Origin: Candidatus Sulfurimonas baltica
GTDB lineage: Bacteria > Campylobacterota > Campylobacteria > Campylobacterales > Sulfurimonadaceae
DNA: 64,000 nucleotides
Assembly: GCF_015265455.1 (NCBI RefSeq)
Contig: NZ_CP054492.1
Location: 1,736,001-1,800,000, forward strand
Reading direction: 5' to 3'
Made by a program: the position numbers and the translations under genes. Shown one piece after another: positions 1 through 64,000 of this stretch (position 1 is the stretch's first letter; each line of letters starts with the position of its first letter). The notes beneath the pieces are model-generated. The model saw nothing but the letters and a program-made list of their open reading frames with translations, searched no databases and had not been told where the DNA came from.

Positions 1-785
1 GCAGATACATGATGAGCCGTCTAAACTATGCAACTAAAGAGGTTCGTGCCAATCTTGATGAGTACAAGTTTAATGATGCAGCCTTAGTTATGTACCGTTT
101 TCTTTGGAATGAGTTTTGTGACTGGGGTATTGAACTAAGTAAGGCTGATAAAGGCTCTATTGTTGATCTTGGTGCTATATTTAAAGAGGCTATGAAGCTT
201 CTTCACCCTTTTATGCCATTTATTACAGAGTATCTTTACCATGAGCTTTCAGGAACAACTCTTGAAGAGTCAGATTCTATCATGATTAAAAAATACCCTT
301 TTAAAATCAAACAACGCAAAGAAGAGAAAAAATTTGAAATCATCATGGATGCGATTGTATCAATAAGACGTGCAAAAGTTTTAGTTGATTTAGCTAACCA
401 AAAAGTGGAAAAAGCATTTGTTAAAATAGACGGCATCTCCGATGCTGACAAGGAAATGATGCTCCCTTTTATTGCAAGACTGGCAAAAGTTGAAGTGGTA
501 GAGTTTACTGATAAAAAAATTGATAATGCTGTAAGTGATATTGCAGATACATGTGAGACATTTATACCTACTGATTCTATTGATTTATCATCAATCATAT
601 CTAAACTTGAAAAACAGGATGAGAAACTTCAAAAAGAGATAGACAAGCTAAATGGTATGCTTAATAATGAGCGCTTCGTAGCAAATGCGCCAGAAGATGT
701 TTTAGTTAAAAATAGAAGTGCATTAGAAGATGCAAGAACGAAGCAAGAAAAAGTTTTAGAGCAACTAAGCTCGCTCAAGGGTTAG
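1..785 (+). CDS. valS: Valyl-tRNA synthetase, C-terminal part (5' truncated by window edge)
   Basis: The reading frame is open from the window edge, so this is the 3' end of a gene that starts upstream. ValRS charges tRNA-Val in the cytoplasm. The segment holds the alpha-helical anticodon-binding domain, with the family-typical HPFMPFITEYLYHEL stretch about 65 residues in, followed by a charged C-terminal coiled coil (last ~65 residues, rich in K/E/L) that is characteristic of ValRS and contacts the tRNA elbow. The HIGH and KMSKS motifs lie outside the window. It ends with TAG four bases before the TTG start of the sulfate permease, so the two are probably cotranscribed. Confidence 0.93.
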   Translation, partial: RYMMSRLNYATKEVRANLDEYKFNDAALVMYRFLWNEFCDWGIELSKADKGSIVDLGAIFKEAMKLLHPFMPFITEYLYHELSGTTLEESDSIMIKKYPFKIKQRKEEKKFEIIMDAIVSIRRAKVLVDLANQKVEKAFVKIDGISDADKEMMLPFIARLAKVEVVEFTDKKIDNAVSDIADTCETFIPTDSIDLSSIISKLEKQDEKLQKEIDKLNGMLNNERFVANAPEDVLVKNRSALEDARTKQEKVLEQLSSLKG

Positions 786-789
786 TCTA

Positions 790-2343
790 TTGAAAGCCAA
801 CGAATTATTTGATTTAAAAAAATACTCATCAGCCAATATAAAAAATGATGTTTTATCTGGTTTGGTTGTAGCAGTTGCTCTTGTCCCTGAAGCGATTGCG
901 TTTAGTTTTATTGCTAATGTCAGTCCTATTGTCGGTCTGTATACTGCTTTTATATTGGGTTTAATCACTGCACTTATCGGTGGTAAACCAGGTATGATTT
1001 CAGGTGCTACCGGCGCTGTTGCCATTGTTTTAGTCGGTCTCAGTATAGAAGCAAATGTTCTTTTATCCAACCAAGGTCTAGCTGGTGAAGCTCTTGCTAT
1101 GGGAGTCCTTCACTATATTTTACTAGCAACGGTTATTGCCGGGCTAATTCAAATAAGCATAGGAGCATTAAAGCTTGGTAAATTTATACGTCTTGTTCCA
1201 ACACCTGCTATTCACGGTTTTGTAAACGGTCTTGCCATAGTTATTGGAACTGCTCAATTTAAGTTCTTTGATGGTCAAGGGGCAATGATGTATATTTTAG
1301 TAGCTGTTACTATGGCTATTATGTACCTCCTTCCAAAGCTTACAAAAGCAATACCGGCCGGACTTGTTGCAATTATTGTAATTACATTGGGTGTTTATTT
1401 TACAAAAACTGAGACACTTCTTTTAAGTGGTTTGGATGATATGAGTAAATATGCCGGTCAACTTCCTACTTTTGGAATTCCCCAATATCTTTTTAGTTTA
1501 GATGCTATTTTTATAGTTCTTCCATATGCAGTTATAGTAGCAATGGTTGGTATTATAGAATCACTACTTACCCTTTCTGTTTTAGATGAGCTTAGCAACA
1601 CCCGTGGTTCTGCAAACAAAGAGTGTATTGCTCAAGGAACTGGAAATATTACATGTGGTTTCTTTGGCGGTATGGCTGGTTGTGCCATGATTGGTCAATC
1701 TATCATCAACTACACATCAGGCGGCATTGGAAGGCTTTCATCTTTTGTGGCTGCTGTTGGTCTTATAATCCTGGTTGTTTCCATGAGTGGTGTTTTAAAT
1801 GCTATTCCTGTTGCTGTTTTGGTTGGAATTATGTTTATGGTTAGTATTGGAACATTTGAGTGGTCAAGCTTCTCAAGACTTAGTCATATGCCAAGAACAG
1901 ATGCTTTTGTTATGGTTGCTGTTACCATTATTACAGTTGTTGAAGATCTGGCTATCGCAGTTATTGCAGGTGTAATAATATCTGCTTTAGCTTTTGCTTG
2001 GAGACATGCGAAAATATGGTCAAAGACTCATGTAGAGGCAGATGGCACTAGAGTATATGAGCTTGATGGACCTCTGTTTTTTGGCAGTGCCACCACATTT
2101 GCGGACAATTTTGATATACCAAATGATCCGCCAAGGGTTGTAATTGATTTTAAAAATGCAAGAGTTATGGATTCATCAGGCGTTGAAGCGATAGATGCTA
2201 TAACAAAAAAATATGAAGATGCAGGTAAGAATTTACTCCTTCGCCATCTAAGTGCCGACTGTAAAGCAATACTTAAAAAAGCTGGTCCTCACTGCTCATA
2301 TGAAGAGGATGATCCAACATACAAGGTTGCGTATAACTACTAA
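790..2343 (+). CDS. SulP family anion (sulfate) permease with STAS domain
   Basis: Inner-membrane anion transporter of the SulP/SLC26 family, 517 residues. About 400 residues of hydrophobic helices are followed by a cytoplasmic STAS domain (roughly residues 415-510) with the typical MDSSGVEAID motif, the position equivalent to the phosphorylatable serine of anti-sigma antagonists. The N-terminal VALVPEAIAFS and GATGAVAIVL segments are family signatures. The start is TTG, four bases after the valS stop, implying coupled translation. Substrate is inferred; SulP members carry sulfate, bicarbonate or other anions, and no sulfate-assimilation genes or carbonic anhydrase are adjacent to decide. Confidence 0.9.
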   Translation: MKANELFDLKKYSSANIKNDVLSGLVVAVALVPEAIAFSFIANVSPIVGLYTAFILGLITALIGGKPGMISGATGAVAIVLVGLSIEANVLLSNQGLAGEALAMGVLHYILLATVIAGLIQISIGALKLGKFIRLVPTPAIHGFVNGLAIVIGTAQFKFFDGQGAMMYILVAVTMAIMYLLPKLTKAIPAGLVAIIVITLGVYFTKTETLLLSGLDDMSKYAGQLPTFGIPQYLFSLDAIFIVLPYAVIVAMVGIIESLLTLSVLDELSNTRGSANKECIAQGTGNITCGFFGGMAGCAMIGQSIINYTSGGIGRLSSFVAAVGLIILVVSMSGVLNAIPVAVLVGIMFMVSIGTFEWSSFSRLSHMPRTDAFVMVAVTIITVVEDLAIAVIAGVIISALAFAWRHAKIWSKTHVEADGTRVYELDGPLFFGSATTFADNFDIPNDPPRVVIDFKNARVMDSSGVEAIDAITKKYEDAGKNLLLRHLSADCKAILKKAGPHCSYEEDDPTYKVAYNY

Positions 2344-2398
2344 TAGAGTAATTGACAAGTCAAAACATTCATTTAAGCCATATTTGTAAAAGAGTAGG

Positions 2399-2404
2399 TA
2401 TAAT
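2399..2404 (+). promoter_or_regulatory. Putative -10 element for the small cytochrome c gene
   Basis: A perfect TATAAT lies 26 bases before the ATG of the cytochrome gene, in the 86-base gap after the SulP gene. There is no good -35 hexamer at 17 bases, which is usual for Campylobacterota sigma-70 promoters. An AAGGA ribosome-binding site follows. Confidence 0.5.
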
Positions 2405-2429
2405 TTTCTAAAATAAAAAAGGAATATAT

Positions 2430-2750
2430 ATGTTTATAAAAAAAGTTGTTATTGGAAGTGTACTACTATCTGCTTTACTATTTCCAAACTTTTTATCGGC
2501 AAAAAATTTCAACCTTGAACAAACTGTTAAAAAATGTCAAAAATGCCATGGTGAAGATTTTGAAAAAAAAGTTTTACATGCAACAAGGCAGATAGGTCTT
2601 TTTTCTAAATCAGAGTTAATGGAAGTATTTGATAAATATGACAAGGCTCCAGATGGAGGAAGAAAAGGTTTAATGAAAATAATCTTAAAAAAATACAATA
2701 CGCAAGAACGTGAACAAATAGCAGATTTCATAGTAAATAAAAATAAATAA
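2430..2750 (+). CDS. Small periplasmic monoheme c-type cytochrome
   Basis: Predicted 106-residue secreted cytochrome c. An N-terminal signal peptide (about 24 residues, ending near LSAK) is followed by one heme-attachment motif, CQKCH, near residue 36. The C-terminal part has a methionine in GLMKIILKKY that could be the sixth heme ligand, and the closing QIADFIVNK resembles the last helix of class I cytochromes c. It would act as a soluble electron carrier in the periplasm. It has its own promoter and stands alone; the convergent GGDEF-EAL gene ends nine bases after it, so no redox partner is identifiable from context. Confidence 0.85.
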   Translation: MFIKKVVIGSVLLSALLFPNFLSAKNFNLEQTVKKCQKCHGEDFEKKVLHATRQIGLFSKSELMEVFDKYDKAPDGGRKGLMKIILKKYNTQEREQIADFIVNKNK

Positions 2751-2758
2751 ACTCTATT

Positions 2759-3991
2759 TTACAGTGTTACCAATTCAGCTTGAGGCTTGCTAAAATAGTA
2801 GCCTTGAGAGTAATCTATCCCCAGCTCTTCAACCTTAGCTTGAACATCTTTACTATGGACAAACTCAGCCACTGTTTTAATGCCGCTTTTTTGACATAGC
2901 AAAACTATAGCTTCAACAATAATTAAACTCTTATTATCGGTTAAAATATTTTTAATAAATGACCCGTCAATTTTTAGGTAATCAGGTGAAAACTCCAACA
3001 GTCTGGAAAAATTTGAACTTAAACTGCCAAAATCATCAATGGCAATCCTAAATCCTTCCTCGCGCAATGAGTTTAATTGCTCAAGTATGCCAGGAGTTTC
3101 AAGTGTAGTTATATCTTCAAGTATCTCTAAAATTACTCTTGATGGATTTATATTATGTCTTTTTGAATAATTAAGAAGATACTCTTGTAAATAATTAAAA
3201 TGAAAATCAGTACTTGTTATATTTATGGAAAAATCATAATCAGTATCGGCAAACATTTCAAAACTTTTTTGAATAATAGTTCTTGTTAACAATGTTAGTG
3301 TCCCAGTGAGCTTTGATGCCTCCAAAAATCTAATAGGAGAGATAAGTACTCCTTTATCATTTATTCTCGCTAGACACTCGAATTTTTCTATTTTTTTTGT
3401 TTTATTATTTATAATAGGTTGATAAAATGCTATTATATTTTCTTCAGCAAATGCATCTTTAATTTTATGTATCCAATATATATTCTCTTGTTGTTTTTTT
3501 ATAAATGTTGAGTTTGGATTAAAAATCTTATAAGATCCCCTTTTATATTCACGTAACTCTTTTATAGCAACTCTTGCCTCATTAAGCACTTCACTAGAGC
3601 TTCCTGAAGCTATTCCTATACTTATAGAGACTCTAATTTCTATGTCTTCACAAATCTCAATATCCATTTGATCAAAAAATGACACTAAAGCACTCGCTGT
3701 TTCTTCTAACTCACGATTGCTCATATTTATTTCATTTAACAATACAAACTCATCAGAATTTATCCGAAAAAGTTTACATGATATTGGCTTAGCTATATTA
3801 ATTAATTTTGATATTTCTATCAAAACTTTATCTCCTAAATCAAAGCCGTAAGCGTTATTAATATTGCTAAAGTTGTCTATATTTATCAGAAAGGCATTTC
3901 CATGTGTAATATCTTCAAGATACTCCATAAGAGCAAATCTGTTTTGAATATTTGTTAGTTGATCTATATATATTTTCTCTTTTTTAATCAT
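2759..3991 (-). CDS. Degenerate GGDEF - EAL domain protein (cyclic-di-GMP)
   Basis: Cytoplasmic protein of about 410 residues with no transmembrane or sensor segment. The N-terminal ~160 residues form a GGDEF-like domain whose active-site loop reads INSDEF instead of GGDEF, so diguanylate cyclase activity is doubtful. The C-terminal ~240 residues form an EAL domain: the signature is ECLAR rather than EALAR, but the other phosphodiesterase residues are in place (SINIT Asn, LEILE Glu, DDFG, YLKIDG Lys, VAEFV Glu, QGYYF). It is likely a c-di-GMP phosphodiesterase or receptor. I take the ATG two bases after the stop of the upstream transglutaminase-like gene; an in-frame TTG 15 bases earlier is possible. 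It belongs to the flgH operon. Confidence 0.85.
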   Translation of the reverse strand: MIKKEKIYIDQLTNIQNRFALMEYLEDITHGNAFLINIDNFSNINNAYGFDLGDKVLIEISKLINIAKPISCKLFRINSDEFVLLNEINMSNRELEETASALVSFFDQMDIEICEDIEIRVSISIGIASGSSSEVLNEARVAIKELREYKRGSYKIFNPNSTFIKKQQENIYWIHKIKDAFAEENIIAFYQPIINNKTKKIEKFECLARINDKGVLISPIRFLEASKLTGTLTLLTRTIIQKSFEMFADTDYDFSINITSTDFHFNYLQEYLLNYSKRHNINPSRVILEILEDITTLETPGILEQLNSLREEGFRIAIDDFGSLSSNFSRLLEFSPDYLKIDGSFIKNILTDNKSLIIVEAIVLLCQKSGIKTVAEFVHSKDVQAKVEELGIDYSQGYYFSKPQAELVTL

Positions 3992-3992
3992 A

Positions 3993-5465
3993 CTATTTCT
4001 TGCCAATTTCTATATAACTTTGAGGTTTTATTGACTTATAGCTTGGCATACTCATACCAATTGTTGCATTCACATATGTTGGATCTGCAATAATAAATTT
4101 TCTTGATCCTACTTTTACACTATCGCCATCCATTGGAACATATATCGCTGTTGACATGTGGTTTTTGTATTTTAAACCCACAACTGGAACATGAAACAGC
4201 TCTCTTACTAAATACGAATACAAAACTGCTCTATCTTCACAATCTGACTTATCATAATAGAGGGTCTCAGCTGCAAACATAACTTTCTCTCTTGCAAACT
4301 GCTCATTATCGCGCTCATATTTAAAAGATTTTTGCACAAATGCCAGTACAAAATTCATCGCATCGCTTGCTTTTCTCCCATCTATATATTTTTTTAGTGA
4401 TGAAGCTATGTCTTCATAAGTTTTATGTTCCAAAGGGGCATTAAAATATGTTTGGTAATCAGCTTGAGGGTATGTAGACATAAAATCAATAAGATTTTTG
4501 TTATACTCAAATGAGACACTGTACTCTTGTGCAAAGTGCCTAAAATTCAAAGTTTTTGTTTTTGTATCTAATGGTAATTTTGGCAACGAGACAAGTGACA
4601 AATCAAGTGCTTTAGTTGAGTCCGGATAATCCTGCTTATATGAAAAGACTCTCCCTGCGCTCTCTTTATCATAGCTCGATATAGCATAATATTTTTTATC
4701 TGAAAAGTTGTAGTTGGGAGTAGAATATATCACCTTATCGCAATAGTGCATTAAAACTATATGCTGCTTTGCTAATCCAACTTTTACTGCGTAGCCCATT
4801 TTATTAAATATAAACCAACTAAGTAATTTTGAATTATCTTGATTAGTAAAAATAGAATCAGAAATTTTTGTAATTAGAAGATAAATCCCCCAATCATTTA
4901 GGTTCATATTTTTTGAGGCTTTATCAATCTCAGAAATAAAACTATCATATTCGCTAGAAGCCGCACTACTAAAAAAATTTCCTACCCCTTTTTGGTTTTG
5001 AGGATAATAATTCGAATGCTTTATTCCACTTGGCACGTTAAACCCTAGTTGTGCGCCATAAAAATCAAAATTTATATCCTTGCTCTTTGCCAATGGTTCT
5101 TGCAGTGGCTCTATTTTTTTAACTTCAGGTTTTAACTCTAAATCTACTGTTTTTTCTATTTTTATAGTAATTTTTGGGCCAACAGGCTTTGATGCTTTTA
5201 ACTTTGATGGGGCTATCTCTTTTGGTTTTTTCTCTTCGTACAATGGTTCACCAGTATACGCTTCATAAGCGTTCCATTGTCCTTTTAGATAGTTGTCAAA
5301 AGCATTATCTCGTTCATCTTTGTATGTATTAAAAGATTTTGATTGAGACCTTTTAAAATCAGAAAAACTCTGAGCGTTAAGAGTAGCGCATGACAACAGG
5401 ATTAGTAAACTAAAATGGCCAAACCGACTGAATGATTTTAGTTCCCCAACCTTGCTCTGTTGCAC
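3993..5465 (-). CDS. Secreted transglutaminase-like (papain-fold) protein
   Basis: 490-residue protein with a signal peptide of about 30 residues (hydrophobic FSLLILLSCATL, then NAQ), so probably periplasmic. After a long low-complexity Lys/Pro linker (about 70-130) and a central region of unknown fold, the C-terminal ~150 residues form a transglutaminase-like domain. The Cys is in SDCEDRAVLYSYL, the His in KNHMSTAIY and the Asp in IIADPTY, giving a complete Cys-His-Asp triad. The start is GTG inside the 3' end of flgH (56-base overlap) with GGGAG about ten bases upstream, so it is translationally coupled to flgH. Likely a protease or amidase acting on envelope proteins; substrate unknown. 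Confidence 0.8.
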   Translation of the reverse strand: MQQSKVGELKSFSRFGHFSLLILLSCATLNAQSFSDFKRSQSKSFNTYKDERDNAFDNYLKGQWNAYEAYTGEPLYEEKKPKEIAPSKLKASKPVGPKITIKIEKTVDLELKPEVKKIEPLQEPLAKSKDINFDFYGAQLGFNVPSGIKHSNYYPQNQKGVGNFFSSAASSEYDSFISEIDKASKNMNLNDWGIYLLITKISDSIFTNQDNSKLLSWFIFNKMGYAVKVGLAKQHIVLMHYCDKVIYSTPNYNFSDKKYYAISSYDKESAGRVFSYKQDYPDSTKALDLSLVSLPKLPLDTKTKTLNFRHFAQEYSVSFEYNKNLIDFMSTYPQADYQTYFNAPLEHKTYEDIASSLKKYIDGRKASDAMNFVLAFVQKSFKYERDNEQFAREKVMFAAETLYYDKSDCEDRAVLYSYLVRELFHVPVVGLKYKNHMSTAIYVPMDGDSVKVGSRKFIIADPTYVNATIGMSMPSYKSIKPQSYIEIGKK

Positions 5466-6132
5466 GTCCTACATCTCCCTCTGTTTTATAAAGAATTTTC
5501 GCTTCACTCATCTGTGTAGAGCTTATTCTATTGTTTTGGTCTATATCATATGGACGTATAACTCCACCTATTTGTATAATCTGTTTTTGATTATCAACTA
5601 GAATCTCTCTCTTTCCGGATATGAAATAGTTACCATTCATTAGTACTTTTACTATTCTAGCTGACACAGTAGTATTGAAAGATGCATCTTTCGTAGCACT
5701 TCCCTGCCCTTTATATGAGTTATTGGATGCACTAGAAAGACCAATGTTTGCAATACCGTTGAGCTTTGCTACAGCAGAATTAACCGCTGAATTATTACCT
5801 GCTGATGTAAAGGCTCCACCACCCAAAGATGAAGTATCATTCTCACTAAGCTGCTTAGTGCCTGCGTTTGAACTAGTAGCACTCTCTGATATCACAACAG
5901 TCACAATGTCATTTACATGCATCGCTTTATGATCCGAAAACAGAGGGTTATCACCTTGTCCAAATACACTTCCAACCGAAGAAAAATCTTTTTTATCCTC
6001 ACGAGAAGGCATCTCTTCAACATAAGTTGGAGGCTTAAAATCTATCTCAGGTTCAGTTAAATTCGCAGTACACCCCGATAAAAAAAGTATAGCATAAAAA
6101 GGTATTAAATATATTAAAAGTTGTTTTTTCAT
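5410..6132 (-). CDS. flgH: Flagellar L-ring lipoprotein FlgH
   Basis: FlgH forms the outer-membrane L ring around the flagellar rod. The 240-residue sequence has a lipoprotein signal with lipobox LSGC (Cys at residue 21), the conserved NDIVTVVISE segment, and the C-terminal conserved block GNYFISGKREILVDNQKQ ... GGVIRPYDI ... ARILYKTEGDVG-like. Length matches the family. No flgI or other flagellar rod genes are adjacent; instead it leads an operon with a transglutaminase-like protein and a GGDEF-EAL protein. It is divergent from yqeY across a 76-base gap. Confidence 0.95.
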   Translation of the reverse strand: MKKQLLIYLIPFYAILFLSGCTANLTEPEIDFKPPTYVEEMPSREDKKDFSSVGSVFGQGDNPLFSDHKAMHVNDIVTVVISESATSSNAGTKQLSENDTSSLGGGAFTSAGNNSAVNSAVAKLNGIANIGLSSASNNSYKGQGSATKDASFNTTVSARIVKVLMNGNYFISGKREILVDNQKQIIQIGGVIRPYDIDQNNRISSTQMSEAKILYKTEGDVGRATEQGWGTKIIQSVWPF

Positions 6133-6165
6133 TATTATCTCTCTATTTTAAGGTGTTTATTTAGT

Positions 6166-6171
6166 TATAAT
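6166..6171 (+). promoter_or_regulatory. Putative -10 element for yqeY
   Basis: TATAAT in the divergent flgH/yqeY gap, 37 bases before the yqeY ATG, preceded by TTAGT. An AAAGGTAAA ribosome-binding site precedes the start. Confidence 0.45.
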
Positions 6172-6208
6172 ACTAGCAAATATAGTTCCAAACAAAGGTA
6201 AATTTATT

Positions 6209-6652
6209 ATGAATTTAAGAGAGACGATTAATCAAGATATTAAAAATGCAATGAAAGCCAAAGAAACAAAAAAAAGAGATGCTCTTAGACTTCTTACTAG
6301 TGCTTTTAAACAGGTAGAAGTAGATGAGAGAAAAGAGCTAACAGATGAAGATGTAATTAAAATCATACAGACTCAGGTTAAAAGAAGAAATGATTCAGCA
6401 TCTCAATATAAAGACGCTGGCCGTGATGACTTATTACAAATAGAACTTGATGAAATTGCTTTTTATACTACATATTTGCCGGCACAGATTAATGATGAAG
6501 AGCTCTCGATTGCACTTAAAGAAATAATTTCTAAAGTTGGGGCAGTAACAATCAAGGATATTGGAAAAGTTATGGGTATGGCTTCTAAAGAGCTATCAGG
6601 CAAAGCTGATGGAAAAAGAATTAACGAGTGCGCTAAGAGTTTATTAGGTTAG
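6209..6652 (+). CDS. GatB/YqeY domain protein
   Basis: 147-residue cytoplasmic protein of the YqeY family, homologous to the C-terminal tRNA-interacting tail domain of GatB. Family features visible are the opening helix with KAKETKKRDALRLL, the IIQTQVKRRNDSASQY segment, and the end KVMGMASKELSGKADGKRIN. Length is typical. Its precise role is unknown in most bacteria; the tail domain of GatB helps tRNA-dependent amidation. Single gene ended by a very strong hairpin that overlaps the stop codon. Confidence 0.9.
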   Translation: MNLRETINQDIKNAMKAKETKKRDALRLLTSAFKQVEVDERKELTDEDVIKIIQTQVKRRNDSASQYKDAGRDDLLQIELDEIAFYTTYLPAQINDEELSIALKEIISKVGAVTIKDIGKVMGMASKELSGKADGKRINECAKSLLG

Positions 6653-6686
6653 TAAGCTAAAGGAAATAATTCCTTTAGCTTACTAA
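6649..6686. terminator. Perfect 17-bp hairpin between convergent yqeY and trpC
   Basis: Left arm 6649-6665 and right arm 6670-6686 are perfect complements of 17 bases around an ATAA loop. The left arm contains the yqeY stop codon. The hairpin lies between the 3' ends of yqeY (plus) and trpC (minus) and is symmetric, so it can serve both. The T run that follows on the plus strand is short and interrupted. Confidence 0.75.
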
Positions 6687-6697
6687 TTAAGTGATTT

Positions 6698-7483
6698 TTA
6701 TCCGAATTTTAACTTGCGTAAAGCCTCTTCTTCGTCATCCTGACGCATTAAAGATTCACCAACCAAAAATGCATCTACGCCAGCCTTACTTAAATCTTCA
6801 AGCTGTCCATGCTCATATATCCCACTCTCTGCAACAATTATTTTGCCGTTTGGAATTAAAGGTATTAATTCATATGATAAATTCATATTCATCTCAAATG
6901 TTTGAAGGTTTCTATGATTAATACCAATGATATCACTCCCTGCATATATGGCTTTTACTAAATCTGGCTTATCATGAACTTCAACCAAAGCTTCCATACC
7001 AAGATGTCTAGTGTATGCTAAAAGTTCTTTTAACTCTTTTTTTGACAAGGCCGCCGCTATAAGTAAAATAAAATCAGCCCCGTGAACCATAGCTTCCAAA
7101 ATTTGATACTTTGATATTATAAAATCTTTTCTAAGAAGTGGAATAGAAACATATCTTCTAATTCCACCAAGATAGTCCAAATTGCCTTGAAAAAAATGGG
7201 GTTCTGTTAAAACAGAAATTGCGCTTGCTCCGCCTCTCTCGTAAGATTGAGCTATTGCCAAAGGATCAAAATCTTCACGGATAACACCTTTTGAGGGTGA
7301 AGCTTTCTTGACCTCTGCAATAATTCTATATGGATCTTGCTCTGTTGCTTTTAGATATGGAATAACATCTCTTGGGGCACGTGCATTAAAAGCGAGTGAA
7401 CGACCAAGCCAATCTAAAGAAAATTCCTTTTCTCTTTTTACTAAATCCTCTTTAGTTTTTTTGATAATATCATCTAGAATCAT
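6698..7483 (-). CDS. trpC: Indole-3-glycerol-phosphate synthase
   Basis: Catalyses ring closure of the carboxyphenylamino-deoxyribulose phosphate to indole-3-glycerol phosphate in tryptophan synthesis. The 261-residue TIM barrel shows the signatures [12 protein letters not shown] (beta-1 lysine), LLRKDFII (catalytic Lys of beta-3), [11 protein letters not shown] and IIVAESGI, with [12 protein letters not shown] near the end for phosphate binding. No other trp genes are in the window, so the pathway is dispersed. It overlaps the upstream TPR lipoprotein gene by four bases (ATGA), so the two are cotranslated. Confidence 0.95.
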
Positions 7484-8769
7484 TTTCTCTTTTTACCTTT
7501 TTTGCAATTTTTTATCATCTTTATATGCTTAATGACTTCAGGATTGTCATTTCCTTTCATTTTTGCCACTCTACTAATAATCTCTTGGGCTTTATTACAT
7601 TTTCCCAGTTTATAGTAACCCCATGCCAAAGAGTCCAGGTAGTATGCCGAATTAGCTTCTATCTTTAATGCCTGCTCAACATAATGCATCCCTTTTTTGA
7701 CATCTATTTCATGATCTATAAGAAGATAACCGAGATAATTAAGATAAAGCCCATCATTTATTACTTTTGTAACTTCTTCAAGTTTTTTAACAACACTTTG
7801 TTGCATATTTTTATCATTTTTGTTGCTACTACTTTCATACTCAAAAATAGCACTTTGACCTAAATACCGTATGTCTGCACCATCTTTATAAAGTTTTTCA
7901 GATAAAAGCGATGCCTCTTTATATTTTTTTAACTGTACATACAGTTGCAAAAGCAGCTCATCATCGGCTTTACTCTCAACTAAAAAATTCATCATATTAA
8001 GATACTCTTTTTTATATCCGTAAATCTGAACTATTTTTTTTGCAATTTCGCTATTTGAATCTATTTTATATATTCTCAAATAAGTAGATAAAAGTCCATC
8101 TATATTATTTTCATTGCTATAAAAACCAATCAATCTCGCACATATAAGCTTAGAGCACCCGCGAATCCTCGAGTGCGTTTCCAGCTGTGCTATGGCATCT
8201 TTTTGTCTTTGAAGATTAACATATAAGATTATTGCCATTTTATCAAGTATCTTTTCATTAAAATCTTTAATATATGCACTTTCAAGATATTTAACCGCCA
8301 AATCAAACTCTTTAGCCTTGACATAGACCTCACTGACAAGAAGATAATCGTCTATCTCTCTAGATTTTTCTACTAGTTTTATAGCTAATTCTTTTGCTTC
8401 ATCTGTTCTTTCTAGTTTTATTAAAGCAATAATTTTCAGTCTGACAAGTGCAAAGTTTTCAATTTTATCAGATATAACATCATTAATTCTCGATAATGCT
8501 CTATGATTTTCATCAGCAGCCAAATCATTTTGTAAAGAGCGATAAAAGTACTCATCCTTATTTGATTCTTTGTACAGAGTGTTAAATATAGCAGATGAAG
8601 TGTTATAGTCTTTTATCTCCTCAGCTCTCAGTGCAGACATGATATATAAATCTTCATTTTCAAAAATTTTCTCATGCCCTTTTACTTCAGATGATGGTCT
8701 TGCTCCACAGCCGGCAAGCACCATTAATAGTACCAAAGATATAAATAATTTTAAGTAATTAAACATCAA
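7480..8769 (-). CDS. TPR-repeat lipoprotein
   Basis: 429-residue predicted lipoprotein: an N-terminal hydrophobic segment ends in lipobox LAGC at residue ~21, followed by a largely alpha-helical sequence with several degenerate tetratricopeptide repeats (for example around [46 protein letters not shown], the clearest, near residues 340-385). It should be a membrane-anchored periplasmic scaffold for protein interactions. It overlaps the YkgJ-like gene upstream by 11 bases and trpC downstream by four. Homologues in related bacteria are annotated only as TPR proteins; function not known. Confidence 0.8.
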
Positions 8770-9139
8770 TAACTCCGGGGCACTCTAGTTTCAACTCATC
8801 AACCCTTTGCTTAAAATAGTCCCAAAATGGGAATGTTTTACACTGTAGAGGTCTAGCTTCATAAATTTTACAACCATTTGATTCTCTATCATAAAATACA
8901 CACTCATAACTTTCACCAAATTTATTCTCTTTAATTGAGTACTTATAAAGTTTTTTAAATAGATACTCTTGTGCAAAATCTTTTACCTCTAAATTTAGCA
9001 ACTTGGAGATATTTTCTATTTCTGTCATCGTGACATATATATAGCCACTCTCTCCCGTACAACATCTGCCTTTACATGTAGAACATGCATCAACATCAAA
9101 GGAGTAGCTGTATCCATCTTTTTTTACTATATTTGACAT
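8759..9139 (-). CDS. YkgJ family cysteine-cluster protein
   Basis: 126-residue cytoplasmic protein with the YkgJ-type metal-binding cysteine pattern: CSTCKGRCC near residues 18-26, then CVFYDRESNGCKIYEARPLQC and TFPFW in the second half. The eight-cysteine arrangement with RPLQC..FPFW is characteristic of this family (zinc or Fe-S binding proposed). Its biochemical role is unsettled. It overlaps the methyltransferase gene upstream by 13 bases, indicating a tight operon methyltransferase - YkgJ - TPR lipoprotein - trpC. Confidence 0.85.
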   Translation of the reverse strand: MSNIVKKDGYSYSFDVDACSTCKGRCCTGESGYIYVTMTEIENISKLLNLEVKDFAQEYLFKKLYKYSIKENKFGESYECVFYDRESNGCKIYEARPLQCKTFPFWDYFKQRVDELKLECPGVIDV

Positions 9140-9822
9140 TTTATACTCTGTGTTTTTGCTTTTTTATAAATCTTTTTAGCCATTTCACTAAACTCTTCGC
9201 CATTAAAACTAATAAAAGGAGGCCAAACTTTCATAAATGACTTTGATCCATTTCTAGCATGAACCATCACAAGTGATGCAACTCTATCTACTTTGGAGTG
9301 GACAAACTGAACATCAACAACCCTCATTTTAACACTATCAAGTTCTGAACAAATCAATCCAAACTGAGATGCATCATAACAAAAAATAAAATGAGAGTTC
9401 GGTTTTAAAACTCTTGAAATTTTTTTAAAAAACTTTTTTAGTGGTAAGTTTACATTATACCTTGCATTAAACAATATTTTGTTTTCACTTTTGGTTACAC
9501 CGTCATGATAAAAAGGGGGATTAGAGATAATATAGTCATATTTTATCTCTTCGTCAAGTTCTAAAAAATCTTTTTTATGCAACTTATACTCTATTTTATT
9601 GACTCTGGCATTTATTGCTGCATACTCTATAAAGACGTCTTGTTTCTCTACGGCCTCAAGTTGGACTTTTGGATTGTCTCTTGCTACTAAAAGTCCCACA
9701 ACTCCGCATCCGGCTCCAACATCCAAAACTCTGCCGCTGGGTTTAAAAGATGATATAAAATCGTATAAAAAAACAGAATCACTATTGTAGCAATAACCTG
9801 ATTCTGGCTGATAAAGAAGCAA
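9127..9822 (-). CDS. TrmN6-like N6-adenine methyltransferase (tRNA1(Val) type)
   Basis: 231-residue Rossmann-fold SAM-dependent methyltransferase. The SAM-binding motif VLDVGAGCGVVGLLVA is at about residues 32-47, and the catalytic motif ISNPPFYHDG near residue 108 is the NPPF/Y signature of N6-adenine or N5-glutamine methyltransferases. Overall arrangement, including the N-terminal YQPESGYCYNSDSVFLYDF, fits the YfiC/TrmN6 family that modifies A37 of tRNA-Val. Target assignment is by family resemblance only. First gene of a four-gene minus operon, divergent from kdsB. Confidence 0.8.
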   Translation of the reverse strand: MLLYQPESGYCYNSDSVFLYDFISSFKPSGRVLDVGAGCGVVGLLVARDNPKVQLEAVEKQDVFIEYAAINARVNKIEYKLHKKDFLELDEEIKYDYIISNPPFYHDGVTKSENKILFNARYNVNLPLKKFFKKISRVLKPNSHFIFCYDASQFGLICSELDSVKMRVVDVQFVHSKVDRVASLVMVHARNGSKSFMKVWPPFISFNGEEFSEMAKKIYKKAKTQSIKCQI

Positions 9823-9839
9823 AAGAAAACCTTTTTTAG

Positions 9840-9845
9840 TATAAT
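9840..9845 (+). promoter_or_regulatory. Putative -10 element for kdsB
   Basis: TATAAT preceded by a T-rich tract (CCTTTTTTTAG), 41 bases before the kdsB start and just upstream of the divergent methyltransferase gene. Confidence 0.5.
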
Positions 9846-9885
9846 TACGGAATTATATCTCAAAGCAATTAAATAAAGGCATTAA

Positions 9886-10602
9886 ATGATTATTATTCCA
9901 GCTAGATTGGCCTCAACAAGATTTCCACAAAAAGTACTTGCAGATATTGGCGGTTTACCCATGGTTGTCAGAACAGCTAAAAGAGTAGCACACCTAGACA
10001 GAGTCGTAGTCGCAGCAGATGATGAACTGATTATAGCTACATGTAAAGAGCATGGAATAGAAGCAATGCTAACATCTACAACACATAAAAGCGGCACAGA
10101 CCGTATAAACGAGTGTGCAAATATTTTACATGTAGATGATAATGAACTTATTATAAATATTCAGGCTGATGAGCCCTTTATTGAGCCTGAAGTTGTTGAG
10201 TCTCTCATAAACAGATTAAAAACACTTAAAGAGAACAACGAGAGTTTTATAATGGGAAGTTGCTACAACTCCATCAATGCCGAATCTGCAGAGGATCCAA
10301 ACCTTGTAAAAGTTGTTTTAGACAGCAAAGATAACGCTATATATTTTTCCCGTGCAAAAATACCTTTTAATCAAGGCGGAGGTGCTAAATATTTTGGTCA
10401 TATCGGTATTTACGGATTTACTAAAAAATCTCTCAAGGAGTTTTGCAACCTTAGTGATGCACCCATAGAGGACATAGAGAAACTAGAACAGCTTCGTGCA
10501 ATTTATCATCAAAAAAAGATAACTATGGTAAAAGTGGCGAGTACAGGATTTGGAATAGATACGAAAGAGGATTTGCAAAGAGCGATGGAGATTTTTCTTT
10601 AA
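9886..10602 (+). CDS. kdsB: 3-deoxy-manno-octulosonate cytidylyltransferase (CMP-KDO synthetase)
   Basis: Activates KDO with CTP for lipopolysaccharide inner-core synthesis. The 238-residue protein opens with the nucleotide-binding motif IIIPARLASTRFPQKVLADI, carries NIQADEPFI for metal and substrate binding, and ends with FGIDTKEDLQRA. Length fits the family (about 240-250). Monocistronic with its own promoter; its 3' end faces rpsO. Confidence 0.95.
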   Translation: MIIIPARLASTRFPQKVLADIGGLPMVVRTAKRVAHLDRVVVAADDELIIATCKEHGIEAMLTSTTHKSGTDRINECANILHVDDNELIINIQADEPFIEPEVVESLINRLKTLKENNESFIMGSCYNSINAESAEDPNLVKVVLDSKDNAIYFSRAKIPFNQGGGAKYFGHIGIYGFTKKSLKEFCNLSDAPIEDIEKLEQLRAIYHQKKITMVKVASTGFGIDTKEDLQRAMEIFL

Positions 10603-10609
10603 ATACCAA

Positions 10610-10624
10610 CCGAGCTTAGCTCGG
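10610..10624. terminator. Short hairpin between convergent kdsB and rpsO
   Basis: CCGAGC-TTA-GCTCGG forms a six-base-pair GC-rich stem directly after the kdsB stop and just before the end of rpsO on the other strand. No clear T run follows in either direction, so terminator function is tentative. Confidence 0.4.
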
Positions 10625-10644
10625 CTAGATATGCTAGATATAAA

Positions 10645-10920
10645 TTAGATGTTATCGCGAATACCTAAATTTTCCACTAGTTTAAGATAAGAATCTTTAT
10701 CTTTTCTTTTGAAATATTTCATTAAACGACGACGTTGACCAACTAGTTTTAATAAACCAAGTCTAGATGCGTGATCTTTTTTAAACACTTTTAAGTGTTC
10801 AGTTAAATCTCTGATTCTCTCTGTTAATAGAGCAATTTGAACTTCACTTGAACCAGTGTCGTTTTCTTTGCGACCATATGTTGTCACAAGTTCTTGTATT
10901 TTAGCCGAATTTAAAGCCAT
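10645..10920 (-). CDS. rpsO: 30S ribosomal protein S15
   Basis: Binds 16S rRNA and nucleates the 30S platform. The sequence has the S15 hallmarks [41 protein letters not shown] and the C-terminal [12 protein letters not shown] chose the ATG giving MALNSAKIQ because a consensus GGAGG sits eight bases upstream and S15 proteins start this way; an in-frame ATG 12 bases earlier would include that ribosome-binding site in the coding region. Monocistronic and divergent from an Rrf2 regulator and flhA, a gene order also known from Campylobacter. Confidence 0.97.
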
Positions 10921-11021
10921 GATAGCCTCCAAAAGGTATGTAATCTAACATTTACACTTAAATGTATAAAGTTGAAGTGGAATTATATCTAAATTTTTTC
11001 TTTTGTTTCAACTTCTTTTGA

Positions 11022-11044
11022 TATAATCTTAGAAATATAATCTT
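11022..11044 (+). promoter_or_regulatory. Tandem TATAATCTTA motif upstream of Rrf2 regulator
   Basis: ATATAATCTTA occurs twice, 14 bases apart (TATAAT at 11022-11027 and 11036-11041), immediately before the regulator start at 11056. The upstream TATAAT is a plausible -10; the repeat may be a promoter duplicate or an operator half-site pair for autoregulation. Confidence 0.4.
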
Positions 11045-11055
11045 AAAGTAATAAT

Positions 11056-11460
11056 ATGTTAATAACTCGTGCTAGTGAATATGCGATTCTTTCCCTAATA
11101 GTTTTGTCAAAAGCAGATTCTCCAATGGACAGCGAAACCCTGTCTAAGCAACTCTCGATACCTAAGAGTTTTTTAGCAAAAATTCTGCAATCTCTCGCCA
11201 AGTCAAAAATATTAAAATCATACAAAGGGGTGAATGGCGGGTTTGCTCTTTTGCTTGACCCAGAAGATATCAACATGTTGCAAGTTATGGCTTGTGTAGA
11301 GGGCAAGACTCCAACTGTTTTTGATTGCTCAATATCAGATATTGATTGTCCATCGGAAAAAGCCCACCTGTGTTCTATCTGGCCATTTTTAAGTAAACTT
11401 CAAATAAAGATAGATTCATTTTTAGCAGAGATGACTTTAGCTGATATTCTCAAAAAGTAA
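11056..11460 (+). CDS. Rrf2 family transcriptional regulator next to flhA
   Basis: 134-residue DNA-binding protein. The N-terminal ~75 residues are a winged helix-turn-helix (SETLSKQLSIPKSFLAKILQSLAKSKILKSYKG followed by the family wing GVNGGFALL). The C-terminal part has three cysteines spaced C-x6-C-x7-C (VFDCSISDIDCPSEKAHLC), close to the Fe-S ligand pattern of IscR/NsrR-type members, so it may sense iron-sulfur status, NO or redox. It lies 54 bases upstream of flhA on the same strand, and the same pairing is found in Campylobacter. Target genes are not known. Confidence 0.85.
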   Translation: MLITRASEYAILSLIVLSKADSPMDSETLSKQLSIPKSFLAKILQSLAKSKILKSYKGVNGGFALLLDPEDINMLQVMACVEGKTPTVFDCSISDIDCPSEKAHLCSIWPFLSKLQIKIDSFLAEMTLADILKK

Positions 11461-11514
11461 CTACCCTACATGTACATAACTTTTATTGCATTACAACAAG
11501 CAGGGGTATAGAGC

Positions 11515-13692
11515 TTGGCAAAAAAATATACAACAAGACAACAGATAGGTGTAACCTTAAACTTTTTACTTGGTCAAAAAGATTTAAGTGTCGTTATATT
11601 TGTTATGGCGATTTTAGCGATTATTATCGTTCCCTTGCCATCAGCAATTTTAGATGTGCTACTAACAGTCTCCATGGCTTTGGCTGTTTTAATATTGCTT
11701 ATATCGCTTTATGTTCCCAAGCCTACTGATTTAACAACATTTCCAACACTTATACTTATCCTCACACTTTTTAGGCTATCTCTGAACATAGCAACAACAA
11801 GGATGATATTAAGCGAAGGGAGCAAAGGTCCGGAGGCTGTTAGTAGTATTATTACAAGTTTTGGAGACTTTGTTGTAGGCGGAAACTTTGTTATAGGTAT
11901 TATTGTTTTTTCAATTTTAGTTCTTATTAACTTTATGGTTATAACAAAGGGTTCAACAAGAGTTGCAGAAGTTGCGGCTCGTTTTACACTTGATTCAATG
12001 CCGGGTAAACAGATGGCAGTTGATGCTGACTTAAATGCAGGGCTTATAGATGATGCTCAGGCAAAGCAGCGGCGCGCCGAAATCCTTCAAGATGCCAACT
12101 TTTATGGAGCTATGGATGGTTCTAGCAAGTTTGTAAAAGGTGATGCTGTTGCTGGTATTATCATTACTCTAATCAATATTATCGGTGGATTTTTAATCGG
12201 TGTATTTCAAAATGACATGAGTGTTGGAGATAGTGCCTCAACATTTACACTTTTGACTATAGGTGATGGTTTAGTCGGTCAGATACCTGCACTTATAATC
12301 TCAACCGCTACAGGTATTATGATTACACGTTCGTCCGGTGAGGGTGACAACTTTGCAGATGGCGCGATAAACCAAATGGTTGGTAATGCAAAAATCATGA
12401 TGATTGTTGGTTTCATTATGATTTTATTTGCTTTAGTTCCCGGTCTTCCGACAGCTTCTATGGGTTTTGTTGGGATTTTATTTGCCGGACTTGGATGGTC
12501 AATATACAAATACGAAAAAGGCGAACTTACCATACTTAATATCGGTAGCACGCTATCAGCTAAAACTAAAGATCAGCAAGACAAAGAAAAAGCTACTAGA
12601 CCTGAAAAAACGAATGAAGAGATTGCAAAAGAGGAAGAAACGGCTCTCGAGGATATACTAAAAGTTGAGATGCTGGAGCTAACCCTTGGATATCAGCTTA
12701 TCCGCTTAGCAGATAAATCTCAAGGCGGTGATCTACTAGAGCGTATTCGCTCTATGAGACGTAAAATAGCATCAGATTTTGGTTTTTTAATGCCTCAAGT
12801 TCGTATTCGGGACAACTTGCACCTGCAGCCTCAGCAGTACCAAATACTTTTAAAAGGAATCTCTATAGGTGAAGGTATGATTATGCCTGATAAATTTTTA
12901 GCTATGGACAGCGGCATGGCAACAGGTGAAATATCTGGAGAAGCGACAAAAGAGCCGGCTTTTGGACTTGATGCAATGTGGATATTTCCTCAACAAAAAG
13001 AGGATGCCATAATAAATGGCTACACAGTTGTTGACCCATCAACCGTTATATCTACCCACATGAGTGAGCTTGTTAAAAAGAATGCTGAAGATTTACTTAC
13101 TCGTCAAGAGGTTCAAACACTTATTGATAAAATAAAAAATGATTTCCCTGTTATTATTGACGATGTGCAAAAAGTTGCCTCAATTGGTCTTATACAGAGA
13201 ATATTAAAAGCTCTTTTACATGAAAAAATACCTCTTAAAGATATGCTTACAATATTAGAGACTATTGCAGATATAGCAGAGTTTACTAAAAATGTAGATG
13301 TAATTACCGAGCAGGTTCGTGCTAGACTCTCTCGAATTATTACTAAAATGTACTCAAGTGAGGATGGAGTGATAAGACTTCTTACGTTTGACACATCCTC
13401 TGAGCAGTTAATGTTAGAAAAATCCCAGGAGCAGGATGGAACAAGAAATCTTCTTCTCAATGTTGGTGAGATAAATGCTCTTGTACAGGCAACCAGTGCC
13501 AAAGCGGCCGAAATGCTGCAAAAAGGTGTATCTCCTGTTGTTATTATAGTTGACCCGCAGCTTCGCAAAGGGATAGCAGAGATATTTGAGAGATTCTCTC
13601 TTGATGTCGTAACTCTGTCACATGCAGAGATAGACTCAAGTGCAACATTTGAAGTGATGGGTTCAATATCTATCAGCCAAAAAGAAAAATAA
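11515..13692 (+). CDS. flhA: Flagellar export apparatus protein FlhA
   Basis: Integral membrane core of the flagellar type III export gate. The 725-residue protein has about eight N-terminal membrane segments, the FHIPEP-type cytoplasmic loop around [28 protein letters not shown], then a linker (charged, about 345-380) and a large cytoplasmic C-terminal domain that binds chaperone-substrate complexes. Start is TTG; upstream AGGGG provides the ribosome-binding site. Length is normal. It follows the Rrf2 regulator and precedes a DHH phosphoesterase by 13 bases; no other export genes are adjacent. Confidence 0.96.
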
Positions 13693-13705
13693 TTTAAGGA
13701 AAATA

Positions 13706-14785
13706 ATGAACACAAAGACAATCCACCACTTATCACACACAGACCTTGACGGCTATAGCTGTCAGCTAGTTATGAAGTACACTCCCTATAAACTGTTTAA
13801 TTACAACGCTAATTATGGTGCCGAAGTGAAACAGACGCTAGACGTAATCTTAGAAAACATTGTTAAAGATGAAACAAGTGCTACGATTTTAATCACTGAT
13901 CTAAATTTAACCGCAGATGAATCGAGATGGCTAAACAGTGAAGTCAATAAATTAAATGAAGCAAAAAAAGATATAACTCTTACCCTCTTAGACCATCATG
14001 GAAGCGGTGAAGATAGTGCAAGTAAGTATGAGTGGTATTTTCTTGACACAAACAGATGTGCAACTAAGATTACATATGACTACGTAAAAGAGAACTTTGA
14101 ATTTAATGAACCTTCTTGGATGAATAAGTTTGTAAATATAGTAAATGCTGTTGATTTATGGAAAATGGACGAAGAAGCTAACTTTGAGTACGGAAAAGTT
14201 TGTATGCGTCTTATAACTGAGACAAGAGAACTCAATAAAGTCATGTTTGCCAATGTTGATAACAACTATAAAATATCACTCCTGCTTGAAGCTACAAAAT
14301 ATATAGATGAAGAGAATGCTCCTATAGTTTTAGACGAAAAAATTCATCTAATAAAAAAAGAGTTTTTTAAGCGTGGCAAAAATGACACTTTAGATAACTT
14401 GGCAACAGAGTTCATAGTTGAACTTTTAGGTCAGAGTAGAGATGAAAAAACAATCTACTATAAAGGTTACAGAGGCTATTTAAGCTATGGGGTTGGTAAT
14501 ACTTCTATCATAGGAAATGGTTTTTTATTGGCATATCCTGAATATGATTTTATTGTAGATGTCAGCTACAGAGGGACAATGAGCCTCAGAGCCAACAATA
14601 AGGTCAGTGTTTCACAGATATCAAAAGAGTGGTCAAATGGTGGAGGACATCCTAATGCAGCAGGCGGTCGCATTATCGGTTTTAAAGAGCAATACCATTA
14701 TGATAAAGTCAAAAAACAGATAGAAAAGATTATCAATGAAAAAGAGGCTGTTGCTGGTGATTTAGAGTATAAAAAAGAGTCTTAA
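13706..14785 (+). CDS. DHH/DHHA1 family phosphoesterase
   Basis: 359-residue protein of the DHH superfamily (RecJ, NrnA, GdpP-type). Metal-binding motifs seen are HTDLDGYS (near residue 11, motif I), LTDLN (motif II), LLDHHGSGE (DHH motif, near 97), and the DHHA1 substrate-binding loop GGGHPNAAGG near residue 315. No PAS or transmembrane segment, so it is more like a nanoRNase/pAp phosphatase than GdpP. The likely reaction is hydrolysis of a short oligonucleotide or nucleotide phosphodiester; exact substrate unknown. Probably cotranscribed with flhA. Confidence 0.85.
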   Translation: MNTKTIHHLSHTDLDGYSCQLVMKYTPYKLFNYNANYGAEVKQTLDVILENIVKDETSATILITDLNLTADESRWLNSEVNKLNEAKKDITLTLLDHHGSGEDSASKYEWYFLDTNRCATKITYDYVKENFEFNEPSWMNKFVNIVNAVDLWKMDEEANFEYGKVCMRLITETRELNKVMFANVDNNYKISLLLEATKYIDEENAPIVLDEKIHLIKKEFFKRGKNDTLDNLATEFIVELLGQSRDEKTIYYKGYRGYLSYGVGNTSIIGNGFLLAYPEYDFIVDVSYRGTMSLRANNKVSVSQISKEWSNGGGHPNAAGGRIIGFKEQYHYDKVKKQIEKIINEKEAVAGDLEYKKES

Positions 14786-14806
14786 AAAGGGCTCACTTAT
14801 AAATAC

Positions 14807-16183
14807 CTAGTTATTAGCAAAATATCTCTCTATACCATTTGCCATACCTTGAGCCATTGTTTTTCTATACTCGTTATTCACTAGCATTTTTGCCTCTTTT
14901 GGATTTGATATGAAGCCAACTTCAACCAAAACAGAAGGCATTTGAGCCCCGACTAAAACCCAAAAAGGTCCCTCTCTGACTCCCCCGTCTTTAACGTCTT
15001 TGTATTTACCGCTAAGCAAACCGAGCATTCCCCTTTGCAGATCAATAGCAAGTTTGTTTGAAGCCAATATATTATGGTGGTTGAGAAGATTTAAATAGCT
15101 GTCTTTTCCATACATATTCATATCACTCATATCTGCTGAATTCTCCTGTGCTGCTACTCTTTTAGCTCTACTTGAACGGGAGGGAGATAAAAAATAGCAC
15201 TCTATACCGCTGGCACTGTTTGCATTTTTTTTATCAACAGCATTAGCATGAATACTTACAAATATATTTGCACTCTTCTCATTTGCATACTGCGTTCTTT
15301 TGCTGAGTTTTACGAATCTATCCCTGTCTCTAGTCATAAAAACTTTATATCCGCGAGACTTTAATATTTTTGCCAACTCTTTTGCTATTTTAAAAACAAC
15401 TACTTTTTCTCTGTATTTTTTATATCCTACTGCCCCTGGATCTTTACCTCCATGCCCTGCATCTATAACAATTACTTTCTCTCTATCAACTTTTAAAGGT
15501 GGTTGATATGCTGGCATAGGTTTTATTTTTTCAATATTTATAACTAATTCATCTGATTCTTTTATAAAATCTACATTTGTACCCGAGTCATTCTCAATGA
15601 CAAGCCTGAGAATATCCGGCTTAAACTGTGCTAATTTAATCTTACGAATGCCATCTTTTCTAAGATTTTGAGATTTTGTGAGCGTTGATGGTTCTATATC
15701 AAATATATATCTGAAAACTTTGCTCTCTGATTCATGTAGAGTAAAATAATTAATCTGATTCTTCTCAAGTTCTTTGTCAAACTTAAGGACTAGTTTGCTA
15801 TCTCTCCAGAATACAGACTTTAATTTATGAGAAGATTTAAGTTCTATTTTTTTATTTTTATCTTTTTTTAGATTTGCTTTTATGTTGTGAGTAGTGTATA
15901 TTTTATCAGTTGACAACTTTTTAAGTTCTTTAGAATACTGCTCAACGTCTATATGAAGTTTTTTTCCGCTTCTTACAATCCCCTGTAAAGCACTTAATCT
16001 TAAGTTGGAGTCCTCTTCCATTATTGCTTTTAAATAGAGGTTTTTATAGTCATTGTATGCACGAAAATGATCACTCTGAGAGGAAGTTTTCATTAAACCT
16101 TCTGCTCTCTTTAATATTTCACTATTACTGAGAGCCTGAAGCGATATAACGAAAAGTAAGAGTAAAAAAAAAGAGCGAATCAT
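14807..16183 (-). CDS. Periplasmic N-acetylmuramoyl-L-alanine amidase (Amidase_3)
   Basis: Cleaves the amide bond between MurNAc and the stem peptide during cell separation. 458 residues: signal peptide (about 1-18), a helical and then beta-rich N-terminal region that fits an AMIN-type targeting domain, and a zinc amidase domain from about residue 235. The zinc ligands and catalytic residues are visible in VIDAGHGGKDPGA, YREKVVVF, FVSIHANA and VLVEVGFISN. It resembles AmiC/AmiA of Campylobacter and Helicobacter, where one amidase serves division. It is followed eight bases away on the same strand from the nitronate monooxygenase gene. Confidence 0.92.
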   Translation of the reverse strand: MIRSFFLLLLFVISLQALSNSEILKRAEGLMKTSSQSDHFRAYNDYKNLYLKAIMEEDSNLRLSALQGIVRSGKKLHIDVEQYSKELKKLSTDKIYTTHNIKANLKKDKNKKIELKSSHKLKSVFWRDSKLVLKFDKELEKNQINYFTLHESESKVFRYIFDIEPSTLTKSQNLRKDGIRKIKLAQFKPDILRLVIENDSGTNVDFIKESDELVINIEKIKPMPAYQPPLKVDREKVIVIDAGHGGKDPGAVGYKKYREKVVVFKIAKELAKILKSRGYKVFMTRDRDRFVKLSKRTQYANEKSANIFVSIHANAVDKKNANSASGIECYFLSPSRSSRAKRVAAQENSADMSDMNMYGKDSYLNLLNHHNILASNKLAIDLQRGMLGLLSGKYKDVKDGGVREGPFWVLVGAQMPSVLVEVGFISNPKEAKMLVNNEYRKTMAQGMANGIERYFANN

Positions 16184-16190
16184 CTATTTA

Positions 16191-17282
16191 CTATTCACCC
16201 TCTGTGAGTTTTTCCATCAGCTCTTTTACGGAAATGATTTTATCTAACCTATATCCATTTGTACCGGAGAAGAATAGACCCGTCTCAAGATTGCCTTCAA
16301 AAGCATCACTAAGTCTGTCTGCTATGCAAAAACCAACCTCTTTTGCTTCTACGCCGCGATTACATGGTGCAACACAGTTAGAAATACACTTTATTGCAGG
16401 GCCTTCTCTTTTTTCTACTAACTCTGTAAGGTTAGTTCTAACCCCTTGTGCCGGGTACCCAACAGGAGATGCCATAAGTTGAATATCCTCTTTTTTAGCC
16501 CCTACTAGAACTTGTTTAAGATTTTCATGAGCATCACACTCAAAGGTTCCAATAAAACGGGTGCCCATCTGAACCCCTGAAGCACCAAGGGATATCATCT
16601 CTTCTATATCATTTTTATCCCAAACACCGCCCGCAGCTATTACCGGAATATCTCCCCACAAGGCTGCTTCTTCAACAACTGGTTTAACAAGATTTTCTAG
16701 CTGATTCTCAGGCATTGAACACTGCTCATACGTAAAACCTTGATGTCCACCACTCTTTGGTCCTTCAAGAACTACTGCATCTGGAAGTCTGTTGTATCTT
16801 TTTTGCCATCTTTTACATATAATTTTAAGAGCTTTTGCAGATGAAACAATCGGCACAAGAGCAACATCAGGATAACCCTCTGTAAACTCTGGCATATTTG
16901 TTGGAAGTCCAGCACCTGTTATAATGATGTTAATACCTGCTTCACAGGCGTCTGTAACAACACGACCATAATCATTAATAGCATATAAAATATTTGCAGC
17001 AAGGGGTTTCTCTGCACATATCTTTCTGGCATTTTTCACTATAGCATTGAAACCATCTTTTGAGTAAAAACCTAAAGCATCAAGTGGCCTGCCAGCCACT
17101 AATTTTGTTGCATATTTCTTATCCTCGTAATAACCTGTCCCCACTGAACTGATTACACCGAGACCGCCCTCTTTTGAAACACTACCGGCTAATTTATCCC
17201 AACTTATGCCGACACCCATTCCGCCTTGAACTATGGGCTTCTCTATTATATGTTTACCAATTTTTAATGACTTAAAACCCAT
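16191..17282 (-). CDS. Nitronate monooxygenase / NPD family flavoprotein
   Basis: 363-residue FMN TIM barrel of the 2-nitropropane dioxygenase/FabK superfamily. Features: N-terminal IVQGGMGVGISWDKLAGSVS, IIITGAGLPTN, the VVLEGPKSGGHQGF segment with the catalytic His, and the phosphate-binding IAAGGVWDKNDIEEMISLGASGVQMGTRF. Several C-terminal cysteines (CISNCVAPCNRG) are a feature of this subgroup. It could oxidise nitronates or act as an enoyl reductase-like enzyme; the family does not settle this. It ends an operon and its start codon overlaps the tyrS stop by one base. Confidence 0.85.
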   Translation of the reverse strand: MGFKSLKIGKHIIEKPIVQGGMGVGISWDKLAGSVSKEGGLGVISSVGTGYYEDKKYATKLVAGRPLDALGFYSKDGFNAIVKNARKICAEKPLAANILYAINDYGRVVTDACEAGINIIITGAGLPTNMPEFTEGYPDVALVPIVSSAKALKIICKRWQKRYNRLPDAVVLEGPKSGGHQGFTYEQCSMPENQLENLVKPVVEEAALWGDIPVIAAGGVWDKNDIEEMISLGASGVQMGTRFIGTFECDAHENLKQVLVGAKKEDIQLMASPVGYPAQGVRTNLTELVEKREGPAIKCISNCVAPCNRGVEAKEVGFCIADRLSDAFEGNLETGLFFSGTNGYRLDKIISVKELMEKLTEGE

Positions 17283-18481
17283 TAATTCACCTTTAGCTTT
17301 GCAAATTTTCTTTTTCCAACTTGAAGTATATACTCACCGCGCGATAATTGTAACTGCTCATCAGATACTTTTTCTTGGTTAATTTTAACAGCACCTTGCT
17401 TAATATCTCTCCTAGCTTGGGAAGTAGATGGCTCAATGTTACAATCTACCAAGGCTTTTGCAATCCAGACTTCTCCATCGCAACTAAATTCATCTATTTC
17501 TGTTGGAATTTGGCTATTTGAGTGTACTCTATCAAACTCAGACTTTGCATTTTGCGCTTGAATTTCGGAATGAAATCTTGTAGTAATTTCTAACGCTAAA
17601 TCTTCTTTTACTGTTTTAGGGTGAAGAGAACCATTTTCTACGCCTGTTTTTATCTCTGAAATTTCATCCAAAGTTTTTGTACTAAGCAGCTCGTAAAATC
17701 TCCACATCAAATCATCTGAAATACTAAGAACTTTTCCAAACATGTCATTTGGCTCATCAGTAACACCAATATAGTTATTTAAAGATTTACTCATTTTTTG
17801 AACGCCATCAAGACCCTCTAAAATAGGCATCATTAAAATAGCTTGTTGTTTTTTTATATCATAAACTTTTTGAAGCTGTCTTCCCATTAGAAGATTGAAT
17901 TTTTGGTCAGTCCCACCAATTTCTATATCACTTTTAAGATGAACACTGTCATAACCCTGAAGAAGTGGGTACATAAACTCACTTACTGCGATTGGTGTTT
18001 GTGAAGCAAATCTCTTTGAAAAATCATCACGCTCTAACATTCTTGCTACTGTTAATGTTGACGACAATTCAAGCATCCCTGCCGCACCTAGTGCTTCTAA
18101 CCAGTCATTGTTGTAAACTATATCTGTTTTGTCTTTATCTAATATCTTAAAGGCTTGTGTTGTATAAGACTTTATGTTCTTTTTTATATCTTCTTTTGAG
18201 AGTACTTTTCTTGTAGCACTTTTACCTGTTGGATCACCTATTTGAGCTGTAAAATCACCTATTAAAAACTGAACTCTGCCACCATATTTTTGAAAAGTTG
18301 CTAATTTTTGTAAAAGAACAGTATGTCCTAAATGCAAATCAGGTGCAGTTGGATCAAAACCAGCTTTTACTGTATAAGTCTTGCCTTCATCAAAGTATGC
18401 TTTTAATAATTTTTCAATTCTTTCATTATCAATAATCTCTGCACAACCTCTATTTATTTCTCTTAAAGCTTCACTAACCAT
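17282..18481 (-). CDS. tyrS: Tyrosyl-tRNA synthetase
   Basis: Class I synthetase that charges tRNA-Tyr. The 399-residue protein carries the HIGH-type motif in PTAPDLHLGHTVLL (near residue 48), the KMSKSLNN motif near 232, and a C-terminal S4 RNA-binding domain (about 335-399, ARRDIKQGAVKINQEKV). The length and motif spacing suit the longer TyrRS subgroup common in Proteobacteria. It lies 15 bases downstream of spoT and overlaps the next gene by one base, within the pyrH-rpoZ-spoT-tyrS operon. Confidence 0.96.
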   Translation of the reverse strand: MVSEALREINRGCAEIIDNERIEKLLKAYFDEGKTYTVKAGFDPTAPDLHLGHTVLLQKLATFQKYGGRVQFLIGDFTAQIGDPTGKSATRKVLSKEDIKKNIKSYTTQAFKILDKDKTDIVYNNDWLEALGAAGMLELSSTLTVARMLERDDFSKRFASQTPIAVSEFMYPLLQGYDSVHLKSDIEIGGTDQKFNLLMGRQLQKVYDIKKQQAILMMPILEGLDGVQKMSKSLNNYIGVTDEPNDMFGKVLSISDDLMWRFYELLSTKTLDEISEIKTGVENGSLHPKTVKEDLALEITTRFHSEIQAQNAKSEFDRVHSNSQIPTEIDEFSCDGEVWIAKALVDCNIEPSTSQARRDIKQGAVKINQEKVSDEQLQLSRGEYILQVGKRKFAKLKVN

Positions 18482-18496
18482 TTCATATCTTCCTAT

Positions 18497-20653
18497 TTAA
18501 TTTCTATATGCATCATCTGTTCGTATAAGATGTATAACTTTTATTTTTTGTTCCATTTTAGCACGAAGGGAATTAATATCCGATTCTTTTGACTCAAAGC
18601 CAAGCTCACAATATCTTGTTGATTCACTTTTATTTTTTCCAAGTTCAATTGAATTTATATCAATATTTAATTTTACCAAAAAATTTAAAAAATCTGCCAG
18701 AGTTCCTTTGCCGATATGAAGTGAAACAATCATATTGTAATTGTAAATATTTTGTTTTTCCCATTTTACGAACACCATTGGCACATGTTTATCTATATCT
18801 TTAATCGCACTTTTACACATTTTATGATGAACATGAACTTTGCCTTTTTCTAAAAGTGCAACTATTTCATCACCAGTTTTTGGATGACAGCAGTAATCAA
18901 ATACAACGTCACTTATGTTTGAGGTACTATATATTTCAATTCCTCTTGATATATACTGTTTTAATTTAAATCTATGAGAAGAGAGAAATCTTTTGAAACG
19001 ATTATTTTGACTTATATCCATTACAAACTTATGGATAACTTCACGAAAATGATCTATATCTGTGGGAATTGCAGCTTTTTTTTCACTGCTGTGCGTCTCT
19101 AGCCACTCAAGAACTCTTGAAGTGTTCAAATTCATTGCAGTTGCTAAGATATTTACACTTGATTTTGCATTAATCTCTCTCACTCTTAAATTACAGTTTT
19201 GCCTCATACTTGCTTTGGCTTTAGATGTTTTTACGGCATCTATCCAACTACATCTTGTGATAGGGTTTTCACTCATTTCTATTTTAACGATATCACCATT
19301 ATGCAATTCACTTAAAAGTGGAGCTTTTGTTTTATTTATAAGAGCTGACTTTGCATGGTCCCCAACATAAGTGTGAACAACATAAGCAAAATCAAGAACA
19401 ATTGCTCCACGAGGAAGCATAAAAGCTTGACCAGTTGGAGAAAATACGGATATATCATCACTATATAAGTCATTTTTAATTAAATCATAAAAATCTTCCA
19501 CTGACTCATTTTGATAACCCAAATTATTTAACCAGTCCAATTTAATACTATTATTTCCGCCACTCTTATATTTCCAATGAGCGGCAACACCAAGTTCTGC
19601 AGTATTATGCATATCATAAGTTCTAATTTGTACTTCAAAAATAGCAGTATTGTAAAAAACAGTGGTATGTATAGTTTGATAACCATTATCCTTAGCAACA
19701 GCTATGTAGTCTTTAAATCTTGAACTAAGAGGTTGAAAATGAAGATGAATCAGGCCTAAAATATTGTAGCATTTCACAGAATCTTTAGTTAATATTCTAA
19801 CAGCTAAAAGATCTAATACCTCCTCAATGCCTATACCTTTTCTTTGCATTTTCAGATATATAGAGTAGCGGTGTTTTACACGAGAAAGTATCTCAAAGTC
19901 ATCTTCAAAAAAACCATTTTGAACTAAAATTTTACTTATTGACTGTTTAAACTCATCTAATTTCATCTCAATTGCATGATAATTTGTATCAAGATAGTTA
20001 TCTATGTGGTGTTTTTCTTCTTTAAAAAGATATGAGAAGCTTAAATCTTCTAATATATTTTTCAAAAAAGATATACCCAAACGATGTGCAATTGGACCAT
20101 AAACAACAAGTGTTTCTTCGGCTATACGTTTTTGTTTATGCTCTGGAAGGGCATCAAGAGTTAGCATATTATGTAATCTATCACAAAGTTTTACAACTAG
20201 CACTCTAACGTCTTCTGTACTTGCTAAAAGCATCTTTCTAAAAGAAAGAGCAGATACAACTAATCGTTCATTTGAATTTGACGGAATAAGCTCAGAGTCC
20301 CGAATGGTATCTATTTTTGTAAGGCCTTCAACTAAGTGCGCTACATCATCACCAAAAAGCTCTTTAATTTCATCAATAGAAACTTCTGTATCTTCAACAA
20401 TATCATGGAGAAGTGCTGCTATAGTCATAGCTTCATCATCAGTTATTGAGGCGACAATACTTGCTACTAAAATTGGATGAATTATGTAAGGCTGACCACT
20501 TTTTCTGAGCTGATCTGTGTGGGCTTTTTTTGAGTACTCTAACGCATTGTGAAGAGCATCGCTTGGGGTTATTTGTGAAAAAAGGTAAGTTATAGCCGAG
20601 TCAACATCATGTATATGTTTAACTTTTTCGATATTGACTTGACTCAAACTCAA
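18497..20653 (-). CDS. spoT: Bifunctional (p)ppGpp synthetase/hydrolase (RelA/SpoT homologue)
   Basis: Controls the stringent response. The 718-residue protein has the N-terminal HD hydrolase (GQPYIIHPILVAS, ALLHDIVEDTEVS with HD and ED intact), then the synthetase domain (RVKHRYSIYLKMQRKG, SRFKDYIAVAKDNGYQTIHT), TGS domain (about 395-455, VFSPTGQAFMLPRGAIVLDFAY), zinc-finger/helical region and a C-terminal ACT domain. The RFKD signature is the RXKD type of bifunctional enzymes rather than the EXDD of RelA. Both activities are expected. Campylobacterota usually have only this one long RSH. Sits between rpoZ (4-base gap) and tyrS. Confidence 0.95.
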   Translation of the reverse strand: MSLSQVNIEKVKHIHDVDSAITYLFSQITPSDALHNALEYSKKAHTDQLRKSGQPYIIHPILVASIVASITDDEAMTIAALLHDIVEDTEVSIDEIKELFGDDVAHLVEGLTKIDTIRDSELIPSNSNERLVVSALSFRKMLLASTEDVRVLVVKLCDRLHNMLTLDALPEHKQKRIAEETLVVYGPIAHRLGISFLKNILEDLSFSYLFKEEKHHIDNYLDTNYHAIEMKLDEFKQSISKILVQNGFFEDDFEILSRVKHRYSIYLKMQRKGIGIEEVLDLLAVRILTKDSVKCYNILGLIHLHFQPLSSRFKDYIAVAKDNGYQTIHTTVFYNTAIFEVQIRTYDMHNTAELGVAAHWKYKSGGNNSIKLDWLNNLGYQNESVEDFYDLIKNDLYSDDISVFSPTGQAFMLPRGAIVLDFAYVVHTYVGDHAKSALINKTKAPLLSELHNGDIVKIEMSENPITRCSWIDAVKTSKAKASMRQNCNLRVREINAKSSVNILATAMNLNTSRVLEWLETHSSEKKAAIPTDIDHFREVIHKFVMDISQNNRFKRFLSSHRFKLKQYISRGIEIYSTSNISDVVFDYCCHPKTGDEIVALLEKGKVHVHHKMCKSAIKDIDKHVPMVFVKWEKQNIYNYNMIVSLHIGKGTLADFLNFLVKLNIDINSIELGKNKSESTRYCELGFESKESDINSLRAKMEQKIKVIHLIRTDDAYRN

Positions 20654-20657
20654 AGTA

Positions 20658-20876
20658 TTATTTCTCTATGTCAACAAAGCCTTTAATTATTATAAGGCCC
20701 TCAGCAATTTCCATTAAAGCTAAATCTGCTGCTTTTATATTTTTTGAAACACTAAGTTTACTAGTCGCACCGTTTAAAAGCTGATCTGTTCTTTTTGCTA
20801 CAGCTAAGGCTATTTGGTAACGATCCATATTTGGGTTGTTGTCTAAAATTTTCGCTGTTAATTCTTCTACTTTCAT
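20658..20876 (-). CDS. rpoZ: RNA polymerase omega subunit
   Basis: 72-residue subunit that stabilises the beta' subunit. The sequence MKVEELTAKILDNNPNMDRYQIALAVAKRTDQLL matches the N-terminal omega core, and KAADLALMEIAEGLI the C-terminal helix. The upstream AAGGAAAAAG provides a ribosome-binding site, and the gene is four bases from spoT, an ordering seen widely in bacteria. Confidence 0.93.
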   Translation of the reverse strand: MKVEELTAKILDNNPNMDRYQIALAVAKRTDQLLNGATSKLSVSKNIKAADLALMEIAEGLIIIKGFVDIEK

Positions 20877-20891
20877 TCTTTTTCCTTAAAT

Positions 20892-21611
<720 letters not shown>

Positions 21612-21756
21612 TTATATAAAATCCGCGAAGTATACTTAACAATGGCTTTGATATTGCTTTGAATATATTGCAGTGAAATAAAAGATAAAGTTTTATAGAA
21701 ACTCACATGTAGGACTTGGTTCTATAGTATTATCAATGTTTTAAGTTCAATAGGAA

Positions 21757-21762
21757 TATAAT
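21757..21762 (+). promoter_or_regulatory. Putative -10 element for bacteriohemerythrin
   Basis: TATAAT in GGAATATAATAGC, 43 bases before the start of the hemerythrin gene, followed by AAGGGG as ribosome-binding site. The rest of the 202-base gap between pyrH and this gene shows no further structure that I can recognise. Confidence 0.5.
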
Positions 21763-21804
21763 AGCTTCACTAAATATTCTAAGTGACAAAAAGGGGCTTT
21801 ATAT

Positions 21805-22251
21805 ATGTCATCTGATACAAAAATACAATGGGACGATTCTTATTCCATTGATGTAGACACAATTGACAACCAACATAAAAATTTGTTTGCATTAGTAAAT
21901 AAGCTATATGACCTAGATGAAATAAAAAACACAAAAGATGATCTTAAAAAAATTTTATATGAGTTTAATGATTATATAAATGTTCATTTTGCAGCTGAGG
22001 AGAAGTATATGTCTTATATTGGCTTTCCTGAACTAGAGCAGCAAAAAGAGACACATGAAAGCTTTAGAAAACTTTTGATTGAGATTATTAGCACCCCTGC
22101 AAAACTTGAAATTATCAAGACTAAAATGCGAGTATTTGCAAAACGTGCTCTTATTGATCATATATCAAATGAAGATGTTAAAATAAAACAATTTAAACAA
22201 CAAAAACAAGAATCCGAAGAGAAAGAAAAGATAGATAAATCGGAAGTTTAA
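21805..22251 (+). CDS. Bacteriohemerythrin
   Basis: 148-residue non-heme di-iron protein that binds O2 (or NO). The hemerythrin ligand pattern is present: WDDSYSIDVDTIDNQHKNLF (first His near 24), HFAAEEKYM (His and Glu), KETHESF (His) and the final LIDHISNEDVKIK (His and Asp). A lysine- and glutamate-rich tail follows. It could supply or buffer O2, or bind NO, next to the nor locus. It is transcribed alone toward the convergent Rrf2 gene. Confidence 0.9.
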   Translation: MSSDTKIQWDDSYSIDVDTIDNQHKNLFALVNKLYDLDEIKNTKDDLKKILYEFNDYINVHFAAEEKYMSYIGFPELEQQKETHESFRKLLIEIISTPAKLEIIKTKMRVFAKRALIDHISNEDVKIKQFKQQKQESEEKEKIDKSEV

Positions 22252-22279
22252 ATTTATAAAAATTTTATATTATCTTTTA

Positions 22280-22693
22280 TTATAATTTGAAATTTTCACC
22301 TTTAATACTTTCTAGTGTACTATTTTCAAACATTTTCTTTATCAGTTTCTTGGGTTCTGCCCACTGATCATGCAAAGAGCATCTATTTTTTCCATCACAC
22401 ATGCCAATACCAAGTAAACATTGTTGATTATTGATTTGTTCGTTGAATTCATTTAAAATATCAATCACACTTATGTTTGATGCAGGTTTAGCCAACTTAT
22501 AACCGCCCTCTCTTCCCTGTACAGATATAATAAATTCTGCTTTTACCAATTGAGTCATAATTTTTGTCAAAAACTTATATGGAATATCAAGCATTTGTGA
22601 CAACTCTTTTGCACTGCAAAGCTTAGTGTCATTTATATTGGCAATATAACTCAAGACTCTAATTGCATATTGAGATGTATTACTTAATTGCAT
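22280..22693 (-). CDS. Rrf2 family Fe-S transcriptional regulator (NsrR-like), probable nor regulator
   Basis: 137-residue Rrf2 protein. The N-terminal winged helix (SQYAIRVLSYIA, SAKELSQMLDIPYKFLTKIMTQLVKAEFI, wing GREGGYKLAKP) is followed by three cysteines in CLLGIGMCDGKNRCSLH (C-x6-C-x5-C), nearly the spacing of the Fe-S ligands in NsrR and IscR. It is divergent from norCBDQ, and two copies of a dyad lie between them, so I infer an NO- or redox-responsive repressor of norC and of itself. The start has GGGGAG seven bases upstream. Confidence 0.85.
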   Translation of the reverse strand: MQLSNTSQYAIRVLSYIANINDTKLCSAKELSQMLDIPYKFLTKIMTQLVKAEFIISVQGREGGYKLAKPASNISVIDILNEFNEQINNQQCLLGIGMCDGKNRCSLHDQWAEPKKLIKKMFENSTLESIKGENFKL

Positions 22694-22714
22694 ATTCTCC
22701 CCTTTGAATTTAAC

Positions 22715-22720
22715 ATTATA
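22715..22720 (-). promoter_or_regulatory. Putative -10 element for the Rrf2 (NsrR-like) gene
   Basis: TATAAT on the minus strand (in TTTAGTATAATGTTAA), 22 bases upstream of the regulator start. The first dyad operator (22745-22768) lies just upstream, over the presumed -35 region, compatible with autoregulation. Confidence 0.5.
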
Positions 22721-22744
22721 TACTAAATATCTATTAATACATTT

Positions 22745-22768
22745 AAATACTACTAAAAGGTAGAATTA
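22745..22768. promoter_or_regulatory. Operator-like dyad, copy 1
   Basis: AAATACTAC-TAAAAG-GTAGAATTA: two nine-base arms with seven of nine positions symmetric, around a six-base spacer. It repeats the sequence found 45 bases downstream and lies in the divergent regulator/norC promoter region. Likely binding site for the adjacent Rrf2 protein (inference). Confidence 0.65.
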
Positions 22769-22780
22769 ATATTTTCTTGC

Positions 22781-22786
22781 TACAAT
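22781..22786 (+). promoter_or_regulatory. Putative -10 element for norC
   Basis: TACAAT (five of six to consensus) lies between the two dyads. The start point it implies, about 22793, would fall inside the second dyad, giving a classic repression arrangement. TAGAAT inside the second dyad is an alternative. Confidence 0.35.
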
Positions 22787-22789
22787 TTC

Positions 22790-22813
22790 AAATACTACTT
22801 AGTGGTAGAATTT
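22790..22813. promoter_or_regulatory. Operator-like dyad, copy 2
   Basis: AAATACTAC-TTAGTG-GTAGAATTT: arms symmetric at eight of nine positions. It ends 15 bases before the norC start, directly before the ribosome-binding site, so protein binding here would block norC transcription. Confidence 0.7.
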
Positions 22814-22828
22814 ATAAGGAGAGTTATT

Positions 22829-23275
22829 ATGAGTGAACGTATTACTAAAAATATGGCTAGAAATATTTACTTTGGCGGAAGTCTTTTTGCTATTTTATTA
22901 TTTGCCGGTCTTACTGTGGATACTGTGCAAAAGATCCCAAAACTGACTAACAGTGACAAAATCACCGAGTCTGTTGCCCGCGGAAAGAATTTGTGGGAAG
23001 TTAACAACTGTGTGGGATGTCATACAATTATGGGAGAAGGCGCTTACTATGCACCGGAACTTGCTAATGTATTTGACAGAAGAGGCCTAAAAAATGAAGA
23101 AGTTTTTAAATCATATATGATTGGCTGGATGGCTGCACAGCCGCTAAGTGAGCCAGGCAGAAGAAAAATGCCTCAATTTAACTTAAGTGAAGAAGAAGTA
23201 AATAATATTTCTGACTTTTTAATCTGGACATCTCGTATTGACGATAACGAATGGCCACCAAACATCGAAGGATAA
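22829..23275 (+). CDS. norC: Nitric oxide reductase subunit C (cytochrome c)
   Basis: Membrane-anchored cytochrome c that delivers electrons to NorB. About 148 residues: one N-terminal transmembrane anchor (NIYFGGSLFAILLFAGLTV) and a periplasmic heme domain with CVGCH followed by TIMGEGAYYAPELANV, the NorC signature, and a C-terminal Met in RRKMPQF as axial ligand. I chose the ATG with AGGAGAG eight bases upstream (MSERITKNMARN); an earlier in-frame GTG/ATG would run through the operator. It is the first gene of norC-norB-norD-norQ. Confidence 0.95.
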   Translation: MSERITKNMARNIYFGGSLFAILLFAGLTVDTVQKIPKLTNSDKITESVARGKNLWEVNNCVGCHTIMGEGAYYAPELANVFDRRGLKNEEVFKSYMIGWMAAQPLSEPGRRKMPQFNLSEEEVNNISDFLIWTSRIDDNEWPPNIEG

Positions 23276-24664
<1,389 letters not shown>

Positions 24665-24673
24665 GAAAAACAT

Positions 24674-26398
24674 ATGGAAGAGAGCATTGGTAAGGTTTGG
24701 AACAAATTTTTAAATAAAAAAACAAGTAAGTCTCACAATGAGAGCCAAGTTTTTTTTACAGATAAAAGCAAATCTTTACAGATTTTTTATCACCTTTTAG
24801 GTGGTGAAAAAGGCAAAGATTTGAAAGTTACCGATAAGCGTTTTATAGATACCTCACGTTCATTTTTAGAAAAAATATCGGGTGCTGGTGACACTTTTTT
24901 TCTTGCTAATCAAGATGAAAAAGGTATTTACCTCCCTGCATCACTTGCCTATTTTCCGACAAAAGAGCAAAATGAGATGCTATATTTTTGGCTGATTGCT
25001 CAAGCTACAAAAGTAGATGCAAACGGAGGTTCTCATGAAGATAAAAATATAATTGCATCTCAAATTCTGCTAAAAAAATACCCCGGTTTTAAAAACTTTT
25101 ATGAGACAGCTACAGATTATCTCAACCTGAAATATGGTGAAACTTATCCATCTCCGATGTGGATATACCCATCTTTGTCTGGCAAAAACAAATACAGTGA
25201 TTTTGAGGATGAGGAAGAAGCTGTCAGAGGTGAAGAGAAGCCAAATAAGACAGATACTCTAAAGATGAAAAAACAGGCAAATCAGATAGATGACAAAAAA
25301 GAGACAGACGGTCTTTTAGCTTTTCTTCCTGATTCACTTATGAGCATTATGGAGCAGGTAAATGTAGATAGAAGCGAAGATGACAGTTTTGATGAAGATG
25401 CTCTTTACAATGCCGAAGATTTAGATGAAATAACTCTAGGTAGAAAAAAAGCAAATCTATCTGCAAGACTAAAGATGGACCTTGATTTAACGACAAACAG
25501 CAGTGAAGAGTACCCTCTTGGAAAAGGTCACTTTATTGATGAATGGGACTACTCTAAAGAAATTTATCTAAAAAACTATGTATGTATAAAACCTATAATC
25601 ACTACAAATATAGAACCGATTCCTTTACCTAAGCGTCTACAAAACATGGTAAAAAAGATTCAAAGCGAACTTGATTTAATGGAACTTGACCGTGTAAAAA
25701 ACAATAAATTGCCATATGGTGATGAGATAAATATAGATACATGGATTGACTACAAATGTCATCAAAACAAATCTGGACATCATCAAAAGTTTTATGAGAG
25801 TTTTGTTAAAAAAACGCGTGACATGTCAACTCTGATTCTGGCAGATATTTCACTCTCTACTGAAGCTGGAATCACTCAAGAGATTCGTATTATTGACATG
25901 ATTAAAGATGGACTAATGGTCTTTTCGGAGTCCCTTGAAAGATTGCAGGACAGGTTTGCTATATATGCCTTTTCATCTATTAAAAATAAAAATGTGCGTT
26001 TTCATATTATAAAAAATTTTAAAGAGAAGTACTCTAACTTAATACGCGGAAGAATAGATAGCATTAAACCAGGCTACTACACAAGGTTGGGTGCTGCAAT
26101 TAGAGAGAGCGGAAAAATTTTAAACAAACAACAGAGTCAAAACAAACTTCTGCTTATTATCAGTGACGGTAAACCAAATGATGTAGACAGATATGATGGA
26201 AGATATGGGATAGAAGACACTAAAAAAGCTATACAAGAGGTTAGAAAACTTGGTATCACCCCTTTTTGTATTACTATTGATTTAGAGGCAAAAGATTATC
26301 TCTCATACCTCTTTGGAAAAAATGGCTATGTTGTAGTCAGAGACAGCAAAAAGTTACCTAAAGTACTACCTGAAATTTATATGAACTTAACAAAATAA
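24674..26398 (+). CDS. norD: NorD-like VWA-domain protein for nitric oxide reductase maturation
   Basis: 574-residue cytoplasmic protein. The C-terminal ~200 residues form a von Willebrand A domain with a MIDAS-like motif (LILADISLSTEAG; later RLGAAIRES and LLIISDGKPND). The N-terminal part is unfamiliar and acidic in the middle (about 175-260). In NorD proteins the VWA domain pairs with the NorQ AAA+ ATPase to activate the reductase, probably by metal insertion into NorB. The DISLS motif replaces the canonical DxSxS only in small side-chain detail. Gene order norC-B-D-Q, ten bases from norB and eight from norQ. Confidence 0.88.
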   Translation: MEESIGKVWNKFLNKKTSKSHNESQVFFTDKSKSLQIFYHLLGGEKGKDLKVTDKRFIDTSRSFLEKISGAGDTFFLANQDEKGIYLPASLAYFPTKEQNEMLYFWLIAQATKVDANGGSHEDKNIIASQILLKKYPGFKNFYETATDYLNLKYGETYPSPMWIYPSLSGKNKYSDFEDEEEAVRGEEKPNKTDTLKMKKQANQIDDKKETDGLLAFLPDSLMSIMEQVNVDRSEDDSFDEDALYNAEDLDEITLGRKKANLSARLKMDLDLTTNSSEEYPLGKGHFIDEWDYSKEIYLKNYVCIKPIITTNIEPIPLPKRLQNMVKKIQSELDLMELDRVKNNKLPYGDEINIDTWIDYKCHQNKSGHHQKFYESFVKKTRDMSTLILADISLSTEAGITQEIRIIDMIKDGLMVFSESLERLQDRFAIYAFSSIKNKNVRFHIIKNFKEKYSNLIRGRIDSIKPGYYTRLGAAIRESGKILNKQQSQNKLLLIISDGKPNDVDRYDGRYGIEDTKKAIQEVRKLGITPFCITIDLEAKDYLSYLFGKNGYVVVRDSKKLPKVLPEIYMNLTK

Positions 26399-26406
26399 GG
26401 AAAAAA

Positions 26407-27198
26407 ATGTCAAATATATATTATTTATCACAAGCAAATGAAGTTGAACTTTTTGAAGCAGCATGTGAAATGAACCTGCCTATACTAATAAAAGGGCCTA
26501 CCGGCTGCGGTAAGACAAGATTTATAGAGGCGATGGGTGAAAAGCTGAATCGCAAAGTCTATACGGTAGTATGCCACGATGACTTAAGCGCTGCCGATTT
26601 AGTCGGTCGCCATCTTATAGATGAAAATGGAACTTATTGGCAAGACGGACCTCTTACAAAAGCAGTTCGAGAAGGTGGGATTTGCTATCTTGACGAGATA
26701 ATCGAGGCAAGAAAAGATACGACTGTCGTTCTTCACTCTCTTGCTGATTACAGAAGAGTCTTACCAATAGACAGAACCGGAGAGATGATTGAAGCTCACC
26801 CTGACTTTATGCTTGTTGTTTCATATAATCCAGGTTATCAAAATGTACTCAAAGGGATGAAGCCAAGTACAAAACAGCGTTTTATCTCACTAAGTTTTGA
26901 TTACCCTAAAGCTGATGTTGAAAAAGAGATAATTATCAAAGAGAGTGGAGTAGATGCAGATGTGGCGCAAAAACTTGTAAATATAGCAGGGGAGATTAGA
27001 CAACTTAGTGATAACGAGATTCAAGAAGCAGTTTCTACAAGGCTATTAATCTATGCAGCTAAACTTATTACCAAAGGTTTTAACCCTTACGATGCATGTA
27101 TTCACTCAATAGTTGAATCACTAAGTGATGAAGATGAAGTACTAAAAGTTCTGGAAAAATTAATAGGACTTCACTTCACAAAAAAAGATTTAATCTAA
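26407..27198 (+). CDS. norQ: NorQ-like MoxR AAA+ ATPase
   Basis: 263-residue ATPase of the MoxR/CbbQ/NorQ family. Walker A is GPTGCGKTRF (near residue 30), Walker B is GICYLDEIIEARKD, and sensor-1 is LVVSYNPGYQ; the family signature SFDYPKADVEKEIIIKESG follows. It works with NorD to insert non-heme iron or otherwise mature NorB. Last gene of the nor operon; a 79-base gap without a clear terminator follows. Confidence 0.92.
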   Translation: MSNIYYLSQANEVELFEAACEMNLPILIKGPTGCGKTRFIEAMGEKLNRKVYTVVCHDDLSAADLVGRHLIDENGTYWQDGPLTKAVREGGICYLDEIIEARKDTTVVLHSLADYRRVLPIDRTGEMIEAHPDFMLVVSYNPGYQNVLKGMKPSTKQRFISLSFDYPKADVEKEIIIKESGVDADVAQKLVNIAGEIRQLSDNEIQEAVSTRLLIYAAKLITKGFNPYDACIHSIVESLSDEDEVLKVLEKLIGLHFTKKDLI

Positions 27199-27277
27199 AA
27201 CTCAAATTCTTGTTTCAATTAATACTAAAGTACCCTTATTTGATGTAAAATTCTATAAAATTTTATAATGAGCAAAT

Positions 27278-27856
27278 ATGAGCGAAATGAAAAGAGTAGA
27301 GTTCGGTGACCACTACAGAGATAAAAAGAATGCTGTATTCTTAGTTATATATGTAAATGAAATCTCACCGTGGAAGTACTTTAACGATGAGATTAAAAGC
27401 ATGAGATGTCCGGCAATAATCATGATAGACAGATGGGATGGACGAATGGGCTTTCCTGGTGGAACAGTTGATGAGGGCGAAGAGCTTTTGGATGCACTTG
27501 TAAGAGAGGTCAAAGAGGAGATAGGGATAAATGTAAAGCCAGACAAAGTCCGCCCTATTGCCTCACACGAGTGGAAGATAGCCACTCATCTTTACGGACT
27601 TGAAGTTCTAGAAGCTGAGTTTTTGCATATCTACTACCATATACTTAACAACTTTTCACGCTCTATTTTGCTTCATGCCTACGAAGAGGGTGATAAGTCA
27701 CACTTTCTATCTGAGATAACGGGCATAAAGATTATCCCTTTAGTCCAACATGCAGGCAAAGGGATAAACCACTTTTTAGAGAACTCTTTTGCTGGTTCTG
27801 CAAAAAAAGAGCTGCTTATTTTACTCGATGAAGTTTTTAATATCGAGGTCAAGTAA
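27278..27856 (+). CDS. Nudix hydrolase
   Basis: 192-residue Nudix protein. The complete Nudix box is present at about residues 62-85: GGTVDEGEELLDALVREVKEEIGI, that is G-x5-E-x7-REVxEExGI (positions 27461-27533). Overall sequence, including MGFPGG before the box and a long C-terminal part, is closer to NUDT16-like RNA/nucleotide hydrolases than to MutT, but the substrate cannot be deduced. The 3' end overlaps the convergent pirin gene by 36 bases. Confidence 0.85.
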   Translation: MSEMKRVEFGDHYRDKKNAVFLVIYVNEISPWKYFNDEIKSMRCPAIIMIDRWDGRMGFPGGTVDEGEELLDALVREVKEEIGINVKPDKVRPIASHEWKIATHLYGLEVLEAEFLHIYYHILNNFSRSILLHAYEEGDKSHFLSEITGIKIIPLVQHAGKGINHFLENSFAGSAKKELLILLDEVFNIEVK

Positions 27857-28531
27857 AAGTATATGAGCATTTTTGATTGCTTGTACATGTAGATTCTCAT
27901 CTTCTACTTTAGCAGCATCTCCTTGTGCGAAAACAATCCCATTTATTTTTGCACTCCCCTCCATAACTTTTACATAAAGCGCTCGACCTTTTGAAAGCTT
28001 AAACTCCAGATTTTTTCCATCATCTATCTCTGACGCATACATTGAGGCATCTTGGTAGATTTTTATTTTTGCACCACTCCCCTCAGGTCCAACTACATGT
28101 AGCCACTTGTTATGTCTATCTTTTAGTTCAAATTCTCTCGAGCCATACTGTGGATTCAGACCTTTTTCTTTTGGAATAATCCATGTCTGAATAAGATGAA
28201 GCTCTTGCTCTGCTGCATTTATCTCAGAATGGGTGATGCCTGTTCCGGCACTCATATACTGAACAGAGCCTCTACCAAGACTCTCCATGTGCCCCATAGA
28301 GTCCTGATGTGTAAGTTCACCTCTTAATACATAGGTAATAATCTCCATATCATTGTGAGGGTGTTCTCCAAACCCCTCATTTCCTTTTATAAGGTCATCA
28401 TTCATAACACGAAGAGGACCATAGTGAATGTTGTCAAAATCTCTATATTCAGCAAATGAGAAATGAAAACGGCTTTTTAACCAACCATGGTCTGCTAAAT
28501 ACAATGAGTTAAACGGTATATGTTCTATCAT
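27821..28531 (-). CDS. Pirin family bicupin protein
   Basis: 236-residue cytoplasmic bicupin of the pirin/YhhW family. The metal-binding motif is in the N-terminal cupin: GFGEHPHNDMEIITYVLRGELTHQDS (His-x-His) and GTGITHSEIN (His and Glu). The C-terminal cupin (about 130-230) has lost metal ligands, as usual. Some members degrade quercetin, others respond to redox; no specific role here. Ends 36 bases inside the convergent Nudix gene. Confidence 0.9.
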   Translation of the reverse strand: MIEHIPFNSLYLADHGWLKSRFHFSFAEYRDFDNIHYGPLRVMNDDLIKGNEGFGEHPHNDMEIITYVLRGELTHQDSMGHMESLGRGSVQYMSAGTGITHSEINAAEQELHLIQTWIIPKEKGLNPQYGSREFELKDRHNKWLHVVGPEGSGAKIKIYQDASMYASEIDDGKNLEFKLSKGRALYVKVMEGSAKINGIVFAQGDAAKVEDENLHVQAIKNAHILLLDLDIKNFIE

Positions 28532-28667
28532 TTTCTCACTCCTGCGTTTTAAAATATATTATTTTTCACATATTGTCATTATATGCTTTTAATGCCAATA
28601 GTTGATTAAGGGTAATGAAAATATAATGTCCTGTATAACTAAAATCTGATAGCAACATGGAGAGTTT

Positions 28668-29687
28668 ATGAATTCAAGAATTGCACTGTTTATATTAACC
28701 TTTTTTCTTACCATTCCTCTATATGCCAACAGTGCTGTTGTATTTATGTATCACCGTTTTGGCGAGTCGAAATACCCATCTACCAATATTACAATTGAGC
28801 AGTTTAGGTATCAACTCGATTACCTGCAAAAAAACGACTACAACGTCTGGCCGCTATCAAAAGTAATAGACCATATAAGAAACAAAAAAACTCTCCCACC
28901 AAAAACAGTTGCCATTACAATAGATGATGCCTATATAAGTACTTTTACAAAAGCTTACCCTATGCTAAAGAGCAAAAGTTTTCCATTTACTGTTTTTGTT
29001 AGCACTAACCAGGTTGACAGCAAATCTAACTCCTACATGTCATGGGAGCAGATGAGAGAGATGCAAAAAAATGGTTCTGAGTTTGCTAACCACTCACTTA
29101 GTCATGAGTTTCTTCTCCCTAAAAAAAATGAGCCGGAAGAGACGTGGAAAAAATGGATTTCTGCCGAGATACAAGGTGCTGAGAAACGCCTAAAAGAGGA
29201 GCTTGGAGAAGATGTAAACAGCCAAAAACTCTTCTCTTACCCTTTTGGGGAGTACACAATGAAAACCGCAGAGTTGGTAAGAGAGTTAGGGTATGTTGGA
29301 ATCACCCAAACATCAGGTCCAGTTGGTGAGGAGAGTGACTTAATGGCAATAACAAGATTTCCAATGGCAGAGGCATTTGCCACTCCAGATGGATTTAAAA
29401 CCAAGTTAAACACAATACCTATCCCAATAGAAACTATTAAGCCGAGAGAACCATTTATAAAAGAGAACCCACCAAAATTACGCATAAAGCTAAAAGAAGA
29501 AGTTAAAAATATAGGGTGCTATACATCCAATGGAGAAGCTATAAAAGTAAATTGGATTTCAAAAACAGAGTTTGAAATCAGTGCAGATAAAGAGCTAAAA
29601 CCACCAAGAGACAAGTATACATGTACAGCACAAGCCAAAGATGCAAAATGGTATTGGCACAGCCATTTTTGGATAATTGAGAAATAA
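28668..29687 (+). CDS. Secreted polysaccharide deacetylase
   Basis: 339-residue protein with an N-terminal signal peptide (about 22 residues, ending IPLYANS). The NodB-homology domain (about 25-210) has the catalytic motifs AITIDDAY (Asp pair), NHSLSHEF (His-x3-His metal ligands) and SYPFGEY. A C-terminal domain of ~100 residues follows (KLRIKLKEEVKNIGCYTSNG..., beta-rich, unknown). It should deacetylate an envelope or exopolysaccharide. Single gene; the hairpin that follows precedes the convergent helicase-domain gene. Confidence 0.88.
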   Translation: MNSRIALFILTFFLTIPLYANSAVVFMYHRFGESKYPSTNITIEQFRYQLDYLQKNDYNVWPLSKVIDHIRNKKTLPPKTVAITIDDAYISTFTKAYPMLKSKSFPFTVFVSTNQVDSKSNSYMSWEQMREMQKNGSEFANHSLSHEFLLPKKNEPEETWKKWISAEIQGAEKRLKEELGEDVNSQKLFSYPFGEYTMKTAELVRELGYVGITQTSGPVGEESDLMAITRFPMAEAFATPDGFKTKLNTIPIPIETIKPREPFIKENPPKLRIKLKEEVKNIGCYTSNGEAIKVNWISKTEFEISADKELKPPRDKYTCTAQAKDAKWYWHSHFWIIEK

Positions 29688-29701
29688 CTTAAAGTAAGAG
29701 G

Positions 29702-29729
29702 TCATTCATTTATTTGAATGAACTTTTTT
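29702..29729 (+). terminator. Putative terminator after the deacetylase gene
   Basis: TCATTCA (29702-29708) pairs with TGAATGA (29715-29721) over a six-base loop, followed by AC and six T residues. Fits a rho-independent terminator for the deacetylase, starting 14 bases after its stop. Confidence 0.55.
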
Positions 29730-30366
29730 ACTCTGCTTTCTTCTTTTTAACTTTTTTTACTATCTGTTTGCGGTGACGTGGTTTCTTTTTCTTATCTTTA
29801 GCAACGTGAGCTACCTCATCGGATACTTCTGGAGTGAAGCCTTCTAGCTCTTCTTGTGGCATTTCATTTTTCAACCTCAACTCTAAAATACTTAACAGCC
29901 CCTCTTCTTCAGGAGATACAAAACATATAGATTCCCCTACTCCGTCAACAAGTATAAGGCGGTTAAAATAATCCTCATGCTGAGGAGGAAGGTCATAGTT
30001 TAGGATAGTTTGTATATTGTTTAACTCCAAAGATTGCAAAATCATATCAGTAGTTATTAGTATATTTAATTCACCTGAGTTAAAGGCTTTAGCTGCCTCT
30101 TCGTGTTGCTCAACTCTATGATTGCCATGAATTGAAGTAGCTGAAATATCTTTAGTTTTTAGATATTCATTGAGCTCATCTGCTCTGCGTTTACTTCTTA
30201 CAACAACGACACTCTGTTTTTTGTCACTGTTTTTAATAAAGAACTCAAGCATAGAAGCTTTGTCGCCCTCTTTCACTAGATAAGCTACTTGTTTAGTGCG
30301 TTTTCCGACACTTACATTGTCATAGTATTTTTTTTTGCTAGGTTTTTTAGTTTTCTCTTCTGACAT
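29728..30366 (-). CDS. Stand-alone helicase C-terminal (RecA2-like) domain protein
   Basis: 212-residue protein that corresponds only to the second RecA-like lobe of a DEAD-box RNA helicase; no first lobe with Walker A or DEAD is present. Motif IV is seen as SVVVVRSKRRADEL, motif V as ILITTDMILQSLELNNIQTILNYDLP, but motif VI (HRIGRTGR) has changed to YFNRLILVDGVG, losing the arginine fingers. A Lys/Arg-rich tail (about 190-212) suggests RNA binding. ATPase activity is not expected. The upstream sequence is a HAD gene on the same strand, not a lost first lobe, so this is not a simple truncation. Confidence 0.75.
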   Translation of the reverse strand: MSEEKTKKPSKKKYYDNVSVGKRTKQVAYLVKEGDKASMLEFFIKNSDKKQSVVVVRSKRRADELNEYLKTKDISATSIHGNHRVEQHEEAAKAFNSGELNILITTDMILQSLELNNIQTILNYDLPPQHEDYFNRLILVDGVGESICFVSPEEEGLLSILELRLKNEMPQEELEGFTPEVSDEVAHVAKDKKKKPRHRKQIVKKVKKKKAE

Positions 30367-30407
30367 GTAGTTATTTCCTTAATATTTGAGCGAATTATAG
30401 CTGATTT

Positions 30408-31052
30408 TTACTGCTTCAACGATTTGAGCAGTGTTGGCAACTCTCTTAGTGTTTTAATCTTGTAAGTTGCGCTGCTAAAGTCATGAGATACTGTAAATGC
30501 ATTTTCTACTACCGCGCAATCTATCCCTGCATTGACAGCCGAACTAAGCCCTCTTTGTGAATCTTCTATTACTAAACACTCCTCTTTTAGAGCGTTAAAC
30601 TTTTTCATACCTGCAAGATATGGATCTGCATGTGGCTTAGCACGAGCATACTCTTCAACACAAAGTGTAAAATCCATATACTTTACTATCTCTCTTTGTG
30701 AGTGTATCAGGTCAAAATCAACTCTTCTTGAAGTAGTTACTATCCCAAAACTGTACTCTTTAGACAACTCCTCAAGAACATCGACTACTCCGTCTATCTC
30801 TATATGCTCTGATGAGATAAACTCTCGGTAGTAGATATCTCTTCGCTTTCTTTGTTTATCAACTGTTTTTTGAGTGTGTCCATGCTTCTTTGCCACTTCC
30901 CATGCTGTTCCGCCTCTTGCCATTATCTCCATATAGACATCAAACGGAAGTTCTACATCTATCTCATTCAAAGATTTTTTATTAGCTTCGTAATACCACT
31001 TTTCAGTCTCTACAAGTACACCGTCATTGTCAAACAGAAGATACTTTTTCAA
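30408..31052 (-). CDS. HAD superfamily phosphatase (phosphoglucomutase/phosphatase-like)
   Basis: 214-residue HAD subfamily IA protein. Motif I is LFDNDGVLVETE (nucleophile Asp and acid/base Asp), motif II is GIVTTSRR, motif III Lys lies in YARAKPHADPYL, and motif IV is VIEDSQRGLSSA. A helical cap sits between motifs I and II (about 15-85). This set fits beta-phosphoglucomutase-like or sugar-phosphate phosphatases. It abuts the RlmI-like gene with no gap, so the two are cotranscribed. Confidence 0.88.
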   Translation of the reverse strand: MKKYLLFDNDGVLVETEKWYYEANKKSLNEIDVELPFDVYMEIMARGGTAWEVAKKHGHTQKTVDKQRKRRDIYYREFISSEHIEIDGVVDVLEELSKEYSFGIVTTSRRVDFDLIHSQREIVKYMDFTLCVEEYARAKPHADPYLAGMKKFNALKEECLVIEDSQRGLSSAVNAGIDCAVVENAFTVSHDFSSATYKIKTLRELPTLLKSLKQ

Positions 31053-32252
31053 TTACTTAACCTTTTTAATAAATACAACTTTGAGGTAGTCGCCCTCTTT
31101 GAACTTCTCTGCAACCCTGAAATCTTTTGGCAGAGTGAAACTCTCTTCAACTGTGTATTTCCCGCCAAGCTCTTTAAATGCTTTAAAGATAAAGTCTCTA
31201 AACGTCATCATCCCAAAGTTTGCGTAGTTTGTGGAGGCAACTATCACACCGCCTTTGTTTGTTATCTGTATAGCCTCTTTAAGAAGTTTTACATAGTCTT
31301 TTGCCACAGAGAATGTAACCTTTTTAGACCTAGCAAAACTAGGCGGGTCAAGAACTACCAAATCAAACAATAAACTCTTTTTTACGGCATACTTAAAGTA
31401 GTTAAAAACATCTTCAACTATAATCTCTTGGCTCTCTACATGTATGGCGTTTATACTAAACTGTTCCTCTGTTTTACTGCGGCTTCTGTTTGCCAAGTCA
31501 ACACTTGTGGTTTTGCTCGAACCGCCAAGAGCTGCAAAAACAGAAAATGCACCAGTGTACGAGAAAGTGTTGAGAACTGTCTTTCCTTTTGCGTATTTGT
31601 CACGTATTGTTTTTCGCACTTCTCTTTGGTCTAAAAACACACCGACCATTGGTCCATCGTCTAGGTAGATGGCAAAATTTGCACCGTTTTCTTTTACTAT
31701 GATGGGAGCATCCGATTTAGTTCCGCAAACAAAATCATCCGCATCGTCCAAGTACTGACCTTTTGCGTCAAACCTTTTCTTTTGATATATCCCTTTGTAC
31801 TCTACTGAAGATTTAAGCGCTTTTAAAACCTCATCTTTAAGTTCATATATACCAATGCTATACCATGTAGCCATATAAAAACCATCAAAATAGTCTATGG
31901 TTAAACCGCCTACTCCGTCACCCTCGCCGTTAAAAACTCTAAATGCCGTAGTCTCTTCGTCGCTAAAAAACTCTTCTCTGTACTCTATGGCAGATTTTAT
32001 TCTCTTTGCAAAGTACTTCGCATCTATTTGTTCATCTTTGTTTGACGAGAGTACCCAACCGTAACCTTTGTTTTGAATACCGTAGTAACCTTTAGCAATG
32101 AACTTTTTTTTACTGTCCATTAAATTTACTATTGTCCCCTCTTTTGTCAATCTACTCAAATCTGCAATAGACTCTTTTGATATAAGCGGGTATCCATCTT
32201 TGTATTCATCAATATATTCGGGTTTTACAGTTAGCTCAATCTCTTTATACAT
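31053..32252 (-). CDS. RlmI-like 23S rRNA cytosine methyltransferase (PUA + SAM domains)
   Basis: 399-residue class I SAM-dependent RNA methyltransferase. The N-terminal ~75 residues form a PUA-like RNA-binding domain; then the YccW/RlmI central domain with GEGDGVGGLTIDYFDG and MVGVFLDQREVR; and a Rossmann domain with VLNTFSYTGAFSVFAALGG (SAM site) and VVLDPPSFARSK (catalytic DPPSF). Probably m5C methylation of 23S rRNA; position not determinable. First gene of a three-gene minus operon with the HAD and helicase-domain genes. Confidence 0.88.
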   Translation of the reverse strand: MYKEIELTVKPEYIDEYKDGYPLISKESIADLSRLTKEGTIVNLMDSKKKFIAKGYYGIQNKGYGWVLSSNKDEQIDAKYFAKRIKSAIEYREEFFSDEETTAFRVFNGEGDGVGGLTIDYFDGFYMATWYSIGIYELKDEVLKALKSSVEYKGIYQKKRFDAKGQYLDDADDFVCGTKSDAPIIVKENGANFAIYLDDGPMVGVFLDQREVRKTIRDKYAKGKTVLNTFSYTGAFSVFAALGGSSKTTSVDLANRSRSKTEEQFSINAIHVESQEIIVEDVFNYFKYAVKKSLLFDLVVLDPPSFARSKKVTFSVAKDYVKLLKEAIQITNKGGVIVASTNYANFGMMTFRDFIFKAFKELGGKYTVEESFTLPKDFRVAEKFKEGDYLKVVFIKKVK

Positions 32253-32358
32253 GTTGTTTTTCCTTGGTGCAATTATAGTATAAATATGAATTGTGTTTTA
32301 AGGTTTTGAAGTTCATTATGATAGAATTATTAAAATGTATACATCATGGAGAGAAAAA

Positions 32359-33174
32359 ATGAGTGATGAAGATATAAAAAACAATGTTAAAAATATGTTT
32401 GATGAAGTTGCAACCAGATATGAAAATATAGACTTTTTTAAGATTTCAGCTAAAAATATAGCTGATTTACTCCCATGTAAAGGTGTGAGTAATGTTTTAG
32501 ATGTAGCATGCGGTACGGGCAATGTTGTCTTGGAGTATGCTTCAACTTTTGCAGATGCCAACTTTGACGCAGTTGATATCTCAACACAGATGCTCGAGTG
32601 TGCAAAAGAAAAAGCCAAAGAGCAAAACATAACAAATATCACTTTTTACTGCTGTGATATTGAAACTCTCGACATGCAAAAGCAGTATGACATAGTTACA
32701 TGTTCATACGCTCTGTTTTTTTTACCAAATCCCATAGATACGCTTAAAATACTTTATGCACATGTAAAAACCGGTGGAACACTCATCTTTACATCTTTTA
32801 CACAAAATGCTTTTTCTCCCTCATCTAAAATACTTGCTGATTTGTTTGAATCATTTGAGGTTAAAACACCTCAAAAAAGCTGGAAAACTCTTCAAACTAC
32901 TCAGGAGATAACCTACCTTTGCAACCAAGCCGACATAGAAGATTTTGATGTTCATGAAAAAGCTATACGCTACCCACTGAGTCTGCCTGAGTGGTGGAGC
33001 TTAAACAATGACACAGCTCACAGAGGTATGTTGCTGCAGCTCTCTTGCGATGATTATGAATCAGTTAAAGAGATGTACTTTGAGGCTATGCAATGGCATG
33101 AAGATGAATCAAGAATGGTAGAACTAAATGCAGACACTTTTTATACTATTATTAGAAAAGGGACTAATAAATAG
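32359..33174 (+). CDS. Class I SAM-dependent methyltransferase
   Basis: About 271 residues from the ATG at 32359, chosen because GGAGAG lies eight bases upstream; an in-frame ATG 24 bases earlier lacks a ribosome-binding site. The UbiE/COQ5-like Rossmann fold shows NVLDVACGTGNVVLEYA (motif I), DAVDISTQML and YDIVTCSYALFFLPNPIDTLK. The C-terminal third resembles no specific subfamily, so substrate is open. Stands alone, followed by the 301-base spacer that holds a folded repeat. Confidence 0.8.
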   Translation: MSDEDIKNNVKNMFDEVATRYENIDFFKISAKNIADLLPCKGVSNVLDVACGTGNVVLEYASTFADANFDAVDISTQMLECAKEKAKEQNITNITFYCCDIETLDMQKQYDIVTCSYALFFLPNPIDTLKILYAHVKTGGTLIFTSFTQNAFSPSSKILADLFESFEVKTPQKSWKTLQTTQEITYLCNQADIEDFDVHEKAIRYPLSLPEWWSLNNDTAHRGMLLQLSCDDYESVKEMYFEAMQWHEDESRMVELNADTFYTIIRKGTNK

Positions 33175-33475
33175 CAACTAAATTCTGGTTCAAGTCCAGA
33201 ATGACGGGTGTGTCGTCAATGACAGCATTTTTCCAATAATGGACGTGTTTTCAATGACCACTTATTCAAATTAACGGCATATCGTCATTCCAAGCTTGAC
33301 TTGGAATCTAGTTTATGAATTATTCACAAGTCTCAATTACAATATTATAAATTTGAACAAGTTTACATTTTTAATTTTTATTTGATAACAAATAACAAAA
33401 TATTATAAAAAAGATGAATAATGTGTTAATAAAAGTTGCATATTGATTGATTTTAATATTGGTGGGAAGATGAGA
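33175..33475. other. 301-base intergenic spacer
   Basis: No open frame of note. The first 130 bases hold a hairpin-bearing repeat (33181-33311, listed separately). The remainder (33312-33475) is very AT-rich with no repeat, promoter or RNA gene that I can support. Confidence 0.6.
33181..33311. repeat. Inverted pair of CGTCATTC-type hairpins (dispersed repeat or MITE-like remnant)
   Basis: The left end (33182-33206, read on the minus strand) is CGTCATTC-TGGACTTGAACCAGAAT; the right end (33283-33311, plus strand) is CGTCATTC-CAAGCTTGACTTGGAAT. Each forms a hairpin: ATTCTGG with CCAGAAT on the left (33182-33188 / 33196-33202) and ATTCCAAG with CTTGGAAT on the right (33287-33294 / 33300-33307), with CTTGA in or next to the loop in both. 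The stems differ but stay paired, and the two ends are inverted around 80 bases. This resembles intergenic CGTCATTC repeats of many bacterial genomes. Confidence 0.65.
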
Positions 33476-34399
33476 CTAAAAAATAGAGAGACCTGTTTTA
33501 TCTGTAAATAGCTCCAATGCTTTAGTCCCGATAAGAGAGTTTCCCTGTGCGTTAAGTTCTGGTGAAAATACACAGATGCCCATAAGCTTGGGAACGATAG
33601 CGACAATGCCTCCGCCTACTCCGCTTTTTCCAGGCAGACCTACATGAAAGGCAAAATCCCCAGAAGCATCATAGTGTCCACATGTAAGCATAACCGCATT
33701 AATCCGTTTTGCTTGAGATGGGGTTATGTAACACTTGTCAGTTATTGGGTCAACTCCATGATTTGCAAGGTAAAGCATAGCCCTTGAGAGCATTTTAGTA
33801 TTCATCTCCAGAGCACAATGTTTAAAGTATGTACCGACTACATCTTCAACTTCGTTGTCAAGATTGTTAAAACTTTTCATCAAGTTTGCTAGGGCTAAGT
33901 TTCTGTGTCCATGTTGCATTTCAGAGGCAGATACTATCTCGCTTGAATCAATTGAGATATCATCTGAAATATCTCTTATAAACTCAACAACTTCTCTATA
34001 TGCAACTTCACAGCCGCCGTAATGACTCATCAGTGCATCTGTGACATTGATAGCACCTGCATTTATAAAGGGGTTTCTCGGTTTGCCGTTTTCATATTCA
34101 AGCTGAACAAGGGAGTTAAATGGATTGCCAGATGGCTCATGTCCTATGCGGTTATACAGGGCTTTAGAGTAAAACTTCAGCGCCAATGTAAATGTAAAAA
34201 CCTTTGAGATACTTTGAACTGAAAAAAGTGTATCTGCTTGACCGACACTATACTGAGTTCCATCAAACAGTGTTAGAGTCATAGCGAATTGTTTTGGATT
34301 TACTCCGGCTAAGGCCGGTATGTAGTTTGCAACTTTTCCGGTACCAAACAAAGGAGTAATCTCATTTGAAATTTCGTCTAGTATTGATTGGTAATCCAT
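33476..34399 (-). CDS. glsA: Glutaminase A
   Basis: Serine-dependent beta-lactamase-like glutaminase, converts glutamine to glutamate and ammonia. The 307-residue protein shows the family motifs YIPALAGVNP, FSVQSISKVF (SxxK nucleophile pair), GHEPSGNPFNS, PRNPFINAGAI, and a C-terminal GKSGVGGGIVAIVP. Length is normal. It is the last gene of a tight three-gene minus operon with an NTF2-like protein and an 82-residue protein (gaps of 15 and 12 bases); why these should go together is not obvious. Confidence 0.95.
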   Translation of the reverse strand: MDYQSILDEISNEITPLFGTGKVANYIPALAGVNPKQFAMTLTLFDGTQYSVGQADTLFSVQSISKVFTFTLALKFYSKALYNRIGHEPSGNPFNSLVQLEYENGKPRNPFINAGAINVTDALMSHYGGCEVAYREVVEFIRDISDDISIDSSEIVSASEMQHGHRNLALANLMKSFNNLDNEVEDVVGTYFKHCALEMNTKMLSRAMLYLANHGVDPITDKCYITPSQAKRINAVMLTCGHYDASGDFAFHVGLPGKSGVGGGIVAIVPKLMGICVFSPELNAQGNSLIGTKALELFTDKTGLSIF

Positions 34400-34414
34400 T
34401 AAAACTGCCTTTTA

Positions 34415-34810
34415 TTACTCGCTAAGTTGTTTATGAAGTGAGTTTAAATCACCTAATATATTTATGCTCATTATCTTACCGTCTCTTATTTGGAAAAAAG
34501 AAGCGCCAGAATAACATATTCGTCTACCAGTTGGTGCATAATCAAATAGTGCACCTTCATGAGAGCCTGTATAGGTAACATAAATTGCCACCATATCATT
34601 TTCATATACCGACATCTCTACAGCATGATAAAGGTTTGGGAATACACCAATCAACATTTGTGCATACTCTTTAAAACCATCTATCCCATTCGCTGTAATA
34701 TCGAGTGAGCCTCTAAAGCGAATATCTTTGTCACAAATTATATTTGCTTTGTCAAAGTCCTTATCATTCCACATTTGGTAATAAGCACTAATTAGTTCTT
34801 TGTTTGTCAT
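34415..34810 (-). CDS. SnoaL-like / NTF2-fold protein
   Basis: 131-residue protein of the NTF2-like superfamily (SnoaL-like polyketide cyclase/ester cyclase group). Typical features: N-terminal ELISAYYQMWNDKDFDKANIICD, central FKEYAQMLIGVFPNLYHAVE, and YVTYTGSHEGALFDYAPTGRRI with the closing FFQIRDGKIMSI. Such proteins may be enzymes or ligand-binding proteins; no ligand or reaction can be given. Located between glsA and a small acidic protein. Confidence 0.8.
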   Translation of the reverse strand: MTNKELISAYYQMWNDKDFDKANIICDKDIRFRGSLDITANGIDGFKEYAQMLIGVFPNLYHAVEMSVYENDMVAIYVTYTGSHEGALFDYAPTGRRICYSGASFFQIRDGKIMSINILGDLNSLHKQLSE

Positions 34811-34822
34811 ATTTGTTTCTTT

Positions 34823-35071
34823 CTAGTCAGTATAACTACGTTTGTGTGGAAATTTTTGAACTGAGTCATACTCATCATCTTCCCAACCATCGTATTCATT
34901 ATATGCATCATAATCTATAGTAAAAAGTTTTGGATAACCTAGTTTAACTAGTTCTTCATCTATAAAATTACGATTAAATCCTTTGTCCTCGCAAAGTAAA
35001 ACGATATCAGCAATATCTGCTTCATCAACGCCACCAAGTTCCATTTCAAACACTACATCAGAAACGTTCAT
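34823..35071 (-). CDS. Small acidic protein of unknown function
   Basis: 82 residues, unusually rich in Asp/Glu and Tyr toward the C-terminus (IDYDAYNEYDGWEDDEYDSV). The first half is a helical MNVSDVVFEMELGGVDEADIADIVLLCEDKGF-like segment that could be a small DNA- or protein-binding helical bundle. I do not recognise a family. It heads a tight operon with the NTF2-like and glsA genes and has a plausible GAGGG ribosome-binding site. Confidence 0.65.
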   Translation of the reverse strand: MNVSDVVFEMELGGVDEADIADIVLLCEDKGFNRNFIDEELVKLGYPKLFTIDYDAYNEYDGWEDDEYDSVQKFPHKRSYTD

Positions 35072-35149
35072 TACGCCCTCATAAATAAATTATTCTACGT
35101 GAGATTACCGTTTGATAAACATTACCAAACACAGCCAAAAAAACCTGAA

Positions 35150-35166
35150 ATACCAATTTTTGGTAT
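35150..35166. other. Hairpin in spacer downstream of the molybdoenzyme gene
   Basis: ATACCAA pairs with TTGGTAT over a three-base loop. On the minus strand it is followed after eight bases by a run of seven T, so it may be a weak terminator of the 35271-37250 gene; it could also be a dyad operator for the small operon that follows. Unresolved. Confidence 0.35.
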
Positions 35167-35270
35167 CTCTTTTGACCCAAAGGTTCTACTAAAGTGAACC
35201 AATAATTTGAGTGCGCAATTATACATCTTTTTTAAATAAAATCAGTAATAAAATTAAACCGCTCTCTCTC

Positions 35271-37250
35271 TTATACTTTAGTGATTTTCACTGCACTGTA
35301 GTTATAGTCAGGTTGCAAAGACTCACTGTCTAGTAAATCATTGGTTAAATAATTTATATCTCTATTACTAATTGGCATAAAAATAGTTTTTCTGTTTATG
35401 TCATCAGTTACCACAGCTACAGTAGTTATTGTTCCTCTGAGCGATGTGACCGTTACTATGTCATCACTTTTTATATTTAACAATTTTGCATCTTCGCTAT
35501 TTATCTCTACAAATTCAAGTGCTTTACACTTTTGCAGTGTTTTTGGCAGATTTGTTTTTGTGCCGCTATGCCACTGGTCCCTTGTGCGACCTGTCAAAAG
35601 AACAAAAGGGTATTTTATACTTGTTTTCTCGCTCAGCAGTCTGTTCTCAACAAAATGAAGATTTGCTTTTTTATCTTTTGTTAAAAAGCCTTTGATATTT
35701 TCACCCCAAACAAAAGGTTTATCTGACAACTCATCATAATTTGCAAAATGAATATCCATATAATCGTTTAACTTTGTCATCTCCTGATACTCTTGAAAAA
35801 TCTCTTTTGTATTTTTATAACTAAACTCTTTTTCAAAGCCAAGCTCCCATGCTAAAAGTTGAAATATTTGCCAATCAGCTTTACAATCAATAGAAGTTCG
35901 AGAGAGCTTCTCTTGCTTTGTAATACTTCTATCTAGGTTTGTCTGAGTACCCTCTTTTTCACCCCATGGAGCTGCCGGTAATCTTATATGGGCAAAGTTA
36001 GAAGTCTCACTATTGTCATACGCATTTATCTCCACAACCATAGGAATTTTTTTAATTAACTTCTCCATCTTATGTCTGTTTGGGAGATGATAGATTGGGT
36101 CGGTGTGACAAATTATAAGCAAATCCAAATCTGCTTCAAGCATCTGCGTTGCAGTAAGCCCAGGCTTGCTATAAATTTTATTTGTACACCAAAACTTTGA
36201 TACTTTATTTATAGACTTTACATCAAAACCCAAATGAACAGCCAACATAGTGGACAAACCTCCAACCTCTCTGCCACCCATAGCGTTAGGCTGACCGGTA
36301 AGGCTAAGTGGCCCGTTTCCAGGTTTAAATATTTTTCCAGTTAAAAGATGAGTGTTTATAAGTGCCAAATTTTTATCAACGCCCTGAACAGACTGGTTAA
36401 GACCCATGGTCCATGCTGTTATAATATTTTTACTGTTTTTATAAAACATCCAAAACCATTCAAACTGCTCTTTGCTCAATCCGGTTCTTTTTAGCATTTT
36501 AGTTACAGGAACTCTTTTAAACTTGTTTTGCAAGAGTTCAAAATTGTTTACATGTAAGTCTACAAACTCTTTGTCATACATCTCTTCATCAATCAACCGC
36601 TTTGAGATTAGATTGAAAAAGTCTATATCACCGCTGGCTTTTATGGGAAGGTATAAATCAGCAATTTTTGCAGTTTCGGTATACCTAGGGTCTATCACAA
36701 TAACTTTTAGCCCCTGCTTTTTAGCCTTTTTTATCTGGTTGTGAAACAATACATGTGATTCGGCGGTATTAGCACCCGTGAGGATAAGAAGGTCACTTTT
36801 AAAAATATCTTCCATTCTAAGGGGAACAAAGTCTGCCCCGATTGATTTTTTATAAGCAACAACTGCACTAGACATACATGTACGGGTGTTTGTGTCTACA
36901 TTATTCGTACCTATAAAACCCTTTCCCAACTTGTTTGCAATATAGTAGTCTTCTGTTAAAAGTTGTCCCGAGAGATAGAAACCTATCTTTTTAGGTTTAG
37001 TTTTTTTTACTTTCTCGGCAATAGCTCTAATAGAGTCGCCCCAAGAGCTAATTTTATACTCATCGTCTATGCTATCTCTTGTCTGTGGTCTAAGAAGTCT
37101 TGTCGATGTGTCAATGCTTACAAGCTCTGATACACCTTTTGAACATAACTTCCCCTCATTTACAGGATATGCAACATCACCGATAAGCTTACTCTCATCA
37201 TACTCCAACCCACAACCAACACCGCAATAACCACACACAGATTTTATCAT
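35271..37250 (-). CDS. Molybdopterin oxidoreductase, assimilatory nitrate reductase-like (NarB/NasA type)
   Basis: 659-residue cytoplasmic Mo-bisMGD enzyme of the NapA/NarB/FdhF group. The N-terminal 4Fe-4S motif C-x2-C-x3-C (VCGYCGVGCGLEY) with the fourth Cys in KLCSKG is present, followed by NVDTNTRTCMSSAVVAYKKS, whose Cys would ligate molybdenum as in nitrate reductases. Further signatures: NAMGGREVGGL and LTGRTRDQWHSGTKT. No Tat signal, so it is cytoplasmic and unlike NapA. It is shorter than typical NarB (about 700+). No nitrite reductase or partner subunit is beside it. Formate dehydrogenase-type use is less likely because of the missing selenocysteine/VCH context. Confidence 0.75.
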   Translation of the reverse strand: MIKSVCGYCGVGCGLEYDESKLIGDVAYPVNEGKLCSKGVSELVSIDTSTRLLRPQTRDSIDDEYKISSWGDSIRAIAEKVKKTKPKKIGFYLSGQLLTEDYYIANKLGKGFIGTNNVDTNTRTCMSSAVVAYKKSIGADFVPLRMEDIFKSDLLILTGANTAESHVLFHNQIKKAKKQGLKVIVIDPRYTETAKIADLYLPIKASGDIDFFNLISKRLIDEEMYDKEFVDLHVNNFELLQNKFKRVPVTKMLKRTGLSKEQFEWFWMFYKNSKNIITAWTMGLNQSVQGVDKNLALINTHLLTGKIFKPGNGPLSLTGQPNAMGGREVGGLSTMLAVHLGFDVKSINKVSKFWCTNKIYSKPGLTATQMLEADLDLLIICHTDPIYHLPNRHKMEKLIKKIPMVVEINAYDNSETSNFAHIRLPAAPWGEKEGTQTNLDRSITKQEKLSRTSIDCKADWQIFQLLAWELGFEKEFSYKNTKEIFQEYQEMTKLNDYMDIHFANYDELSDKPFVWGENIKGFLTKDKKANLHFVENRLLSEKTSIKYPFVLLTGRTRDQWHSGTKTNLPKTLQKCKALEFVEINSEDAKLLNIKSDDIVTVTSLRGTITTVAVVTDDINRKTIFMPISNRDINYLTNDLLDSESLQPDYNYSAVKITKV

Positions 37251-37369
37251 TGTACAAAACTCATTCCAATTAAACTAATGCCATTATATTAGTATAAGTT
37301 TAATGTAAAGTTAAGATTATCTGTATAAATATTAATCAATACATTGCTTATTAAGTATATTTTTAATCG

Positions 37370-37375
37370 TATAAT
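37370..37375 (+). promoter_or_regulatory. Putative -10 element for the 37447 gene
   Basis: TATAAT in TTAATCGTATAATTTC, 71 bases before the start. The gap to the divergent molybdoenzyme gene is 196 bases and otherwise AT-rich without recognised structure. Confidence 0.45.
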
Positions 37376-37446
37376 TTCTTAAAGACATTTTAAAAATGCA
37401 GATTTAAGAAAATGTCAACGTAGTAATTTAAAGAACAAGGAATAGC

Positions 37447-38307
37447 ATGCAAGAGTTTATGGATATATATAAAAACAACATCAAGGATATAGAAAATTTT
37501 TTAGTAGAAACTATTTTCAATCTTGGAAATCTAAGTGAGAGAGAAAACAAAAAGTTTATCAATGTTTTTAAAGTTTTCCCATCTTTGGAGTTAATGTATG
37601 TTTGCGATGAAGAGAGTATGCTTCAGCTGTCCCAAAATATATATAGAAATAAAACAAGCGATATACCAATAGGCAGAGATAGAAACTATCTGCTTGAAAA
37701 AGTGCAGTTTGACTCTACTAACATTGCAATATCTAAAGCGTATATAAGCAGTGCTACAGGTGAGACTTGTATTACGGTAGCTAAAAAAGAGAATGGCAAA
37801 ATATATTTTTTAGATTTTAACATCTCCGCCCTGCTTAAAAGACTTGGTTTGATTGAAATTCACAATGGCTTTAACCTTGTAAGTAAAAGTTTTTACTTCA
37901 TTACTGCAAGTATTATGATGGTTTTAGCACTCTTTACGATTGGTTATGCGATGTATGAATTTATAAATTCACTTCTTTTTAAAGAGGGCTTGACAATAGA
38001 GTTGATTTTTAAACCTGTTATTGCACTTACTCTTGGATTGGCAATTTTTGATCTTGCAAAAACTGTTTTTGCACAAGAAGTGGTTTTTAAAAGCTACTCA
38101 AAAAACTCCAATGCTGAGTATAAGGTTTTGACAAAATTTTCCATTACTATTATTATAGCCATGCTTATAGAATCTCTTATGGTAGTGTTTAAAATTGCTA
38201 TAGATGATTACTCGCATATGGTTCATGCCTTTTACCTTATTGGCGGAGTCTCTGTCTTAATACTGGCATTGGGTTTATTTATATATTTTACAAAAAAGAA
38301 AATTTAA
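37447..38307 (+). CDS. Four-helix membrane protein with N-terminal sensor-like domain, unknown
   Basis: 286-residue protein. The first ~150 residues look like a soluble domain with alternating beta strands (FPSLELMYVCDEESML..., TCITVAKKENGKIYFLDFNIS) reminiscent of Cache/PAS-type sensor domains, although without a signal peptide. The rest has four hydrophobic helices (about 155-180, 190-215, 230-255, 262-283). No enzymatic motif is visible. It may be a membrane receptor. It is followed on the same strand, after a 128-base gap, by the 38436 gene, which has its own putative promoter. I do not recognise a named family. Confidence 0.7.
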   Translation: MQEFMDIYKNNIKDIENFLVETIFNLGNLSERENKKFINVFKVFPSLELMYVCDEESMLQLSQNIYRNKTSDIPIGRDRNYLLEKVQFDSTNIAISKAYISSATGETCITVAKKENGKIYFLDFNISALLKRLGLIEIHNGFNLVSKSFYFITASIMMVLALFTIGYAMYEFINSLLFKEGLTIELIFKPVIALTLGLAIFDLAKTVFAQEVVFKSYSKNSNAEYKVLTKFSITIIIAMLIESLMVVFKIAIDDYSHMVHAFYLIGGVSVLILALGLFIYFTKKKI

Positions 38308-38364
38308 CAGTACCACTTCACTTATAGAACACTCACCTTTGGCGTTTTATAAGGGTGGTTTTAT

Positions 38365-38370
38365 TATAAT
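38365..38370 (+). promoter_or_regulatory. Putative -10 element for the 38436-40841 pair
   Basis: TATAAT in TTATTATAATGACAC, 66 bases before the first gene of the module. Confidence 0.45.
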
Positions 38371-38435
38371 GACACTTATAAATTTCATACTCTCAACATG
38401 GATGAATTCATAAATCAATATTATAAAGTAGGCAA

Positions 38436-39749
38436 ATGAACTGGCTTAATTTTTTTGAACACAGCACTCAACATAGACACCCTTTTGGAAGAGGTATAAA
38501 TTCAAATCTGCATCCTGAAGAAGAAGAACTGTTTAACAAGTCTTATGAAGCATTTGAAAAAAAAGATATTATAAATGCATATAAGTACTTTTTTGAATCT
38601 CTTGAAAACTTCACAAACGATATCTCAAATGAAAATATAATAACTAAAATAGAAGATGATAAGTTAGAGTTTGAAATCTACCAAGGAAGTGCAAGAATCA
38701 TCGGCACAATAACCAATGAAAAGCTTTATGCAGAAGTGATTATGGTGAAAAGTGACAAAGCAAATGTTGCCCTAAAAAGAAAAATACTTGAGAGAAACTA
38801 TCAATTTACCTATGCTAGCTACTTTACTGACGAAGAGTATATAAAACTAAAACTTTTCCACGATAACATAACCATGAGTCCTCAAAAAATATTTTTCCCT
38901 TTAAGAGAGTTAGCTCTAAATGCCGACTTTGACAAAGAATATATCAGACACGAATTTCCAGATATGGAGCTCGAAGATATAGCACATTTAAAAGAGCTGA
39001 GCGAAGATGAAATAAAAATTAAATATGATTTTTTAAAAGAGTGGATAGAAGAACTAGATAAAAAAGTTAAAACACTTCCATCAAATGACAATACAGGTAT
39101 GCAGTCGTTTATATATTTAACTGCCCTTTTTAAAATCGATTATCTTCTTGTACCAAAATATAATATCTATCAAAACATAACTAAAAAAGTACAAGAGTAC
39201 TTTGGTGAGCAAAATACTACTCCCGAATCTAGAAATGATGAGTTAAAACAGTATTTGGAAGTACTTCAAGAGACAAGTATTGAAGAGTTTAGTAAGAATT
39301 TTTATAATGCTAGATATACCTTCAACCCAACGGAGAGAGCATCAAATGAAGAGATTAACAACTTCATAAATGAATCACTCATAAAAATAAGATGGTATAA
39401 AAACAATCGATATAGACAAATAATTCCTACTATTTACAGATATATAGCATTTTATATTCTTTACAACTATGGTATTCACCCAGTTATAAAAGAGCTACTT
39501 CATACACTTATTGCTATCCAATATCCTAAGTTTTTCAAAGCACTTGGTTATGCTACACTATATGATGAAGAGGATAAATCATTTTCTAAAAGGGCTATTA
39601 TTTCAAAAATCGAGGATGCAATTGCCCCTTATCAGAACCAATTTAAACTGTTACAACCTTTTGGCAATAAACTTAACTTCAATTCTATGAATGAATTTAA
39701 CAATAGTTTCTACCTTCAACTACAAAATTTAAACTTTGAGGAGATATAA
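38436..39749 (+). CDS. Unknown protein with YbjN/chaperone-like N-terminal segment, partner of a protease gene
   Basis: 437 residues, no signal peptide or membrane helix. Residues about 25-165 have an alternating pattern (YKYFFESLENF, LEFEIYQGSARIIGTITN, YAEVIMVKSDKANVALKRKILE, YIKLKLFHDNITMSPQKIFFPLRELALNADF) that resembles YbjN/type III secretion chaperone-like folds; the remainder is helical and unfamiliar. The stop is three bases before the start of the trypsin-like protease gene, so the two are almost certainly one operon. No function can be stated. Resemblance is by eye only. Confidence 0.6.
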   Translation: MNWLNFFEHSTQHRHPFGRGINSNLHPEEEELFNKSYEAFEKKDIINAYKYFFESLENFTNDISNENIITKIEDDKLEFEIYQGSARIIGTITNEKLYAEVIMVKSDKANVALKRKILERNYQFTYASYFTDEEYIKLKLFHDNITMSPQKIFFPLRELALNADFDKEYIRHEFPDMELEDIAHLKELSEDEIKIKYDFLKEWIEELDKKVKTLPSNDNTGMQSFIYLTALFKIDYLLVPKYNIYQNITKKVQEYFGEQNTTPESRNDELKQYLEVLQETSIEEFSKNFYNARYTFNPTERASNEEINNFINESLIKIRWYKNNRYRQIIPTIYRYIAFYILYNYGIHPVIKELLHTLIAIQYPKFFKALGYATLYDEEDKSFSKRAIISKIEDAIAPYQNQFKLLQPFGNKLNFNSMNEFNNSFYLQLQNLNFEEI

Positions 39750-39752
39750 ATT

Positions 39753-40841
39753 ATGAATACTCAATTAATCCTCGAAACATATATTGAAAATATCATACAG
39801 ATTATGACGCCTTATGGAACCGGTACCGGTTTTATTATAGATGATTTAATCATAACTAACTCACATGTAGTCTCTGGACTAAAAGAGGTCGTAATAAGTT
39901 CTAAAAAGGTTCAAAGGACTATCGCTAAAGTTGTTTATGATGATCCATACTATGATTTAGCATTTATCAGCTTTAACTTTGAATCACCAAAAAATCCTTT
40001 GAAACTTACAACAAAAATAGTGGAAAATGGAGATAGCACTATAGCTATCGGTCACCCATACGGACTAAACTACACTGCTACCGAAGGTATAGTCTCTAGG
40101 GCATCAAGGCTTCAAGGTGATTTAGAGTATATACAGATTGATGCAGCTATAAACCCTGGAAACAGCGGTGGCCCTCTCCTTGATGCCGATGGAGATGTTA
40201 TAGGTGTAAATACTTTTATAATTCAAAATGCGAATAATTTAGGTTTTTCACTCCCCTATTTTTATGTTAAAGAAGCACTTGAAAATTTCAAAAAATTGAA
40301 CAAAGAAAATATTATTAAATGTCCATCATGTAAAAATCTCACTAATGAAGAGGATATTGTCAATGACTATTGCCCCGTTTGCGGAGTTAAACTTCAAGTA
40401 GCAAAACAACGAAGAAAAGGCTATATTCCAACAGGTGCCACAAAAATGATGGAAGATATACTTGCCTCATTAAATATAAATGTCACTTTAGCAAGAAGAA
40501 GTCAGGCATCTTGGAGAATTGATAGCGGAACCGCAAGGGTAGAGATAAGCTATTATGAGAATGGTATTATTATAGGCGAAACAAAACTATGTGCTATTCC
40601 AAATAAAAATATAGATGAAATATATGATTATTTGCTTAATGAAAATCAAAAACTCTCATATCTGCGATTTTCTATAAACGAGAACAGCATATATCTATCA
40701 TACCTTATTATAGACTCATCCTTAACTCTAAAAGAAGGGAAAGTAGCGCTTGAAAGGTTATTAGAATACTCAAATAAATATGATGATATTTTAATAAACA
40801 AATATGGCGCCGTGCAACAAAAAAGGGATGAAGAGGATTAA
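39753..40841 (+). CDS. Cytosolic trypsin-like (S1C) protease with zinc ribbon and YbjN-like C-terminus
   Basis: 362 residues in three parts. Residues 1-175 are a DegP/HtrA-type S1 domain with an intact triad: His38 in TNSHVV, Asp68 in YDLAF, Ser138 in NPGNSGGPLL. A zinc ribbon follows (CPSC at 190-193, CPVC at 207-210). The C-terminal ~135 residues match the YbjN-like pattern (WRIDSGTARVEISYYENG, LRFSINENSIYLSYLIIDSSL, LERLLEYSNKYDDILINKYG). Unlike HtrA it has no signal peptide and no PDZ domain, so it should work in the cytoplasm. Substrate and trigger are unknown. Confidence 0.82.
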   Translation: MNTQLILETYIENIIQIMTPYGTGTGFIIDDLIITNSHVVSGLKEVVISSKKVQRTIAKVVYDDPYYDLAFISFNFESPKNPLKLTTKIVENGDSTIAIGHPYGLNYTATEGIVSRASRLQGDLEYIQIDAAINPGNSGGPLLDADGDVIGVNTFIIQNANNLGFSLPYFYVKEALENFKKLNKENIIKCPSCKNLTNEEDIVNDYCPVCGVKLQVAKQRRKGYIPTGATKMMEDILASLNINVTLARRSQASWRIDSGTARVEISYYENGIIIGETKLCAIPNKNIDEIYDYLLNENQKLSYLRFSINENSIYLSYLIIDSSLTLKEGKVALERLLEYSNKYDDILINKYGAVQQKRDEED

Positions 40842-40852
40842 AAAGATTACTC

Positions 40853-41737
40853 TTAGTGGTTATGCCCCTCTTCTGCGTGGTTGTGGTCTTGATTTATTTT
40901 ACAATAGATTGCACCAAGAGAAGACTGTGCCATTATATCCCCCTTGTCAGCAGCTTTTTTAACCCAGTATTGTGCTTTTTCTTTATCTACAGGCATCCCA
41001 ACCCCATCATAGTACATCAATCCTAGCCTGTGCTCAGATCTCGTATATCCTTGCATTGCAGATTTTTCATACCAATAAAATGCTTTTTTAAAATCTCCAG
41101 ATGCGCCTTTGCCGCTCTCATACATACTAGCTAAAAAAGATTGTGCTCCGGCATCGCCTGAATCAGCTGCTTTTTTGTACCAATAAAATGACTTTTCTAA
41201 GTTCTTGTCAACCCCTTCACCTTTTTCATACTTCATTGCCAAAAGAAACTGTGCTCCTAAATTACCACTATTTGCAGCTTTTTCATACCAGAGCAAAGCT
41301 TCACCTTGATTTTTTTCTACTCCATCTCCAGAATCATACATTGACGCAAGTAGCATTTGTGCTTTTGCACTTCCATGAATTGCTGATTTTTTATACCACT
41401 CAAAGGCTTTGGCTTTATCTAACTTAGCCCCTTCACCTTTGTAGTAAGCATTACCAAGTTTATACTCCGCACGCAAAAAACCGCCCTCTGCTGCTCTATG
41501 CCAAAAAAGAACTGCTTTTTGCTTGTCTTGATTTGTACCTTTGCCGGCATAATACATGTTAGCAAGCATATAAAGAGCTCTTTCATCACCATTGGTTGCA
41601 AATGGCTCAAGCATAGTAAACGCACCTGCATAATCTTTATTAATATACGCTCTTGCACCTTTTTCTATATCTGATGCTATTAAATTAAATGTTATTGCAA
41701 ATAATATTATCACTAATTTTAAATTCAAAAAATTCAT
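40853..41737 (-). CDS. Secreted Sel1-repeat (SLR) protein with His-rich tail
   Basis: 294 residues: signal peptide (about 1-22), then six to seven consecutive 36-residue Sel1 repeats of the form AQxxLAxMYxxGxGVxKxxxKAxxWYxKAAxxG, spanning almost the whole mature protein. The final ten residues, HNHAEEGHNH, are histidine-rich and may bind metal. SLR proteins act as helical scaffolds, and some Helicobacter homologues (Hcp family) are secreted cysteine-rich proteins; this one lacks the paired cysteines of that group. Divergent from the M3 peptidase gene. Confidence 0.87.
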   Translation of the reverse strand: MNFLNLKLVIILFAITFNLIASDIEKGARAYINKDYAGAFTMLEPFATNGDERALYMLANMYYAGKGTNQDKQKAVLFWHRAAEGGFLRAEYKLGNAYYKGEGAKLDKAKAFEWYKKSAIHGSAKAQMLLASMYDSGDGVEKNQGEALLWYEKAANSGNLGAQFLLAMKYEKGEGVDKNLEKSFYWYKKAADSGDAGAQSFLASMYESGKGASGDFKKAFYWYEKSAMQGYTRSEHRLGLMYYDGVGMPVDKEKAQYWVKKAADKGDIMAQSSLGAIYCKINQDHNHAEEGHNH

Positions 41738-41838
41738 AAAAAACCCTCTTAACTTTATTTATAATAATTATATCACATTGAGATAAACATTCAGGACACT
41801 ATAATGCTCAAGCAAGTATTATACTACTTGAAAATATG

Positions 41839-41844
41839 TATAAT
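41839..41844 (+). promoter_or_regulatory. Putative -10 element for the M3 peptidase gene
   Basis: TATAAT preceded directly by TG, 24 bases before the M3 peptidase start, with AAGGA as ribosome-binding site. Confidence 0.45.
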
Positions 41845-41867
41845 ATTTAAAATAATCAAGGAAAAAA

Positions 41868-43817
41868 ATGTCAAACTTTGCGAGTGTTAAAGTCAATTTA
41901 AATGACTTTATAAGTGATTTAAATAAAAAAATAAAAGCTAATAATCTACATGTAGAAAAACTTCTAAAAATAAAACAAAAAACATATACAAACTTTGTAA
42001 AACCATTGCAAATGATGGAAGAGTATCTAGAACAATTCTTTACTCCTCTGTCTCATATAAATTCAGTAAATAATTCTGATAAAACACAAGATATATATGC
42101 AGATTCTTTGCCAATTATCACAGAGTACTCAACAAAATTATCTCAAAACATAGATATATACAAGGCATATAAAGAGATTGAAAAAAATGAAAAAGAGACA
42201 CTAAACTATGAGCAAAAAAGGGTTATAGAACTTAATATTTTGAACTTTGAACTCAGTGGTGCACACCTGGATGAAAAAACCAAAGAGAGGCTTCAGGAGA
42301 TACATATAAAAAAGAGTGAGCTCTCAAATAATTTTTCTCAAAATCTTTTAAACGCCACCAATGCCTATAAATACATAATTACAGACGAAAAAGACATAGA
42401 AGGATTACCACAAAGCGACATAGAAAATGCAAAGTTTGAAGAGGATGGAAAAACAAAATATAAGTTTACACTTCAAATGCCATCATATATTGCCTATATG
42501 ACATATGGTAAAAATGCAAAAATAAGAGAAGAACTATATAAAGCTTATGTAACAAGATCGCCGGAAAATGCAATAATTATTGATGAACTTCTAAGTCTAA
42601 AAAATGAGATGAGCAATCTTTTAGGCTTTGATAACTATGCCTCTTACTCCTTGGCTAGCAAAATGGCAAAAAATGAAAAGAGTGTTGTTGATTTTCTCCA
42701 AACACTAATTATAAACTCAAAAGCTCAAGCACAAGAGGAGCTAAAAGAGCTTCAAAGTATCGCCAAAGAACCTCTTCAAAGTTTTGACACAGCTTATTAC
42801 AGTGAAATCCTAAAAAAAGAAAAATATGATTTAGATGAAGAGCTTTACCGTCCATATTTTGAGCAAAAAAGTGTAGTTAATGGTATGTTTGAATTCTTAA
42901 ACAGACTATTTGGAATTAAATTTGAAAAAGTGGATGAAGAGTTATGGGATAAAAAAGCATTCTCATACAATCTACATGTAGAAGATAAACTTGTTGCCAG
43001 ACTTTATTTAGATTTAGAAGCAAGAGAGAGCAAAAAAGGTGGCGCTTGGATGCATAATTTCCAAACACACTGCAAAGATGAAAATGGAGATGAGCAATTA
43101 GCCTCGGCATTCATTGTGTGCAATTTTCCGCCTTCTAAAGAAAAAAATCCTTCACTACTTAGACATGATGATGTAGTTACTCTATTTCATGAGATGGGTC
43201 ACGCAATTCATCATTTGTTGAGTAATGTAGACGAAAATGAGGTTAGCGGCGTCAATGGGGTTGAGTGGGATGCGGTTGAATTTCCATCACAGTTTTTAGA
43301 AAATTTTGCCTATGAGCCTCATGTTTTAAAACTATTTGCAATCCATCACGAAACTGGAGAAATTATTCCAGACGAAATGATCGATAAACTGGTTAGAAGT
43401 AAAAACTTTCTTTCTGCATCAGGTATGCTAAGACAGCTGGAATTTTCTATATTTGATTTTAAGCTTCACTCTAAAATCTATCAAGGTGATGAAGTTCAAA
43501 ATTTACTAGATAGTATCAGAGAAGACACAGCACTAATAAAAACGCCTAGTTACAATAAGTTCCAAAATGGTTTTTCACATATATTTGCAGGTGGATATGC
43601 AGCTGGCTACTACAGCTACAAATGGGCTGAAGTTTTAAGTGCGGATGCCTTTTTCAGTGTAGTTGATGAGGGTATAATTGACTCAAATACGGCAAAAAAA
43701 TATCTACATGTAGTACTTAACGGTGGTGGTGCAAAAAGTATGGGTGTACTCTTTAAAGAGCTTATGGGAAGAGAACCTAATCCAGACAATTTATTAAGAC
43801 TCAATGGCATTAAATAG
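41868..43817 (+). CDS. M3 family oligopeptidase (PrlC/OpdA-like)
   Basis: Cytoplasmic zinc metallopeptidase that cleaves short peptides. The 649-residue protein has the zinc-binding LFHEMGHAIHHLL (HExxH) near residue 440, the downstream third-ligand region with ESxxFPSQFLENFAY (VEFPSQFLENF), and the C-terminal GYAAGYYSYKWAEVLSADAFF signature of the thimet/OpdA group. No signal peptide. Its TAG stop shares one base with the GTG start of the following gene. The gene contains three of the six CTACATGTAG palindromes, each encoding Leu-His-Val. Confidence 0.93.
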   Translation: MSNFASVKVNLNDFISDLNKKIKANNLHVEKLLKIKQKTYTNFVKPLQMMEEYLEQFFTPLSHINSVNNSDKTQDIYADSLPIITEYSTKLSQNIDIYKAYKEIEKNEKETLNYEQKRVIELNILNFELSGAHLDEKTKERLQEIHIKKSELSNNFSQNLLNATNAYKYIITDEKDIEGLPQSDIENAKFEEDGKTKYKFTLQMPSYIAYMTYGKNAKIREELYKAYVTRSPENAIIIDELLSLKNEMSNLLGFDNYASYSLASKMAKNEKSVVDFLQTLIINSKAQAQEELKELQSIAKEPLQSFDTAYYSEILKKEKYDLDEELYRPYFEQKSVVNGMFEFLNRLFGIKFEKVDEELWDKKAFSYNLHVEDKLVARLYLDLEARESKKGGAWMHNFQTHCKDENGDEQLASAFIVCNFPPSKEKNPSLLRHDDVVTLFHEMGHAIHHLLSNVDENEVSGVNGVEWDAVEFPSQFLENFAYEPHVLKLFAIHHETGEIIPDEMIDKLVRSKNFLSASGMLRQLEFSIFDFKLHSKIYQGDEVQNLLDSIREDTALIKTPSYNKFQNGFSHIFAGGYAAGYYSYKWAEVLSADAFFSVVDEGIIDSNTAKKYLHVVLNGGGAKSMGVLFKELMGREPNPDNLLRLNGIK

Positions 43818-44821
43818 TGCGCATTGTTGCTCTTTTATTTTTATTTATTTCGTTGATATATGGAGAAACCACTTTGAAGATTGCAACTTATAATATTGAA
43901 AATCTTTTTGATTTAAAGAATGGTCAAAATAGATATGGGGAGTATATCCCAAATTCTAAATCAAACTGGAACTTAAAAAACTACAGAATAAAACTCCAAA
44001 ATATTGCAAGAGTCATAAAAGATATTGATGCTGATATAATTGCTCTACAAGAGGTAGGTTCACTTGAAGCACTAAAAGATTTAAGAACAACCCTTACTCA
44101 GGGCGGTTTGTATTACAAATACTATAAGATAGCAGATAAGAAAAATACAAATATAAAAGTAGCAATACTAAGTAAAATACCTATTTTATATTCCAAAGAA
44201 GTCAGTGTTACATCATCCTATATATATAGAAATATACTAGAGACAAAATTTAATATAAATGGCAAAGATTTGTATATATTTGTAAATCACTGGAAATCAA
44301 AAGCCGGACCAGAGAGCATGAGAATAGTCTCTGCAAAAGCTCTAAAAAAAAGGGTTGAAGAGATAGGGTATGAGAAAAATATTATCTTAGTCGGAGATTT
44401 CAATTCAGACTATGAAGAGTATATAAAATTTATAAAAAAAAGAGAACATAATGATACAAATGGGAAGACAGCTATTAATCATGTTTTAAAAAGTATAAAA
44501 CAAAATCAAAAAGCTTCTTATGTTAAATATATAAAAGATAATTTTTACAATCTTTGGTATGACGTGGAGGTGGCAGATAGGTATTCATACATATTTAGAG
44601 GTAAAAAAGAGGCGTTAGATAATATATTGATATCTCAATCACTCTTAAATAAAAAAGATATCTCATATATAAATAGCACTGCATCGAACTTTGATGCAAA
44701 ATATCTATTTAAAAAGAAAAATATTTATAGATGGCAACTCTCACGCGGCAATATACAAAAACACAAAGGTAAAGGCTACTCAGACCACTTAGCAGTTACA
44801 GCAAAGTTTTTTGTGAAGTGA
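43817..44821 (+). CDS. Secreted endonuclease/exonuclease/phosphatase family protein
   Basis: 334 residues, GTG start overlapping the M3 stop by one base. A signal peptide (MRIVALLFLFISLIYGE, about 16 residues) precedes an EEP-fold domain: LKIATYNIENLFD (Asn and Glu of the metal site), IIALQEVGS (Glu), VNHWKSKAG (His), ILVGDFNSD (Asp and Asn) and YSDHLAVTAKF (final Asp-His). All active-site residues of DNase I-like enzymes are present. Exported, so a periplasmic or extracellular DNase or phosphatase; substrate unknown. It ends inside the convergent ung gene (26-base overlap). Confidence 0.88.
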   Translation: MRIVALLFLFISLIYGETTLKIATYNIENLFDLKNGQNRYGEYIPNSKSNWNLKNYRIKLQNIARVIKDIDADIIALQEVGSLEALKDLRTTLTQGGLYYKYYKIADKKNTNIKVAILSKIPILYSKEVSVTSSYIYRNILETKFNINGKDLYIFVNHWKSKAGPESMRIVSAKALKKRVEEIGYEKNIILVGDFNSDYEEYIKFIKKREHNDTNGKTAINHVLKSIKQNQKASYVKYIKDNFYNLWYDVEVADRYSYIFRGKKEALDNILISQSLLNKKDISYINSTASNFDAKYLFKKKNIYRWQLSRGNIQKHKGKGYSDHLAVTAKFFVK

Positions 44822-45479
44822 GACACCAGTCAATCTCTTTTTTATTATGTTCTCTTAAATAGTTATTTGAGTGAGAGAATGGCTTAGAGCCAAAAAAACC
44901 TCTATATGAAGATAGCGGTGAAGGGTGCGGAGCTTTTAGTACACAGTGCTTCGTGGTGTCAATTATAGACTCTTTTTTTTGTGATGGGCCGCCCCATAAA
45001 ATAAAAACAATATTTTCATACTCAAATGACAACTTTTTAATTACACAGTCTGTAAATATTTCCCAGCCAATATTTTTATGAGAATTAGGTTTTGATTCTA
45101 CAACAGTAAGAACACTATTTATAAGGAGAACTCCCTCTTTTGCCCATTGAGTAAGATTCCCATTTGCAGGAATTGCACAGCCTATATCATCTACTAATTC
45201 TTTAAAAATATTATTAAGTGATGGAGGAATTTTACAACTATCACAAACTGAAAAAGCCAATCCATTTGCTTGATTTACTCCATGATATGGATCTTGACCC
45301 ATAATTACAACTTTTATTTTTTCCGGAGATACTAAATTAAAAGCTCTAAATATATTTCCATATTCCGGAAAGACTCTCTTAGTTTTATACTCTTGCTCAA
45401 CTAAACCTTGTAATTTTTTAAAATAAGGAAGCTGCATCTCATTTTGTAATAATAGTGACCATTCTTTGTTTAAAAGCAT
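44796..45479 (-). CDS. ung: Uracil-DNA glycosylase
   Basis: Removes uracil from DNA in base-excision repair. The 227-residue protein carries VIMGQDPYHGVNQANGLAFSV (catalytic Asp and water-activating loop), LLINSVLTVV, and APHPSPLSSYRGFFG (catalytic His and intercalation loop). Length is normal for family 1 UNG. The 3' end overlaps the convergent nuclease-like gene by 26 bases. Confidence 0.96.
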   Translation of the reverse strand: MLLNKEWSLLLQNEMQLPYFKKLQGLVEQEYKTKRVFPEYGNIFRAFNLVSPEKIKVVIMGQDPYHGVNQANGLAFSVCDSCKIPPSLNNIFKELVDDIGCAIPANGNLTQWAKEGVLLINSVLTVVESKPNSHKNIGWEIFTDCVIKKLSFEYENIVFILWGGPSQKKESIIDTTKHCVLKAPHPSPLSSYRGFFGSKPFSHSNNYLREHNKKEIDWCLTSQKTLL

Positions 45480-45576
45480 AAAAAACCTAAGTGATTAAAT
45501 TGAAAAAATTATATAAAAAATTTGATTTGATTGAGATAAATTTGATTATTTGTAAAGATAAGAAGTAAATTGATCA

Positions 45577-45692
45577 ACTAGGCAGCGACCTACATTTCCA
45601 CACCTGAAAGATGCAGTATTATCAGCGATGAGAGGCTTAGCTTCTGGGTTCGGAATGGAGCCAGGCGTTTCCCTCTCTCTATAGCCACCTAG
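45577..45692 (-). rRNA. rrf: 5S ribosomal RNA
   Basis: About 116 bases; minus strand starts CTAGGTGGCTATAGAGAG and contains the conserved CGCCTGGCTCCATTCCGAACC segment and the end GGTCGCTGCCTAG that pairs with the start. Ends are approximate. Confidence 0.93.
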
Positions 45693-45848
45693 ACAATCAA
45701 GTGTAAAGACATCTAGATGTTCTTACATTTGACTGCTAGAGTCAATTAAAGTGAGTGTTTATACTATTTCTAGTATAGATTATTGTAAAGTCAACATTTT
45801 GCTAAATAACTGTATCAGTGCACGGTTCATTAAATAGTGTGTTTACAC

Positions 45849-45866
45849 TAAGTAAGGTAGTGAACG
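45849..45866. repeat. 23S trailer arm of the processing stem
   Basis: TAAGTAAGGTAGTGAACG on the plus strand is the exact reverse complement of 48795-48812, on the other side of the 23S gene, so the primary transcript can form an 18-bp stem that brackets 23S rRNA. Confidence 0.75.
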
Positions 45867-45895
45867 AAGTTGTGTTCTATTCAAAGAACTGTAAA

Positions 45896-48785
<2,890 letters not shown>

Positions 48786-48794
48786 TCTAATTTG

Positions 48795-48812
48795 CGTTCA
48801 CTACCTTACTTA
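48795..48812. repeat. 23S leader arm of the processing stem
   Basis: CGTTCACTACCTTACTTA, exact complement of 45849-45866. Ten bases outside the 23S 5' end. Confidence 0.75.
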
Positions 48813-49007
48813 ATGTATCTCTACTTAAAGCAAGTCAGTGTACTGTTGATTGTAGTTATTTAGTTAATATAATTAATAATTGAATAAATTCTTTTATCTT
48901 TTATATATGTTGACTTTGACAATAATAATTTAATGAACGATAGACTTTGAAGTCTAATAGAAAAACTAATGTTAGTTCTTTTATTAAACTTGAAAATTTG
49001 TTTTGAA

Positions 49008-49084
49008 TGGTGGGCCTACCTGGACTTGAACCAGGGACCTCACCCTTATCAGGGGTGCACTCTAACCAGCTGAGCTATAGGCCC
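49008..49084 (-). tRNA. tRNA-Ile (anticodon GAT)
   Basis: 77 bases including encoded CCA. Acceptor GGGCCTA pairs with TAGGCCC, the anticodon arm reads CACCCCTGATAAGGGTG, and the T arm reads CCTGGTTCAAGTCCAGG. Located in the 16S-23S spacer. No tRNA-Ala is present in this spacer. Confidence 0.97.
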
Positions 49085-49109
49085 TAAAGTGTGTTACAAA
49101 ATTCAAATG

Positions 49110-49160
49110 AACTCAAATCACTGAAAACTAAGCAAGCAAACAAACTAATAACTAATATTA
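49110..49160. repeat. 16S trailer arm of the processing stem
   Basis: This plus-strand stretch includes TGAAAACTAAGCAAGC and AATAACTAATA. Its complement recurs upstream of 16S (50941-50995), so leader and trailer of the precursor can pair over about 45 bases with a few mismatches. Confidence 0.75.
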
Positions 49161-49217
49161 TCTCTCGTGAGATTTTCTTTGTATGTCAATTCAAATGAAT
49201 GATTGACTTTACTCTAG

Positions 49218-50731
<1,514 letters not shown>

Positions 50732-50940
50732 ATTAATTATGTAAAGAACACATTGCTGTGCATTACTGATCATTGCCCAAGATTATTAAATCATTGGCTT
50801 TGTTGCCACTCGCTATAAATAGCTAGTGGACTTTTTGTATAGTATCTATTTCTATTGGGTATCTATATTGCTATAGACCAAACAGAATAGACGGTTGTTG
50901 TTATATTAGTTATTTCTAAGTAAACTTATAGTGACTAACT

Positions 50941-50995
50941 AAACTATATTAGTTATTTCGTCTGTTTACTTGCTTAGTTTTCAATGATCTCAAAC
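50941..50995. repeat. 16S leader arm of the processing stem
   Basis: Contains TTGCTTAGTTTTCA and TATTAGTTATT, complementary to 49110-49160. Positioned about 210 bases before the 16S 5' end on the transcript. Confidence 0.75.
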
Positions 50996-51063
50996 ATATT
51001 CAAAAGCTTCTACTCGAAGTCTCTCTAGGCCTTAACTTAAGGTCTCTGTGTTTGTGGATGGGA

Positions 51064-51069
51064 ATTATA
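51064..51069 (-). promoter_or_regulatory. Putative rrn -10 element
   Basis: TATAAT on the minus strand in TTGCCTATAATTCCCATCC, about 330 bases upstream of mature 16S. GC-rich bases directly after the -10 are typical for stringently controlled rRNA promoters; no strong -35 is seen. Confidence 0.5.
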
Positions 51070-51154
51070 GGCAAGTTGTGCTTAGTTATTTCTTAATCGC
51101 TGAAAGTTATGTGTAGTTTTTTAGAGAGTATAGTTTTTTTGAAGATTAACGCGT

Positions 51155-52180
51155 TTAATTTTGCTCTATCCAGCCGCCGCCAATTAATTTATTTTCATCA
51201 TAAAATACAGCCGCTTGACCTTTTGCAACACCAAAAACACTCTCTTTTAGCGTAACATACGCTTTATCATCTTTTATAGAGACATTACATTCCACCGCTT
51301 TTGTTCTAAAGCGCAATTTTACCGTTGTATCAAACTCAGTTTTATCTGTAAACATATTAAGATTACTTAAGACAACACTATTACAGAGAAGATCATTTTT
51401 TTTACCAACAGTAATTTGATTTTTTTTTGCATCTATCTCTATCACATAATGTGGTTCGTGTGCGCCTTTTACTGTAAAACCTTTTCTTTTGCCGATTGTA
51501 TAGTGCATATAACCTTTATGCTCCCCTACGACATTTCCATCTATATCTAAGACTTCACCAACTTTATCTACATCAACATAATCTTTTAACACGTCAGTGT
51601 ATGTAGTGTCAACAAAACATATTTCATTTGATTCTCCCTGAGAAGCAAATGACTCTAGTCCGTAAATGGATGCGGCCAATTCTTTAATATCACTTTTTTT
51701 TCTATCTCCTAGAGGAAAAAGTAATCTTGTTAAAATCTTTTTTTGCACGTAAAATAAAAAGTAGCTTTGATCTTTTGTATCATCGCTGGCTTCATAAAAA
51801 TATTCTCCATCTGTTTTTATGTAATGACCTGTCGCTATATAGTCAGCTCCAATTTCATCTGCAAAAGAGACCATCTCGCCAAATTTTAAACTTCGGTTGC
51901 ATAAAGCACATGGATTTGGTGTCTTCCCTTGGGCGTATGTATCAACAAATGGTTTAAATACTTTTTCATTAAATGTTTCTTGTAAATCTAATACATGGAG
52001 TTTGATTCCAACAAAGTCAGAAGCTTTTTGTGCGCGGGCAAGGTGAATTTCATGATATCCAGGATTTGAATGAAGTTTCATATACAAACCCTCTACTTCA
52101 TAACCATCTTCTTTTAAAAGTAAAGCAGATATAGTAGAGTCAACTCCACCGCTCATACCTACTAATACTTTTTTTTTCAT
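51155..52180 (-). CDS. mnmA: tRNA-specific 2-thiouridylase MnmA
   Basis: Thiolates U34 of tRNA-Lys, -Glu and -Gln. The 341-residue protein has the PP-loop motif VGMSGGVDSTISALLL at the N-terminus, the catalytic cysteine in PNPCALCNRSLKFG (about residue 93) and its partner in NEICFVD (about 188), then ATGHYI and the C-terminal YTIGKRKGF and AVFYDENKLIGGGWI. Complete and of normal length. It lies ten bases downstream of the LOG-family gene. Confidence 0.96.
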   Translation of the reverse strand: MKKKVLVGMSGGVDSTISALLLKEDGYEVEGLYMKLHSNPGYHEIHLARAQKASDFVGIKLHVLDLQETFNEKVFKPFVDTYAQGKTPNPCALCNRSLKFGEMVSFADEIGADYIATGHYIKTDGEYFYEASDDTKDQSYFLFYVQKKILTRLLFPLGDRKKSDIKELAASIYGLESFASQGESNEICFVDTTYTDVLKDYVDVDKVGEVLDIDGNVVGEHKGYMHYTIGKRKGFTVKGAHEPHYVIEIDAKKNQITVGKKNDLLCNSVVLSNLNMFTDKTEFDTTVKLRFRTKAVECNVSIKDDKAYVTLKESVFGVAKGQAAVFYDENKLIGGGWIEQN

Positions 52181-52190
52181 AATGAGGTCT

Positions 52191-52952
52191 CTATTTCTTT
52201 TTTATATTTTTATCTAAAGAGAACTCTAAAAGTGATTTATAATATGAAGTATCTCCTAATCCAACCTCTTTTAGTACACGAATTTGTTCCAATAAAGACT
52301 CTTCAATATCATTGGCAATACACTCTAAATCATCTGTTAGACTAATTAAATCTATATCTTCTTCATCAATCATACCATGTACTAACAACTTAGTTTTTAT
52401 AAAATCCATTAATGGTGAATAAAAGTCAACTCCGACTATGAAAACTTTCACACCTGTTACTTTTCTAGTTTGTATTAGTGTTAATGCCTCAAACAGTTCA
52501 TCTAACGTACCATAGCCGCCAGGGAAAATCACATATGCAATAGAGTATTTAACTAACATTACCTTTCTTGAAAAAAAGTAATCAAAACTTAGCTCTTTTG
52601 AAGTGTATGGGTTTGCAACCTGCTCAAAAGGGAGGTCTATATTTAAACCAATTGATTCAACATCATGCTTATGTGCGCCTTTGTTGGCTGCCTCCATAAT
52701 ACCTGGACCACCACCTGTCATTACGTTAAAACCTCTAGAACCTAGAAGTGAAGCAAGCTTTTGTGCTTTTTTATAGTATGTTTCATTTTTATTTGTTCTA
52801 GCACTACCAAAAATAGTCACTGATGGTCCAAGTTCCCCCAGTTCATCAAAACCTTTAACAAAATCTGCAATTATTTTGAATACACTCCAAACATCACCTG
52901 ACTTTATCTCTTTTGTATATTTTTTAATTAAATCGTTTTTGTTGTGTTGCAT
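52191..52952 (-). CDS. LOG family (lysine decarboxylase-like) protein
   Basis: 253-residue Rossmann-fold protein of the TIGR00730/LOG group (cytokinin riboside monophosphate phosphoribohydrolase-like; the lysine decarboxylase label is historical). Motifs: TGGGPGIMEAANKGA and FPGGYGTLDELFEALTLIQ (the PGGxGTxxE catalytic signature). It most likely hydrolyses a nucleoside monophosphate. Located between fliY and mnmA on the minus strand. Confidence 0.85.
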   Translation of the reverse strand: MQHNKNDLIKKYTKEIKSGDVWSVFKIIADFVKGFDELGELGPSVTIFGSARTNKNETYYKKAQKLASLLGSRGFNVMTGGGPGIMEAANKGAHKHDVESIGLNIDLPFEQVANPYTSKELSFDYFFSRKVMLVKYSIAYVIFPGGYGTLDELFEALTLIQTRKVTGVKVFIVGVDFYSPLMDFIKTKLLVHGMIDEEDIDLISLTDDLECIANDIEESLLEQIRVLKEVGLGDTSYYKSLLEFSLDKNIKKK

Positions 52953-52969
52953 TTATATTTTATCCAGTC

Positions 52970-53833
52970 CTATGATTTTAGTTGATTTAATATCTCTTTT
53001 TTTGTGCCGATTGAAGTTATTTGAACACCAAAATTACCATCAACAATAACAACTTCACCCTCAGCGATAACATGGTCATCAACTAATATCTCTAAAGGAT
53101 CATTAGCTAATTGATTTAATTCTATTACCGAACCGATATCCATATTTAGGACATCTTTTAAAAGCATCTTTTTCTTTCCTATTCTGACTTTAACCGGTAG
53201 CTTAACATCCATTATTAGTGATATATTATTCATTTCATCACAGTCAAAAGAAATATTTGAGCTACTTCTTTGTGAAGAACTTGAAACATTTGAAATATTA
53301 TCTTCTTTAAACGATTTCTTTAAACCAAATATAGAATTTTCTAAATTTTCATCTATAATAAACATAAAAAGAGACTTCATACTGCCAATACTGAAGTTAT
53401 ATACAAACATTTTAGTAAATTTATCTAAAGAAACCTCTGTATCCTCTGGTATCAATTCGATACTATCTATACTAAAAGATAGTATTGGTAGCTCTTTTTG
53501 GGCTGAAAGGCTGTTTGAGATAGCTCCAAATATATTTGATGCTATCTCTTTTGCAGCATCTAAATCATCCTCACTGACATCTTCTCTGTCACTATTTTCT
53601 TCACCCATCATCATATCTGAAAGTGTAGTGGCTAGATTTGGCGTTAGCGCTAACATCGCTGAAGCATTAACATCTCCGCTAATAGCGATTTTTAGAAGTA
53701 CTATTGGAGGAATAATATTTGAAACAATACTTAGTTTTTGCTCCTCTTTTAGACTAAATGCAGGAGCTTGACCAATTAATGCCTCAACAGTTCCAACTGT
53801 CTCATCTTCAAACAGTTTCATAAAATCACTCAT
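52970..53833 (-). CDS. fliY: Flagellar motor switch protein FliY (FliN-type C-ring)
   Basis: 287-residue C-ring protein. The C-terminal ~75 residues are a SpoA/FliN domain (LPVKVRIGKKKMLLKDVLNMDIGSVIELN ... PLEILVDDHVIAEGEVV), and the N-terminal two-thirds show a CheC-like part (EEQKLSIVSNIIPPIVLLKIAISGDV, DDLDAAKEIASNIFGAISNSL). This is the FliY architecture of Campylobacterota, in which FliY coexists with FliN. Follows fliM after three bases. Confidence 0.88.
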   Translation of the reverse strand: MSDFMKLFEDETVGTVEALIGQAPAFSLKEEQKLSIVSNIIPPIVLLKIAISGDVNASAMLALTPNLATTLSDMMMGEENSDREDVSEDDLDAAKEIASNIFGAISNSLSAQKELPILSFSIDSIELIPEDTEVSLDKFTKMFVYNFSIGSMKSLFMFIIDENLENSIFGLKKSFKEDNISNVSSSSQRSSSNISFDCDEMNNISLIMDVKLPVKVRIGKKKMLLKDVLNMDIGSVIELNQLANDPLEILVDDHVIAEGEVVIVDGNFGVQITSIGTKKEILNQLKS

Positions 53834-53836
53834 TAC

Positions 53837-54931
53837 CTACTCCTCATCTGCTGTCTCTTGGTCTCTGTCAATCATTGCTTTTACGCCAGATATTTTTTCT
53901 TCTCTTGATGTCTCAAAATTCTCTAAAGCTCTTTTTACTGCATCTTTTTCAGTATCTATTATATCTGTAACCTGAATAGACTTTCTAAATCTTCTTAGTC
54001 CTATTTGACCTCTAAATCTATTTTTACCATCAACACTTAAGGTCACAATATCATCAGCGGCACTAGAGAGTCTAACAATATCACCATTTTGTAACTCTAA
54101 AAGTTCTCTCAAACTAATTTCTGTGGTACCTAGCATTGCTTCTATTGAAACTTTTGCCCCGCCAAGAAGAACTTGCAACTCTGTATTTCTGCTTTTTTTT
54201 CTACTAGTGCTTTCATTAAGCATTAGGTCTCTACTGGCTAGCTTTGGTAAAATTGGTTCAAGTGCAATAACAGGATAACATATATTCATCATTCCAGAAC
54301 TTTGTCCAATTATAATCTCCATTACGACCATTACAACTATCTCATTTTGGGCAACAATCTGCACAACATTCGGACTAGACTCTTTAGAATCTACAACAGG
54401 GAATATATCCATAACAGGGGCCCATGCCTCCTTAAGCGTTGCCATCATAACCCGCAGTATGGTTTCAAACAGACTTAGTTCTATATCAGAAAACTCACGA
54501 CTTGCATCAAACGGCTCACCTTTTCCACCAAGAAGACGATCCAACATCGGAAAAGCTATAGATGGGTTTATCTCTATAATTCCACTTCCTTCTAGCGGTT
54601 TAATTGAAAAAACATTAAAGCTTGTAGGGTTTGGAAGTGACATCAAAAATTCGCCATATGTCATTTGATCAACTGAATGAAGCTGAATCTCAACAATAGA
54701 TCGCATAATTGCAGATATTTGAGAGGCTAGAGATCTTGCCATTTTATCATGCACACCACGGAATGCACGAAGTTGCTCTTTTGAAACTCTATTTGGTCTT
54801 TTAAAATCGTAGAGTGTTACCTGTCTTTGATAACCCAACTCATTATCTGTTCCTTCAAGGGCATCATCTCCTTCATCATCAACAACATCTAAAAGAGCAT
54901 CTATCTCCTCTTGTGAAAGTATATCTGCCAT
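53837..54931 (-). CDS. fliM: Flagellar motor switch protein FliM
   Basis: Binds CheY-P and forms the C ring. The 364-residue sequence has the N-terminal CheY-binding motif LSQEEIDALLD, a CheC-like middle domain (around IQLHSVDQMTYGEFLMSLPNPTSF and GGKGEPFDASREFSDIELSLFE), and the C-terminal SpoA domain (about 250-330, LLGGAKVSIEAMLGTTEISLRELLELQNGD). Complete. Sits between fliA and fliY. Confidence 0.96.
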   Translation of the reverse strand: MADILSQEEIDALLDVVDDEGDDALEGTDNELGYQRQVTLYDFKRPNRVSKEQLRAFRGVHDKMARSLASQISAIMRSIVEIQLHSVDQMTYGEFLMSLPNPTSFNVFSIKPLEGSGIIEINPSIAFPMLDRLLGGKGEPFDASREFSDIELSLFETILRVMMATLKEAWAPVMDIFPVVDSKESSPNVVQIVAQNEIVVMVVMEIIIGQSSGMMNICYPVIALEPILPKLASRDLMLNESTSRKKSRNTELQVLLGGAKVSIEAMLGTTEISLRELLELQNGDIVRLSSAADDIVTLSVDGKNRFRGQIGLRRFRKSIQVTDIIDTEKDAVKRALENFETSREEKISGVKAMIDRDQETADEE

Positions 54932-54933
54932 TG

Positions 54934-55617
54934 TTATGCCCCTACACTTTCTTTGATTTTGTGAATAACTGATTTGTGTATTTGTGAAATTCTTGATTCT
55001 GTAATATTTAAAATTTCACTTATCTCTTTTAACGTCAATTCTTCAAAATAATAAAATTGTATTATCATTTGTTCTCTTTCGCTATACTCACCAAGAACGG
55101 TTTTAATAATATCAATAAGCTCTTCTTTTTCTATTTTTACAATTGATGCACCCTCATCACCAACATGAAGTTGATCATGAAGAGGCATTACCGCATAGAT
55201 CGTAGAAGCAATTCTAGCATCATGTATTTTTTCTACACTTTCATCCAAGATAACTGCCAACTCTTCATCTGTTGGATCTTCGTCATTGGTAACTCTATAC
55301 TCTTCTACAGCGTAATCAATAGCCTTAATAAGTTTTCTGCTGGCGCGGCTTACTATATCTAAGCTTCTTAGATAATCAAGCATAGCACCATAAACTCTTT
55401 TTTTTGCATAACCCCAAAAAGAATCATTTAATTTTTCATCATATCTTCTGGCTAATTTTATAAGTTCTTCTGTTCCGATAGCTGAAAGATCCATATAATC
55501 AACAGAGCTTGGGAGTCTCTCTTTGAGCCTAAAAGACATTGCCTTAACCGCAGGAAGATATTGTAAGGCAAGTTCGTCCTCTTTGTGCTTAATATCTTGG
55601 GTGTATATACTAAGCAT
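54934..55617 (-). CDS. fliA: RNA polymerase sigma-28 factor FliA
   Basis: Directs transcription of late flagellar genes. About 227 residues with regions 2 (LAIGTEELIKLARRYDEKLNDSFWGYAKKRVYGAMLDYLRSLD), 3 and 4 (SEREQMIIQFYYFEELTLKEISEILNITESRISQIHKSVIHKIK). I chose the ATG at 55617, which overlaps the preceding gene by eight bases and follows GGAAC; an earlier in-frame ATG at 55641 has no ribosome-binding site. No flgM is adjacent. Confidence 0.94.
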   Translation of the reverse strand: MLSIYTQDIKHKEDELALQYLPAVKAMSFRLKERLPSSVDYMDLSAIGTEELIKLARRYDEKLNDSFWGYAKKRVYGAMLDYLRSLDIVSRASRKLIKAIDYAVEEYRVTNDEDPTDEELAVILDESVEKIHDARIASTIYAVMPLHDQLHVGDEGASIVKIEKEELIDIIKTVLGEYSEREQMIIQFYYFEELTLKEISEILNITESRISQIHKSVIHKIKESVGA

Positions 55618-55945
55618 TTTTAAGTTCCATATCTTGAGCATTCATTTTTATTGCAACATCTGTAATTTTGACAGCTGAATCAATAAGTTTTTCTCTGTTG
55701 TTAATTTCACGTACAAATATATCCAGTCGTCTTTCATGTACATCTTTTGGGAAAATGTATGTTCTGATAGTTGTTGTTCTATAGTAAAATGCGATAATTA
55801 CGTGTGAAAACAGATAGAAAAATATTGTTATTACAAATGTATACAACAATAATCCCTCTGCATCAAATGATTTTAAAATACCGAAAATAATTCCGACAAA
55901 AAAACCCTGAACAGTAAAAAAATGTACAAAATTCTCACCTAGCAT
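55610..55945 (-). CDS. Small two-helix membrane protein of the flhG-fliA operon
   Basis: 111 residues with two hydrophobic helices (about 8-25 and 33-52) and a charged cytoplasmic tail. A small integral membrane protein is encoded at the same place in C. jejuni, between flhG and fliA, so it is conserved in position. Function unknown; an association with flagellar placement or FlhG is possible but not shown. It ends inside the fliA start. Confidence 0.72.
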   Translation of the reverse strand: MLGENFVHFFTVQGFFVGIIFGILKSFDAEGLLLYTFVITIFFYLFSHVIIAFYYRTTTIRTYIFPKDVHERRLDIFVREINNREKLIDSAVKITDVAIKMNAQDMELKNA

Positions 55946-55966
55946 CTATATTTACCCCAAATTTAT

Positions 55967-56842
55967 TTAAAAATGTTTTACTAAACGTCTAAAAAGCCCT
56001 GATAATCCGCTTTCACTAGCGGTTACAAGCATATTACGTTCCAAATTTTTGCTTATTTTATCAGCTATTGCTATTATATCTTTGTGGACGCCTGAAGATG
56101 GGTAGTTTGCACTGAACAGGGCTCTTTGCTTTACTGAAGATGAAACTTTAATATCACTATTGATTTTTCCAATTAATTTTAGATCTAAATTTGTTCCAAT
56201 ATTGGCTAATGCAACTTTTTTAATTTTTTCATATACTGCAACAGCTTCTTTTTCACTCTTTACTTGATTCATGATAAGACCAATATCGTTACGCAATGCG
56301 GCGATTGTTTTTATGGTAGCGTATGCATCTGTTATTGCTGCTGGATCTGGAACAGTGACTACTATTACATCATCAGCCGCATCTATAAACATTCTAATAT
56401 GTTCACCGATTCCTGCACCTGTATCTATTATCATAACATCCAGCTTGTCTAAAACTTCAGCTTCACTCATAAAACGCTCAAAAAGAGCTTGATTAGAATA
56501 CTTTAGTATCTCATCACCACTCTCGCCAGGAATTAAAATTAAATTTCTAGTAATAGGGATTAAAATATCAGAGACAGTAGCTTCACCTTTTAGTACATGT
56601 AAAATATTCTTTTTAATTTTTACATTGAACATCACATCTAAATTAGCAAGACCTATATCAGCATCGAATATCCCAACGTTTAGACCGCTTTGAGACAAAA
56701 CATAAGCTAAATTAGAACTAATTGTACTTTTGCCAACTCCGCCTTTTCCACTGGTAATGGCTACAAAACGAGTCTTTTTAGATTTATTCTTTTTATTTGA
56801 TGCAACTAACTCTTCGAGTTTTTTAGCTTGATGATTCATCAT
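55967..56842 (-). CDS. flhG: Flagellar number regulator FlhG (FleN/YlxH), MinD/ParA ATPase
   Basis: 291-residue P-loop ATPase that limits flagellar number with FlhF. The deviant Walker A is TSGKGGVGKSTISSNLA near residue 28, followed by GIFDADIGLANLDVMF, the switch with IIDTGAG and VVTVPDPAAITDAYATIK. A short N-terminal basic KKLEELVASNKKNKSKK region precedes the domain. Overlaps flhF by four bases. Confidence 0.93.
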   Translation of the reverse strand: MMNHQAKKLEELVASNKKNKSKKTRFVAITSGKGGVGKSTISSNLAYVLSQSGLNVGIFDADIGLANLDVMFNVKIKKNILHVLKGEATVSDILIPITRNLILIPGESGDEILKYSNQALFERFMSEAEVLDKLDVMIIDTGAGIGEHIRMFIDAADDVIVVTVPDPAAITDAYATIKTIAALRNDIGLIMNQVKSEKEAVAVYEKIKKVALANIGTNLDLKLIGKINSDIKVSSSVKQRALFSANYPSSGVHKDIIAIADKISKNLERNMLVTASESGLSGLFRRLVKHF

Positions 56843-58110
56843 GCTTTACTCCGATTAAAGCCATCAAGCAAACATTCAATTAAAAAATCACTGCTTGCTA
56901 CTACCAAGTCTTCAGGAACTTCTTGTCCGACTGAAAAGTAACTTATTGGTTTTTTTGTTTCATACGCAAGTGAAAAAATATTTCCAAAACCTCTTGTCTC
57001 ATCTAATTTTGTAAACATCAAAGTATCTACGTTTAGAGAATCGAAGTTATCGTATGTAGCTTTTAAATCTTCATATTTAATAGAACTTGGCATTACAAGA
57101 ACCACATCTATGCTGTATGACGTGGTGTTTCCCTCAAGGCACTCATAAATTTTTTTTATTTTACCTTTGTCGTATGGACTTGAACCCATCGTATCTATAA
57201 GAATATAATCACAATACCTTAGTGAATCAAGAGCACTTGAAAATTCAGGAGGATCAACAACAATCTCAATGCCAAGTTTCATCATTCTTGCATACTGCAT
57301 TAGCTGCTCAACGGCGCCAATTCGGTAAGTGTCTAGAACCACCAGCCCAACTTTATACTTTTTCTCAAGTAAATATGAATATCTTGCAGCAAGCTTGGCA
57401 ACTGATGTTGTTTTACCTACGCCTGTCGGGCCGACAAGCATAATAACTTTTTTATTTCCTACAGATGCCTTACTTTCTCTTCTTACTGGCACCATCTTTC
57501 TCAAAAGAGTTTGAAAATAGCGCTTAACTGTAGATGAATTCTCTCTCATCTTAAATGGCATATGCTCTAGTGTCATTCTCATAATGGAGTCTAAGTGTTC
57601 TTTATTCATTCCGCTTTGAGAAGCGAGACGGTATATCTCTGCAAACTCTGATGGTATTGCTCTATCAAGTTCTGGAGATTTCTCTTCCCAAAACATATTT
57701 TGAATAATTTTAACCTTATCACCAAGTTTTGAGATTTCTGATTTTATAGCCTTTAACTCTTTTGGCTCAAGCGAACTATGGTGAGACTTTTCTTGATAAT
57801 CATAGAGTGGGTCTTTAATTTCTTCTATTTTTGAAATTTGTCGAGCTTCTCTGGAAATATTAAATAAAACATCTGCGCTCGTTTGAGTTAGAGGGCGCTC
57901 GTCTTCATTTTTATTTCCTATTTTGTCATACGTATTATGAGAAGAGTTGTTCTCTATTCCCATAACAATCTCATACATAGCTTCTCTGCCCAATGATTTT
58001 TTTTGGACCTCTTTAGTATCAATGTGTATCATATGATCGTAGTTTATATCCATCCTTGCTTTTTTAAGAGCGTCTGATGGTGTTCTACCAGTAAAAGTCA
58101 GTATTTTCAT
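56839..58110 (-). CDS. flhF: Flagellar SRP-like GTPase FlhF
   Basis: Polar flagellar biogenesis GTPase of the SRP family. The 423-residue protein has a charged variable N-terminus (B domain, about 1-150), then NG domains with GPTGVGKTTSVAKLAARYSY (G1), VLDTYRIGAVEQLMQYARM, ILIDTMGSSPYDKGK (DTxG), and FTKLDETRGFG (TKLD). Complete. It overlaps flhG and folK by four bases each. Confidence 0.95.
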   Translation of the reverse strand: MKILTFTGRTPSDALKKARMDINYDHMIHIDTKEVQKKSLGREAMYEIVMGIENNSSHNTYDKIGNKNEDERPLTQTSADVLFNISREARQISKIEEIKDPLYDYQEKSHHSSLEPKELKAIKSEISKLGDKVKIIQNMFWEEKSPELDRAIPSEFAEIYRLASQSGMNKEHLDSIMRMTLEHMPFKMRENSSTVKRYFQTLLRKMVPVRRESKASVGNKKVIMLVGPTGVGKTTSVAKLAARYSYLLEKKYKVGLVVLDTYRIGAVEQLMQYARMMKLGIEIVVDPPEFSSALDSLRYCDYILIDTMGSSPYDKGKIKKIYECLEGNTTSYSIDVVLVMPSSIKYEDLKATYDNFDSLNVDTLMFTKLDETRGFGNIFSLAYETKKPISYFSVGQEVPEDLVVASSDFLIECLLDGFNRSKA

Positions 58111-58595
58111 CTATATATATCCATTAATGGTATTAACACACTTTCTCGTTTAGACCAATCCACATGTGGAACCTGCAGTTTTGGTTTATTTATAATTCTA
58201 TTATCAAAAAATATAATATCCAAATCTAATGTCCTCGGAGCATTTGCAAAACTTCTTTTGCGAGCAAATTTTTTCTCTAATCTCATTAAATAATCTAAAA
58301 AAACCATAGGCTGCATACTGGTTTTCATAACAATTATTGAATTAAAAAAATCATCTTGGCTGCTAAAACCAAATGGAGGATTTTTCAAAATCAATGATGT
58401 TTGCAACAGTTCTACTCTTTTATCTTTTTTTAAATAAACAAACAAATGTTCAAACCTTCGTTTAACATCACCTATATTTCCGCCTACACCTACAGTTGCT
58501 GTATAACGGTGAAAACTTTTAGCTCTACATGTAGTGCTAAAATGCAAACCTTTAAAAGTTGTTAAACTATTACTAAGTTTACATTTTAAATACAT
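58107..58595 (-). CDS. folK: 2-amino-4-hydroxy-6-hydroxymethyldihydropteridine pyrophosphokinase
   Basis: Transfers pyrophosphate to hydroxymethyldihydropterin in folate synthesis. The 162-residue protein has GVGGNIGDVKRRFEHL, and the signature PRTLDLDIIFFDNRII plus VPHVDWSKRESVLIPL. The pterin-kinase core begins only after about 33 residues (MYLKCKLSNSLTTFKGLHF... precedes), an extension relative to the E. coli enzyme. Two bases after aroQ and four-base overlap with flhF. Confidence 0.92.
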   Translation of the reverse strand: MYLKCKLSNSLTTFKGLHFSTTCRAKSFHRYTATVGVGGNIGDVKRRFEHLFVYLKKDKRVELLQTSLILKNPPFGFSSQDDFFNSIIVMKTSMQPMVFLDYLMRLEKKFARKRSFANAPRTLDLDIIFFDNRIINKPKLQVPHVDWSKRESVLIPLMDIYR

Positions 58596-58597
58596 AA

Positions 58598-59077
58598 CTA
58601 TTTAGCTTGAGCAGCTTCTCTTTGAGCTTCTTGGGCTGCTTGAATCTCATTCATTATCTGAGTCATTCCAACCATCGCCAAATGATAACCAAAAGGACCG
58701 AAACCAACGATTGATGATGTACATACCGGCGCAATCATATTAACTTTTCTAAACTCTTCACGACGGTGGATGTTAGAGATATGAACCTCTATAGTTGGAA
58801 GATTTACAGCAGCAATTGCATCACGAATAGCGATAGATGTATGAGTATAGGCTGCAGCATTAATTATAATACCGTTTGCATCACCAAAACACTCTTGAAT
58901 TTTATCTACAATTTCACCCTCTAGGTTACTCTGAAAAAACTCTATCTCTACATTGTTTTGTGTTGCAACTTCTTTCATTTGAGCGTGAATTTGCTCTAAC
59001 TTCATTGGACCATAAATTTGTTGCTCTCTTACACCTAACATATTTAAGTTTGGTCCTTGAATTACTGCTATCTTCAT
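58598..59077 (-). CDS. aroQ: Type II 3-dehydroquinate dehydratase
   Basis: Shikimate pathway step from dehydroquinate to dehydroshikimate. The 159-residue protein shows [50 protein letters not shown] and [14 protein letters not shown] (catalytic Tyr, Arg and His regions). The C-terminal tail is Ala/Gln/Glu-rich. It starts the folK-flhF-flhG flagellar run, the same order as in C. jejuni. Confidence 0.96.
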
Positions 59078-59182
59078 CTTTTACCTTTTTATTTAATTGT
59101 TTAAACTTTTAAGGAGTTATTTTATCTAAATTAAGCATAATCTATTTTAAATTATACAAAATTCAACTTCTAAAGAGTATAT

Positions 59183-60403
59183 ATGCAAATTATAGTTCCA
59201 AATTATATTTTAACACCAAATAAACTACTTTCAAATATGTCAGTAGCCTTTGACAAAACAATCAAAAAAATCGCTCCTCTTAATGAGCTTAAAGAAGAGT
59301 TTCCTGATGCTGAAATTACAATTTTAAAAGAGAACTCACTTTTGATGCCAGGGCTAATAAACGCACATGTACATGTAGAGTTTAGCGCCAACAAGACAAA
59401 CCTTAGTTATGGTGATTTTATCTCCTGGCTTTATAGTGTTATAGAGAATCGCGAAGAGCTTATAGATGGGTGTAAAAACGACTGTATGGTAAAAGCAATA
59501 GACTCAATGTTAGAGTCAGGGATAACAACATTTGGGGCAATAAGCTCTCATGGAATGGATTTAGAAGCTTGTCAAAATGCCCCCCAGAATGTTGTGTTTT
59601 TCAATGAACTTATTGGTTCTCAAGCGACTATGGCTGACGCATTATTTGGTGATTTTTTAGCTCGTTTAGATGCCTCTAAAAGTGTAAAAAGAGAAGGATT
59701 TTACCCGGCTGTAGCGATTCATTCACCCTACTCTGTACATCCTGTTTTAATCAAAAAAGCTCTTGGTATTGTTAAAAATGAAAAATTAAAACTTACTGCC
59801 CATTTTATGGAGAGTAAAGCCGAAAGAGAGTGGCTTGACAACAGTGATGGAGATTTTAAAGATTTTTTTAAAAACTTATTAAATCAAAATAGCGCTATTA
59901 GTGATTCTCATGAATTTTTAGAATATTTCGATGGACAAAAAACTCTCCTTACACATGCGGTTAAAGCTGAGGATAAAGAACTAAACAATATATCATCCAA
60001 TGGACATACTGTCATTCATTGTCCAATTTCAAACAGACTTTTAGGAAACGGAGCACTTGATTTAGCCAAACTTGATAAATTAAATATCAACTGGATTACA
60101 GCCACCGACGGACTTAGCTCAAACTATAAACTTGACCTTTTTGAAGAGATGAAAATTGCACTTTTTATGCATACTGACATGCCTTTGTTAGAGTTGGCAA
60201 AAAAACTTATAAATAGCGTTACAAAGGGTGCTGCTTTGGCACTTGGACTTAACACGGGAGAGATAAGTCAGGGTAAAAATGCTGATATGATTGTTTTAGA
60301 TTTGGATAATGAACCAAATGATGAGTTAGCCATCCATTTAATACTTCATAGATATAATGTCTCTAAAATTTATATAAACGGAAAACTAAAAAAGGGTATT
60401 TAA
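59183..60403 (+). CDS. Amidohydrolase, aminofutalosine deaminase family (menaquinone synthesis)
   Basis: 406-residue metal-dependent deaminase of the ATZ/TRZ-guanine deaminase type. The first metal motif is LINAHVHVEF (HxH), further ligands are AIHSPYSVHP, LTAHFMES and VIHCPISN, and the catalytic Asp is in TATDGLSSN. Homologues at this locus in Campylobacterota are described as 6-amino-6-deoxyfutalosine deaminases (MqnF-like group) of the futalosine menaquinone route. That function is inferred from family and locus. Its stop overlaps the sppA start (TAATG), and it is divergent from aroQ. Confidence 0.8.
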   Translation: MQIIVPNYILTPNKLLSNMSVAFDKTIKKIAPLNELKEEFPDAEITILKENSLLMPGLINAHVHVEFSANKTNLSYGDFISWLYSVIENREELIDGCKNDCMVKAIDSMLESGITTFGAISSHGMDLEACQNAPQNVVFFNELIGSQATMADALFGDFLARLDASKSVKREGFYPAVAIHSPYSVHPVLIKKALGIVKNEKLKLTAHFMESKAEREWLDNSDGDFKDFFKNLLNQNSAISDSHEFLEYFDGQKTLLTHAVKAEDKELNNISSNGHTVIHCPISNRLLGNGALDLAKLDKLNINWITATDGLSSNYKLDLFEEMKIALFMHTDMPLLELAKKLINSVTKGAALALGLNTGEISQGKNADMIVLDLDNEPNDELAIHLILHRYNVSKIYINGKLKKGI

Positions 60404-61272
60404 TGCAAACATTAAAAACAATATTTTCACCAATTACTGCAACTTTAGGATTTATTCAAAATCACTTCAAAGCTATGATATTTTTACTCATACTTTTTTT
60501 GATATTCGCACCTGATAATGAAAAAGATTTTACACCAAACAATTTGCAGCAGATAAACTTGGTAGGACCAATAATGGAGGTCTCTGAAGTTTTACAGCAG
60601 ATTGATGATGCAACTTATAATGACTCTATAAAAGGTGTTTTATTTGTTGTTGATTCTCCAGGAGGGGCTGTCGCTCCATCTATAGAGGTGGCATATGCAA
60701 TAAAAAGACTAAAAGAGAAAAAACCTGTTGTTGCTTATGCTGGAGGAACTATCGCAAGCGGTAGTTATTATGCAAGTATTTGGGCAAATGAAATTATTGC
60801 AAACCCTGGTTCAATGGTTGGAAGTATTGGAGTTATTATGCAGGGAGCTGACTTAAGTGAGCTTATGAGCAAAATAGGTGTAAAATCCCAAAGTGTGCAG
60901 GCTGGTAAATATAAAAAAGTCGGAACAGGTGATAGAGCTTGGGCTCCTTATGAAATAAATGAGTTAAACAAGGTAATAAATGGGACTTACGATCTGTTTA
61001 CAACTGATGTAGCAAGTGCTAGAGGTCTAGATATTAATAAAAGAGATTTCTATGCCAATGCTCATATATTTACGGCGCATCAGGCAAAAGATGTTGGTCT
61101 AATAGATAGTATCGGTGTGAGCTATGATGCAAAGATAAGAGTTGTTGAACTAAGTGGAGTGGCAAACCCAATATGGAACAAAGAAGATAAGTTCGAAAAA
61201 CTTATGAAAAAACTCTCAGCAAGCACTGCTGTGACTCTTCATACATATTTTCCGGCTCTTACCTTAAAGTAG
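60403..61272 (+). CDS. sppA: Signal peptide peptidase SppA (S49)
   Basis: 289-residue inner-membrane serine protease of the short (36K-type) SppA group. An N-terminal anchor (FKAMIFLLILFLIFAP, about 25-40) precedes the protease domain. The catalytic Ser is in GGTIASGSYYASI (about residue 123), with VGSIGVIMQGADLSEL and the Lys in VQAGKYKKVGTG. Degrades cleaved signal peptides. Coupled to the amidohydrolase gene by overlapping stop and start. Confidence 0.92.
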   Translation: MQTLKTIFSPITATLGFIQNHFKAMIFLLILFLIFAPDNEKDFTPNNLQQINLVGPIMEVSEVLQQIDDATYNDSIKGVLFVVDSPGGAVAPSIEVAYAIKRLKEKKPVVAYAGGTIASGSYYASIWANEIIANPGSMVGSIGVIMQGADLSELMSKIGVKSQSVQAGKYKKVGTGDRAWAPYEINELNKVINGTYDLFTTDVASARGLDINKRDFYANAHIFTAHQAKDVGLIDSIGVSYDAKIRVVELSGVANPIWNKEDKFEKLMKKLSASTAVTLHTYFPALTLK

Positions 61273-61278
61273 ATGTAA

Positions 61279-61878
61279 TTAGAGCTCTACAACTCTAATT
61301 ACACTAGAACTATTCTCAAAAATTCTTTTTACTCTCTCTTGCCAAAGTTCACCAAACTCTTTTATCTCTTTTGGCTCAGCCAAACCACCCATAATTTTTT
61401 GCATTAGCGGATTCATACTAGGGCTTGGAGCAACTGGAGATGGATCATAAAAAACATCCACACTTTTACCGCTATCTACTCTTGTAAATCTTGCGGATGA
61501 ACTAATATTTGAGCTGAAGTTCATTAATGAATGACGGGCAAATTTGCCAGACAATCCTTTAAATCCGCTCTTATCGGTTGCTCCTGTTATTTGAGAAACA
61601 ACATTACTTATAACACCTGCAACGCCCTCTTGTAACTCCTCTTTAAACTCTACCTTTATCTCTCCTCTAACTGCCGGTCCATTTGGGTAGAGTGCTTTTA
61701 TTGCCTCTAATGTAATAAGGTAAGCGCCTGCAACCGTAGGGCAACTGTGCCCTGCCGATTTTACAACATCCAAATAATTAAACTCATATATCCCCATCTC
61801 GAATGCACCTAAAATGGCTGATAGCGGGTCTTGAACTTTAATAAGCTCTAAACTTTTGAAAAACTCTGGATAATTCAT
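61279..61878 (-). CDS. FmdE-like domain protein
   Basis: 199-residue cytoplasmic protein. The stretch SAGHSCPTVAGAYLITLEAIKALYPNG resembles the GHxCPG motif of the FmdE (formylmethanofuran dehydrogenase subunit E-like) family, where the Cys and His bind a metal. Only one Cys remains. The middle (GVAGVISNVVSQITGATDKSGFKGLSGKFARHSLM) is also FmdE-like. No molybdenum hydrogenase genes are beside it, so function is unknown. Spacing to xseA is nine bases on the same strand. Confidence 0.65.
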   Translation of the reverse strand: MNYPEFFKSLELIKVQDPLSAILGAFEMGIYEFNYLDVVKSAGHSCPTVAGAYLITLEAIKALYPNGPAVRGEIKVEFKEELQEGVAGVISNVVSQITGATDKSGFKGLSGKFARHSLMNFSSNISSSARFTRVDSGKSVDVFYDPSPVAPSPSMNPLMQKIMGGLAEPKEIKEFGELWQERVKRIFENSSSVIRVVEL

Positions 61879-61887
61879 ATATAGCTC

Positions 61888-63138
61888 CTATTTTTTACTT
61901 ATTTTAATAACTTTTGCACTTATACTTATTTTATCACTTTGAACATCAAAAATTTCATCTACATGTAGGGACGAAATATCTATCACTTTTGCATTTTTAG
62001 ATATTTGTGCAAAACCTTTTTTGCTCTTTAGTTTTGGATGATTAGATTCTAACATCTTTTGTAGAGTAACAATCTGATTTTTAGCAATATTTACTTTTGA
62101 ATCAATAATATGAGGGAAGCTCTCTTTAACACTTTGCATCTCTTTGGAAAAGTTTTGCATTTTAAACGATATTGTCTGGTAAAATGACTCTTTTATCTGT
62201 TTTATTTCGTAAAGTTTTTGCGTAATTTTTCTCTCTACAGAGTGCTGCGAGTATGAGTTTATCAGGTGAGTAAGTTCTTGTTTTGAGTTAAATAGCTTCT
62301 GTGACAATATTTGTGAATACTGCGTTGATAAAGAGTCCATATATTGGTACAACTCATTGGTATCTGGAAGAATCATCTCCATTGCGGCACTAGGTGTTGG
62401 TGCTCGCAAATCTGAAACAAAATCACTTATAACCCAGTCTATTTCATGACCGACTGCGGAGACTACAGGAGTTTTAGCTTTAAATATTGCATCTGCTACA
62501 ATCTCTTCATTAAAAGCCCATAAATCCTCAATACTTCCACCGCCACGACCTATAACGATAATATCATACTCTTTTTTATCACTATATCCAATTGCATTTG
62601 CTATGGAATAAGCCGCACTCTCACCTTGAACTAAAACATCATATATATCTATCTCCAAAGCTCTGTATCTTGTATTTGCTACTCTTAACATATCTTGCAA
62701 GGCTGCACCAGTTGCGGAGGTAATAAGTGCTATTTTTTTAGGAAATCTTGGAAGTTGTTGTTTTCTTTGCGTATCAAAATATCCTTGTTCTGACAACTTA
62801 CTTTTTAGTTGCTCATAGGCCAAGGCCAAAGCACCTTGTCCTGATGGTTCAATGCTAAAACAGTTAATCTGATACTCGCCGCGTGGTTTATAAAGAGTAA
62901 CTGCACCATCGAGTATAACTTTTAGCCCCTCTTTGAGTTGAAATTTCAACTTTGAAGCATTGCCTTTAAACATTACTGCTTTAATTGTTGATGTTGAATC
63001 TTTTAGAGTGAAGTAGATATGTCCACTGTTATGAAAAGTTATGCGGGAGAGCTCTCCATCAACCAATACACGAGAGAAAGTACTCTCAAGAAGAGTCTTA
63101 ATCTGCTCATTCAGCGATGAAACATTTAATATATTCAA
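61888..63138 (-). CDS. xseA: Exodeoxyribonuclease VII large subunit
   Basis: 416-residue large subunit. The OB-fold at the N-terminus (LLESTFSRVLVDGELSRITFHNSGHIYFTLKD) is followed by the catalytic domain with ALITSATGAALQDML, the VIGRGGGSIEDLWAFNEE signature and the C-terminal AVGHEIDWVISDFVSDLRAPTPSAA, then a coiled coil (about 265-370). Complete. The small subunit XseB is not in the window. It lies 20 bases after ubiE. Confidence 0.94.
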   Translation of the reverse strand: MNILNVSSLNEQIKTLLESTFSRVLVDGELSRITFHNSGHIYFTLKDSTSTIKAVMFKGNASKLKFQLKEGLKVILDGAVTLYKPRGEYQINCFSIEPSGQGALALAYEQLKSKLSEQGYFDTQRKQQLPRFPKKIALITSATGAALQDMLRVANTRYRALEIDIYDVLVQGESAAYSIANAIGYSDKKEYDIIVIGRGGGSIEDLWAFNEEIVADAIFKAKTPVVSAVGHEIDWVISDFVSDLRAPTPSAAMEMILPDTNELYQYMDSLSTQYSQILSQKLFNSKQELTHLINSYSQHSVERKITQKLYEIKQIKESFYQTISFKMQNFSKEMQSVKESFPHIIDSKVNIAKNQIVTLQKMLESNHPKLKSKKGFAQISKNAKVIDISSLHVDEIFDVQSDKISISAKVIKISKK

Positions 63139-63158
63139 AGTTTCATCTTTGTAGGAAA

Positions 63159-63869
63159 TTATATTTTTTTAGCAATAAGAAGAGTTGAAATATCCATTGA
63201 AAAACTTTTCACGTAAAGCATTTCAAAACCTGCATTTTCAAGCTCTTTTTTCATATTCTCAACTGTTGAAAAATCTTCTATTGAATTTGGTAAATACTCA
63301 TATGCTTCTAAATTTTTAGAGATAAATCCACCAATCTTTGGCAATATTTTATTCATATAAAAATCTCTAATTTTTCCAAATATTGAAGGATTTTCATTTT
63401 TCATAAACTCCAATATTACAACAAGTCCATCTTTTTTAAGAACTCTGTTGAACTCTATTAGCGCTTCTGCTCTCTCAACAACATTTCTGATTCCATATGT
63501 AATACTTAAAATATCTGCACCACAATCTGGCATTGGGATTTCTGTCGCCTTTGATATATGGTACATAAACTTTGGATATTTTTCTCTTGCAACATTGACC
63601 ATGCCATTAGAGGGATCAACACCGACTATTTCACCAATTGATATGCCGTTTACTTCTGCTCTTTTTTTCCAGAAGTCCATCATATCACCAGTTCCACAAG
63701 CAACATCTACAATTTTATCCAAAGAGTCTTTAGCATAAAACTCATAAGCTAAATCACAAGCTTTGCGTCTCCAGCTTTTGTCTACTCCCATACTCATAAC
63801 ACGATTTGCGGTATCGTATGTTGGAGCTATGTTATCAAACATAGATACTATTTTTTCTTGTTTTTCCAT
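63159..63869 (-). CDS. ubiE: Demethylmenaquinone methyltransferase (UbiE/MenG)
   Basis: Last methylation step of menaquinone biosynthesis. The 236-residue SAM methyltransferase has MFDNIAPTYDTANRVMSMGVDKSWRR, IVDVACGTGDMMDFW (motif I), DILSITYGIRNV and LKKDGLVVILEFMKNENP, the UbiE signatures. Campylobacterota lack ubiquinone, so menaquinone is the product. Precedes xseA. Confidence 0.94.
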   Translation of the reverse strand: MEKQEKIVSMFDNIAPTYDTANRVMSMGVDKSWRRKACDLAYEFYAKDSLDKIVDVACGTGDMMDFWKKRAEVNGISIGEIVGVDPSNGMVNVAREKYPKFMYHISKATEIPMPDCGADILSITYGIRNVVERAEALIEFNRVLKKDGLVVILEFMKNENPSIFGKIRDFYMNKILPKIGGFISKNLEAYEYLPNSIEDFSTVENMKKELENAGFEMLYVKSFSMDISTLLIAKKI

Positions 63870-63872
63870 AAT

Positions 63873-64000
63873 TTATAATTCCCTTTTCATCCACATAATT
63901 ATATCTTGTGCTTCTTTTTGTACATTTAAAATCTTAAACTTATCATCTAATTTTGTGAAACTGTTACTTCCTCCGACTGTTGGAGCTAAGTAACATAGAT
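63873..64000 (-). CDS. C-terminal end of an unidentified protein (5' beyond window)
   Basis: An open frame enters from the window edge on the minus strand and ends with TAA at 63875-63873, three bases upstream of the ubiE start. About 41 residues are visible: LCYLAPTVGGSNSFTKLDDKFKILNV followed by QKEAQDIIMWMKREL. Stop is clear and the spacing to ubiE suggests an operon, but the fragment is too short for a family assignment. Confidence 0.6.
   Translation of the reverse strand, partial: LCYLAPTVGGSNSFTKLDDKFKILNVQKEAQDIIMWMKREL

Follow-up and report, generated by a model that had tools for sequence, protein, structure and literature searches.

Campylobacterota play an important part in denitrification at sulfidic interfaces and vents. 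The nitric oxide (NO) control described for them uses Crp/Fnr-type proteins: in the part of the report available to us (PMC8139620), NO and nitrate control in Wolinella is ascribed to regulators of this type, the Nss proteins. Like the system considered here, the Nss regulators serve an NO and nitrate response in Campylobacterota, but they belong to the Crp/Fnr family and not to Rrf2, and presumably bind another DNA site. According to the accessible excerpt of the study by Rodionov and co-workers (PMC1274295), the regulator NsrR occurs in Beta- and Gammaproteobacteria, Bacillus and Streptomyces with the consensus gATGyAT-N5-ATrCATc, and NsrR is predicted to target norB in organisms that include Neisseria; that excerpt mentions NssR of Campylobacter jejuni, and the words ‘epsilon’, ‘Thiomicrospira’ and ‘Sulfurimonas’ are absent from it. 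Among the matches listed in a search of the open-access literature, a scope separate from the predicted-regulon databases, no title describes an Rrf2 regulator of nor genes in Campylobacterota. Here we describe a candidate Rrf2 regulator, its exact putative DNA site and the promoter layout around that site, starting from a 64,000-nucleotide stretch of the genome of Candidatus Sulfurimonas baltica (hereafter the window).

An Rrf2-family regulator beside NO reductase genes

A gene for a 137-amino-acid Rrf2-family protein (22280–22693, minus strand) is divergent from four genes on the plus strand: norC, encoding the cytochrome c subunit of NO reductase (22829–23275, ATG at 22829; PF00034 and order with norB); norB, encoding the catalytic subunit (23282–24664; PF00115, 240 bits); a norD-like gene for a VWA protein (24674–26398; PF00092 and gene order, with no NCBIfam match); and a norQ-like gene for an AAA protein (26407–27198; PF07728 and PF08406, the CbbQ/NirQ/NorQ family). 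The convergent neighbour of rrf2 encodes a bacteriohemerythrin (21805–22251, plus strand; PF01814) and is a possible member of the regulon. A second Rrf2-family gene of the window (11056–11457, plus strand) lies, as read from the open reading frames, between rpsO-like and flhA-like genes.

The regulator belongs to the Rrf2 family by both PF02082 (101.5 bits, cut-off 30) and TIGR00738 (114.9 bits, cut-off 73.3). A preliminary description of this DNA had called it NsrR-like. The likeness extends to the Rrf2 family, the three cysteines, the adjoining NO-handling genes and a small regulon, as in Streptomyces coelicolor NsrR (the available part of PMC9338935). As a statement of membership the label is not supported: the protein scores 63 bits with the NsrR model NF008240, whose cut-off is 182, the residue at position 8 is not aspartate, and an IscR-type histidine is present in 33 of the 33 regulators linked to the dyad described below. 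The top-scoring specific NCBIfam model is IscR (TIGR02010), yet at 74.3 bits the protein is far under the cut-off of 207.55, and no specific model was passed. Over the five proteins of our Rrf2 profile (A1), the best E values were 3 × 10−17 for NsrR and 1 × 10−22 for IscR.

The cysteine motif C-x6-C-x5-C had been read correctly, and x2-H comes next (C92-x6-C99-x5-C105-x2-H108); each of the four is conserved in all 33 dyad-linked members. The pattern matches the C-x5/6-C-x5-C-x2-H of IscR, and H108 aligns with the ligand H107 of EcIscR (PMC5411485, seen in part), so that the Cys3-His ligand set of IscR is present. In S. coelicolor NsrR, by the same partial source, Asp8 is a cluster ligand, whereas the window protein has Gln8 and the 33 dyad-linked members have Q (20), E (8), K (4) or I (1) at this position, with aspartate in 0 of 33. 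The regulator also departs from EcIscR at residue 43, which is Thr here and Glu there (PMC9338935, in part), and in its place beside NO reductase genes. Residue 43 falls within a nearly invariant motif of dyad-linked members, P-Y-K-[FY]-L-T-K at positions 38–44, which by alignment with IscR is the recognition-helix region. Within it, Y39, K40 and L42 occur in 33 of 33 dyad-linked members and T43 and K44 in 30 of 33; K44 is found in 14 of the 27 remaining regulators. No isc or suf gene is adjacent to rrf2 in the window, where the neighbours are the hemerythrin and nor genes; elsewhere, annotation covered the nor homologues and ten representative neighbours.

The AlphaFold model of the regulator has a mean pLDDT of 66.5, with a poor ligand loop (88–125), and its use was therefore limited to fold family. 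In a search of the PDB, this low-confidence model gave 36 fold matches (E ≤ 0.001), among which CymR, RsrR and IscR ranked high. By this model the protein shares the Rrf2 fold with RsrR, the redox-sensing regulator of Streptomyces venezuelae, which is among the top fold matches. In the partial source available, RsrR holds its [2Fe-2S] cluster through Cys, Glu and His, whereas all 33 dyad-linked members keep three Cys and one His, and the window protein has Gln, not Glu, at residue 8. Compared with the known NO-response switches, the distinctive points of the system are its operator sequence and its cluster ligands.

Two dyads flank the probable −10 of norC

The spacer between rrf2 and norC is 135 bp long and holds two 24-bp dyads, 45 bp apart from start to start: copy 1, AAATACTACTAAAAGGTAGAATTA (22745–22768, plus strand), and copy 2, AAATACTACTTAGTGGTAGAATTT (22790–22813, plus strand). 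On re-reading of the sequence, the coordinates and distance first reported for them were exact. Of nine arm positions, seven match in copy 1 and eight match in copy 2; the core in the window is TACTAC-N6-GTAGAA. A search of the window with the full pattern, allowing up to three mismatches, returned four matches, which are the two dyads on both strands, against 0.31 expected; 0 of 100 shuffles reached four. In the 2.74-Mb genome, exact TWCTAC-N6-GTAGWA occurs at only two places, the two dyad copies. With one mismatch, the slightly stricter core TACTAC-N6-GTAGWA occurs at 13 further places, 12 of them inside mechanically called open reading frames of at least 80 amino acids. An origin as chance repeats was rejected on the basis of the window shuffles together with the promoter-set shuffles and motif-blind word search reported below.

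The dyad had been described as unlike the classical NsrR consensus, and this is borne out by TACTAC-N6-GTAGWA set against gATGyAT-N5-ATrCATc as given in the excerpt of PMC1274295. An NsrR site was also rejected as the identity of the dyads on direct search: ATGYAT-N5-ATRCAT, at up to two mismatches, has no match within 22694–22828. We assume that the dyad operator differs from the type 1 site of IscR as well.

Between the dyads lies a putative extended −10 element of norC, G-C-TACAAT-T (22779–22787, plus strand), assigned from its conservation in 31 promoters (G in 30 of 31, C in 22, TA in 31, A in 30 and T in 31). Copy 1, the putative upstream operator, would then cover the −35 region of norC, and copy 2 its expected transcription start. 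Copy 2 was said to abut the norC ribosome-binding site, and it does, ending 2 nt ahead of the Shine–Dalgarno sequence AAGGAG (22816–22821, plus strand), which forms a conserved purine block. For the regulator, a candidate −10, TATAAT, can be read on the minus strand (22720–22715), and a 17-bp spacing would place the −35 at 22738–22743. Copy 1 had been drawn over this −35; it is indeed its neighbour, but the best −35 abuts copy 1 and does not lie under it. Neither the norC −10 nor the candidate regulator promoter is among the promoters listed by a sigma-70 scan.

Conservation of the dyads at norC

The preliminary description had named absence of the dyad from orthologous rrf2/norC spacers as what would speak against it, and the site withstood this check. 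Four divergent rrf2/norC loci were read first, in genomes G125 and G042, a Sulfurimonas MAG contig (L053) and a Sulfurospirillum MAG contig (L054); the scan of genome contigs had returned only two loci, both informative. Their regulators are 57–65% identical to that of the window. The dyad is present in all four, and both copies occur in four of five loci including the window, L053 having copy 1 only. In the larger set, the dyad occurs in 31 of 33 norC promoters when one mismatch is allowed (0.29% of shuffled sequences) and in 23 of 33 as an exact match (0.015%). Both copies, at up to two mismatches, stand at fixed places about 81 and 36 bp upstream of the norC start codon in 28 of 33 promoters, and in 25 of them both copies have at most one mismatch. 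The spacing is 45 bp in 14 cases, 46 in nine, 44 in three and 47 in two. These promoters and regulators are related by descent, and the counts taken from them are therefore not independent.

Alignment of 31 norC promoters, which excludes the two without a dyad (G491 and G497), shows four conserved blocks: copy 1, the extended −10 (G-C-TAnnAT-T), copy 2 (the strongest) and the Shine–Dalgarno region. Upstream of copy 1, most alignment columns hold less than 0.3 bits. Genome comparison thus shows both the conservation of the dyads and their geometry. Because the dyads are kept almost letter for letter and their flanks are not, they are very probably the regulator's switch for NO removal.

Within the family, norC is found in 34 of 151 genomes and the dyad, with at most one mismatch, accompanies it in 32 of these 34, a score made up of 29 of 31 norC upstream regions, G337 and G398 by way of the rrf2 spacer, and G386, which was added. 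An Rrf2 protein scoring above 120 bits to A1 is encoded in 29 of the 34 norC genomes, and the dyad stands at norC in all 29 (26 from the norC promoter set, G337 and G398 via the rrf2 spacer, and G386); the 120-bit line was set after the scores had been seen. The two genomes with norC and no dyad, G491 and G497, have closest Rrf2 relatives of just 104 and 107 bits, and other control must act on norC there. Their loci (L199 in G491, L200 in G497), in which the dyad is absent, encode NorC proteins with 75% and NorB proteins with 85–86% identity to those of the window.

The dyad tracks the Rrf2 regulator

A search of 397 genomes of the class with A1 found relatives at E ≤ 10−15 in 85; within the family, 71 of 151 genomes have one. 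The 79 distinct proteins were reduced to 60 non-redundant ones (less than 85% ungapped identity), a set that mostly leaves out relatives lacking a locus and scoring below about 110 bits, including those of G491 and G497. Up to 300 bp upstream of rrf2, the dyad occurs at 33 of these 60 genes (0.33% in shuffles) and is absent from the other 27 upstream regions. Downstream control windows contain it in 6 of 169 cases, and four of these six are pairs 45–49 bp apart at neighbouring genes, namely norC (G530), a gene for quinol-type NO reductase (qNOR; G127) and a gene for a small, secreted-looking protein (G408 and G383). A word search of the 60 upstream regions that was blind to the motif returned TAC-N9-GTA at the top (33 of 60 against 2.8 expected; Z = 16.8), whereas the highest Z across 60 shuffled sets was 5.97. 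Two G+C-rich words unrelated to the dyad, GCC-N14-ACG and GAC-N11-CGA, were also above shuffles, at 12 of 60 each, and perhaps reflect shared coding sequence of a neighbouring gene.

Mapped on the Rrf2 tree, presence of the dyad requires 13 changes; 500 shuffles never gave fewer (mean 19.8). Outside the group, none of nine Rrf2 genes has an upstream dyad, all being at three or more mismatches; 12 had been fetched, of which three proved to be clade members, and the remaining nine are the second Rrf2 gene of the window (11056–11457) and eight further ones. Proteins similar to this second Rrf2 in G405, G169, G125, G035, G491 and G497 likewise have no dyad upstream. Abundance as such carries no signal: in 28 genomes picked for having the regulator, the exact core occurs 55 times and a reversed control pattern likewise 55 times, and the signal therefore lies in position. 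By manual count, 42 of the 55 core sites are at an rrf2 or nor locus.

Conservation could have come merely from the sharing of divergent spacers, and this was rejected, since norC keeps its site or sites in five genomes in which rrf2 is not divergent from it. The regulator gene lies downstream of norCBDQ in G169, G416, G387 and G476 and in tandem upstream in G530. In G169 and G416, norC keeps the pair and rrf2 has a one-mismatch dyad of its own; norC has one good and one weaker copy in G387, copy 2 only in G476 and the pair in G530. Genome comparison thus ties the dyad to the regulator: as far as these sequences can tell, the site goes with the regulator whatever the target.

The association has exceptions. 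Among the 28 distinct core regulators, those scoring 165 bits or more, six are encoded by rrf2 genes that lack the dyad (G348, G386, G476, G510, G562 and G539); the dyad nonetheless stands at norC in G386, G476, G562 and G539, and in G510 a second NorCB-like gene pair lies beside rrf2 with no dyad. Dyads at norC were found together with no Rrf2 above 120 bits in G526 (best 89.8 bits), G544 and G548, assemblies that are 88%, 82% and 89% complete, and G035, outside the family, has norC with a single one-mismatch dyad and no close Rrf2 found. Bit score is no sharp border, because two dyad-linked regulators score only 114–115 bits and four relatives of about 107–111 bits (L147–L149 and L169, the last in genus group g94) have no dyad.

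Genes next to the dyads

Across genomes, the genes beside dyads encode cytochrome c-type NO reductase (cNOR), qNOR, a two-subunit haem-copper enzyme, globins, hemerythrin, NnrS and NrdD, as annotated with Pfam and NCBIfam for one representative of each kind. The qNOR gene was identified at L072 (PF22085 and COX1), with kindred N termini at L077 and L046. The neighbour at L138 is a globin that, among the NCBIfam models, matches flavohaemoprotein best, with similar N termini at L096, L098, L133, L139, L141 and L163, and L094 has a bacterial-type globin. In G405, dyads lie in the spacer between rrf2 and a divergent hemerythrin gene, and NnrS is encoded downstream of rrf2. Two dyads 47–48 bp apart separate the regulator from a divergent gene for NrdD, the anaerobic ribonucleotide reductase, at L144 and L145 (G561 and G566). 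One perfect dyad precedes the gene for the two-subunit haem-copper enzyme at L069 (1–1280; G354), L070 (G160) and L071 (G078); the L069 enzyme passed no named NCBIfam cut-off, and we take it to be possibly an NO reductase of the gNOR kind. The perfect palindrome TACTAC-N6-GTAGTA is found at several of these loci. Most of the annotated targets are thus, by comparison, related to NO.

Proposed mechanism and alternatives

We propose that the adjacent, divergent Rrf2 regulator uses the dyad pair as its operator, a reading to which, on the comparative evidence, we give a probability of about 0.85. A dimer of the regulator would sit on each dyad. The two sites, copy 1 on the −35 region and copy 2 on the transcription start, would bracket the extended −10 of norC, and dimers bound on both sides of it would keep RNA polymerase away from norCBDQ. 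Since copy 1 also adjoins the promoter of the regulator gene, it could provide autoregulation. The protein probably carries a [2Fe-2S]-type cluster on three Cys and one His, as IscR does; NO from denitrification would damage or nitrosylate this cluster, the protein would let go and NO reductase would be made. From the layout, the ligands and the targets we infer that the protein binds, that it represses and does not activate, that it carries a cluster and that NO is the signal, and the whole chain of operator, repression and NO as signal, although less secure than the operator itself, seems to us probable. A distinct NO-sensing Rrf2 site in Campylobacterota had been suggested at the outset. 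The part that stands is a recurring Rrf2 operator at nor, on the strength of conservation, fixed geometry and a site that follows its regulator; as to NO sensing, the targets give good reason to infer it, most of the annotated ones being genes for the removal or handling of NO.

The same operator and regulator might instead answer to Fe–S supply, iron, oxygen or redox state, as IscR and RsrR do, with nor switched indirectly. The IscR-like ligand set with H108 in every dyad-linked member, the rank of IscR among the specific NCBIfam models (74 bits, far under its cut-off) and the presence of NrdD, an anaerobic radical enzyme, beside dyads all point in this direction. We consider it unlikely, given that most annotated targets handle NO (cNOR, qNOR, globins, NnrS and hemerythrin) and that the regulator of the window has no adjacent isc or suf gene. 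The regulator could also act the other way round and activate nor on binding, in a holo or nitrosylated form, since some Rrf2 proteins, IscR among them, can activate. The layout is that of a steric block, with copy 2 over the expected start and copy 1 over the −35 region, and the norC promoter has a conserved extended −10; both make activation improbable. These two alternatives are variants inside the core operator claim.

Two others would displace the regulator from the dyads. Another factor, for example a Crp/Fnr-type Nss regulator, might bind them, with Rrf2 a mere neighbour; NO regulation in Wolinella by Nss proteins (PMC8139620, as far as available) and the dyads in G035 and three incomplete genomes in which no close Rrf2 was found would fit this. 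Against it, the dyad travels with the Rrf2 group over unrelated targets and gene orders, and G491 and G497 have norC, no dyad and only distant Rrf2 proteins. Fnr-type half-sites are TTGA/TCAA, and the dyad has none. We give this reading a slim chance. A role for the dyads as RNA hairpins, one of them hiding the norC ribosome-binding site, would suit the place of copy 2 in the expected 5′ leader beside the Shine–Dalgarno sequence, but copy 1 precedes both the −10 of norC and the expected start of rrf2, and an inner A–A mismatch, which pairing would not favour, is the commonest form in both copies. Because copy 1 would fall outside both transcripts, as judged from the inferred starts, we reject this reading as very improbable.

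The operator reading permits a broader proposal, which we advance tentatively and rate a little below even odds: that these regulators form a lineage of their own among NO-responsive Rrf2 repressors, with Cys3-His ligands of the IscR type and the operator TACTAC-N6-GTAGTA, and that this lineage fills the role of NsrR in Campylobacterota and controls unrelated NO-handling enzymes (cNOR, qNOR, the two-subunit haem-copper NOR-like enzyme and globins), in many cases by way of two sites on either side of the −10. If so, NO sensing arose on an IscR-like cluster independently of NsrR. The group is a natural setting in which to learn whether a cluster of the IscR type can act as a sensor of NO. The dyad motif also provides a means of finding NO-response genes across many genomes.

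Further dyad pairs

Several dyad pairs lie at genes other than those of the window. In G169 (L163, 6379–8204), a gene identified by eye as NnrS-like is divergent from norC across the dyad pair, which may for this reason serve both genes. In G127 (L042), a pair of one-mismatch dyads 48 bp apart, about 411–477 bases past the rrf2 start, fronts a qNOR gene located after rrf2 on the same strand; this pair surfaced as a control window. At L168 (4072–4137; G408) and L068 (G383), a pair 48–49 bp apart precedes a gene adjoining rrf2 for a secreted-looking protein of 106–112 amino acids, possibly a further member of the regulon.
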